In this document: piece after piece, positions 1-37,039 of the stretch
How positions within the stretch are numbered: the stretch's first letter is position 1
Layout: every line of letters begins with the position of its first letter
From: Piscirickettsiaceae bacterium
GTDB lineage: Bacteria > Pseudomonadota > Gammaproteobacteria > Nitrosococcales > Methylophagaceae
Direction: 5' to 3'
Assembly: GCA_013215775.1 (NCBI GenBank)
Contig: JABSQO010000018.1
Span: 1-37,039 of the forward strand
Length of the DNA stretch: 37,039 nucleotides
Notes under the pieces: model-generated
Told to the model about the DNA's origin: nothing
Databases searched by the model: none
The model's input: only the letters and a program-made list of their open reading frames with translations
Program-made: the position numbers and the translations under genes

Positions 1-14
1 TTTTATATTAAAAC

Positions 15-46
15 AGCTCATCTTCAGTAGAAGATGGGCTTTTTTT
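15..46 (+). terminator. Intrinsic terminator of a gene left of the window
   Basis: An 11-bp stem (arms 15-25 and 30-40, one G-T pair) closes on a 4-nt loop and runs into seven T at 40-46 on the plus strand. This is a textbook Rho-independent terminator. The gene it serves lies outside the window to the left. The A-rich side before the stem could give weaker termination in the other direction. Confidence 0.8.
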
Positions 47-477
47 ATGTCTGAAATCTAGCAATAAGACTGCTCGACCAGAGTAGGTCACTAAGTTATA
101 TGCTACCTACAAATTAATCCATTTATCAGGGGGATAATAATAGCCTGGTAGTTAGTTCAGCACCTAAAGCAGACTTGTTATCTGCTGATTTTTTTACATA
201 TTAAATAACAAATAAATCTATAAACTCATGTACAGAAACTGTACGTACTTTCAAAAATATTTGTACTGCGTTGGCAATAGACCATTTTTCTGGATTCAAG
301 ATAATCATTAGACTAGGCCTCTAACCGGATACATTGCATGAAGTTAAACCAACAATTGCTGGAGCACGGTCAGGAAGCTGATGGTGATTGAGTATTTATA
401 CCGATAATAAATAACTGTCATGCGGCTATTAAATATGTCACTGTTAAGCCTAAATAAGCAACAATAGGCATGTGACA
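47..477. other. Gene-free leader region before ppsR
   Basis: About 430 bases carry no credible coding frame. The part from 47 to 167 has short pairing blocks (GACC/GGTC near 77-90 and GTAGGT/ACCTAC near 84-111) and ends at a strong terminator, so a small RNA is possible. From 196 to 477 the only clear structure is the 15-bp palindrome GTACAG-AAA-CTGTAC at 230-244, which could be an operator. The ppsR promoter must lie in this part, but I cannot assign -35 and -10 boxes with confidence. Confidence 0.4.
168..195 (+). terminator. Second intrinsic terminator in the leading noncoding region
   Basis: A perfect 6-bp stem, AGCAGA (168-173) and TCTGCT (181-186), has a 7-nt loop and is followed by GA and seven T. 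No ORF ends just before it, so it terminates either read-through from the first terminator or a short untranslated RNA encoded between 47 and 167. Confidence 0.65.
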
Positions 478-1338
478 ATGAATACACTTCACCCCATAAA
501 AGACAATGCCAAGCCTCGTACTATCTTCTTTGTGTCAGATGGTACAGGATTAACTTCCGAATCGTATGGTACGAGTTTATTAGCACAGTTTCCTGAGTTG
601 AAATTTTCAGCGGTGACATTATCTTTTGTTGATACTCAAGAAAAAGCGGCACGAGCCTGTAAGCAAATTAATGAAGCATATAGCCAATCAGCTATGCAAC
701 CCGTTGTCTTTAGCACGCTAGTGGGAGAAACTGCACAGGAAATTATTGAAAAAAGTGATGCCTGTGTCATTGATTTATTCCATACTTTTCTAGGACCACT
801 GGAACGTTGTTTCAGAATGGAATCAGCACATACACAGGGAAATAGTCGAACTGTTATGAATGATAAGAGTTATCGATTACGGCTTGATGCAATTGATTAT
901 GCTTTATCTCATGATGATGGTCTTCGACCCGATCAATATGATCAAGCGGATGTTATTTTGGTGGGAGTTTCACGCTGTGGAAAAACGCCAACCAGTCTTT
1001 ATTTAGCAATGAATTTCTCATTGAAAGTGAGTAATTATCCGTTGGTAGATGAAGACCTAAAATCTGAAAAACTATCGGATTATTTATTAAAATATAAAAA
1101 TAAATTAATAGGTTTAACCAGCAAACCTGTACCATTGAGTCGTATGAGACGCGAGCGTCGACCGGATAGTGATTATGCTTCATTAGATGTGTGTCAGCGT
1201 GAAATTAAAATAGCGAATGCATTGTTTGTACAAGCGGATCTCCCTGTAATGGATAGCACCGAAATGTCGATTGAAGAAATTGCCAGTAAAATTGTAAAAA
1301 CACTGGAGATCAGTCGAGAAAGAAGTGGATTTATTTAA
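478..1338 (+). CDS. ppsR: PEP synthase regulatory protein (bifunctional kinase/pyrophosphorylase, DUF299)
   Basis: This family switches PEP synthase on and off by ADP-dependent phosphorylation of a threonine next to the catalytic histidine and by Pi-dependent removal of that phosphate. Visible marks are the N-terminal block FFVSDGTGLTSE (about 17-28) and the P-loop-like GVSRCGKTPTS (about 163-173), the signature of the family. The length (286 aa) is normal. A GTG at 472 is in frame, but the AGG at 466-468 is only 3 nt from it and 9 nt from the ATG at 478, so I chose 478. An ATG at 470 is followed at once by a stop. The gene sits directly upstream of its target ppsA in the same direction, with a 56-nt gap, as is usual in gammaproteobacteria. 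Confidence 0.95.
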   Translation: MNTLHPIKDNAKPRTIFFVSDGTGLTSESYGTSLLAQFPELKFSAVTLSFVDTQEKAARACKQINEAYSQSAMQPVVFSTLVGETAQEIIEKSDACVIDLFHTFLGPLERCFRMESAHTQGNSRTVMNDKSYRLRLDAIDYALSHDDGLRPDQYDQADVILVGVSRCGKTPTSLYLAMNFSLKVSNYPLVDEDLKSEKLSDYLLKYKNKLIGLTSKPVPLSRMRRERRPDSDYASLDVCQREIKIANALFVQADLPVMDSTEMSIEEIASKIVKTLEISRERSGFI

Positions 1339-1394
1339 ATAGAATATGCAAGATTATTGTCTTGCACTGACATACTTTTGATGAGGTATAAAGA

Positions 1395-3776
1395 ATGACT
1401 GAGTACGTGATTCCATTAGATCAATTGACCATGCAAGACGTGGATAAAGTCGGTGGTAAGAATGCTTCTCTTGGAGAGATGTTACAAAATTTAATGCCAA
1501 TGGGAGTTTGCGTACCAAATGGTTTTGCTACAACGGCAGAGGCTTACCGTGAGTTTTTAGCCCAAAATGGATTGAAAGATAGGATTGCTAAAAGATTACA
1601 TGATTTAGATGTTGCTGATGTTGCTGCATTACAGGCAGCAGGAAGTGATATTCGCAGTTGGATTATGGAGGTTTCATTTCCTGTAGCAATGGAAGCAACG
1701 ATTGATCAAGCTTATATTCAATTAGAGCAAGACTATGGTGTTGAGGTAACGTGGGCAGTGCGATCTTCTGCAACAGCAGAGGACCTACCGGATGCCTCTT
1801 TTGCTGGACAACAAGAAACATTCTTAAATGTGTCAGGTCTGAGCAATATCAAACAATCTATTCGTGCCGTGTATGCATCGCTATTTAATGATCGTGCTAT
1901 TGCGTATCGAGAGCATCAGGGATTTGATCATAACGAAGTAGCCTTGTCAGCTAGTATTCAGAAGATGGTACGTTCTGATATTGGTAGCGCTGGCGTTGTC
2001 TTCACCTTAGATACAGAAAGTGGATTTCGTGATGTCATATTTATTACTGGTAGCTATGGCTTAGGTGAAATGGTGGTACAAGGTGCAGTCAACCCAGATG
2101 AATTTTATGTCTATAAGAACACGTTAAGAGCTGGACGAGCTGCCGTACTACAGCGAAATTTAGGGCAAAAAGCGATTAAAATGGTTTATTCTGGTGACGC
2201 AAATCAGCCAGTTAAAACAGAAGCCGTATCAGCTAATGATCGACTACATTTTTGCATCAATGATAAGGAAATTCAGACACTGGCAGAAATGGCTTTAGCA
2301 ATTGAAGAGCATTATCAACGACCCATGGATATTGAATGGGCCAAAGATGGAATAGATGGCAAGATTTATATTGTGCAGGCGCGACCTGAAACGGTTCAAA
2401 GTAGACAGAAAAATGTTGTTGAAAGATATTCAATTAAACAAACAAGTCAGATACTAGCAGAAGGAAGATCGATAGGGCATAGGATTGGTAAAGGAAAAAT
2501 CCGTCTTTTGAATAACCTTAATCAAATGGATACCTTTCAAGAAGGCGATGTATTGCTGACAGACATGACTGATCCCGATTGGGAACCTATTATGAAAATA
2601 GCAGGCGCTATTGTGACCAATCGAGGTGGAAGAACTTGTCATGCAGCGATTATCGCTAGAGAATTAGGAATACCTGCAGTGGTGGGTTGTGGCGATGCAA
2701 CAGAAAAATTAGTGGAAGGAGAGGAAGTAACAGTATCTTGTGCACAAGGTGATACCGGTTATGTCTATGCTGGATTATTGGATTATGAGCACACGATTGA
2801 CAGTTTAGATAATCTGCCAGAACCTCCAGTGAAGATCATGATGAATGTAGGGAATCCTGATCGTGCATTCAGCTTCGCTCAAATACCTCATAATGGTGTG
2901 GGTCTGACTCGGTTAGAATTTATTATTAACAATATGGTCGGTATCCATCCAAAAGCATTGATGGCGGCAGATAAGATGAGTGATGAGGTACAACAGATCA
3001 TTCATGAAAAAACGACAGCCTATGCTGATCCAATAGAGTATTACGTCAGTCGCATTGCAGAAGGCGTGTCTACTATTGCAGCAGCATTTTATCCTGAACC
3101 TGTTATTGTGCGATTATCAGATTTTAAATCTAATGAATATGCCAACTTAGTCGGTGGTAGACAATTTGAACCCGACGAAGAAAATCCCATGATTGGTTAT
3201 CGTGGAGCATCCCGTTACCTATCTGCTGAATTTCGAGAATGTTTTGAGCTAGAATGCCGAGCAATGAAGCGAGTACGGAATGAGATGGGTTTAACTAACG
3301 TAGAGCTTATGATTCCCTTTATTCGTACACTAGGTGAAGCCGAAGGTGTGATTGAACTCCTGAAAGAAAATGGTCTGGAACGAGGTGAAAATGGCTTACG
3401 TTTAATTATGATGTGTGAGTTACCATCCAATGCAATATTAGCAAGTCAATTTTTAGAATTCTTTGATGGTTTTTCTATCGGATCTAACGATATGACACAG
3501 CTTACATTAGGTTTAGATCGTGATTCGGCTTTAGTTGCTGATTTATTTGATGAGCGTGATCCTGCAGTATTAAAAATGTTAGAAATGGCCATTTCAGCGT
3601 GCCATGCTGCAGGAAAATATGTTGGTATTTGTGGTCAAGGGCCATCAGATCACCCGGAATTTGCACGATGGTTAGTGAAACAAGGCATCAGTAGTATTTC
3701 ATTAAACCCTGATACTGTAGTAGCAACATGGCAGGATTTGGCCAACGAAGATGTAGCAAAAGAAGTGAAGGTCTAA
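1395..3776 (+). CDS. ppsA: Phosphoenolpyruvate synthase
   Basis: This cytoplasmic gluconeogenic enzyme makes PEP, AMP and phosphate from pyruvate and ATP. It shows the N-terminal ATP-grasp domain (roughly 1-340), the swivelling phosphohistidine domain with [12 protein letters not shown] (catalytic His416), and a C-terminal PEP/pyruvate barrel ending in [11 protein letters not shown] with the catalytic Cys746. At 793 aa it matches the usual length of about 790. The threonine target of PpsR is the residue of the TCH motif two before His416. A GAGGT ribosome site sits about 9 nt before the ATG. The stop at 3776 is one base from the end of the convergent hpnC, leaving no room for a separate terminator. 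In a C1- or organic-acid-using cell this enzyme feeds sugar synthesis. Confidence 0.98.
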
Positions 3777-3777
3777 G

Positions 3778-4689
3778 TTAACCGATTTTTGATTTTAATA
3801 ATTGGTCGGCAGATCGGCGATACCAATTCTTAGATGCACTTACGATTATTATCTTTATCATTAACCACCGACTTAATCTCGGTCTTACTAACAAGCCCGA
3901 ATCTTGTTGTTGTTTTAATAATGCTAATGTTTGGATGCCACCCAGAGTCATTGCTCTGATTTCCCATCCCATTCTTCCTGAGAGTTGGTCGCCTAAACGA
4001 TGGCCAAAAGCCATAATCTGTTCAGTACGTTGGTATAGGCTACGAATTAAAGGGGCAATTTTATGGCTATTAGCTTGCACTAAGTCCGATTCTTTTAATC
4101 CGGCAGCAGTCAATTCATCTTGTGGAATATAGATACGATCTTGCTCAGTGTAGTCCTGCATAATATCTTGATAGAAGTTAATCAACTGGAGAGCGGTACA
4201 AATAGCATCAGATTGCTGTAACTGCTGCTGTGTTGGTGTGCCGTTAAGATAGAGTAATAAGCGCCCAACAGGGTTAGCAGAGCGTTGGCAATAATCGAGT
4301 ACTTCATCAAAATTAAGATAACGATTTTTAACGACATCTTGTTTAAAAGCTGACAGAAGGTCTTCAAACAAAACTATTGGCAGTGCATGTTGCTGAATGA
4401 CATCCGCAAGTGCAATAAAAATAGGATCACTTCCCTGAAAATCATGAGCAGAAATTTGTTGTAGAGCTCGGCTATAAGTATCTAACTGTTGTAAGCGGGT
4501 ACCTTGTGTGGCATCACCTTCATCGGCAAAGTCATCAGCCGTTCGGGCAAAGGCGTAGATAACACTAATAGACCGCCTTAATCGTTTAGGTAATAGAATC
4601 GAAGCAACAGGGAAATTTTCGTAATGACTTTGTGTTAGTTGTTGGCAGAAGTCATACGCTTGTTTTAGTTGAGCATCATTTGTCTTCAC
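3778..4689 (-). CDS. hpnC: Squalene/phytoene synthase family protein, HpnC type
   Basis: The protein resembles HpnC, which in the bacterial three-enzyme route turns presqualene diphosphate into hydroxysqualene (HpnD makes presqualene diphosphate and HpnE reduces hydroxysqualene to squalene). The first aspartate-rich motif DDFADE is at 52-57 and the second, NFYQDIMQDY, at 171-180, both needed for Mg-diphosphate binding. The N-terminal SHYENFPVAS...LPKRLRR pattern is typical of HpnC. The length of 303 aa is normal. hpnD and hpnE are not in this window, so they would have to be elsewhere; the product could feed hopanoids or C30 carotenoids. The gene start overlaps the end of rmuC by 14 nt, placing it last in a five-gene minus-strand run. 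Confidence 0.85.
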   Translation of the reverse strand: MKTNDAQLKQAYDFCQQLTQSHYENFPVASILLPKRLRRSISVIYAFARTADDFADEGDATQGTRLQQLDTYSRALQQISAHDFQGSDPIFIALADVIQQHALPIVLFEDLLSAFKQDVVKNRYLNFDEVLDYCQRSANPVGRLLLYLNGTPTQQQLQQSDAICTALQLINFYQDIMQDYTEQDRIYIPQDELTAAGLKESDLVQANSHKIAPLIRSLYQRTEQIMAFGHRLGDQLSGRMGWEIRAMTLGGIQTLALLKQQQDSGLLVRPRLSRWLMIKIIIVSASKNWYRRSADQLLKSKIG

Positions 4690-5968
4690 GTTGGTCCTGC
4701 ACTTCTCGGACTTGTTTTTCTATCGGTTGTAATTCAACCAAGTCGGTTTTAGCGCGTATGCCCATCTCAACAAATTTACGTCCACTAGGCATCACATTTC
4801 GTTCAAGTGAGCCGACTGAACTATTAAAATGTTCAACACTGCTATTAAGACTTTTTCCTAATTTTTCTAGGTGGGCAGTAAAGGTTACTAAGCGTTTGTA
4901 TAAGGATTCGCCTAATTCTCGTATTTCGATCGCATTTTCAGCTAATGCTTGCTGTTTCCAACCGTAGGATACCGCCTTTAATAGGGCGATAAAATTAGTG
5001 GGGGTCGCTAAGATAATATTTTGGCTCATGCTATCTTCAAGTAAAGTGCTGTCAATTTCTAAAGCCGCAGATAAGAATTGTTCACCGGGAATAAAGAGTA
5101 CGACAAATTCAGGAGATTGGGTATATTCTGACCAATAGTTTTTAGCCGATAATTCTCTGACACGACTACGGATTATTTGAGCATGGCGCTTGAGTTCTAG
5201 TGTACGAGTGGCATCATCTTTGGCCTGCATGGCCGACAAATACGCATCGAGAGGTGTTTTTGCATCAACAATAATTTCACGGTTTTCAGGTAGTCGCACG
5301 ATCATATCTGGGCGAATAGCACCGGTTTCAGTTTTGGTATGTGTTTGTTCAAAAAAATCACAATGTGCCACCATCCCACTGAGTTCAGCAATACGACGAA
5401 GGGTCATTTCACCCCATTGCCCCCGAACTTCTGGTCGGCGGAGTGCTTGAACAAGATTGTGAGTTTCTTCCTGCAATGATTGTTGGCTTTTAGCCATGTG
5501 TTCAATAGTCGTTCGCAGACTACCGTAAGTTTCCTTGCGGTCTTTTTCTATCTCACGGATTTGCTTGCTAGTTTGATGCAAAGCATCATTAATAGGTTTG
5601 AGTAGTTGTTCAATTGCTTTTTCTTTGGTTCCTAACTCTGCTTTGGCTTCACTTTGGAAACGTTTTAGATTCTCTTCAGCAAGTTTAAGAAAGCTTGCGT
5701 TATTACGCGTTAATGCTTCGTCAGAAAGTTGATTAAAGGTATTCGCAAGTTGGGTACGAGTTTGCTCTAATATCTTATCGAGTTGTGAACTTGCCTGTCT
5801 TTCTAATGTTAATGTCAAAGATAATTCAGTGTTTTCTGATTCAAGTTGTCTGAGTTTGTAACCACGAATAAAAAACACGATGATCGCACCGACAAAGAAA
5901 CTAAGGGCTAATAATATGAGTAAGCCATTTTCTTGTTGAGAAAGTTGAATAATAAACTCTAAATCCAT
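4676..5968 (-). CDS. rmuC: DNA recombination protein RmuC
   Basis: RmuC family proteins limit inversion at short repeats and carry a predicted endonuclease-like core. The sequence has an N-terminal membrane anchor (about 15-35, ending FFIRG), a long coiled coil (about 37-180), then the RmuC core with RRPEVRGQWGEMTLRRIAEL (about 177-196) and the IIVDAKTPLDAYL block typical of the family. The 430-aa length is normal. It overlaps gph/mupP upstream by 10 nt and hpnC downstream by 14 nt, so it is translated within the same transcript. No functional tie to its neighbours is evident. Confidence 0.95.
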   Translation of the reverse strand: MDLEFIIQLSQQENGLLILLALSFFVGAIIVFFIRGYKLRQLESENTELSLTLTLERQASSQLDKILEQTRTQLANTFNQLSDEALTRNNASFLKLAEENLKRFQSEAKAELGTKEKAIEQLLKPINDALHQTSKQIREIEKDRKETYGSLRTTIEHMAKSQQSLQEETHNLVQALRRPEVRGQWGEMTLRRIAELSGMVAHCDFFEQTHTKTETGAIRPDMIVRLPENREIIVDAKTPLDAYLSAMQAKDDATRTLELKRHAQIIRSRVRELSAKNYWSEYTQSPEFVVLFIPGEQFLSAALEIDSTLLEDSMSQNIILATPTNFIALLKAVSYGWKQQALAENAIEIRELGESLYKRLVTFTAHLEKLGKSLNSSVEHFNSSVGSLERNVMPSGRKFVEMGIRAKTDLVELQPIEKQVREVQDQREDK

Positions 5969-6612
5969 TGCAAAATATCATGTGGGTGGTTAATTGAGCC
6001 ATCAGCCTGCCAGTCTTCAGGGTGATCTTGCTTGCCTAAATAGCCGTACAGGGCTGTAATTGTTCTCATATTAGCATTTTTCCCCGCTTCAATATCTCGC
6101 GCCGCATCACCAATATATAAGCAGTTTTCAGGTGATTGTTTGATCAGTTTGCAAGCATGAAGCATTGGGGCGGGATGTGGTTTTGTAAAAGGTGTGGTAT
6201 CCGCACTAACAATACATGCTGTACGCTGCGTGAGATTTAAAGCATCTAATAGTGGTTCAGTGAGAAATGCTGGTTTATTAGTGACTATTCCCCAAGTAAT
6301 ATTTGCTTGTTCTAATGCTGTAATAACATCTTCCATGCCATCAAATAATTTTGTTTCGCGAGCGATATTCTGTTGATAAATCTGTAAGAAACGTTTTTGC
6401 AGAGAGGGGTAGTCTTGGTGATCGGTTGTAATACCAAATCCTAAAGCTAATAGTCCTGCACTGCCATGGCTGGAAACTGGACGAATGTCGCCGTAGGGTA
6501 GAGTCTCTAGTCCTTCTTGTTGCAAAAGAGTATTTAATGCAAAAGCAAGATCAGGTGCAGTATCGACCAGCGTGCCATCAAGATCAAAAAGTATTGCAGA
6601 GAATGGCTGCAT
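5959..6612 (-). CDS. mupP: HAD phosphatase, likely N-acetylmuramic acid 6-phosphate phosphatase MupP (or phosphoglycolate phosphatase)
   Basis: This is a HAD-superfamily phosphatase: FDLDGT with nucleophile Asp10 and acid Asp12, motif II Thr111, motif III Lys144, and motif IV GDAARD with Asp169 and Asp173. By similarity alone it would be called Gph. Its place next to ubiG, the MTA deaminase gene and mtnA copies the Pseudomonas aeruginosa order PA3172-PA3171-PA3170-PA3169, where PA3172 is MupP, the MurNAc-6-P phosphatase of peptidoglycan recycling. The RPVSSHGSAG block at about 44-53 also suits that subgroup. The start ATG overlaps the ubiG stop (TAATG). The substrate assignment rests on synteny, so I hold it at moderate confidence. 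Confidence 0.8.
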   Translation of the reverse strand: MQPFSAILFDLDGTLVDTAPDLAFALNTLLQQEGLETLPYGDIRPVSSHGSAGLLALGFGITTDHQDYPSLQKRFLQIYQQNIARETKLFDGMEDVITALEQANITWGIVTNKPAFLTEPLLDALNLTQRTACIVSADTTPFTKPHPAPMLHACKLIKQSPENCLYIGDAARDIEAGKNANMRTITALYGYLGKQDHPEDWQADGSINHPHDILQWI

Positions 6613-7325
6613 TAATCCGTAGCTCTTCGACAGTGCATTAGATAGTTTACTTTGACATCATCAGTTAGTTTGAAGGTTTTACTTAAAGGGTTATAACTCA
6701 TACCGGTGATATCGCAGACATCCAATCCTGCTTGTCGACACCAGTTTGCTAGTTCTGAGGGACGAATAAATCGCTTGTAATCATGAGTCCCCTTAGGAAG
6801 TATATTCATGATGTATTCAGCACCAAGTACGGCAACTAAATAGGCTTTTGGATGACGATTTAAAGTTGAAAAGAAAAGATCACCGCCGGGTTTAACAAGC
6901 TGTGCACAGGCAGTGATCACTGAGGCTGGATCCGGCACGTGCTCCAACATTTCCATACAAGTGACAGCATCATATTGTTCAGCAGATTGTTGAGCCTTTT
7001 CTTCGGCAGTTATCTGCTGATAATCAATAGTGAGCGAGGATTCCAAAGCATGTAACTTGGCAATATCAAGGGGCATTTTCCCCATATCAATACCCGTGAC
7101 ATAAGCACCAGATTTTGCCAATGCTTCTGATAATATGCCACCACCACAGCCGACATCAATAACGTGTTGTTCATCAAGATTACAGCGATCCTGAATATAG
7201 GATAAGCGTAAGGGATTGAGTTCATGTAATGGTTTGGATTCGCCTTCAGGATCCCACCAACTCGAGGCTAATGCTTCGAATTTAGCGACTTCTGCTGGAT
7301 CGACATTAGCATGTGTAGTCGTCAT
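6612..7325 (-). CDS. ubiG: Ubiquinone biosynthesis O-methyltransferase UbiG
   Basis: UbiG carries out both O-methylations of the ubiquinone head group using SAM. The SAM-binding motif I, DVGCGGG, is at 57-63, followed by the acidic end of strand 2 (VTGID); the [13 protein letters not shown] motif and the [12 protein letters not shown] block are diagnostic of UbiG. The 237-aa length is normal. Translation is coupled on both sides: a 4-nt ATGA overlap with the deaminase upstream and a 1-nt overlap with mupP downstream. Ubiquinone is the likely electron acceptor for the sulfide:quinone oxidoreductase encoded elsewhere in the window. Confidence 0.96.
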
Positions 7326-8644
7326 GTATCTTCATACCTTATCTTTTCTACCCATTGCTGAGTATTTTGGATTATTTTATCTTGATTCATTGTGGTGAGT
7401 TGGCGATCTTTTAATAATTGCTTGCCATCAACCCAAACATCGGTGACCTTATCACGACCAGTGGCATAAACCAGTTGGGATATGACGTCATAACAAGGTT
7501 GGCTTTCAATATCACCAAAATCAACAGCAATCATATCAGCTATCTTTCCTACTTCTAGTGAGCCAGTTGTTCCATCTATTCCTAGAGATTTTGCGGCATT
7601 AATTGTGGCCATCTCTAAGGCGGTACAGGCTGGGATTGCACTGGCATCTTGAGATACGGCTTTGGCAAGGAGTGCGGCTTGCCGCATTTCAGCAAACATA
7701 TCCAAATCATTATTTGATGCGGCACTGTCAGTACCAATAGTGACATTAATGCCGTGGTTCTCTAATTTGGCAATAGGACAAAAACCACTGGCTAGTTTTA
7801 AGTTTGATTCTGGGCAATGTGCAATATGAACACCTGCTTCAGCACACCATTTGATTTCATCATCATTCAGTTGTGTCATATGCACAGCAATTAATCGAGG
7901 TGACAATAGGCCAAGATCTTTTAATCGTTCTAAAGGCCTAACACCATATTGTTCGATACTTTGTGATATTTCACCGGCCGTTTCATGGAGATGGAGATGG
8001 ATAGGGATATCCAATTCTTCGGCATTCATCATCACCGCTTTTAATGTGTCATCAGAGACAGTATAAGGTGCGTGAGGGGCGTAGGCGGTGGTGATGCGTG
8101 AGTGATGGCGATAATGGTCATGTAATTGCTGACCTTTGTGCAGATACTCTTCAACATTAGCCGCCCATGCACTTGGGAAATCAATGATAATCATGCCTAG
8201 ACTGGCACGAATGCCACTGCTATCCACTACTCGCGCAGTTGCTTCAGGGAAGAAATACATATCATTAAAACAAGTTGTGCCACCACGAATCATTTCAGCG
8301 ATGGCAAGTTCTGAACCTGCTTCGACGAAAGCATCACTAAGCCATTTCTTTTCCGCAGGCCAGATATGATCATTTAACCATGACATTAAGGGTAGATCAT
8401 CAGCAAGGCCACGTAATAATGACATAGCAGCATGGGTATGATTGTTGATTAATCCCGGCATCACACAATGTTGGTCAAAGTGATGTTCTGTTGTTGCGGT
8501 ATAAAGTTGTTTTGCCTGATCTTGAGGAATTAACGCTACAATATGACCTTCATTGATCACCACAGAATGATGTTCTAAAACGTGATGATTTTTATCAACG
8601 GGCACTACCCAGCGAGCATGTATGATCAGATCGACATTTTTCAT
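7322..8644 (-). CDS. mtaD: TRZ/ATZ family amidohydrolase, likely 5'-methylthioadenosine (MTA/SAH) deaminase
   Basis: This metal-dependent amidohydrolase of the chlorohydrolase group shows NHTHAAM (His69, His71), HLHLHE (His218), His255 in AVHMTQ and Asp306 in GTDSAAS, the full metal and catalytic set. Its neighbours ubiG, mupP and the divergent mtnA match the PA3170 locus, whose product deaminates MTA to methylthioinosine; that is the likely activity. A longer frame opens at 8806, but the family start is the ATG at 8644 (440 aa), since the extra 54 residues look unlike the family and would run into mtnA. It diverges from mtnA with only about 30 nt between starts, so the two genes' promoters must overlap each other's 5' coding region. 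Confidence 0.85.
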
Positions 8645-8679
8645 AGCTAAGATTATACCGTCATATACAGGAGATGACA

Positions 8680-9726
8680 TTGGATAAAAACATTGATTCA
8701 ATTCAACCGATAATTTGGCGTGATAATGAGCTGTTATTGTTAGATCAGCGAGCTTTACCACATGAACAAATATGGCTGAAATATGATAACTCTGATGAGG
8801 TGGCAAACGCGATTACCGATATGGTTGTACGAGGTGCACCAGCGATTGGAATCACTGCGGCATATGGTGTTGTTTTAGCGGCAAGACAGGCATGGAATAG
8901 TGCTGGTAGCAATTGGAAGCAGGCAATATCTGCACCCTTGATTAAGTTAGCTTCTTCGCGTCCCACGGCAGTTAATTTACACTGGGCAATAGATCGTATG
9001 ACAATGTTATACGAGACTTTATCCGATACCGAATCACCTGAAGATAGGTTATTACAACAATCTCTTGCTATCCATGCCGAAGACATAGCCGCCAATCATA
9101 AGATGGGAGAATTGGGAGCTGCGTTATTAGAGAATAATAATACGGTATTAACTCATTGTAATGCTGGAGCATTAGCAACTGGAGGTTTTGGTACGGCACT
9201 GGGTGTGATTAGGCATGCTTATAGTGAGGGAAAAATAAAACATGTTTATGCTGATGAAACTCGACCATGGTTACAAGGAGCGAGATTAACCGCATGGGAG
9301 TTACAACAGGATAATATTCCAGTGACGTTACAGTGCGAAGGTGCCGCAGCAGCATTAATGGCTACAGGCAAGTTGGATTGGATCATTGTCGGAGCAGATC
9401 GTATTACGGCCAAGGGTGATGTTGCTAATAAAATCGGTACTTATATGTTAGCTGTTTTAGCACGTTATCATGGGGTAAGAATGATGGTGGTCGCACCGAC
9501 ATCGACTATAGATTGGCAATTACATAATGGTGCCGATATTCCAATTGAACAGCGATTAGAGCAAGAAGTTACGATGATTAATGGTCAACAGATTTCACCA
9601 TTTGGTGTGCCCGCATTGAATCCAGCATTTGATGTTACACCAGCAGAGTTAATTGATGCCATCGTGACAGAAGCAGGTGTAGTATTGTCGCCATCATTAG
9701 AAAATATGCTAAAAATAAAGGAGTAA
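8680..9726 (+). CDS. mtnA: S-methyl-5-thioribose-1-phosphate isomerase
   Basis: MtnA converts methylthioribose-1-P to methylthioribulose-1-P in methionine salvage. Marks are RGAPAIGITAAYG (about 53-65), HCNAGALATGGFGTALG with catalytic Cys162, and GADRIT with Asp242 (numbered from the ATG at 8674). The length near 350 aa is standard. Start choice: the only good ribosome site, CAGGAG at 8668-8673, abuts the ATG at 8674 with no spacer but lies 6 nt before an in-frame TTG at 8680, so TTG is the likelier start. With the divergent deaminase it suggests the MTA-deamination route, which needs a methylthioinosine phosphorylase from elsewhere. The next gene follows 3 nt after the stop. Confidence 0.95.
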   Translation: MDKNIDSIQPIIWRDNELLLLDQRALPHEQIWLKYDNSDEVANAITDMVVRGAPAIGITAAYGVVLAARQAWNSAGSNWKQAISAPLIKLASSRPTAVNLHWAIDRMTMLYETLSDTESPEDRLLQQSLAIHAEDIAANHKMGELGAALLENNNTVLTHCNAGALATGGFGTALGVIRHAYSEGKIKHVYADETRPWLQGARLTAWELQQDNIPVTLQCEGAAAALMATGKLDWIIVGADRITAKGDVANKIGTYMLAVLARYHGVRMMVVAPTSTIDWQLHNGADIPIEQRLEQEVTMINGQQISPFGVPALNPAFDVTPAELIDAIVTEAGVVLSPSLENMLKIKE

Positions 9727-9729
9727 AAG

Positions 9730-10404
9730 ATGTCTCAGACAGCATTAGTCACCGGTTCTAATAGAGGTATTGGTCTAGAACTTTGTGCTCAACTAAAACA
9801 ACGTGGTTTTGATGTAATTGCCACTTGTCGACATACATCAAAAGACCTCGATATATTAGGTGTTGAAATCATTGAGAATGTTGAAGTCAGCAGCCCGAGT
9901 AGTTTGGCTGCATTGGCCGAAAAATTATCCGGGCGACAAATAGACTGGCTGATTAATAATGCCGGCATTGCTGGTGGCATTAGTTTAGATGATATAGATG
10001 AGCAAAGTATCGAAAGCTTTAAACGGATGTTTGAGGTGAATAGTCTAGGACCGTTGTTAACAACTCAAGCCTTGTTGAGTAACCTAATATCAGGCAGCAA
10101 AGTCGGCATTATCACCAGTCGAATGGGTTCGATTGATGATAATGATTCAGGTGGTAGTTACGCCTATCGGATGTCAAAATCAGCAGTAAATGCAGCAGGA
10201 AAATCTTTATCAATTGACTTAAAACCTCGAGAAATTTCTGTTGCTATCTTGCATCCAGGTTATGTCCGAACTGATATGACAGGGCATGGAGGTTTGATCG
10301 ATACGGATGAATCGGTATTAGGGTTACTTGCTCGAATGGATGAGTTGACGCTAGAAACTAGTGGTACGTTTTGGCATGCGAATGGTGAAGTCTTACCGTG
10401 GTAA
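9730..10404 (+). CDS. Short-chain dehydrogenase/reductase, C-factor-like
   Basis: A classical SDR with TGSNRGIG cofactor loop (8-15), NNAG (76-79) and the YRMSK catalytic Tyr145/Lys149 pair; Ser129 or Ser133 would complete the triad. At 224 aa it is short and resembles the CsgA/C-factor group, whose substrates are mostly unknown. It starts 3 nt after mtnA and is co-transcribed with it, but nothing in methionine salvage requires an SDR, so I assign no substrate. A 102-bp palindrome begins 14 nt after its stop and may end the transcript. Confidence 0.88.
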   Translation: MSQTALVTGSNRGIGLELCAQLKQRGFDVIATCRHTSKDLDILGVEIIENVEVSSPSSLAALAEKLSGRQIDWLINNAGIAGGISLDDIDEQSIESFKRMFEVNSLGPLLTTQALLSNLISGSKVGIITSRMGSIDDNDSGGSYAYRMSKSAVNAAGKSLSIDLKPREISVAILHPGYVRTDMTGHGGLIDTDESVLGLLARMDELTLETSGTFWHANGEVLPW

Positions 10405-10417
10405 GTGCAAAACTTAC

Positions 10418-10519
10418 TAGAAATTCCGATTGCTGTGTTAGGCGGTACTCGAAATCCTCATGTATTTAGTTGTACACTCCAGTTTCTGCGCTCCGCCCGC
10501 CTTACACTCGAAACTTCTA
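10418..10519. repeat. 102-bp imperfect palindrome (REP/MITE-like intergenic element)
   Basis: The outer arms 10418-10429 and 10508-10519 pair in 10 of 12 positions and the next inner arms 10435-10444 and 10498-10507 pair in 9 of 10. Partial pairing continues inward to a loop near 10465-10472, so almost the whole gap between the SDR gene and the APH-like gene can fold into one hairpin. It has no T-tract typical of a terminator. Such a structure suits a short interspersed palindromic repeat or a non-autonomous element. I see no second copy in this window. Confidence 0.6.
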
Positions 10520-10534
10520 TCTAAGTTTTATTGA

Positions 10535-11467
10535 ATGAAACTTTATCCACTGCTCACTGCGAAACAGCAACAAGCTTTGCCAGCACTTATTAAACCGGCA
10601 GAGCTAATACCTGCACAATTTGATGATAGCACTCATCAACTTTGGCATTGTGAAACTGTAGATGGATCAATGGTGCTTAAAGTATGTGATCACGACGACA
10701 TTCAACACTCATCTTTCTGGCAAGGAATGCAGCAGTTATTTGGAGTAGATTTACCGGCACAATTAGGCGATTTTGGGCAGGTTTATCAAAAAATAACGGA
10801 ACTAGGCTCGTTAGCAATACCGGACTATATTGCCTCTAATTCAGAATCAGAAGATCAGTTATCTCCAGCATTTATTTTGGCTCGAAGAGTCTCGGGAGCA
10901 ATGATTGATAATAATGCGATAGATGATTCAATCGTTAAACAATTGGCAGAACACATCAGCCAACTTCATCAATCTCAGCAAACAACATGGGGATCTTTAT
11001 TTGCTGCAACTGTACTGGCGAAAGAATGGCCTCAACGATTACAAAACACACTAAATTATTTAACAGAAACACAACAAATTCCCAAGAAGTTATTGGCTGA
11101 AGCCATCTCTCTGGCTGCAAATATTGTGGTAGAAAATTTTGTCCCAATCATGGTCGATCTTCGTTGGGATCAGTTTTTACAACAAAATGGAAAATTGTCA
11201 GCATTAGTAGATTTAGATGCTTTTGTGTATGGGCCTAGAGAATTAGAATTGGTGTTGTTGGAATATCTGCTAACAGAACAGCAAGCTAAGGTATTTACAA
11301 CACGGTACCAACAAACACACTCATTACCTGATTTGACTCAAGTAAGAAGGCCTTACCGTTTACTACTATTTATGATGAATGTGCTAGGCGAAAAAGATCT
11401 TGATGCTTGGATACAGGCACCAACACGATTTAGCTTATTTGTTGACGATAAAGTTTTTGCCAACTAA
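10535..11467 (+). CDS. APH-fold phosphotransferase-like protein; possible thiamine or other small-molecule kinase
   Basis: I recognise a choline/aminoglycoside-kinase fold by pattern only. VLKV with Lys49 matches the nucleotide-binding lysine, MVDLRWDQFL (207-215 region) aligns with the catalytic HGD-x4-N loop keeping Asp208 but lacking the leading His and with Gln213 where Asn is expected, and LVDLDAFVYGPRELEL (about 224-239) matches the metal-binding Asp and following helix. The degenerate loop may mean altered or weak kinase activity. The gene converges with the PnuT-type thiamine permease, overlapping it tail to tail by 38 nt. A cell importing thiamine needs a kinase such as ThiK, which has this same fold, so a thiamine kinase role is attractive but unproven. 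Confidence 0.6.
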   Translation: MKLYPLLTAKQQQALPALIKPAELIPAQFDDSTHQLWHCETVDGSMVLKVCDHDDIQHSSFWQGMQQLFGVDLPAQLGDFGQVYQKITELGSLAIPDYIASNSESEDQLSPAFILARRVSGAMIDNNAIDDSIVKQLAEHISQLHQSQQTTWGSLFAATVLAKEWPQRLQNTLNYLTETQQIPKKLLAEAISLAANIVVENFVPIMVDLRWDQFLQQNGKLSALVDLDAFVYGPRELELVLLEYLLTEQQAKVFTTRYQQTHSLPDLTQVRRPYRLLLFMMNVLGEKDLDAWIQAPTRFSLFVDDKVFAN

Positions 11468-12041
11468 TAAATCCAACTACCGCTAAGATCAGGTATACGC
11501 TGTACATCACGATAGTAGCGTAATAGCCATTTTGAGCATAGAGCACAATAGCAGCAGCATCAATCACTACCCAATATAGCCAGTTTTGAATGACTTTTTT
11601 AGCCATTAATAACGTATTCATTACCGAGAATACGGTGACACCAGCATCAAGATAAGGGTTTTGAGAGACGTTGATAAATTCTAAATATTGGGCAGTTGCA
11701 ATAGTTAAAGCGATGCCTATTATTAAGAATAGAGCCTGTTTTGACCACGACCAACTGGTGATGGGTAAGTCGTCTTCATTATTGCCATGTTTCCGCCACA
11801 ACAAATAACCATAGATAGCCATACCCATATAATAAAAATTAAGTAAGGCTTGCATCGGGAGTTGTCCTTCCCAAAACAAGAGGGTGTATATCAATGTACT
11901 GATAAAGGCTAATGGCCAGCACCATTGTGATTCTCGTGCAGCGAGAATCACATAGCCAATACCAAGCAGGGAAGCAGATACTTCCCAGCCTGATAGGCTC
12001 ATAAGACCATCAATAATTAATGTGAATAGAGCGTCATTCAT
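11430..12041 (-). CDS. pnuT: PnuC-family permease, probably the thiamine transporter PnuT
   Basis: An inner-membrane protein of 203 aa with about seven hydrophobic helices and the PnuC signature around WPLAFISTLIYTLLFWEG followed by LLNFYYMGMAIYGYLLWRK. PnuC family members carry nicotinamide riboside or, when controlled by a TPP riboswitch, thiamine (PnuT). Here the riboswitch lies upstream of the operon and a thiamine-binding protein gene overlaps its start by 4 nt (ATGA), so thiamine is the likely cargo. No nadR-like gene is nearby. Its last 38 nt overlap the convergent APH-like gene. Confidence 0.87.
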   Translation of the reverse strand: MNDALFTLIIDGLMSLSGWEVSASLLGIGYVILAARESQWCWPLAFISTLIYTLLFWEGQLPMQALLNFYYMGMAIYGYLLWRKHGNNEDDLPITSWSWSKQALFLIIGIALTIATAQYLEFINVSQNPYLDAGVTVFSVMNTLLMAKKVIQNWLYWVVIDAAAIVLYAQNGYYATIVMYSVYLILAVVGFISWQKLYRQQIS

Positions 12042-12298
12042 TCATCAACAATATTTTCACGATCCATACCGATGAGTTTCATCACAAAGACACTTTCGGG
12101 TAGCAATGAAAAGACACTTTCAATTTCGTCACTTATCGCATCCATGACATCACGATATTCACCGAAAACTTGAGTGCTTAAGCTATTACGAACGATGTTA
12201 AGTTTTGGGTTGTTACTGATACGGTCAATAAATGCCAAAATAGGAGTGACATAATCATCTTTGAGTGGGTAGAAACTGATATCGATAGAAACTCTCAT
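12038..12298 (-). CDS. MTH1187/YkoF-type thiamine-binding protein
   Basis: A small soluble protein of 86 aa with a ferredoxin-like fold pattern: MRVSIDISFYPL at the N-terminus, a central helix region, and SVFVMKLIGMDRE at the end. This fits the MTH1187 (DUF77) family, related to the halves of YkoF, which bind thiamine or its pyrimidine part. It has no signal peptide, so it would act in the cytoplasm, perhaps handing thiamine on from the permease. It sits between the TonB receptor gene (54-nt gap) and pnuT (4-nt overlap) under TPP-riboswitch control. Confidence 0.82.
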   Translation of the reverse strand: MRVSIDISFYPLKDDYVTPILAFIDRISNNPKLNIVRNSLSTQVFGEYRDVMDAISDEIESVFSLLPESVFVMKLIGMDRENIVDE

Positions 12299-12352
12299 TG
12301 TTTTTAAGTCCTTATAAAAAGAGGGGCCGTGTAGCCCTCTGAAAAATGTTAA

Positions 12353-14437
12353 CTAATAGTCATAGCTAACAGAAAGTCCAACAACACGTGGGTCACCTTT
12401 TTGAGTGTAATTACGGTCAGCATAACCTATAGAAGGATCATTGCCGAAGAAAAAACCTCGGGTAGCATAATCTTTATCAAATAAATTTTTACCCCAAAGT
12501 GTCACTTTCCAATCACCAGTTCGATAATCTATGCTTGAATTAACAATGGCATAGGAGCTGGATTTTTCATTATGACTATTGGAGAAATAGAATTCATCTT
12601 TGCCTTCTATATTGGCTCTAAATGTCCAATTTTGTGCGAAGTAAAATTCACCACCTAGGTTGAATTGATAAGCAGGTGCATGGGCTTGTCGACGACCACT
12701 AATTTTAATGCCATCAGCGAGTAAATCAGGATTATCATATTCATCGAAGGTGGCATCTAATAAACCTACAGCTGCAAATACACGCCATTGATGATTAATT
12801 AACCAGTCTAAGTCAGCCTCAATACCGATATTTTTACCTTTGGCTGCATTGGCTTGATAATCAATAAATGCTGGGCCAACTTGCAGTGAACTTTTAACTT
12901 GGGCATCTCTACGTAATGCGTAAAACACGGCAAGATTGGTATTAAGAGCGCCATCAAGCCATGATGATTTCACACCAGCTTCAAGACTCCATAAATATTC
13001 AGTATCGAAATCTCGTTGGCTAGGAGTAATGCTTGCATCTGTGTTGACACCACCTGATTTATAACCGCGTGATAGAGATGTGTATAACAACTGATCATCA
13101 CTAGCTTGGTAGTTCAAACCGAGTTTACCGCCAAATAATACTTCGCTAGTATCAATTTCTAGTGCATTTGAATCTTGATAATCGGCTTCAAAATATTCAA
13201 CACGCAGACCTGATATTAAGGTGAGTTTGTCATCAAGGTGGGTATCTAATTGACCAAAAACAGCAGTATTTTTAGTGTTGTACTCATTCTTAAGTAAGGT
13301 AACACCGAAGGCACCAAAGTCTGAGTTTTGATCTAAATCTTCATCTTGATCTAAGTAATATAAACCCACTACCCATTCAGTAGAATTATTGAAAATCAAA
13401 CCATTTTCATTTGATAAAGCGCGTAATTCTACTGAATAGTTCTTACGATCCCGTTTGAATTCTTCGAAACCGACATAAGGGAAAAGACCTGCTGCAAATT
13501 GACCGTCAAACCCCCAGTCAGCGTCATAGCTATAGACAATATCGGATTTAACATAAGTGATCGTTGATTGTAATTGTACGGAATCACTAGCACGCCAATC
13601 TGTCTTTAATGCAAAGGCATTGGTACGTTGTTTATCTTGGCCAGGGTCATCGGTAAGCGTATTGCGGCTATTATCAAAGGTAAAGGCATCATAACCATTA
13701 TTAATATCAAGGTGTAGGATATTCAAATCAACCGTTAAATCATCATTTATCAGCCATTTTAGTTTTCCACGTGCCGTGATTTCATCACGATCTTGAGTAT
13801 TGTCTCGGTTAAGAAATTCATTGTCGATATAACCATCAGATTGATGGGTATGGATAGAAAACCGACCTAATAATTTGTCGTCTATCAAAGGGCCACCAAC
13901 GGCCACACCTAAACTACGGGTATTGTATTCTGCAATACCTGTTTCAATGTGAATTTCAAGCTCATCAGAAGGCTGTCTACTTTGCATAGTAATAATCCCT
14001 GCGAGGGCATTAGTACCATAACGTGTACCTTGAGGGCCACGCAAAATTTCTATCTGTTCAATATCGAACAATGTTGCAGCACCACCGGTACGACTGAAAT
14101 CAATGTCATCAATAATTAAACCAACAGAAGGATTGATTGGTGCGGCAAATTGGCTACGCTCACCAATGCCGCGAATTTGGAAATATTGACCACGAGATGC
14201 ACCGCTAGAGACATTGACGTTGGGAGCAAGATTAAGAATATCTTCAATATGTTGAGCACCACGTGACTCAATGAGTTCACTATCTATAGTAGTGAGGCTA
14301 ATGGGGGTTTCTTGAGCAAGGCTGGGTCTAAAATCAGCATTAACAAGCATTGATGGCAAATCAATCTCAGCGGTTTCAGCCAGTACGTTAGAAGAAAGTA
14401 GTGTCGCGATAACAACAAATAAAGTTTTAAACTTCAT
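12353..14437 (-). CDS. TonB-dependent outer-membrane receptor, predicted thiamine receptor
   Basis: A 694-aa TonB-dependent receptor with signal peptide (about 1-20, cut after NVLA), a plug domain (about 30-150, with IEDILNLAPNVNV, IRGIG and EILRGPQGTRYGTNALAG) and a beta-barrel ending in the expected aromatic residue (VSYDY). The frame extends to 14482, but the ATG at 14437 directly starts the signal peptide and has AAAAAGGATT before it, so I start there. Control by an upstream TPP riboswitch and the downstream thiamine-binding protein and PnuT genes imply that it imports thiamine or a thiamine precursor, energised by TonB-ExbBD. A siderophore role is unlikely in this context. Confidence 0.93.
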   Translation of the reverse strand: MKFKTLFVVIATLLSSNVLAETAEIDLPSMLVNADFRPSLAQETPISLTTIDSELIESRGAQHIEDILNLAPNVNVSSGASRGQYFQIRGIGERSQFAAPINPSVGLIIDDIDFSRTGGAATLFDIEQIEILRGPQGTRYGTNALAGIITMQSRQPSDELEIHIETGIAEYNTRSLGVAVGGPLIDDKLLGRFSIHTHQSDGYIDNEFLNRDNTQDRDEITARGKLKWLINDDLTVDLNILHLDINNGYDAFTFDNSRNTLTDDPGQDKQRTNAFALKTDWRASDSVQLQSTITYVKSDIVYSYDADWGFDGQFAAGLFPYVGFEEFKRDRKNYSVELRALSNENGLIFNNSTEWVVGLYYLDQDEDLDQNSDFGAFGVTLLKNEYNTKNTAVFGQLDTHLDDKLTLISGLRVEYFEADYQDSNALEIDTSEVLFGGKLGLNYQASDDQLLYTSLSRGYKSGGVNTDASITPSQRDFDTEYLWSLEAGVKSSWLDGALNTNLAVFYALRRDAQVKSSLQVGPAFIDYQANAAKGKNIGIEADLDWLINHQWRVFAAVGLLDATFDEYDNPDLLADGIKISGRRQAHAPAYQFNLGGEFYFAQNWTFRANIEGKDEFYFSNSHNEKSSSYAIVNSSIDYRTGDWKVTLWGKNLFDKDYATRGFFFGNDPSIGYADRNYTQKGDPRVVGLSVSYDY

Positions 14438-14458
14438 GTGAATCCTTTTTAAGATAAT

Positions 14459-14520
14459 AAAAAGGACAGGGGATAACGTCAATTTACTCGTGAAAGTGTC
14501 AATATGTCTCGGCCTGTCCC
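14459..14520 (-). promoter_or_regulatory. Candidate riboswitch expression platform with terminator-like hairpin
   Basis: The 3' side of the aptamer contains GGACAGG (14513-14519 on the minus strand), which pairs perfectly over 7 bp with CCTGTCC (14464-14470), followed by a run of five T. The pairing competes with the P1 closing strand, so aptamer folding and this hairpin look mutually exclusive. The loop is about 42 nt and may fold further. Which state blocks expression cannot be decided by eye. Confidence 0.5.
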
Positions 14521-14602
14521 TACGCCAGTATTAACTGGATCAGGTTCATAGGGTCTCTTCAATGGAGAAGATCTCAGGCTTGGTTGGAGCCACCCCTAGG
14601 CT
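14512..14602 (-). promoter_or_regulatory. TPP riboswitch (THI element)
   Basis: Read on the minus strand, the leader contains GGGGTGG, CTGAGA, ACCCTATGAACCTGAT, GTTAATACTGGCGTAGGGA in the order and spacing of the thiamine pyrophosphate aptamer (P1 to P5). A GCCT/AGGC pairing closes P1. It ends about 75 nt before the TonB receptor start and is expected to lower expression of the uptake operon when TPP is plentiful. Confidence 0.95.
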
Positions 14603-14739
14603 GTATTTTCAATGGTTGGGTATAACAAACAACCCCTTTTCGCCTTTGATAATGGCTGTATGATAACTGAAAGATGATTTTTTTTCGAGTGTAACTAGCG
14701 ATAAATCATTGTTTACAGATAGAAAATAGCCATTACACC

Positions 14740-15096
14740 TTAAGGAAGTGGTTTAATGCTTGCCCGACATACAGGACAGACACGTAACTTTCTATTGAGA
14801 CGTTTGGTGGCTACTCGACTGCTAGTTTGATCATAACAATTTGGACAGAAAAAGCCTTGTTCATTTTCAAATTGGTAACAACCTGAGTTTCCATCGATAT
14901 GAAGCGCAACATTTTGAACTGGCTGCTGAAGTTTGGACGATTTGGTTAGTTTATTTGCTTGCGAAGTGATGACTTCAAGTTCAGCATTGAGTGCGTTCAC
15001 AATTGATTTCAGCTCTGCATGATCCGCCACTTGTTGATGTGAGGATAATTGTTGCAACAATGATTGAGAGCGTTTAATTGAGTCAAAAAGTGTCAT
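14740..15096 (-). CDS. Small zinc-ribbon protein with N-terminal coiled coil
   Basis: A 118-aa cytoplasmic protein I cannot name. The first 55 residues are helical and rich in Gln, Leu and Ser, suggesting a short coiled coil. The C-terminus holds two CxxC knuckles, Cys84/Cys87 and Cys107/Cys110, 19 residues apart, surrounded by basic residues (KRLNRKLR), which fits a rubredoxin-like zinc ribbon that could bind nucleic acid or protein. It is transcribed towards the thiamine operon, with the riboswitch leader downstream, so its promoter is separate. It does not look like part of thiamine uptake. Confidence 0.7.
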   Translation of the reverse strand: MTLFDSIKRSQSLLQQLSSHQQVADHAELKSIVNALNAELEVITSQANKLTKSSKLQQPVQNVALHIDGNSGCYQFENEQGFFCPNCYDQTSSRVATKRLNRKLRVCPVCRASIKPLP

Positions 15097-15182
15097 GCGG
15101 GGTTATCTGATAACTATTTGTAAAAAGTGCATTATACCCAAACAATTTTGAAATGTATGACTTAGCAAGAGGAGTAGCAATT

Positions 15183-15800
15183 TTAAGATTTTTTAATAAA
15201 CCTGAAATAAGTAAAAGGTTGTTCTTGGGCGGTAGGTGTAATATGAACTTCGTTTATTTCTTCTACTAATTTGAACTCATTACCGAGTTCTTTTTTTAAC
15301 TTATCTGCGTCATATTGAATAATATCGAGGCCACTACACTTTGTTGGTCCATCAATGGAAAATGCTGCAATGATAATGTGTCCGTTAGGTAAAACAGAGT
15401 GTTTCATCACTTCAATATAATTCTGTCTATCTACTTTATCAGTCAAGAAGTGAAATACAGCCCGATCATGCCAAATAGAAAATTGATGGGGGCTAATAAA
15501 AGAGGTGACATCAGATTCAAACCATTCAATGTTATTAGCTTTATCGCCGAGTCTATTCCGAGTATAAGCAAGTGCAGCTGGCGCTATATCTAATACAGCA
15601 AGGTTGGTATGGCCTTCACGACTCAAATAATCAATTAATACAGAAGCACCGCCACCAACATCGATAATAGATGCATCATACTTTGTTTGAGTATTATGTA
15701 TAAGTTGCAATGATACAGAGGGTTCTTTTTGATACCAACTCACAGTTAAAGGTGATTTAGTCTGGTAGACCGACTCCCAATGCGATTTTGTTTTAGACAT
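15183..15800 (-). CDS. Class I SAM-dependent methyltransferase
   Basis: A 205-aa Rossmann-fold methyltransferase with motif I DVGGGAS at 47-53, the acidic strand-2 end AVLDIAP (about 68-74), and DRAVFHFLTD (about 113-122) typical of this uncharacterised bacterial group. It begins with the common HWESVYQTKSP..VSWYQ pattern. The family does not reveal the acceptor. Lying 55 nt behind the SulP gene on the same strand, it may be the last gene of the sulfur island; thiol or oxyanion methylation is conceivable but the sequence gives no direct support. Confidence 0.85.
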   Translation of the reverse strand: MSKTKSHWESVYQTKSPLTVSWYQKEPSVSLQLIHNTQTKYDASIIDVGGGASVLIDYLSREGHTNLAVLDIAPAALAYTRNRLGDKANNIEWFESDVTSFISPHQFSIWHDRAVFHFLTDKVDRQNYIEVMKHSVLPNGHIIIAAFSIDGPTKCSGLDIIQYDADKLKKELGNEFKLVEEINEVHITPTAQEQPFTYFRFIKKS

Positions 15801-15855
15801 ATGTCAAAGGATCCTTAATGACTCAAAAGTTTATAGGATAATAAATCAAGTTCAT

Positions 15856-17607
15856 TTAGGTTTTACCGAGTTCTTCTACTGCTTCCGTAGTGTGGAAAAA
15901 TATTTTTCCTGAGCGTAGCTGAATCATGAAATCTGTTTTTTGTAGTTTATCCATGACAGGACCTTTCACTTCAGCCAAATGCAACGTTACACCTCTATCC
16001 TTATAAGTTTTAATTGTTTTTGTTAATAATTCTATTGCTGTTGTATCAATATAGCTGACAGACGAGAAAACCAGCACTAGATGTTTTAATTTTTCATTAT
16101 TATTAGCATGTTCTTCTATAAAGTCCGCAATATAGTCTACATTTGAAAATGTAATGTTTTCATCGATTCTGAATAATAACAAGTTGTCCCATGTTTCTAC
16201 TTGATGTCGGTCCACATTTCTAAATTGCTCGGTGTTTTTAATGCGACCGATAACCGCGATATGAGGACGACTAGTTCGTCGTAAGAAACTAATGATGGTG
16301 AAAAGAACGCCAAGGGCAATGCCTTTTTCAATACCAAGAACAAGTACTCCTGCTAACGTAATAAATTGTGCAACGCCATCAGCCGCATCATATTTCCATG
16401 TAGAAATAATCTCACGGAATTTGATTAATGGTGCAATGGCAACCAGAATAATGGCGGCTAAGACTGCTTTAGGAATGGCTGAAAACTGATCGGTGAAATA
16501 GACAACAGCCAACATTAGAAAGGCTACTGCGATTAACATCGATAATTGGGTGCGAGCACCAGCAGAAAAATTGACCATAGTACGACTGAAGCCACCGGCT
16601 ACAGGCATGCCGCCGGTCACAGCTGATGCAACATTAGAGGCGCCTAGGGCAATTAACTCTTGGTTAGGCGCAATTTTTTCACCTCTTAAATTTGCAGTAA
16701 CTTTAGCAATGGCAACGCTTTCAACATACGCAATAAGGCTAATAAATGCTGCGCTTGGTAATAAGGCTATCCATGGTGATGAGGAATTAGTTATGAACGC
16801 TAAACTGATGCTGGGAAGGCCACTGACAATATGACCGACTACGCTAACGTCATGGTGCTCTGATAACTGATAATACGTTACTAAGGCCGTAGTAATAATA
16901 ATCATCAATAACGGCGCTGATTTGGTAAATGCGGTCTTTAGATGATTATGAACTTTGAAACGTGTTAGCAACCAAAATAAAGGTGCACCCATAAAAATTA
17001 ACACCAGAATGCTGAATATTCCGACCTTAGTAGTATAGGAATTAGCATGTTGAAGTTGGTCACTTAAGCAGACTAGATCCAGGCCACATGATTGTACTGG
17101 TAAGCCTAATAAATGTGGTATCTGACTCAAGACAATGAGAATAGCTGCACCACTGGTGAAACCGGCTAAGACGGGATGGCTAATAAAATTAACCAGTCCC
17201 CCCATTCGAAGTGATGCCATTAATAATAAAATGATGCCACCTTCAGCGGCTAGAATTATGGCTTGTTCAACGGGGTTACCCAATGCTTGGATTTCAGGTG
17301 CAGACAATGCGCTGGCTATCATGATGGCAGCAATAGAGACTGGCCCAACGGAAAGGGTAGTGCTTGAGCCTAAAAAAGCATAAATGATAGGGGGAAGGAT
17401 ACTGGCATACAAACCGACTTGAATGGGTAAGCCTGCCAACATGGCGTAGGCCATCCCTTGAGGTATGAATAAAATTGCAGTAATAAAACCTGCAAAAACA
17501 TCACTATTAAAATCTTGCTTTTTGTAGTTGGATAGCCAGTTTATGATGGGTAAATATTTACCCAAATTATTTTCTATAGTATTGTTTTTGTTGTGCCGAA
17601 TTGTCAT
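15856..17607 (-). CDS. SulP/SLC26 family anion transporter with STAS domain
   Basis: A 583-aa inner-membrane transporter. The N-terminal SulP domain (about 20-400) has the FAGFITAILFIPQGMAYAML signature and 10 or more membrane helices; the C-terminal STAS domain (about 450-560) includes VSYIDTTAIELL. SulP proteins move sulfate, bicarbonate or related anions. The gene is followed by a methyltransferase gene and lies 168 nt behind the sulfide:quinone oxidoreductase gene on the same strand, so it may carry sulfate or sulfite in connection with sulfide oxidation. No carbonic anhydrase gene is nearby, which makes bicarbonate less likely. Confidence 0.93.
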   Translation of the reverse strand: MTIRHNKNNTIENNLGKYLPIINWLSNYKKQDFNSDVFAGFITAILFIPQGMAYAMLAGLPIQVGLYASILPPIIYAFLGSSTTLSVGPVSIAAIMIASALSAPEIQALGNPVEQAIILAAEGGIILLLMASLRMGGLVNFISHPVLAGFTSGAAILIVLSQIPHLLGLPVQSCGLDLVCLSDQLQHANSYTTKVGIFSILVLIFMGAPLFWLLTRFKVHNHLKTAFTKSAPLLMIIITTALVTYYQLSEHHDVSVVGHIVSGLPSISLAFITNSSSPWIALLPSAAFISLIAYVESVAIAKVTANLRGEKIAPNQELIALGASNVASAVTGGMPVAGGFSRTMVNFSAGARTQLSMLIAVAFLMLAVVYFTDQFSAIPKAVLAAIILVAIAPLIKFREIISTWKYDAADGVAQFITLAGVLVLGIEKGIALGVLFTIISFLRRTSRPHIAVIGRIKNTEQFRNVDRHQVETWDNLLLFRIDENITFSNVDYIADFIEEHANNNEKLKHLVLVFSSVSYIDTTAIELLTKTIKTYKDRGVTLHLAEVKGPVMDKLQKTDFMIQLRSGKIFFHTTEAVEELGKT

Positions 17608-17701
17608 TCGATGTGTATTGCTCGTATGTTAATACTAGGGGCGACCGTTATGCTAAAGTCAAAAGTCCTAGCTGATTTACTTCCTTGTTCACTCTGAAGA
17701 G

Positions 17702-17747
17702 TACACACCTGTCAGTCATATATATAAAGTATTAAGACAGGTATGTA
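17702..17747. promoter_or_regulatory. Inverted repeat between sqr and the SulP gene
   Basis: Arms TACACACCTGTC (17702-17713) and GACAGGTATGTA (17736-17747) pair in 11 of 12 positions around a 22-nt A+T-rich centre. There is no T-tract after it on the minus strand, so it is less likely a terminator than an operator, or an mRNA-processing hairpin that separates expression of sqr and the SulP gene. Confidence 0.4.
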
Positions 17748-17775
17748 TCAATTCATAATGAGATGAATATAAGAC

Positions 17776-19035
17776 CTATTTGGAATCTTCTTTGGTCAGG
17801 TTTTCTACGTAACTCGCTTTATGATGCAAGTCGATACGATAGCCCTTGATCATTATTTTCCAATACAGCCATGGGAAGCCAATTATTTTGCCAAGCCACC
17901 AAATACGTCTGTTTTTTCTTGGATCGAGGAAAGGGAAGGATGGAGTCACTTTGCCGCCATAAGAAAACTCAGCCAACATCACTGTATTTAGAGAGGTGGT
18001 TAATGGGCAAGAGCCATAGCCGTCATAGCCTTCTGAGAGCGCATGTTTATTAATGAGGTTTAAAATGTTATCGACAACGATGGGAACTTGTTTACGTACT
18101 GCCGCAGCTGTTTTTGCATTAGGAGTAGATGTGGCATCGCCGAGGCCAAAAATATTGCCAAACTTATTATGCTGTAAGGAGTATTGGTTAACATCAACCC
18201 AGCCACCGTCATTAGCTAAAGGACTTTTTTTGATAAAGTCTGGGGCACTTTGTGGTGGTGTGACATGGATCATGTCGAATTTTTTGGTGATAGTGAACTT
18301 TTCACCATCGGCATTTACTGTTTCAAAGGTAGCCTTTTTTTCTTTACCGTTTATCGCTATCAAGTTGTAATTGAAATTTGTCTTAATTCGATATTTTTCA
18401 ACAACTTTATTGAGTGCTTTGGCAAAGAAAGGCACACCGAACATAGCTCCTCCGGCATTAAAGAATTCAACATTGATTTTGTTAGATAGGTTTTTCTTAC
18501 GAAAGATATCAGCGGAAAGATACATTGCTTTTTGTGGTGCACCTGCACATTTAATCGGCATAGGTGGTTGAGTGAACAAGGCCGTGCCAGATTCCATTTG
18601 TCGAACTGTTTCCCAAGTGTATTCCACAACATCAACTGAATAATTACAACAGACATTGTTTTTGCCCAAGGTCTCCCGTAAGCCGTCTATTTTGTCGATA
18701 TCAAGCTGCAAACCTGGGCAGACAACCAGATAGTCATAACTGATGACTCTGCCGTTTCGCAAGGTAACCTGATTGTTGTCAGGTTGAAACGTCTCAGCAT
18801 AATCTTTGATCCAGTTAATACTGGAATGAATGATATCGGATTGATTTTTTGTCGCTTTTTTCAGTGAATAAACACCAGCACCGATAAGGGTGAAAGACGG
18901 TTGATAATAGTGTTTATCAGAGGGTTCAACTAGGGCTATATCAAGAGCCGGAGCTTGACGGTGTAGCGTGTTAGCTGTGGATACTCCTGCAGCACCGCCG
19001 CCGATAATAAGTACAGAATAATGTTTTGTAGACAT
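17776..19035 (-). CDS. sqr: Sulfide:quinone oxidoreductase, type II (SQOR-like)
   Basis: This FAD enzyme oxidises H2S to a persulfide and passes electrons to quinone at the membrane. GGGAAGVST (12-20) binds FAD. The two redox cysteines sit in motifs nearly identical to mitochondrial SQOR: IKCAGAPQKAMYLS (Cys163) and GSCPLTTSLN (Cys343). The NIFGLGDATSTP block (about 294-305) is the second FAD site, and the aromatic, basic C-terminus (IWWLGKIIGFPWLYWK) suits membrane attachment. Type II enzymes use small acceptors such as glutathione or sulfite, which fits the adjacent persulfide dioxygenase-rhodanese gene 36 nt upstream. The length of 419 aa is normal. Confidence 0.92.
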   Translation of the reverse strand: MSTKHYSVLIIGGGAAGVSTANTLHRQAPALDIALVEPSDKHYYQPSFTLIGAGVYSLKKATKNQSDIIHSSINWIKDYAETFQPDNNQVTLRNGRVISYDYLVVCPGLQLDIDKIDGLRETLGKNNVCCNYSVDVVEYTWETVRQMESGTALFTQPPMPIKCAGAPQKAMYLSADIFRKKNLSNKINVEFFNAGGAMFGVPFFAKALNKVVEKYRIKTNFNYNLIAINGKEKKATFETVNADGEKFTITKKFDMIHVTPPQSAPDFIKKSPLANDGGWVDVNQYSLQHNKFGNIFGLGDATSTPNAKTAAAVRKQVPIVVDNILNLINKHALSEGYDGYGSCPLTTSLNTVMLAEFSYGGKVTPSFPFLDPRKNRRIWWLGKIIGFPWLYWKIMIKGYRIDLHHKASYVENLTKEDSK

Positions 19036-19071
19036 ATGTTTTTACCTCTTCAATATAGCCGTAAAGTTGTT

Positions 19072-20163
19072 TTAAGCGTGTTGTTTCCATGCTTCATAAC
19101 CGCCGGCCATTGACAATACATTGGAATATCCCATATCTTGCAATACTTTGGCTGCCAGTGCTGAGCGGTTGCCAGAGCGACAATAGAGCAGGATAGTATC
19201 GGATTTGTTTTTGATCGCTTCTAAGGAATCAATTTTAAATTCGAGTACACCACGAGGCATAAACTGGGCGTTGTCTATATATCCTTCATCGACTTCATTC
19301 TGCTCGCGAACATCTATAACGCAAATAGTATCAAGATCGATAGTACTTTTAACCTTAGCGACATCAATTTCTGTTATGTATCGTTTTGCTTCATCGGTAA
19401 GATACTGCACGGTGAAATGTTTTTGCATAGGATTTACCTTCTCTGTTTGTTGTATTTCGGCCTGATTGGCTGTTTCTGGATCTACACCACAATAGCGGTT
19501 GGCGGGGACGGCTAGATCAATTAATTTAGGTTCAGGCAAATTCAGGTTGTCCATAATGTCAATGAACTGTTCTCGAGTCTTATTTGCTAAGCGAGAGTTA
19601 CTGCTACGTTCTTGTCTAACATTGCTTACCCAACGACCGTTATAATCGTGACCTGGATAAATCAAGGTGTCGTCTTGTAAGGTAAATATACGCTGAGTTA
19701 TGCTGTCATATAGGTTGCTGGCATCGCCACCTTGGAAATCTGTACGGCCACAACCATTGATTAATAAAGCATCACCGGTAAATATGCGATCACGCCATAA
19801 AAAAGAGATACTGCCTGGCGTATGACCTGGAGTGGCAATTGCTTTAATGTATTCATCTTGCGATACCTCAAAGATATCACCATCTTGAATTTGAATATCC
19901 GCTGTTTTAGCGCCACATAGTGAACTGACAGCAGTCTTACAACCTAACTGTTGTCTTAACAGGCCACTTGCTGTGATATGGTCAGCATGCACATGCGTTT
20001 CTAACGAATACTTTAAGGTGAGATTGTGTTCTTTCAATAAATCAATATAAATATCAAGATTAGTGTCTACAGGATCAATAAGGATGGCATTTTTACTATC
20101 CAGATCAGCAATTAGATAAGTATAGGTGCAGCTTTTTTCATCAAATAATTGTTTAAATAACAT
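19072..20163 (-). CDS. Persulfide dioxygenase-rhodanese fusion (ETHE1-like + rhodanese)
   Basis: The N-terminal part (about 1-225) is an ETHE1-type non-heme-iron persulfide dioxygenase with HVHADH (His57, His59, Asp61, His62) and iron ligands expected at His57, His114 and Asp131 or His172. The C-terminal part (about 255-360) is a rhodanese with active loop CRSGNRS (Cys328). Such fusions oxidise glutathione persulfide to sulfite and can move sulfane sulfur between glutathione and thiosulfate. The frame opens at a TTG (20175), but TTGAGG there is the ribosome site for the ATG at 20163, which I chose (363 aa). It lies directly before sqr, whose product supplies its substrate. Confidence 0.93.
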   Translation of the reverse strand: MLFKQLFDEKSCTYTYLIADLDSKNAILIDPVDTNLDIYIDLLKEHNLTLKYSLETHVHADHITASGLLRQQLGCKTAVSSLCGAKTADIQIQDGDIFEVSQDEYIKAIATPGHTPGSISFLWRDRIFTGDALLINGCGRTDFQGGDASNLYDSITQRIFTLQDDTLIYPGHDYNGRWVSNVRQERSSNSRLANKTREQFIDIMDNLNLPEPKLIDLAVPANRYCGVDPETANQAEIQQTEKVNPMQKHFTVQYLTDEAKRYITEIDVAKVKSTIDLDTICVIDVREQNEVDEGYIDNAQFMPRGVLEFKIDSLEAIKNKSDTILLYCRSGNRSALAAKVLQDMGYSNVLSMAGGYEAWKQHA

Positions 20164-20263
20164 GGGTGGCCTCAAAGTGTTTCTTATGTTTTTAATCGTG
20201 TTTATCTATAGTTAGAGCGCCCGATGGACATTTCTTGATGGTTAGTTCAACCTCATCTTTTTG

Positions 20264-20773
20264 TTATTGAAGATGTGCAATCAGTTTTTTCATACGGGTC
20301 CCATCCCATTCTTTTGCCCCGAGTGCCTGATATACCAGTTCACCATCAGGATTCACCAAGTAACTCATAGGTAAACCTGGAACTTTCCAACCTTTAAGGC
20401 TGGCAGTATCATCCAATACGACCTTAAAGTTAACATTGACCTGTTCTAAAAAACTTTCAATGTCATTAGATACCGGTCCAGCATGGACTGCGATGATTTC
20501 AAAGTCTATATTTTCTGCTCTTAAAGTGTCATACATTACTTGCATAGCTGGAAATTCTTTAACACACGGCGCACACCAATCAGCCCAAAAATTTACTAAT
20601 ACGTATTTGCCTTGATAGTCGCTCAAGCTAGTGGCTTGGCCGTTAACATCAGGTAGGGTAAAGTTTTTTGCAGTCGGACGGTCCTGCATCGGAAACATCA
20701 TTGGTTCCGCGTTGACGACTGCCGAGCCTATGCTTATTAGCAAGGCAAGAAGAAGGTGGTTCAATTTCATCAT
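20264..20773 (-). CDS. Periplasmic TlpA-type thioredoxin
   Basis: A 169-aa exported thioredoxin-fold protein: signal peptide about 1-22 (cut near VNA), then a TlpA/ResA-like domain with the active site WCAPC (Cys67, Cys70) and the conserved cis-proline loop LPMSYLVNPDGELVY. It is encoded immediately after the SCO-MauG fusion; the stop of that gene and this start are one base apart, so the two are translationally coupled. TlpA-type reductases keep the CXnC copper site of SCO proteins reduced, or handle cytochrome c thiols, which gives it a clear partner in this operon. Confidence 0.9.
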   Translation of the reverse strand: MMKLNHLLLALLISIGSAVVNAEPMMFPMQDRPTAKNFTLPDVNGQATSLSDYQGKYVLVNFWADWCAPCVKEFPAMQVMYDTLRAENIDFEIIAVHAGPVSNDIESFLEQVNVNFKVVLDDTASLKGWKVPGLPMSYLVNPDGELVYQALGAKEWDGTRMKKLIAHLQ

Positions 20774-20774
20774 G

Positions 20775-22775
20775 TTAGTGCTCTACCTTGGTAGTATCGC
20801 CGACAGGTGCTGTGAATGCATCGGCAATTAAATCAGCCACATTACTTCCGGTCAGTGTTTTCAAAAAGTCTATGAGCTCACTCATTTCGGTTTGGGATAA
20901 GTTAAGAGGTTTAATCAACGGAGATTGTGTTTCATTTGCAAAACCACCCTGATTATAGAATTCTACAACTTGCTCTAAATTGTTAAGTGAACCATCGTGC
21001 ATATAGGGTGCTGTTAGCGCTATATTTCTTAGACTTGGCGTCCGATAACGCCAACGATCAGCAGGATCTTGTGTGATTTCATAGTAGCCAAGATCACTAA
21101 CGGGTTTATAGCCAGCCTTGATTTTTGTGGCATATTTCACTGAAATATAGTGGCCTGGGGCAATGAGTATTCTTTCTGATTCTGGCTCTTTACCCATGGA
21201 AACATTCCAACCCAATCCGGTGTTATGCAGTTGATTATCGGTGAATAAAGCATGTTTCTCAGAAACAGTGTGACACGCAATACACTGCGCTTTACCTCTA
21301 AATAAGTTAAAACCACGTTGTGCCGTTTCTGAAATAGCATTTTGTTCTTTACCATAATGCCAACGGTCAAAATCAGAATTGCCAGATACCAGCACTCGCT
21401 GATAACTTGCTAGTGCTTGCCCAATAGTAACAACAGAGGTTTTTTTGCCATCAAAAGCTTGTTCAAATAAGCCGTTGTAGTCGGACATGCCTTCGATTTT
21501 TTCGATTACTTTACCTATGGATGGCATCGCCATTTCATTTGGTGCTAAAAAAGGCCCCCAGACTTGATTTTCTAATGTGCTTTCTCGGCCATCATGAAAC
21601 AGTGCCGTTAAGTAGGCCGTGTTATAAATGGTTGGCGAATTACGACGCACCACACGACCTTCAAACCCCAGTGGTTTTTCCAATTCATTGTTGGTAAAAC
21701 CTTGTTCGGGTATATGACACATGGCACAGGAGTTTGTATCATTTAGAGAGAGGCGGCGGTCGAAAAACAGTTTCTTACCTAACTCGACTTTGTCAAAAGT
21801 AATCGGGTTATCAGCCGGTACAGGTATTTTGGGTAGACCAAGTGGTGGTGTGTCTAATACCTTTAACAGGTCCGTTTTTGTACCTTTTCGGGCAGTGATA
21901 CTGAGTGAGCTGGTACTGTAATCAGCCGAGCCATAATTATTTTTATTATCACCAGGGCCGACACGAACGGCTGAATTTGTTGAAGAGATCTCTTCGATAA
22001 GCGGTAGTGTTTTATCTTCTTCTAATAACAAAGTTTTTACATCGTTAAGAATAATATCAGGGTGCAAAAATGACACACTGTATATATTGCGAATTTTAAG
22101 CTCAGGGTCAATCAAAAATACTCGCATAATATGGGAAAATGTTTCAGTTTCTGTACCATCATCGCTGATTCTTGTTTGAATGGACTGGCCATAATTGTCA
22201 AGAATAGGGTACAGAGTTTTCAATGAGTCAGCAGTAAGGTAAGTCCAACTCATTTTCTGTTCTTTGGACATAGTATGTCCTTGATGACCTTTATGTTGGT
22301 CATGGCCACCATGGCCTGCATGTTCATCATGAGCACCACCACTGACTGCTTTTAACACAGCAGGAGTGTCATTCTCGGGATCAAAACTCATGCTAACCAG
22401 TTGCATTTTATTGCTTAAACCTGGCGTTTTACTGGCTTCTTGTTTAATGCGGTTAAATACAATCTGTGTTAGTGGGCAGCCATTAAGATCATTACAACGG
22501 CTATACATAAAACTTAATAAAGTATATTTTCCTTTGAATAAATCATGATAGTTAACATATTGACCATCTACATTTAATACTTTTGCATCATGGGCAGAGC
22601 CAAAGGCAGGCAGGGTGTAACTGCCTGCCTCGGGTGCCGTAAAATCTAATTCACCATATCCTGGAGCGATTAATTGAACTTGTTGCTGATCACTTTCTTG
22701 CTCTGCAGCGAAGCTGATACTACAGAACAGTGCTGTGATTGTTATTAAACCAACTTTTAAACCAGAATATAGCAT
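20775..22775 (-). CDS. SCO1/SenC-MauG fusion: copper chaperone-like domain joined to a diheme cytochrome c peroxidase/MauG domain
   Basis: A 666-aa exported protein with two enzyme-type halves. After a signal peptide (about 1-23) comes a SCO1/SenC-like thioredoxin fold (about 50-260) with Cys94 and Cys100 in CX5C spacing and His215 as candidate copper ligands. It carries an insertion with histidines at 149, 152, 155, 158, 161, 164 and 167, an exact three-residue period. From about 310 comes a MauG/cytochrome c peroxidase domain with two heme sites, CAMCH (Cys350, Cys353) and CIACH (Cys499, Cys502). In Hyphomicrobium mtoX is accompanied by separate SCO1/SenC and MauG genes; here both are on one chain 18 nt after mtoX. 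Likely roles are copper loading, cofactor maturation or peroxide removal for MtoX. Confidence 0.9.
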   Translation of the reverse strand: MLYSGLKVGLITITALFCSISFAAEQESDQQQVQLIAPGYGELDFTAPEAGSYTLPAFGSAHDAKVLNVDGQYVNYHDLFKGKYTLLSFMYSRCNDLNGCPLTQIVFNRIKQEASKTPGLSNKMQLVSMSFDPENDTPAVLKAVSGGAHDEHAGHGGHDQHKGHQGHTMSKEQKMSWTYLTADSLKTLYPILDNYGQSIQTRISDDGTETETFSHIMRVFLIDPELKIRNIYSVSFLHPDIILNDVKTLLLEEDKTLPLIEEISSTNSAVRVGPGDNKNNYGSADYSTSSLSITARKGTKTDLLKVLDTPPLGLPKIPVPADNPITFDKVELGKKLFFDRRLSLNDTNSCAMCHIPEQGFTNNELEKPLGFEGRVVRRNSPTIYNTAYLTALFHDGRESTLENQVWGPFLAPNEMAMPSIGKVIEKIEGMSDYNGLFEQAFDGKKTSVVTIGQALASYQRVLVSGNSDFDRWHYGKEQNAISETAQRGFNLFRGKAQCIACHTVSEKHALFTDNQLHNTGLGWNVSMGKEPESERILIAPGHYISVKYATKIKAGYKPVSDLGYYEITQDPADRWRYRTPSLRNIALTAPYMHDGSLNNLEQVVEFYNQGGFANETQSPLIKPLNLSQTEMSELIDFLKTLTGSNVADLIADAFTAPVGDTTKVEH

Positions 22776-22793
22776 TGAATTACCTAACTAGAT

Positions 22794-24176
22794 TTATTTG
22801 TTCAACGCTACAGTTGTAGCATCTTGAGTTTCTACTTTCGCTTGTTTTCCATACAGAGAATAAGCACCAAAACGCATTTGATGTGCACGTCCTAGTTTTT
22901 CTTCAATGAAATCGATGCTGAATTTTTCAGTCATTTCTGTACCATCCCAATGGAATAGTTTTAAGAACTGATCATTCTCTTCACCTTTCTTATCCCAGTT
23001 ACCTAGTAAAGACGTGGTGTAGTACAAGCGTGTGCCATCCCAGCTTGAAGAAACCATGTTGACGTGGTGGCCCATTTTTCTTTCATATTTCACAAAAGGG
23101 TTATAAGGGTCAGTAATATCATAACCACGTGTCATTCCATCCATGAAGCTGTTGACCCATAGTGTTTTGTCATCACTACTGATTGAGATATCTACAGGTA
23201 ATGGAATGTCAGCTGGATTGCCGATATCAGCAACATTTGTTGCTTTCCATAAACCACCAAGCTCTTCTTCTTCAAGTAAAACAATTTGTGAAGTCAAAGC
23301 GGTAGTTGTAAAGCAGTAGTTGTGCTCTGGCAGCCATGCGCAACGAATTTCAAGCGGTGCACCTGGTACATCGATTACTTGTTTTGCTTTACGTGTATGT
23401 AAATCCCAAATGACGACGGTGTTACCAAAGCGTTTCATTGCTTCTTGATCGCCTAACATTTCACCAAAGTCCATCATGTAGTTTGACCAACCCGTAAACG
23501 AGCTTGTTAACATGACATTACGGCGTGGTAAGGCACGGATATCGTAACCATAACCATCGGCATATTGACCGGATTTAATCGCGCCTTCTAGATTTTCATC
23601 CGTAGGCATCCAATAAGTATCAATATACTCACCTTCATTAGTGTATTCGACTAATGCTGTACGGCCACCATGATCTTGGTTATTAGATAAACCTGTGACG
23701 ATCATTCTTCCTGGTAATGCATAGGTCGTATGAGGGCCAACTACACCACCACTTTTACTTACAAAGTCATCAATGGTTTGAACCAATGTCGCTTTTGCTG
23801 GATCAGTGTGAACATCAAAGATAAAGATTTTATTTGAATCTAATGCGCCCGCCCAAAGATATTTACGATCATCGGTGAAACCAGAGTGATGCGCTTCATT
23901 ACGCCCACCTACAGATTCAGTGTAAATAACTTTACCATAATCGGCAGAGTCTGGATTTACAGCGACGGTAACCATTTTATCTTGACCATCACCCAGACCT
24001 TCCATACCTAAAGTCCATACATAGACAAAATCTTCTTGACCAACAATTTTAGCCATATACGGTGACATGCAGGTTTCATCTGCCATCACTGGGTTAGCCA
24101 TCATTACTGATGCTGATGCTAGTGCCATTGGCAGCAACACCTTCATAGTTTTTCGTAATTTAGTTTTTATATTCAT
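22794..24176 (-). CDS. mtoX: Methanethiol oxidase (SBP56/selenium-binding protein family), periplasmic
   Basis: The mature part matches the SBP56 family throughout: CMSPYMAKIVGQEDFVYVW, GGRNEAHHSGF, VGPHTTYALPGRM, EIRCAWLPEHNYCFTT and the C-terminal beta-propeller blades. Bacterial members are copper-dependent methanethiol oxidases giving formaldehyde, H2S and H2O2. A signal peptide (about 1-32, ending NPVMA) places it in the periplasm, as in Hyphomicrobium. The 460-aa length is normal with the leader. An AGGA site lies 8 nt before the ATG. The operon supplies what the reaction needs: SCO-MauG for copper and maturation, then sulfide-oxidising enzymes for the H2S. A role in selenium binding is the older family name and not the better reading here. 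Confidence 0.93.
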   Translation of the reverse strand: MNIKTKLRKTMKVLLPMALASASVMMANPVMADETCMSPYMAKIVGQEDFVYVWTLGMEGLGDGQDKMVTVAVNPDSADYGKVIYTESVGGRNEAHHSGFTDDRKYLWAGALDSNKIFIFDVHTDPAKATLVQTIDDFVSKSGGVVGPHTTYALPGRMIVTGLSNNQDHGGRTALVEYTNEGEYIDTYWMPTDENLEGAIKSGQYADGYGYDIRALPRRNVMLTSSFTGWSNYMMDFGEMLGDQEAMKRFGNTVVIWDLHTRKAKQVIDVPGAPLEIRCAWLPEHNYCFTTTALTSQIVLLEEEELGGLWKATNVADIGNPADIPLPVDISISSDDKTLWVNSFMDGMTRGYDITDPYNPFVKYERKMGHHVNMVSSSWDGTRLYYTTSLLGNWDKKGEENDQFLKLFHWDGTEMTEKFSIDFIEEKLGRAHQMRFGAYSLYGKQAKVETQDATTVALNK

Positions 24177-24248
24177 ATTAGTATCCTAATGTTGATTACA
24201 ATTTTTCGACTGTTTGATCGAATCTTAAGTTTCTTGAAGTTGAATTAA

Positions 24249-25451
24249 TTAAAATTCCCAAGTAACACCACCACCAGCGGTATAAATCGAAGTTTCTATT
24301 TTATTGGCACCGACAGTTTGGTCTGAGCCCCAACCGTAGCCGACATGTACATCTGCATGGATAGAATCAGTAAATGCATAACCCAGACCAGCGGTTATAC
24401 TGTTGTTCCAGAATGGGTCAGCTAAAGACGATTGGATAAACTGAATTACAGCTGGATTAACATCTCCGACTCCTTCAAGGGACGTCAATTTACCGACTGA
24501 ATTCCCTAAGCCATTCTTTTTCAATAAGTCGGTTGTGTAACTATAACCCGCTCTTAGTTTGATTTTGCTGTTGAGCGCGTATTGACCACCTAATTGGAAG
24601 GTGTAGGTGTCTTTCCAGATATCTTGATATAACTCAGAATTATCCCAGTTTTTGTAGATAACATTGGCTTCGACTAAAAGATTACTCCACATCGCGGGTG
24701 TACTGGCAACACCAACGATGAATTCTTGTGGTTGCTCGAGGGTTAAACTTTGAAATTTGCTGTTTTTATCTTTAACAACGTTATCGAAATCTAGATTTAG
24801 TTCAGAGTTGTAGTTAGCAGACAGCATCACCGGGCCTAGATCATGAGTGATACCAAATCCACCACGAACACCAAATGTTTCTTGTATACCAGTGTTAGAA
24901 ATAAGACCAATCTCAAGTATGCTGTATGCCAGTGTCATTGAAGCACCAATAGAGGTATTAGGTGTAAGTGCATAACCCGCAGCCATATTTGCACCAAAGG
25001 TCATAAATGTGACTGTCGGATCACCTATATCCATAGATCGGTAGTCAGCACCCAGCCCCGAAACGAGCTGTAAACCACCACCAAGGACTAATTTATCGGT
25101 TATACGTTGGCGCACTGCAATTGTAGGTAGGAGATAATGTTCAAACTCGATGTCACCTTTTTGGCCACCTGTCTCAAGCGTATTATCTACATTTGCGTAG
25201 GTAGCACCGAAGGTAAAATCGGTATCACCTTTTAATTGTGTTAGTGTCGCTGCATTACCATAGACAGAAGCCACTGCATCTTGTGGGGCAACATAACCAA
25301 CGCCACCCATCGCAGCTGACGTTGGGTTGAATTTTAGATTGAAATCAGAACCAATTGATTGTGCCATTGAAGCTGTAGATATCAATAAACCTGTTATACC
25401 AAAAGCGGACAACTTCATAATGCGATTAAATTTCTTCATATTGTGTTTCAT
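24249..25451 (-). CDS. OmpP1/FadL-family outer-membrane channel
   Basis: A 400-aa outer-membrane barrel protein with signal peptide (about 1-31, ending ASMAQ), then the FadL-type N-terminal hatch (NPTSAAMGGVGYVAPQDAVA...YGNAATL) and a barrel ending in phenylalanine (GGGVTWEF). FadL relatives admit hydrophobic molecules such as fatty acids, toluene or alkanes. The frame opens at 25523, but the ATG at 25451 has GAGAGGAAT 6 nt before it and starts the signal peptide properly. It is the first gene before mtoX, with a 72-nt gap, so a small hydrophobic sulfur compound such as methanethiol, dimethyl sulfide or dimethyl disulfide is a candidate substrate. This is inference from position. Confidence 0.9.
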   Translation of the reverse strand: MKHNMKKFNRIMKLSAFGITGLLISTASMAQSIGSDFNLKFNPTSAAMGGVGYVAPQDAVASVYGNAATLTQLKGDTDFTFGATYANVDNTLETGGQKGDIEFEHYLLPTIAVRQRITDKLVLGGGLQLVSGLGADYRSMDIGDPTVTFMTFGANMAAGYALTPNTSIGASMTLAYSILEIGLISNTGIQETFGVRGGFGITHDLGPVMLSANYNSELNLDFDNVVKDKNSKFQSLTLEQPQEFIVGVASTPAMWSNLLVEANVIYKNWDNSELYQDIWKDTYTFQLGGQYALNSKIKLRAGYSYTTDLLKKNGLGNSVGKLTSLEGVGDVNPAVIQFIQSSLADPFWNNSITAGLGYAFTDSIHADVHVGYGWGSDQTVGANKIETSIYTAGGGVTWEF

Positions 25452-25562
25452 ACTATTCCTCTCTCTGAGAATGTAATTGACTGAATTAATAAGGGTCTTT
25501 AGCTTTTTCACATAGGTAAACATAAGTATTATTTTTCAATATGTATACCGTATAGTTATATA

Positions 25563-25591
25563 GTTATAACCAAACATGATATACATTGCAA
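25563..25591 (-). promoter_or_regulatory. Predicted sigma70 promoter of the FadL-mtoX operon
   Basis: On the minus strand TTGCAA (25586-25591) and TATAAC (25563-25568) are 17 nt apart, a near-consensus pair. Transcription would start near 25556, leaving a leader of about 105 nt before the FadL gene. Repeats of TATAGTTA surround the -10 box and could be part of an operator. Confidence 0.5.
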
Positions 25592-25788
25592 CTATAATTT
25601 TTTATTAATCATTTTCAGCTGTGTTGTTGCGTTCAAAATTAGAGCGGTTTAGCTGTTGTTAAGTTATGGACACTGATGTAGATATTTAAGGTTTAGTGGC
25701 GGAATAGTCAGATTTATACTGTGTCAGCCGTTTTCTTTTAGTTAAATGGGGAAGCAGGTGGTGGCAGGTTCTATCCACAGTAATTAAA

Positions 25789-26721
25789 CTATTGGGAAGC
25801 GGCGGTTGGGTAAACAGTAATATTTTTGCCAACCCCAATTTTTAGTAAATCCTCACCAATATAAACAGCGCCCTGATAAAGCGACTTTGTTTTTTCTAAT
25901 AGCTGTTGTTCATTAATGCCGAATAACAGTAAATGGGAATAAATTGCTACCCTAGGTTGTACTTTGTTGAATACCATAGCGGCCTGATCTGGGCTGGTGT
26001 GATAACGAATAATTTTTTGTAGGCGGCGATTGTTTTGCAGTAAAGTTTCATCTGCTGCAGCTACTTCATGAATCAACAGATCGGTACCTTTAGCAAATTT
26101 GATTAAATTTTCTGAATAGCTTGTATCGCCGGAAATGACTACTGAGCGATCTCCGCTATCTAGACGATAACCAAAAGCAGGTTTGACTAGGCCGTGGTCA
26201 ACAAAAAACGCTGTTATCTGCACGCCTTCTTTATTATAGATAACACCTTCCGATTTTATTTCAGTGGTGTTTATTTCTGCCGTTAACGGATTTAAGCCCG
26301 AGTTCTCTATACGATAATCAAGATCAGCCTGGAACGCTAACTTGATATGATCGGTCATGTTTTGTATACCAACAGGACCATAAATGTGTAATTTATTTTG
26401 TCGTTGCCATATCCAGCTGCTTAGCCATAAGTCAGGCAAGCCGGAGACGTGATCTGAGTGTAAATGGGTGATAAATACCTGTTCAATTTGCGCTAGTGGG
26501 ATCCCCGCTTGTTGTAAGCGAATCGTGGTGCCACGTCCACTATCAAAAACAAAATAGCGTCCTTTAGCTTCTATAACGGTAGAAGGACCGAAGCGTGAAA
26601 TGTCAGGCCGAGGTGTGCCTGTTCCTAATAAGGTAACTTCCAGATAACTTGCATGAACGAAGTGGATTGATAGCAGTAAATATAAGCTGGCAGACCAATA
26701 AAGTCGTTTTTTTATTGTCAT
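25789..26721 (-). CDS. Exported metallo-beta-lactamase-fold hydrolase (RNase Z/arylsulfatase-like)
   Basis: A 310-aa MBL-fold protein with the metal motif THLHSDH (His86, His88, Asp90, His91), LLGTGTPRPD at the start of the fold and later ligands in ISGDTSYSE (Asp near 197) and the C-terminal YSHLLLF histidine. The core resembles RNase Z, but an N-terminal signal peptide (about 1-24) means it is exported, so tRNA processing is excluded. MBL-type arylsulfatases and phosphodiesterases have the same layout; a sulfatase would suit the region but no residue proves it. It is a separate unit behind the FadL-mtoX operon promoter. Confidence 0.85.
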   Translation of the reverse strand: MTIKKRLYWSASLYLLLSIHFVHASYLEVTLLGTGTPRPDISRFGPSTVIEAKGRYFVFDSGRGTTIRLQQAGIPLAQIEQVFITHLHSDHVSGLPDLWLSSWIWQRQNKLHIYGPVGIQNMTDHIKLAFQADLDYRIENSGLNPLTAEINTTEIKSEGVIYNKEGVQITAFFVDHGLVKPAFGYRLDSGDRSVVISGDTSYSENLIKFAKGTDLLIHEVAAADETLLQNNRRLQKIIRYHTSPDQAAMVFNKVQPRVAIYSHLLLFGINEQQLLEKTKSLYQGAVYIGEDLLKIGVGKNITVYPTAASQ

Positions 26722-26771
26722 GACATACTATTTAATAAAAAAATAGACGAGTGATTTTAGAATAGATATGG

Positions 26772-26783
26772 GTAACGCGTTAC
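26772..26783. promoter_or_regulatory. Perfect 12-bp palindrome upstream of the MBL gene
   Basis: GTAACGCGTTAC reads the same on both strands and lies 51 nt before the MBL start codon, a suitable place for a repressor or activator dimer. It is GC-richer than its surroundings. No regulator gene is adjacent. Confidence 0.35.
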
Positions 26784-26792
26784 GAGCGATAT

Positions 26793-26874
26793 ATTAGGTG
26801 CAACCCAACACTGATTTGAGAGGAATTTAACATACGATCTGGAAAGATCGGATCAGTGTTGAGTTGCATCTAAT
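26793..26874. repeat. 82-bp hairpin element with 24-bp terminal inverted repeats
   Basis: Arms 26793-26816 and 26851-26874 are complementary in 21 of 24 positions and begin ATTAG / end CTAAT. The centre carries a smaller perfect hairpin, CGATCT-GGAA-AGATCG, at about 26835-26850. The whole lies between the OsmC and MBL genes. It may be a miniature mobile element, or a strong bidirectional transcription barrier without T-tract. I could not find clear target-site duplications. Confidence 0.6.
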
Positions 26875-26919
26875 GCCACTATCGGGCTGAATATTCTCTT
26901 TCTAATAGTGGTTTTTCAG

Positions 26920-27465
26920 TTAAGCGACTTTTGTTTCTATGCTATCCATATCGCTACCATTAATAGTAACGTTACCATTGACAGAAACTGCTCGAGTGAA
27001 AATATCCAACACTGGACAATGACTCTCAGCCGTTTGTACCAATTGAACTAAAGTTGCATCGTCAGCTGGACTCTCGATGGTGGTTGTGTATGTAACCTGT
27101 GTATAACCAGCAGGTACATTTTCATCAAGGCCAAACAGACCTTTAAGGTCAAGATCACCTTTAACGCTAACCTTCACTGAAGTAAGCGGGATATCCATAA
27201 CTGAGGCATAGGCTGAATACATAATCTCTTGACATGTTCCTAGCGCGACGAGCACCAATTCAACGGGATTTACACCTGCATCTTGACCACCTAATACTGG
27301 AGGTTCATCAATTGTAATTGCTGGGAAATCACGGACTTGTGCTGTACAGCGTACGTCTTCTACCCATTCAGTGTCGGCTTTAAAAAAAACTTGTGATGAT
27401 TCTGGGTTTTCTTGAATGCCACCGATGAGTTTCATCATGGCTGCTTTTACATTTTCCTGTGACAT
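26920..27465 (-). CDS. OsmC/Ohr-family peroxidase-like protein
   Basis: A 181-aa OsmC-fold protein with the two family cysteines, Cys78 in LGTCQEI and Cys150 in SHCPVLDIF, which reduce organic peroxides or hydroperoxides in characterised members. The PPVLGGQDAGVNPVELVLVALGT-like stretch around 55-77 is typical. It is encoded singly, on the same strand as the mtoX island but separated from it by the MBL gene and the hairpin element. Since methanethiol oxidation releases H2O2, a protective role is possible. OsmC relatives also occur next to sulfur-handling genes. Confidence 0.87.
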   Translation of the reverse strand: MSQENVKAAMMKLIGGIQENPESSQVFFKADTEWVEDVRCTAQVRDFPAITIDEPPVLGGQDAGVNPVELVLVALGTCQEIMYSAYASVMDIPLTSVKVSVKGDLDLKGLFGLDENVPAGYTQVTYTTTIESPADDATLVQLVQTAESHCPVLDIFTRAVSVNGNVTINGSDMDSIETKVA

Positions 27466-28041
27466 ATTTTATATCCTCGAATTAAATAAATAAATTACTA
27501 ATGCCAGACTTAATTATAGTCTTTATTGCGGAACTTCAAAAATTGTTAATTTCGTTATAAAGCGAATTGTTTTATTCCTATGATATGGCCAACATATAGA
27601 ATATGTTGACTCATAGTTAACCGCTGAATAACTCATGCATCTAACGGATATATAAAACGAACTCTTGTTTCACATATTCGCAACACGTATATAAATATAA
27701 CTGCTAATTATATAGATTGCAAGCCAAAATTGAGTATTGTTTACTTTAATTGAGGAATATATACAGGAAGCCCATTATAATCAGTGAGTTATAAATAATA
27801 AGGCTATTGGTAGAAGTACGTAGATGGAATAGGTAAAGGTTAGATATATTAGAAGGAGATGAGGCTGAGCTTAATCGCGTGGGAATGGCTATTGGAAGGT
27901 GATAGCGATTCCTAAATTGATACATAGGTAGTATTGCATCAAGTAGAAATCATATTGATATTAGGCTAATTCATTCAACCAAATAATTAGATGACAGTCT
28001 GAATGAAGAAGGGTAACTCTGTCTCAGTAATTAAAAGTGGT
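27466..28041. other. 576-bp gene-free region between osmC and the cysB-like gene
   Basis: No reading frame here looks coding. It is very A+T-rich near osmC and contains CAACATAT-AGA-ATATGTTG (27590-27608), a perfect 8-bp-arm palindrome about 125 nt before the osmC start, and a weaker one, TTCGTTATAAAGCGAA (27551-27566). These could bind regulators of osmC. The right half (27780-28040) shows nothing I can name and may be decayed sequence. Confidence 0.45.
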
Positions 28042-28968
28042 TCAAGATTTTATACTTTCATCAATTACGTTTCGAGTCAGATGAGGTGCAAAAAATTCTA
28101 TGAAAGCATAGGTATACTTTCGTAAGTAAGAATTTCGTCTGAAGCCAAGGACTGTTGTACTTGGTGAGAATAAGTGACTTGCATCTAAACCTATTAGAGG
28201 AGCATCTTTAGTTTGGTTAAAAGCCATACTGGCGATGATACCTACGCCTAATTCAATTTCCAATTCTACATAGGTTTTTATTACATCAGCATCAGTGGCT
28301 GTAAATATAATATGAGGTTTAAGGTTATGCTCTTTAAATGCTTTATCCTGAAGAGCACGACCAGTAATATCACGGGTATAAGTCAGAATAGGGTACTGAG
28401 CAATTGCTTCTAGAGTAAGCTTTTTCTCAGAGAGTAGGGGATGGTTTTCTGGTACGACAACTGTACGGTTCCAGTCATAACAAGGGAATGAAAATAATGA
28501 GGTGTTTTGACTGATACCTTCTGTGGCAATAGCGATATCAATTTGTCCTGCGGCTGCCATTTCGGCAAGTTCAACGGGGGTACCTTGAACCATATTTAGA
28601 TGAACATTTGGGTAATGTTCAGAAAAAGATTTGATGGCTTTTGGCAAGGCATAACGTGCTTGAGTATGGGTGGTGCCGATAGATAAGGTACCCATTTGAT
28701 CATTGTGATTATCGGAGACAAGTTGATTAATATTATCTACATTAATTAGTGCATTATTCGCTAGTTCAATGATGGGGTTACCTACAGCAGATAAGCCTGT
28801 TAGACGTTTACCATAACGCTCGAAAATTTTCAGGCCGAGCTCTTCTTCTAACTGCTGTACTTGGTTACTAACATTAGGTTGTGATGTACCTAATGCCTTG
28901 GCGGCTGCGGAAACACTAAAACCTTGGCGGGCAATTTCGCGTATATATCTTAATTGGTGTAGTTGCAT
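28042..28968 (-). CDS. cysB: LysR-family regulator, CysB/Cbl type
   Basis: A 308-aa LysR protein with an N-terminal winged helix (about 1-60, SVSAAAKALGTSQPNVSNQVQQLEEE region) and a C-terminal effector domain. The block TTHTQARYALP carries Thr100, Thr102 and Gln103, the residues that bind sulfate or acetylserine in CysB, so the CysB/Cbl family is secure. It faces away from tauE-cysHDN with 119 nt between the start codons and should control that operon by sulfur supply. Whether it is the global CysB or a local Cbl-like copy cannot be told here. Confidence 0.92.
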   Translation of the reverse strand: MQLHQLRYIREIARQGFSVSAAAKALGTSQPNVSNQVQQLEEELGLKIFERYGKRLTGLSAVGNPIIELANNALINVDNINQLVSDNHNDQMGTLSIGTTHTQARYALPKAIKSFSEHYPNVHLNMVQGTPVELAEMAAAGQIDIAIATEGISQNTSLFSFPCYDWNRTVVVPENHPLLSEKKLTLEAIAQYPILTYTRDITGRALQDKAFKEHNLKPHIIFTATDADVIKTYVELEIELGVGIIASMAFNQTKDAPLIGLDASHLFSPSTTVLGFRRNSYLRKYTYAFIEFFAPHLTRNVIDESIKS

Positions 28969-29087
28969 GATAATCCCTATTTAGTATATAGCTTATGATT
29001 ATATCAATAGTTGTTAATATTTGTTGATAGAATATGCAGTAATGCTAAAATTGTCATCTTTTTATATATGTAGGCAGCCTTAATAAG

Positions 29088-29888
29088 ATGGAATGGGGAC
29101 TTTTAATAGCAGGATTATTTGTTGGCATCATGATCGGTATGACGGGTGTTGGCGGTGGTTCTTTAATGACTCCTATATTGATTTTTGGTTTTGCAGTTCA
29201 ACCTGCCATCGCCGTTGGTACGGATCTTTTATTTGCCGCTATCACCAAAGCAGGCGGTGTTTGGGCATATTTAAAACATGACACAATAAACTGGACGGTG
29301 GTTAAACGCTTAGGTTTGGGTAGTGTTCCGGCGACAATATTAACCTTATGGTTCTTAAGCTCGCTTGGTATTGATGACGGTAAACACAGCGACTTAATTA
29401 CCACAGCCTTAGGTGTAGCCTTGATTTTGACCTCTAGTGCTTTGCTGTTAAAAGGTTTTATTGCTGGTATTTTACGGGCAAGAGCGGGACATCCTGTGGT
29501 GAATATGTTGCTTAGCATGCGTGAAGATGAGCAGCATAAAACGATGGCAACAATTTTAACCGGTGCATTTTTAGGTGTAATGGTGACCATGTCATCTGTA
29601 GGGGCGGGTGCACTTGGTGCGGTGGCACTATTATTCCTTTATCCGCAGATGAAAGGCGTGCAAATTGTCGCAACAGACATAGCTCATGCAGTGCCGTTGA
29701 CCGCTATAGCTGGCCTTGGCCATGCAACAGTGGGTACTGTGGACTGGTCCTTGTTATCATATTTAGTTATGGGTTCATTGCCTGGCATATATATAGGTAG
29801 CCGTCTGAGTGTAAAAATACCCGATCACATAATGAGAACATTATTAGCTGTATTGTTACTAATGGTAGGGATAAAATGTCTACTGTAA
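29088..29888 (+). CDS. TauE/SafE-family membrane permease
   Basis: A 266-aa inner-membrane protein with about eight helices. It starts with the glycine-rich TauE signature (GLFVGIMIGMTGVGGGSLMTP, about residues 9-28) and repeats a similar half later (GAFLGVMVTMSSVGAGALG), the usual inverted duplication. Members export sulfite or sulfoacetate or import sulfate or sulfite. As the first gene of an operon with the sulfate-assimilation enzymes, it may serve as the sulfate importer, since no CysTWA ABC system is visible, or as a sulfite safety valve. It overlaps the next gene by 13 nt. Confidence 0.88.
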   Translation: MEWGLLIAGLFVGIMIGMTGVGGGSLMTPILIFGFAVQPAIAVGTDLLFAAITKAGGVWAYLKHDTINWTVVKRLGLGSVPATILTLWFLSSLGIDDGKHSDLITTALGVALILTSSALLLKGFIAGILRARAGHPVVNMLLSMREDEQHKTMATILTGAFLGVMVTMSSVGAGALGAVALLFLYPQMKGVQIVATDIAHAVPLTAIAGLGHATVGTVDWSLLSYLVMGSLPGIYIGSRLSVKIPDHIMRTLLAVLLLMVGIKCLL

Positions 29889-30121
29889 TTGAGACTATTG
29901 ATCTGACGTTATATGGTTGTCCATTGCACTATATTAAAGCAAGATCTGCCTTGCAGAGAGTGGCGTTGGAACAAGAACTCTTGTTTATTGTAAATAGTGG
30001 TGATGCGGTGAATGAAGTCTTGAATAGTTTGCGTGGGGATGGCCAACTTTGTGAGGTTTCACTAGTTGAATCATTAACAACAACAATTAAAGTGACAAAG
30101 AGATATGACCAAAATCAGTGA
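29876..30121 (+). CDS. TusA-like sulfur-carrier protein
   Basis: An 81-aa protein with the TusA/SirA pattern IDLTLYGCPLHYIKARSAL, where Cys15 stands at the place of the TusA persulfide cysteine in CPxP. The second conserved residue is Leu rather than the usual Glu/Met-Pro, and the later part (LFIVNSGDAVNEVLNSLRGDGQ) matches the family's second strand and helix. It overlaps tauE by 13 nt and cysH by 17 nt, so it is tightly bound into the sulfate-assimilation operon. A carrier that delivers sulfur or docks on a partner there is likely. It is not the canonical tRNA-thiolation TusA by sequence alone. Confidence 0.78.
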   Translation: MSTVIETIDLTLYGCPLHYIKARSALQRVALEQELLFIVNSGDAVNEVLNSLRGDGQLCEVSLVESLTTTIKVTKRYDQNQ

Positions 30122-30815
30122 AAATTTAATGGTCAAAATTGAAGCTGTAAAGCAAGTTTTGGCTAAGATAGGGACAGATTATAATCCGGCCACGTTGGCA
30201 TCAAGCTATGGTGCTGAAGATATGGTATTGATGGATTTAATTTGTAAATTCACTCCAGAGATAGAAATTTTTACACTTGATACGGGGCGATTGCCAAAAG
30301 AGACTTATGAGGTAATGCAAGAGGCTAAAGCACATTATAATCGAGAGGTTAAGGTGTATTTTCCCGATGCAGCAGATGTTGAATCTTATATTACCCAACA
30401 AGGCCCTAATGCATTTTACGACAGTGTGGAATTACGCAAGCAATGCTGTGGTATGCGTAAAGTTAAACCATTAAAACGTGCTTTGGTTGATAAAAAAGCA
30501 TGGTTGACAGGGATGCGTCGTTCGCAAGCAGTAACGCGTAGTGAATTGCCTGTTTCAGAATATGATGATGATCATGGCTTGCAAAAATTTAGCCCATTAA
30601 CTGATTGGTCAAATGGTGATATTTGGGCTTATATCCGTGCATTTGATGTGCCTTATAACAAATTACATGATGAAGGTTATGCCAGTATTGGCTGCGCACC
30701 CTGTACTCGAGCGATTACAGCAGGAGAAGATATACGAGCTGGTCGCTGGTGGTGGGAAAACCCAGAGTCAAAAGAATGTGGACTTCATGTGAAGGCCTCA
30801 ACGTTAGAGAAATAA
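30105..30815 (+). CDS. cysH: Adenylyl-sulfate (APS) reductase, [4Fe-4S] CysH type
   Basis: This enzyme reduces activated sulfate to sulfite with thioredoxin. The PP-loop-like N-terminus ([16 protein letters not shown], about 30-45) binds the nucleotide. Two cysteine pairs, Cys114/Cys115 and Cys197/Cys200, make the iron-sulfur site typical of APS reductases, and ECGLH has the catalytic Cys225. PAPS reductases of the E. coli type lack the two pairs. So APS is the expected substrate, and no APS kinase (CysC) is needed, in line with the CysN below having no kinase domain. It overlaps the TusA-like gene by 17 nt, and cysD begins 1 nt after its stop. Confidence 0.95.
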
Positions 30816-30816
30816 T

Positions 30817-31716
30817 ATGATTAAAAAACTGACACATTTACAACAACTGGAAGCTGAAAGTATCCATATCATGCGTGAAGTAGCAGCGGAGTTTGATAAC
30901 CCCGTTATGCTGTATTCCGTAGGTAAAGATTCAGCTGTGATGTTGCATCTAGCGATGAAAGCCTTTGCGCCTGGGAAACCGCCATTTCCATTACTTCATG
31001 TTGATACGACATGGAAATTTAAGGAAATGATTTCATTTCGTGATCAACGTATGAAAGATTTAGGTTTGGAGTTATTAGTTCATAGTAATCAACAAGGTAT
31101 AGACGATGGCATTAATCCTTTTGATCATGCTCGATATACCGATATTATGAAAACTGATGGTCTGAAGCAGGCGTTGAATAAATATGGTTTTGATGCTGCC
31201 TTTGGTGGTGCCCGTCGTGATGAAGAAAAATCACGAGCAAAAGAAAGAGTATATTCATTCCGCGATAAAAATCATCGCTGGGATCCGAAGCAGCAACGAC
31301 CAGAGTTATGGAATATTTATAACAGTAAGGTGAATAAGGGTGAAAGCATACGAGTCTTTCCTTTGTCTAACTGGACAGAGCTGGATATTTGGCAATATAT
31401 ACATTTAGAAGGTATCCCTATCGTACCGCTTTATTACGCAGCCGAAAGACCTATTGTTGAGCGCAATGGTTTGAAGATCATGGTGGATGATGATCGTATG
31501 CGATTAGAGCCGGGTGAAGTGCCAAAAATGGAAAAAGTTCGTTTCAGAACATTGGGTTGTTATCCATTGACTGGAGCAGTGGCATCAAATGCTGAAACAC
31601 TGCCAGAGATCATTCAAGAAATGTTATTAACCACTACATCAGAACGACAAGGTCGTGCCATTGATCACGATGAAGCTGGTTCGATGGAGAAGAAAAAACA
31701 AGAGGGTTACTTCTAA
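30817..31716 (+). CDS. cysD: Sulfate adenylyltransferase subunit 2
   Basis: CysD is the catalytic small subunit of ATP sulfurylase, forming APS from sulfate and ATP. The PP-loop SVGKDS (34-39) and the [15 protein letters not shown] block (about 130-144) are diagnostic, and the length of 299 aa matches the roughly 300 of E. coli CysD. The start lies 1 nt after the cysH stop, and cysN starts at the last base of the cysD stop. The subunit pairs with CysN, whose GTPase drives the reaction. Confidence 0.97.
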
Positions 31717-33167
31717 TGAGTAGTACGGATAACATGTCTTATCAATCTGACAATCTTATTGCCACAGATATTGATGCTTATCTAAAGCAACATGAAAATA
31801 AAGAGATATTACGTTTTCTGACCTGCGGTAATGTTGATGATGGCAAAAGTACTTTAATCGGTCGTCTGCTTTACGATTCAAAAATGATCTATGAAGATCA
31901 ATTAGAAGCCATCACTAAAGATAGTGTTAAGTCCGGTACAACGGGTGAAGCGGTTGATTTAGCATTGCTGGTGGATGGTTTACAAGCTGAACGTGAGCAA
32001 GGCATTACTATTGATGTGGCTTACCGCTATTTCTCAACCACCAAGCGTAAGTTTATTATTGCTGATACACCGGGTCATGAACAATACACCCGTAATATGG
32101 CAACAGGCGCATCAAATTGTCAGTTAGCCGTGATCTTGATTGATGCACGTTATGGCGTGCAAACTCAAACTCGCCGCCATAGTTATATTGCATCTTTATT
32201 AGGTATTAAACACATTGTTGTTGCTATTAATAAAATGGATATCAAAGATTATAGCGAGCAGGTTTATAACGATATTCGTGACGAATATAGTGCCTTTGCC
32301 AAAGAACTGGGTATGAATGATGTGCACTTTGTGCCTTTATCTGCACTTGTTGGTGATAACGTGGTCAACAAAAGTGACAATATGCCTTGGTATCAAGGTG
32401 AAACCTTAATGTATTTATTGGAAAACATTGAAATTTCATCAGATACTAATATCGATGATGTTCGTTTCCCCGTGCAATATGTTAATCGTCCTAATCTGAA
32501 TTTCCGTGGTTATTGTGGCACCGTAGCATCTGGTGTTTTGCATCCTGGCGATGAGATTACTGTGTTGCCATCTGGTGCAGAAAGCCGAGTTAAAGCCTTG
32601 GTCACTTATGATGGTGATTTGGATGCAGCGATTCCGGGTGAAGCGATCACTGTTACCTTAGAAGATGAAATTGATGTGAGTCGTGGCGATATGATTGTAC
32701 ATCGGGGCCATCAACCACATGTGGCCAGTCATTTCAAAGCAACCATAGTTTGGATGACGGAGAAACCTCTCGTTAGTGGAAAACAGTACAATTTTAAAGT
32801 GGGTGTAAGTGATAGCTCAGGAATTTTGACTGCAATTGATAGCCAAATTGATGTGAATACGTTGACTGAAAATGAGGCTAGTGAATTACGCTTAAATGAA
32901 ATTGGCCAATGTGAGTTTTCACTAAATAAACCGGTGGTATTTGATAGCTATAAACGTAATCGTAGCACTGGTGCATTTATCATTATTGATCGATTGAGCA
33001 ATGTCACTATTGGTGCAGGAATGATTACTGAAGCAGTGTCAGGACCATCGGATCAATTAGTGATAAGTTCCGAACAATTATTAAAATTTGAAGCTGAATT
33101 AAGTGTATTGATCAAAAAACATTTTCCAGACTTGGATATTAAAGATTTGGATAGACTGCTGAAATAA
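31716..33167 (+). CDS. cysN: Sulfate adenylyltransferase subunit 1 (GTPase)
   Basis: CysN is an EF-Tu-like GTPase that couples GTP hydrolysis to APS formation. G1 is GNVDDGKST (38-46), G3 DTPGH (117-121) and G4 NKMD (172-175), followed by beta-barrel domains 2 and 3. The 483-aa length is that of CysN alone; a CysNC fusion would be about 170 aa longer, so there is no APS-kinase domain. The gene ends the operon, about 45 nt before the end of a convergent glycosylase gene. I see no convincing terminator in that gap. Confidence 0.97.
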
Positions 33168-33211
33168 AAAATAGAAACCACTGAATAGTGAGTCTTCGGC
33201 TAGTTTAGCGC

Positions 33212-33733
33212 TTATCCAGTCAGTATGTTAGTTTGCCAAATATGAAATTTCTGCTCCAATGTCATCGCGGCATGGGCGGGGCTGGTGGAAGGCAGTCTTT
33301 GGAATGATATTTGATTAATTTTTCCTGTCAGCGTTGGTAGGACATGTTGGTCAAATACTTGTTCAGCTTTAGCCCCGTTAAAAAATATTTGTCGTATATA
33401 TCGGTGTCGTTGGAAAAAGGCATTGAAGTCATTGGCGATCATACTTTGGGGTTCAATGTGCTGGTCCAAACTACCTTTGCGTTGGCAAGCTTTGAGTACA
33501 TCCCAAACAGCTACTTTATTTTTTAGTAAATGCTCACAACGTTGTTGGTAATCCCAATCTTTCTGCATATCAAATAATTCGGACATAATTGGCCAGAAAG
33601 CATTCCGAGGATGGGCGTAATATTGCTGTTGTTGTAGTGACTTTATGCTAGGCATGGAGCCGAGAATAAGTATCTGTGCATCTTTGCTTTCAATAGGTGG
33701 AAAACTAATACTGAGAGGTATTTCTTTATCCAT
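33212..33733 (-). CDS. DNA-deoxyinosine glycosylase (UDG family 6)
   Basis: A 173-aa member of the uracil-DNA-glycosylase superfamily, hypoxanthine group. ILILGSMPSIKSL (about 21-33) forms the first catalytic loop, AHPRNAFWPIM (about 41-51) is characteristic of the family, FFNGAKAEQ (about 118-126) follows and LPSTSPAHA (about 147-155) is the DNA-inserting loop. It removes deaminated adenine from DNA. It sits 2 nt after the DUF3465 gene on the minus strand, as a two-gene unit with no link to sulfur metabolism. Confidence 0.9.
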   Translation of the reverse strand: MDKEIPLSISFPPIESKDAQILILGSMPSIKSLQQQQYYAHPRNAFWPIMSELFDMQKDWDYQQRCEHLLKNKVAVWDVLKACQRKGSLDQHIEPQSMIANDFNAFFQRHRYIRQIFFNGAKAEQVFDQHVLPTLTGKINQISFQRLPSTSPAHAAMTLEQKFHIWQTNILTG

Positions 33734-33735
33734 AC

Positions 33736-34179
33736 TTACTGGTAGATTTTGTCTTGATGTTTTATCCAGCCATCAATGTGATGGCCCGCTGGATCATGAT
33801 GTGTCCAATGTATCACGCCACCTTTTTCATTCCATTCATATTCACCATGAAGTGTGATGATATCTCCTTTTTCTAAATCATCCAGCCTAGGAGCTAGATC
33901 GATATTATGTGCAATTAATATCGTTTCTCCCCCGGATAATTTAATTAGAAAACGTTGGTGGCGACTACCGTCTAAATCATCACGCAATAGCTTAAATACT
34001 TGGGCGGTTATTTTGACTTGAACATTACTTCTCTGTTGCTGGACTAACTGTTCGATATTACTTTGTTGTGAAGATGCTGGGTTTGTAGATTCTGGTGAAT
34101 ATTTACTAGCAAAATAACTAATAATAATAAATGCAATAATAAGCCAGATACGCTGTTTTTGACGTGATGCTTTTGACAT
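33736..34179 (-). CDS. DUF3465 protein with N-terminal membrane anchor
   Basis: A 147-aa protein with one membrane segment (about 10-26) and a soluble OB-fold-like part outside the membrane: DGSRHQRFLIKL (about 69-80), LIAHNIDLAPRLDDL and GEYEWNEKGGVIHWTHHDPAG, a highly conserved C-terminus of the family. DUF3465 has no established function. The HWTHHDP motif, with three His and one Asp, hints at metal or nucleic-acid contact. It overlaps nothing and is followed 2 nt later by the glycosylase gene. Confidence 0.85.
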   Translation of the reverse strand: MSKASRQKQRIWLIIAFIIISYFASKYSPESTNPASSQQSNIEQLVQQQRSNVQVKITAQVFKLLRDDLDGSRHQRFLIKLSGGETILIAHNIDLAPRLDDLEKGDIITLHGEYEWNEKGGVIHWTHHDPAGHHIDGWIKHQDKIYQ

Positions 34180-34304
34180 AATAGTTATGTTACTCGTTAC
34201 AGTGTTGTAATGTCTCTCTTAGTAAATAGTCTATATTGTAATGATGCAGTAATGTGGGATGAATTGTTGTCTTTTATAGAAACAATGGTATTGAAAGACT
34301 GATA

Positions 34305-34529
34305 ATGAAAAAACATCAAAATAGCTTAACAATTTCAACAACACGTAGACGATTTGTTTCAGGCGCCTCGTCTGCCTTAGCTTTTGCTGCATTACCATGG
34401 CCAAGATTAGCCTTTACAAAAAATCAGTATGTTACTCCTTCTCAGACCTTGCGAGGTCAGAATTTTAATCTTGATATTGCGTATAAATCCGATACAAAAT
34501 GGGTAGCAGGTCTACGCTTTTGGTTTTAG
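34305..34529 (+). pseudogene. copA-copB deletion remnant (Tat signal of CopA joined to the last residues of CopB)
   Basis: This 74-codon ORF starts with a Tat signal (TTRRRFVSG at 12-20, hydrophobic core, PRLAFTKN) and SQTLRGQNFNLDIAYKS, which match the N-terminus of CopA-type periplasmic multicopper oxidases up to about residue 62. Instead of the expected NFTG... continuation, the last 12 residues, DTKWVAGLRFWF, look like the C-terminal strand of the outer-membrane copper protein CopB, usually encoded right after copA. The simplest reading is an in-frame deletion of some 2.5 kb that fused the two ends. The product has no copper sites. Recognition is from memory of the families, so I am fairly but not fully sure. 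Confidence 0.65.
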
Positions 34530-34656
34530 ATGATAATCATCTATTAATATGGCTTCTTATAACATTACATTATAAGCATATATCTATTTATAATTTACGG
34601 TTATAAGCAATGATGGCATATAATAGCTATCCGATTATTTAGTTTCGAGACAGTCA

Positions 34657-36309
34657 ATGTATCAATACGATCATTATGATCAAGCGATGGTCGATCAGCG
34701 AGTAATACAATACCGCGATCAAACACGTCGTTTTTTAGCTGGAGAGCTGACAGAAGAACAATTCCGTCCATTGAGATTAATGAATGGTCTTTATATTCAA
34801 ATTCATGCGCCGATGTTACGTATAGCTATCCCGTATGGCCTAATGTCATCTAAGCAAGTTCGTAAAATTGCTGATATTTCTCGGCGTTATGACAAAGGGT
34901 ATATCCACTTCACAACACGACAAAACTTTCAGTTGAATTGGCCAGCATTAGAAACAGTGCCTGATATTTTAGCTGAGTTAGCCACTGTGCAAATGCATGG
35001 CATTCAAAGTAGTGGCAACTGCATTCGTAATACAACTTCAGATCAATTAGCTGGCGTTCATGCTGGAGAGATTGAAGATCCCCGTCCTTGGTGTGAGATC
35101 ATTCGTCAATGGTCTACATTTCATCCGGAATTTGCTTATTTACCACGTAAATTTAAGATCGCAGTGATTGGCAGTGATGAAGATCGTGCAGCGACTCAGT
35201 TACACGACATTGGTTTGCACCTAGTCAAAAATAATGAAGGTGAAATAGGCTTTGAAGTGTTTGTTGGTGGTGGATTAGGACGGACACCTATTTTGGGTCA
35301 ACAGATTCGGGCATTCCTTGAAAAGAAAGATTTATTATCTTATCTTGAAGCAATTTTACGTGTTTATAATCGCTTGGGTCGTCGTGATAATAAATATAAA
35401 GCACGGATTAAGATTACTGTTCGTGAACATGGCATTAATCATATTCGTGAATTAGTTGAAGCCGAATGGGTTCAAATTCGCCAACAACTTGAATTAGACG
35501 ACAAAGAAATTGATCGTGTGAAACAGTACTTCACTGAGCCTGATTATGATATTACGGCAAGTGATGATACCAATTTTGCACAGATGAAGGCAGAAGATGC
35601 CGCTTTTGCCCGATGGGTAGAAAAAAATGTACTTGACCATAAAGTGTCTGGATATAAGATTGCTTATATTTCACTAAAATCACCAACGAGTCCCCCAGGT
35701 GATGTCAGTGCGGAGCAATTAGATATTATTGCCGATTTGGCGGACGAGTTTAGCTTGGGTGAAGTTAGATCAACACATAATCAGAACTTATTGTTAAGTG
35801 ATGTTAAACAAGGTGATTTATATGCCTTATGGTGTCGTTTAGAGGCCGATAATCTAGCAACAGCCAATATCAATACCTTAACGGATATGATTTGTTGCCC
35901 TGGTTTGGATTTTTGTGGGCTAGCTAATGCGACATCCATTCCTTTGGCAAAAGAAATCAATGAACGTTTTGATGATTTAGATTACCTATATGATCTAGGT
36001 GATATAAAAATCAAAATATCAGGCTGTATGAATGGCTGTGCTCATCAAAGTGTTGGACATATTGGCATTCTGGGTGTCGATAAAAAAGGTGAAGAGTGGT
36101 ATCAATTTACCTTGGGTGGTAGTTCAGAAGCAGATGCATCTCTAGGTGCACGTTTAGGTCGAGCCATTCCAAAAGACCAAGTGGTTGATACTGTAGTCAC
36201 CTTGATAGACGTGTTCACAGAGCTTCGGCATGAAGATGAACTATTTTTAGCCACCGTTCGTCGCGTGGGTATTGACCCATTTAAGGAGCGTGTTTATGCA
36301 GATAATTAA
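34657..36309 (+). CDS. cysI: Sulfite reductase hemoprotein (nitrite/sulfite reductase family)
   Basis: A 550-aa siroheme enzyme reducing sulfite to sulfide with six electrons. The two ferredoxin-like halves are present: FTTRQNFQLNW (about 85-95) and IQSSGNCIRNTTSD (about 116-129) in the first, and the siroheme-[4Fe-4S] ligands Cys414 and Cys420 (CCPGLDFC) with Cys457 and Cys461 (SGCMNGCAH) in the second. The length fits the alpha/beta-proteobacterial CysI form, which does not pair with an adjacent CysJ flavoprotein; none is seen here. It overlaps the DUF934 gene by 14 nt, its usual partner. Nitrite reduction is possible in this family, but the DUF934 partner and cys genes favour sulfite. Confidence 0.93.
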   Translation: MYQYDHYDQAMVDQRVIQYRDQTRRFLAGELTEEQFRPLRLMNGLYIQIHAPMLRIAIPYGLMSSKQVRKIADISRRYDKGYIHFTTRQNFQLNWPALETVPDILAELATVQMHGIQSSGNCIRNTTSDQLAGVHAGEIEDPRPWCEIIRQWSTFHPEFAYLPRKFKIAVIGSDEDRAATQLHDIGLHLVKNNEGEIGFEVFVGGGLGRTPILGQQIRAFLEKKDLLSYLEAILRVYNRLGRRDNKYKARIKITVREHGINHIRELVEAEWVQIRQQLELDDKEIDRVKQYFTEPDYDITASDDTNFAQMKAEDAAFARWVEKNVLDHKVSGYKIAYISLKSPTSPPGDVSAEQLDIIADLADEFSLGEVRSTHNQNLLLSDVKQGDLYALWCRLEADNLATANINTLTDMICCPGLDFCGLANATSIPLAKEINERFDDLDYLYDLGDIKIKISGCMNGCAHQSVGHIGILGVDKKGEEWYQFTLGGSSEADASLGARLGRAIPKDQVVDTVVTLIDVFTELRHEDELFLATVRRVGIDPFKERVYADN

Positions 36310-36778
36310 AGATCGTGAAATTGTCGAAGACAATTGGCTGCATTTAGATGATGAGGCGGAATTGGTTAGTGGAAATATAACTATTTCGTTGGCACGTTGG
36401 CAAGCTGAACATGAGATTTTAGTGGATCATAATGGCAGTTTAGGTTTACGTTTAAGTGGCAATGATCCACTTGAAGAAATCGTACCTGATTTGGCCAGTT
36501 TTTCTTTAATCGTGTTGATTTTCCCAGTCTTTCCTGATGGTCGATGTTATTCATTTGCACGATTATTACGTGATCGCTACGATTTTACCGGCGAAATAAG
36601 AGCCCAAGGTGATGTATTGCATGATCAACTGTTTTATATGACACAATGTGGCATCAACAGTTTTGAAATGGCAAATCCTGAAGCTATTGAATCTGCACTC
36701 GTTGCATTTGATGATTTTAGTGAAAGTTATCAAACTACAGTACTAAAACCAGAACCACTCTATCGACGTCGAACATAA
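36296..36778 (+). CDS. DUF934 protein, sulfite-reductase partner
   Basis: A 160-aa protein of DUF934, commonly encoded after cysI in proteobacteria and thought to help sulfite reduction; its biochemical role is unsettled. Conserved parts are IVEDNWLHLDDE near the start, LVLIFPVFPDGRCYSFARLLR in the middle (written here as two blocks: LIVLIFPVFPDGRCYSFA and RLLRDRYDF), GEIRAQGDVLHDQLFYM and the CGINSFEM end. The frame opens at 36272, but the AAGGAG at 36283-36288 points to the ATG at 36296, inside the end of cysI, giving translational coupling. Confidence 0.9.
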   Translation: MQIIKDREIVEDNWLHLDDEAELVSGNITISLARWQAEHEILVDHNGSLGLRLSGNDPLEEIVPDLASFSLIVLIFPVFPDGRCYSFARLLRDRYDFTGEIRAQGDVLHDQLFYMTQCGINSFEMANPEAIESALVAFDDFSESYQTTVLKPEPLYRRRT

Positions 36779-36869
36779 TGCATCTTTTCCCCGCTATGAC
36801 GATGTTAAAAATAAGCTAAAAAAGCTCATTTACTTGGTGTAAACTGCGCTTTTATAGAACGTTTTTGCC

Positions 36870-36881
36870 TTGTCATGACAA
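36870..36881. promoter_or_regulatory. Perfect 12-bp palindrome before apaH
   Basis: TTGTCATGACAA is fully self-complementary and lies 45 nt before the apaH start, in a 148-nt gap after the DUF934 gene. It could be an operator. It is not a terminator, since it has no loop and no following T-tract. Confidence 0.35.
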
Positions 36882-36926
36882 AAAATATTTTTCATGTGCA
36901 GGCCTTAAAATAAAGGTCCATATTCA

Positions 36927-37039
36927 ATGGCAGTTTATGCAATAGGGGATATTCAAGGCTGCTTTGATGAGTTATTAAAACTTCTGGATCTCGTTAAGTT
37001 TGATCCTGATAAGGATCAAGTGTGGTTAGCTGGTGATTT
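36927..37039 (+). CDS. apaH: Diadenosine tetraphosphatase ApaH, N-terminal part (cut by window edge)
   Basis: The 37 codons in the window read [20 protein letters not shown] and continue to WLAGD at the edge. GDIQGC is the first metal-binding motif of ApaH-type phosphoesterases and WLAGD leads into the second (GDLVNRGP in the family). The enzyme splits Ap4A into two ADP. The 5' end is intact; the rest lies beyond the window. Confidence 0.9.

Follow-up and report, generated by a model that had tools for sequence, protein, structure and literature searches.

Methanethiol is a smelly gas that is broken down by the copper enzyme MtoX. The operon described from Hyphomicrobium sp. VS is mtoX-SCO1/senC-mauG, and copper has been demonstrated in its native MtoX (PMC5739008). 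In Methylophaga thiooxydans, the mto clusters are reported to run in the order mtoX, sco1/mauG fusion, tlpA, pdo, sqr (sqrB) and sulP (PMC5739008, PMC6548844), with signal peptides predicted on MtoX and on the fusion, and with both fusion genes induced by DMS together with mtoX (PMC6548844). A tryptophan-derived cofactor, TTQ, has already been proposed for MtoX (PMC5739008, PMC10936201), and activity without a diheme partner is reported both for human SELENBP1 and for the recombinant MtoX of Ruegeria pomeroyi (PMC10362175, PMC10936201).

An mto cluster with a single-chain SCO1-diheme protein

We analyzed a 37,039-nucleotide stretch of DNA (the window) from a Piscirickettsiaceae bacterium, in which all of the features described here lie on the reverse strand. 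The mtoX gene (22794..24176) encodes a 460-aa SBP56-family methanethiol oxidase, whose score against NF052453, the NCBIfam equivalog for MtoX, is 733.6 bits (cut-off 650) and which has 2ECE as a fold match. In our list of open reading frames, its end is separated by 18 nt from the start of a second gene (20775..22775), whose 666-aa product matches SCO1 and diheme proteins by Pfam, NCBIfam and fold; judged by eye, both proteins begin with Sec-like signal peptides. Next come genes for a TlpA-like exported thioredoxin (20264..20773; profile and fold matches), a persulfide dioxygenase-like MBL and rhodanese protein (19072..20175; profiles, and the same position in the M. thiooxydans cluster), a sulfide:quinone reductase-like flavoprotein (17776..19035; profiles and the published cluster) and a SulP-type sulfate/sulfite permease (15856..17607), named from its position in the published cluster alone.

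This gene order is that of M. thiooxydans mto-clusters 1 and 2 (PMC6548844). M. thiooxydans has two such clusters, whereas mtoX and the fusion gene each occur once in the window genome; Hyphomicrobium sp. VS has the same three functions, but with SCO and diheme as separate genes (PMC5739008). The original prediction was therefore correct about the separate Hyphomicrobium genes and about the arrangement in the window (mtoX with a signal peptide, then, 18 nt on, one chain with a SCO1 part and two hemes). As in the published clusters, both domains lie in one chain, exported as judged by eye, that adjoins mtoX, and such a fusion had been described before: the study of the Hyphomicrobium operon also reports the one in M. 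thiooxydans (PMC5739008; also PMC6548844). What is new here is the co-occurrence of mtoX and the diheme across genomes, the MbnH/MauG-like type of the diheme, the tracking of the diheme by MtoX Trp230, and a contrast between CX5CP and CX3CP motifs in the SCO part. In the part of the M. thiooxydans account available to us (PMC6548844), we found no mention of the CX5CP motif or of a link between a Trp and the diheme.

A sequencing frameshift does not account for the single chain, since we collected 90 distinct single-frame SCO1-diheme fusions; Methylophaga sp. NORP93 (L004) has a 90%-identical fusion adjoining mtoX. An apparent MtoX-SCO gene fusion at two loci (L168 and L167) reflected a spurious long upstream frame and was rejected.

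Sequence features of the two halves

Pfam, a predicted model and fold matches place a SCO1/SenC domain at about residues 37-253 of the fusion (22017..22667), with the Pfam SCO1-SenC match itself at residues 67-159. Copper-bound ScoI (6N5U) is among the shorter, SCO-sized fold matches. The canonical SCO motif is CX3CP. The thioredoxin-like fold and the conserved distal His of this family are present (His215 in 89 of 90 fusions), but the canonical motif is not: by alignment, its place is taken by a CX5CP copper/thiol motif (C94-NDLNG-C100-P; 22473..22496). CX5CP occurs in 90/90 fusions, in 14/14 free mto-SCOs and at 5 further loci, whereas all six SCOs from loci where no diheme was found have CX3CP; these SCOs are nearest to the mto-SCOs. 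A His-rich insert in the domain (residues 149-167 by alignment; 22275..22331) was considered as a general copper site and discarded, as only 4/90 fusions have such inserts. Because the TlpA-ScoI complex 4TXO is among the listed fold matches, the TlpA-like protein is a possible reductant of the SCO cysteines.

The diheme domain covers about residues 311-655 (20811..21845) and is MbnH/MauG-like by Pfam, NCBIfam, sequence and fold matches, with a Pfam CCP_MauG match at residues 328-477 and a weaker Cytochrom_C match at 486-641. It contains two heme-binding CXXCH motifs, CAMCH (residues 350-354; 21714..21728) and CIACH (residues 498-502; 21270..21284). The nearest solved sequence is MbnH (6E1C, 157.9 bits), ahead of the best cytochrome c peroxidase (136.5) and the best MauG (82.4), and MbnH also ranks first among fold matches of the fusion. 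Scores against the MbnH model TIGR04039 (252.8 bits) and the MauG model TIGR03791 (222.3 bits) fall below the cut-offs of 362.85 and 443.85, so the domain is better said to work like these proteins than to belong to either named family. Its predicted axial ligand, Tyr607 (20955..20957, by alignment), is Tyr in all 88 of the 90 distinct fusions that reach this column, in 12/12 free dihemes and in MbnH, whereas the peroxidase 1IQC has Met there. Two CXXCH motifs with Tyr replacing the axial Met correspond to the MauG/MbnH type, whereas a classical cytochrome c peroxidase has a Met ligand at its electron-transfer heme. Judged from these sequence features, the diheme half is MbnH/MauG-like and not a classical peroxidase.

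Four dihemes examined from mtoX-less genomes also have Tyr in the ligand column, which therefore marks only the wider MbnH/MauG kind. Of these four, the G587 diheme belongs to the mto group, and those of G194, G263 and G420 lie outside it. On the tree of free and fused dihemes, the free-or-fused label requires 6 changes, 2 of them forced by supported branches.

The diheme accompanies mtoX across genomes

Taking a best match of at least 58% identity as a close MtoX, we found a diheme orthologue in 37/38 close-MtoX genomes and in 0/332 others among 370 Gammaproteobacteria (Fisher p 3e-50, kinship ignored). Of these 37 dihemes, 36 were detected at E<=1e-100 and one (G060) through an adjacent 53% partial match at 6e-87. 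One genome (G247) has W230 and no diheme that we could find; its contig ends inside mtoX, on the side where a diheme would be expected. In a Pseudomonadota sample, three of whose genomes are shared with the gammaproteobacterial one, an adjacent diheme was present in 7/7 close-MtoX genomes.

Had the fusion occurred mostly without mtoX, its link to this enzyme would be in doubt, and the opposite is seen. Across 80 fusion loci, mtoX lies directly upstream in 54 and 4-6 kb away in 2; the other 24 have no mtoX in the locus DNA examined. Genomes of the 26 loci without a directly upstream mtoX, examined together with 8 controls, were all mtoX-positive (34/34). A second dedicated substrate of the fusion was considered at 17 loci without a directly adjacent mtoX and is unsupported, since their neighbors appear unrelated from locus to locus, close relatives apart. 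An exception to the co-occurrence is the alphaproteobacterium G587, which has a lone mto-group diheme and no MtoX match at E<=1e-15 genome-wide, so an mto-type diheme can exist without MtoX.

Trp230 of MtoX tracks the diheme

The putative copper-site histidines are all conserved in the window MtoX: His96-His97 (23886..23891), named as putative ligands previously (PMC5739008, PMC10936201), His149 (23730..23732) and His432 (22881..22883). A different residue follows the diheme gene in our alignment. Trp230 (23487..23489; W223 in R. pomeroyi) is W in 114/120 distinct MtoX and K, K, F, F, L and L in the other six, which are the six MtoX for which no diheme was found (searching the whole genome for G841 and G811 and the plasmid only for the other four). 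Among 97 columns conserved at ≥99%, W230 alone differs in every one of the six, with seven others altered in one to four of them; outside this set, G203, L259 and W340 are also altered in all six. Trp230 is thus the best candidate for a target or docking site of the diheme part.

The six diheme-less MtoX form one clade (SH-aLRT 99), and the joint change of diheme, Trp230 and SCO loop therefore counts as one event. This alphaproteobacterial clade, which includes Skermanella, Microvirga and two further genomes, retains mtoX and SCO, and three different residues at position 230 show that it keeps varying there. By contrast, W394 is still W in all six, as it is in 16/19 distant SBP56 proteins. In the distant proteins, the W230 column is W in 0/19, and a Trp three columns upstream, present in 18/19, could be its counterpart. 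These 19 include the solved chain 2ECE and L075, whose genome also has a diheme; L186 and L189, two of 13 distant plasmid-borne SBP56 proteins, were left out, genome-wide absence of a diheme was checked for six, and 18/35 plasmid records with an SBP56/MtoX match were examined. In the predicted structure, W230 lies in a short helix and W394 in a low-confidence loop.

That the copper-delivery and diheme functions both serve MtoX is well supported at the level of sequence, by their near-strict co-occurrence with it even when unlinked (G587 apart) and by the Trp230 and SCO-motif linkage, as originally predicted. The further claim, that MtoX requires both, goes too far: in one clade mtoX and SCO persist although no diheme was found, and recombinant MtoX made in E. 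coli, lacking these partners, has some activity (PMC10936201), though by our own arithmetic far less than the native Hyphomicrobium enzyme.

A proposed maturation enzyme and its alternatives

The existence of the fusion, an almost strict co-occurrence of diheme and mtoX, the Tyr in the ligand column and the combined change seen in one clade suggest that the 666-aa protein is probably a dedicated two-part maturation enzyme. Its SCO domain would pass copper to the MtoX His site (96/97/149/432) and would probably be kept reduced by the TlpA-like protein from the adjacent gene. The MbnH/MauG-type diheme, with its Tyr axial ligand, would oxidize MtoX at or through Trp230, a role like that of MauG towards methylamine dehydrogenase and perhaps like that of a diheme partner towards the copper protein MopE. 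The hypothesis of a modified residue in MtoX is thereby narrowed to a single candidate, Trp230.

A published special case of this proposal has the MauG-like domain cross-linking Trp230 and Trp394 into TTQ, as suggested for Hyphomicrobium and R. pomeroyi (W223/W386, the same columns; PMC5739008, PMC10936201). The tracking of the diheme by W230 fits such a cross-link, but W394 is kept where the diheme is missing, so the cross-link does not explain its conservation; the absence of W from the W230 column of distant SBP56 proteins and the closeness of the diheme to MbnH rather than MauG also count against TTQ, which we regard as possible but tentative. Equally tentative is a reading in which MtoX joins MopE and MbnP as a further copper protein whose maturation needs a diheme to oxidize Trp230, the product resembling kynurenine or hydroxy-Trp and not TTQ. 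The CX5CP loop would then have been reshaped to work with the diheme, which would explain why a single chain so often carries both SCO and diheme; the alphaproteobacterial clade would have dropped the diheme by giving up Trp230. Trp230 might instead stay chemically unchanged and act as a docking or electron-entry residue, since residues at an interface are likewise released from constraint when the partner is lost, and G203, L259 and W340 changed as well; that only W230, of all the ≥99% columns, was replaced throughout the clade, and by three different residues, makes this somewhat less plausible.

Two further explanations appear unlikely. One alphaproteobacterial branch may simply have lost the diheme, with the changes at W230 and in the SCO loop unrelated, and a single event in a single clade that also altered a few other conserved columns is what this would produce. 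The changed positions, however, are a Trp that is invariant elsewhere and, in the partner SCO, the Cys loop; residue 230 also continues to vary within the clade. Alternatively, the diheme could be a protective peroxidase that clears hydrogen peroxide made by MtoX while SCO only loads copper, the fusion keeping both near their substrate. The superfamily does include peroxidases, MTO is reported to produce H2O2 (PMC10362175), and catalase and peroxiredoxin are induced on DMS in M. thiooxydans (PMC6548844), but recombinant R. pomeroyi MtoX gave no H2O2 (PMC10936201), the axial ligand column is Tyr rather than Met, and the tracking of the diheme by one MtoX residue would go unexplained.

Comparison with known diheme systems

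A protein-derived cofactor in MtoX, a suggestion since 2017, now becomes a question about one residue. Skermanella, Microvirga and the two further genomes, with residue 230 changed and no diheme found, offer a natural comparison group, and W230 together with a CX5CP SCO provides a simple signature by which methanethiol oxidases with a possible need for diheme maturation could be recognized. This bears on the annotation of DMS and methanethiol degraders and on how to express MtoX.

MbnH/MbnP, MopE/SACCP and CorA/CorB likewise combine a MauG-like diheme with a partner protein, and in MopE a Trp-derived kynurenine is described as participating in the copper site (PMC3621798). The present system differs from those pairs in that a SCO chaperone is fused to the diheme and that the partner is a copper oxidase with a propeller fold. 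The MauG of methylamine dehydrogenase is similarly a diheme protein with a Tyr axial ligand (MauG Tyr294) and a genetic partner of its presumed substrate; a quinone cofactor in MtoX is so far a proposal.

Organization of the mtoX locus

In the window, mtoX (22794-24176, minus strand, 460 aa), whose product exceeds the NCBIfam MtoX cut-off in a profile search, is followed 18 nt later by a single ORF (20775-22775, minus strand) for a 666-aa protein with a SCO1/SenC domain and a MauG-type diheme domain. ORFs and domain search thus confirm the original prediction of one SCO1-diheme chain behind mtoX. In the fusion model (mean pLDDT 67.7), the inter-domain stretches 256-276 and 280-297 are of low confidence; MbnH (6E1C) is its top fold match, with copper-bound ScoI among the shorter, SCO-sized matches. 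Next come three genes whose products resemble, by profile or domain, TlpA thioredoxins, persulfide dioxygenase-rhodanese proteins and sulfide:quinone reductases, then a SulP-type permease named from its position in the published cluster. Directly upstream of mtoX, in the window (24249-25523) as at locus L004, lies a gene for a FadL/TodX-like outer-membrane protein, through which volatile sulfur compounds might pass. Fold matches of the MtoX model are 2ECE and lactonase-like propellers, followed by nitrous oxide reductase, also a propeller copper enzyme.

This architecture is not new, because the fusion and its gene order have been published for M. thiooxydans: one paper names this organism for the fusion and puts forward a TTQ cofactor (PMC5739008, excerpt), and another, from 2019, describes two clusters sharing the window's gene order, with both fusion genes induced by DMS (PMC6548844, excerpt). 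Among the best 80 of 304 relatives, the closest to the window fusion is from Methylophaga sp. NORP93 (90% identity).

Association of the diheme with mtoX

A GTDB contig scan for the fusion gave these 304 coding relatives; the 80 top-ranking ones were retained as loci. How often mtoX adjoins the fusion had been posed as a check on the original prediction: in these 80, it lies directly upstream in 54 (median 192.5 nt between match ends) and 4-6 kb away in two, and is absent from the available stretch in 24 (13 with at least 5.5 kb upstream, seven with less than 2 kb). Genome-wide searches of the genomes of the 26 loci without directly adjacent mtoX, plus eight controls, found mtoX in 34/34, contrary to the possibility that the fusion occurs mostly without it.

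Arrangements vary. Many methanotroph genomes carry a solitary SCO-diheme fusion away from mtoX, among unrelated neighbours (L017, L020, L030, L041, L043, L045, L052, L055, L057, L081 and others). A second, free-standing diheme orthologue adjoins the fusion at L006:8077-9363, L075:7808-9148, L083:2094-3404, L013:2084-3394, L160:8132-9445 and L161:4323-5663. At L119:2896-4302 a free diheme directly follows mtoX, with the fusion on a separate contig, and L202 (genome G792) has a tandem mtoX pair (71% and 60% identity to the R. pomeroyi query), then one SCO and one diheme gene.

MtoX matches at E<=1e-30 occur in 40/370 Gammaproteobacteria genomes; two are distant SBP56 (family members outside close MtoX) and 38 have close MtoX, defined by a best match of at least 58% identity. 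A diheme orthologue is present in 37/38 of the latter (36 at E<=1e-100, plus G060, a partial match adjoining mtoX with 53% identity, 6e-87) and was found in 0/332 of the remaining genomes. In the one exception, G247, a contig end cuts mtoX on its downstream side. Weaker matches (38-45%, E 5e-88 to 8e-61) appear in 19 further mtoX-less genomes, the boundary between these and orthologues being our choice. The two best, G194 and G263, fall outside the mto group, which comprises the dihemes clustering with those of mtoX loci (106 rows, SH-aLRT 92, MbnH-rooted tree).

Across 397 Pseudomonadota genomes, an adjacent diheme accompanies close MtoX in 7/7 (three shared with the Gammaproteobacteria sample), and the four distant-SBP56 genomes gave no diheme match at E<=1e-60. 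Two of the other 390 have one: G420, outside the mto group in the same tree, and the alphaproteobacterium G587 (L209:5881-7101), inside it with a best identity of about 52%. The G587 diheme is solitary: neither SCO nor MtoX is encoded in the surrounding 13 kb, and an MtoX search of the whole genome gave nothing at E<=1e-15. This case counts against a strict diheme-mtoX association, and says more about exclusivity than about which residue is targeted.

Trp230 and the SCO motif follow the diheme

Several Trp residues invariant across 107 distinct MtoX differ from distant SBP56, most clearly W230 and W379 (window numbering). Two Skermanella and two Microvirga species carry MtoX on plasmids (59-65% identity) with an adjoining SCO gene, and no diheme was found at E<=1e-20 in searches of those plasmids only, or genome-wide in two mtoX-bearing, 99% complete alphaproteobacteria, G841 and G811. 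Residue 230 is Trp in 114 of 120 distinct MtoX, and K, K, F, F, L and L in exactly these six. All but one of the 114 come from loci or genomes with a diheme found, the remaining one being G247 with its cut mtoX. Among 97 columns at least 99% conserved in the 114, W230 is the sole one altered in all six (seven others are altered in one to four); three columns at 97-98%, G203, L259 and W340, are also altered in all six. Both W379 and W394 remain Trp throughout. In a tree built with column 230 blanked, the six form one clade (SH-aLRT 99); rooting on the long-branched distant SBP56 places this clade next to the Ruegeria group, which carries the diheme (support 92). Because one clade represents one event, Fisher values are only descriptive.

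The SCO motif is CX5CP in 90/90 fusions and 14/14 free mto-SCOs (those of mtoX loci), as well as at the R. pomeroyi locus and at four others with a diheme, and CX3CP at all six diheme-less loci. Since those six SCOs still have mto-SCOs as their closest relatives (33-48% identity, 119-178 bits; the other SCO of the window genome gives 21-32% and 43-58 bits, a G308 SCO 35-40% and 78-102 bits), the two-residue insertion tracks the diheme, not mtoX, among the loci compared. The G308 SCO (L155:4700-5338), canonical CX3CP, lies 18 nt downstream of a distant SBP56 gene, and no diheme was found in that genome. Of 25 plasmid records matching the R. pomeroyi SCO, only five mtoX plasmids reach at least 38% identity. 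We found no mention of either linkage, W230-diheme or CX5CP, in the openly licensed literature searched.

The G308 SBP56 (L155:3461-4681) has a signal-like N-terminus and no Trp at the 230, 379 and 394 columns. Elsewhere, in Paracoccus, Phaeobacter and the haloarchaeon Natronococcus (L180, L182, L191), a 2Fe-2S protein gene directly follows the distant SBP56 gene.

Likely action of the diheme on MtoX

Judged from these alignments, Trp230 is the residue at which, or by way of which, the diheme half most likely acts on MtoX. In window numbering, the TTQ pair proposed in print is W230/W394; because W394 is kept without a diheme, we lean toward a single-Trp change. For native Hyphomicrobium MTO, PMC5739008 (excerpt) gives a Vmax of about 16 umol per mg per min. 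R. pomeroyi MtoX was produced in E. coli from what is described as a clone of its own gene alone; at 0.3 mg/mL over 30 min it oxidised 77 uM methanethiol (PMC10936201, excerpt). By our arithmetic this is ~9 nmol per mg per min, or roughly 1900-fold below the native enzyme, though species and assays differ and a rate was perhaps not the assay's aim; the low value is compatible with, rather than proof of, a maturation need for MtoX. Human SELENBP1 made in E. coli shows activity with copper, so this relative needs no diheme (PMC10362175, excerpt).

In a profile search, the diheme half scores below both the MbnH and the MauG family cut-offs; MbnH is its first match by sequence and by fold. Where the N. 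europaea peroxidase 1IQC has Met, Tyr is found in 88/90 distinct fusions (89/91 alignment rows with the window entered twice; two rows are gapped at this position), in 12/12 free dihemes and in MbnH, which argues against a classical peroxidase. Tyr is not specific to the mto group: it also occurs in four dihemes from genomes that lack mtoX. For MbnP, a kynurenine result has reportedly been obtained. A single-Trp change has been reported in MopE (PMC3621798, excerpt) and offers a model for the candidate change at Trp230 of MtoX.
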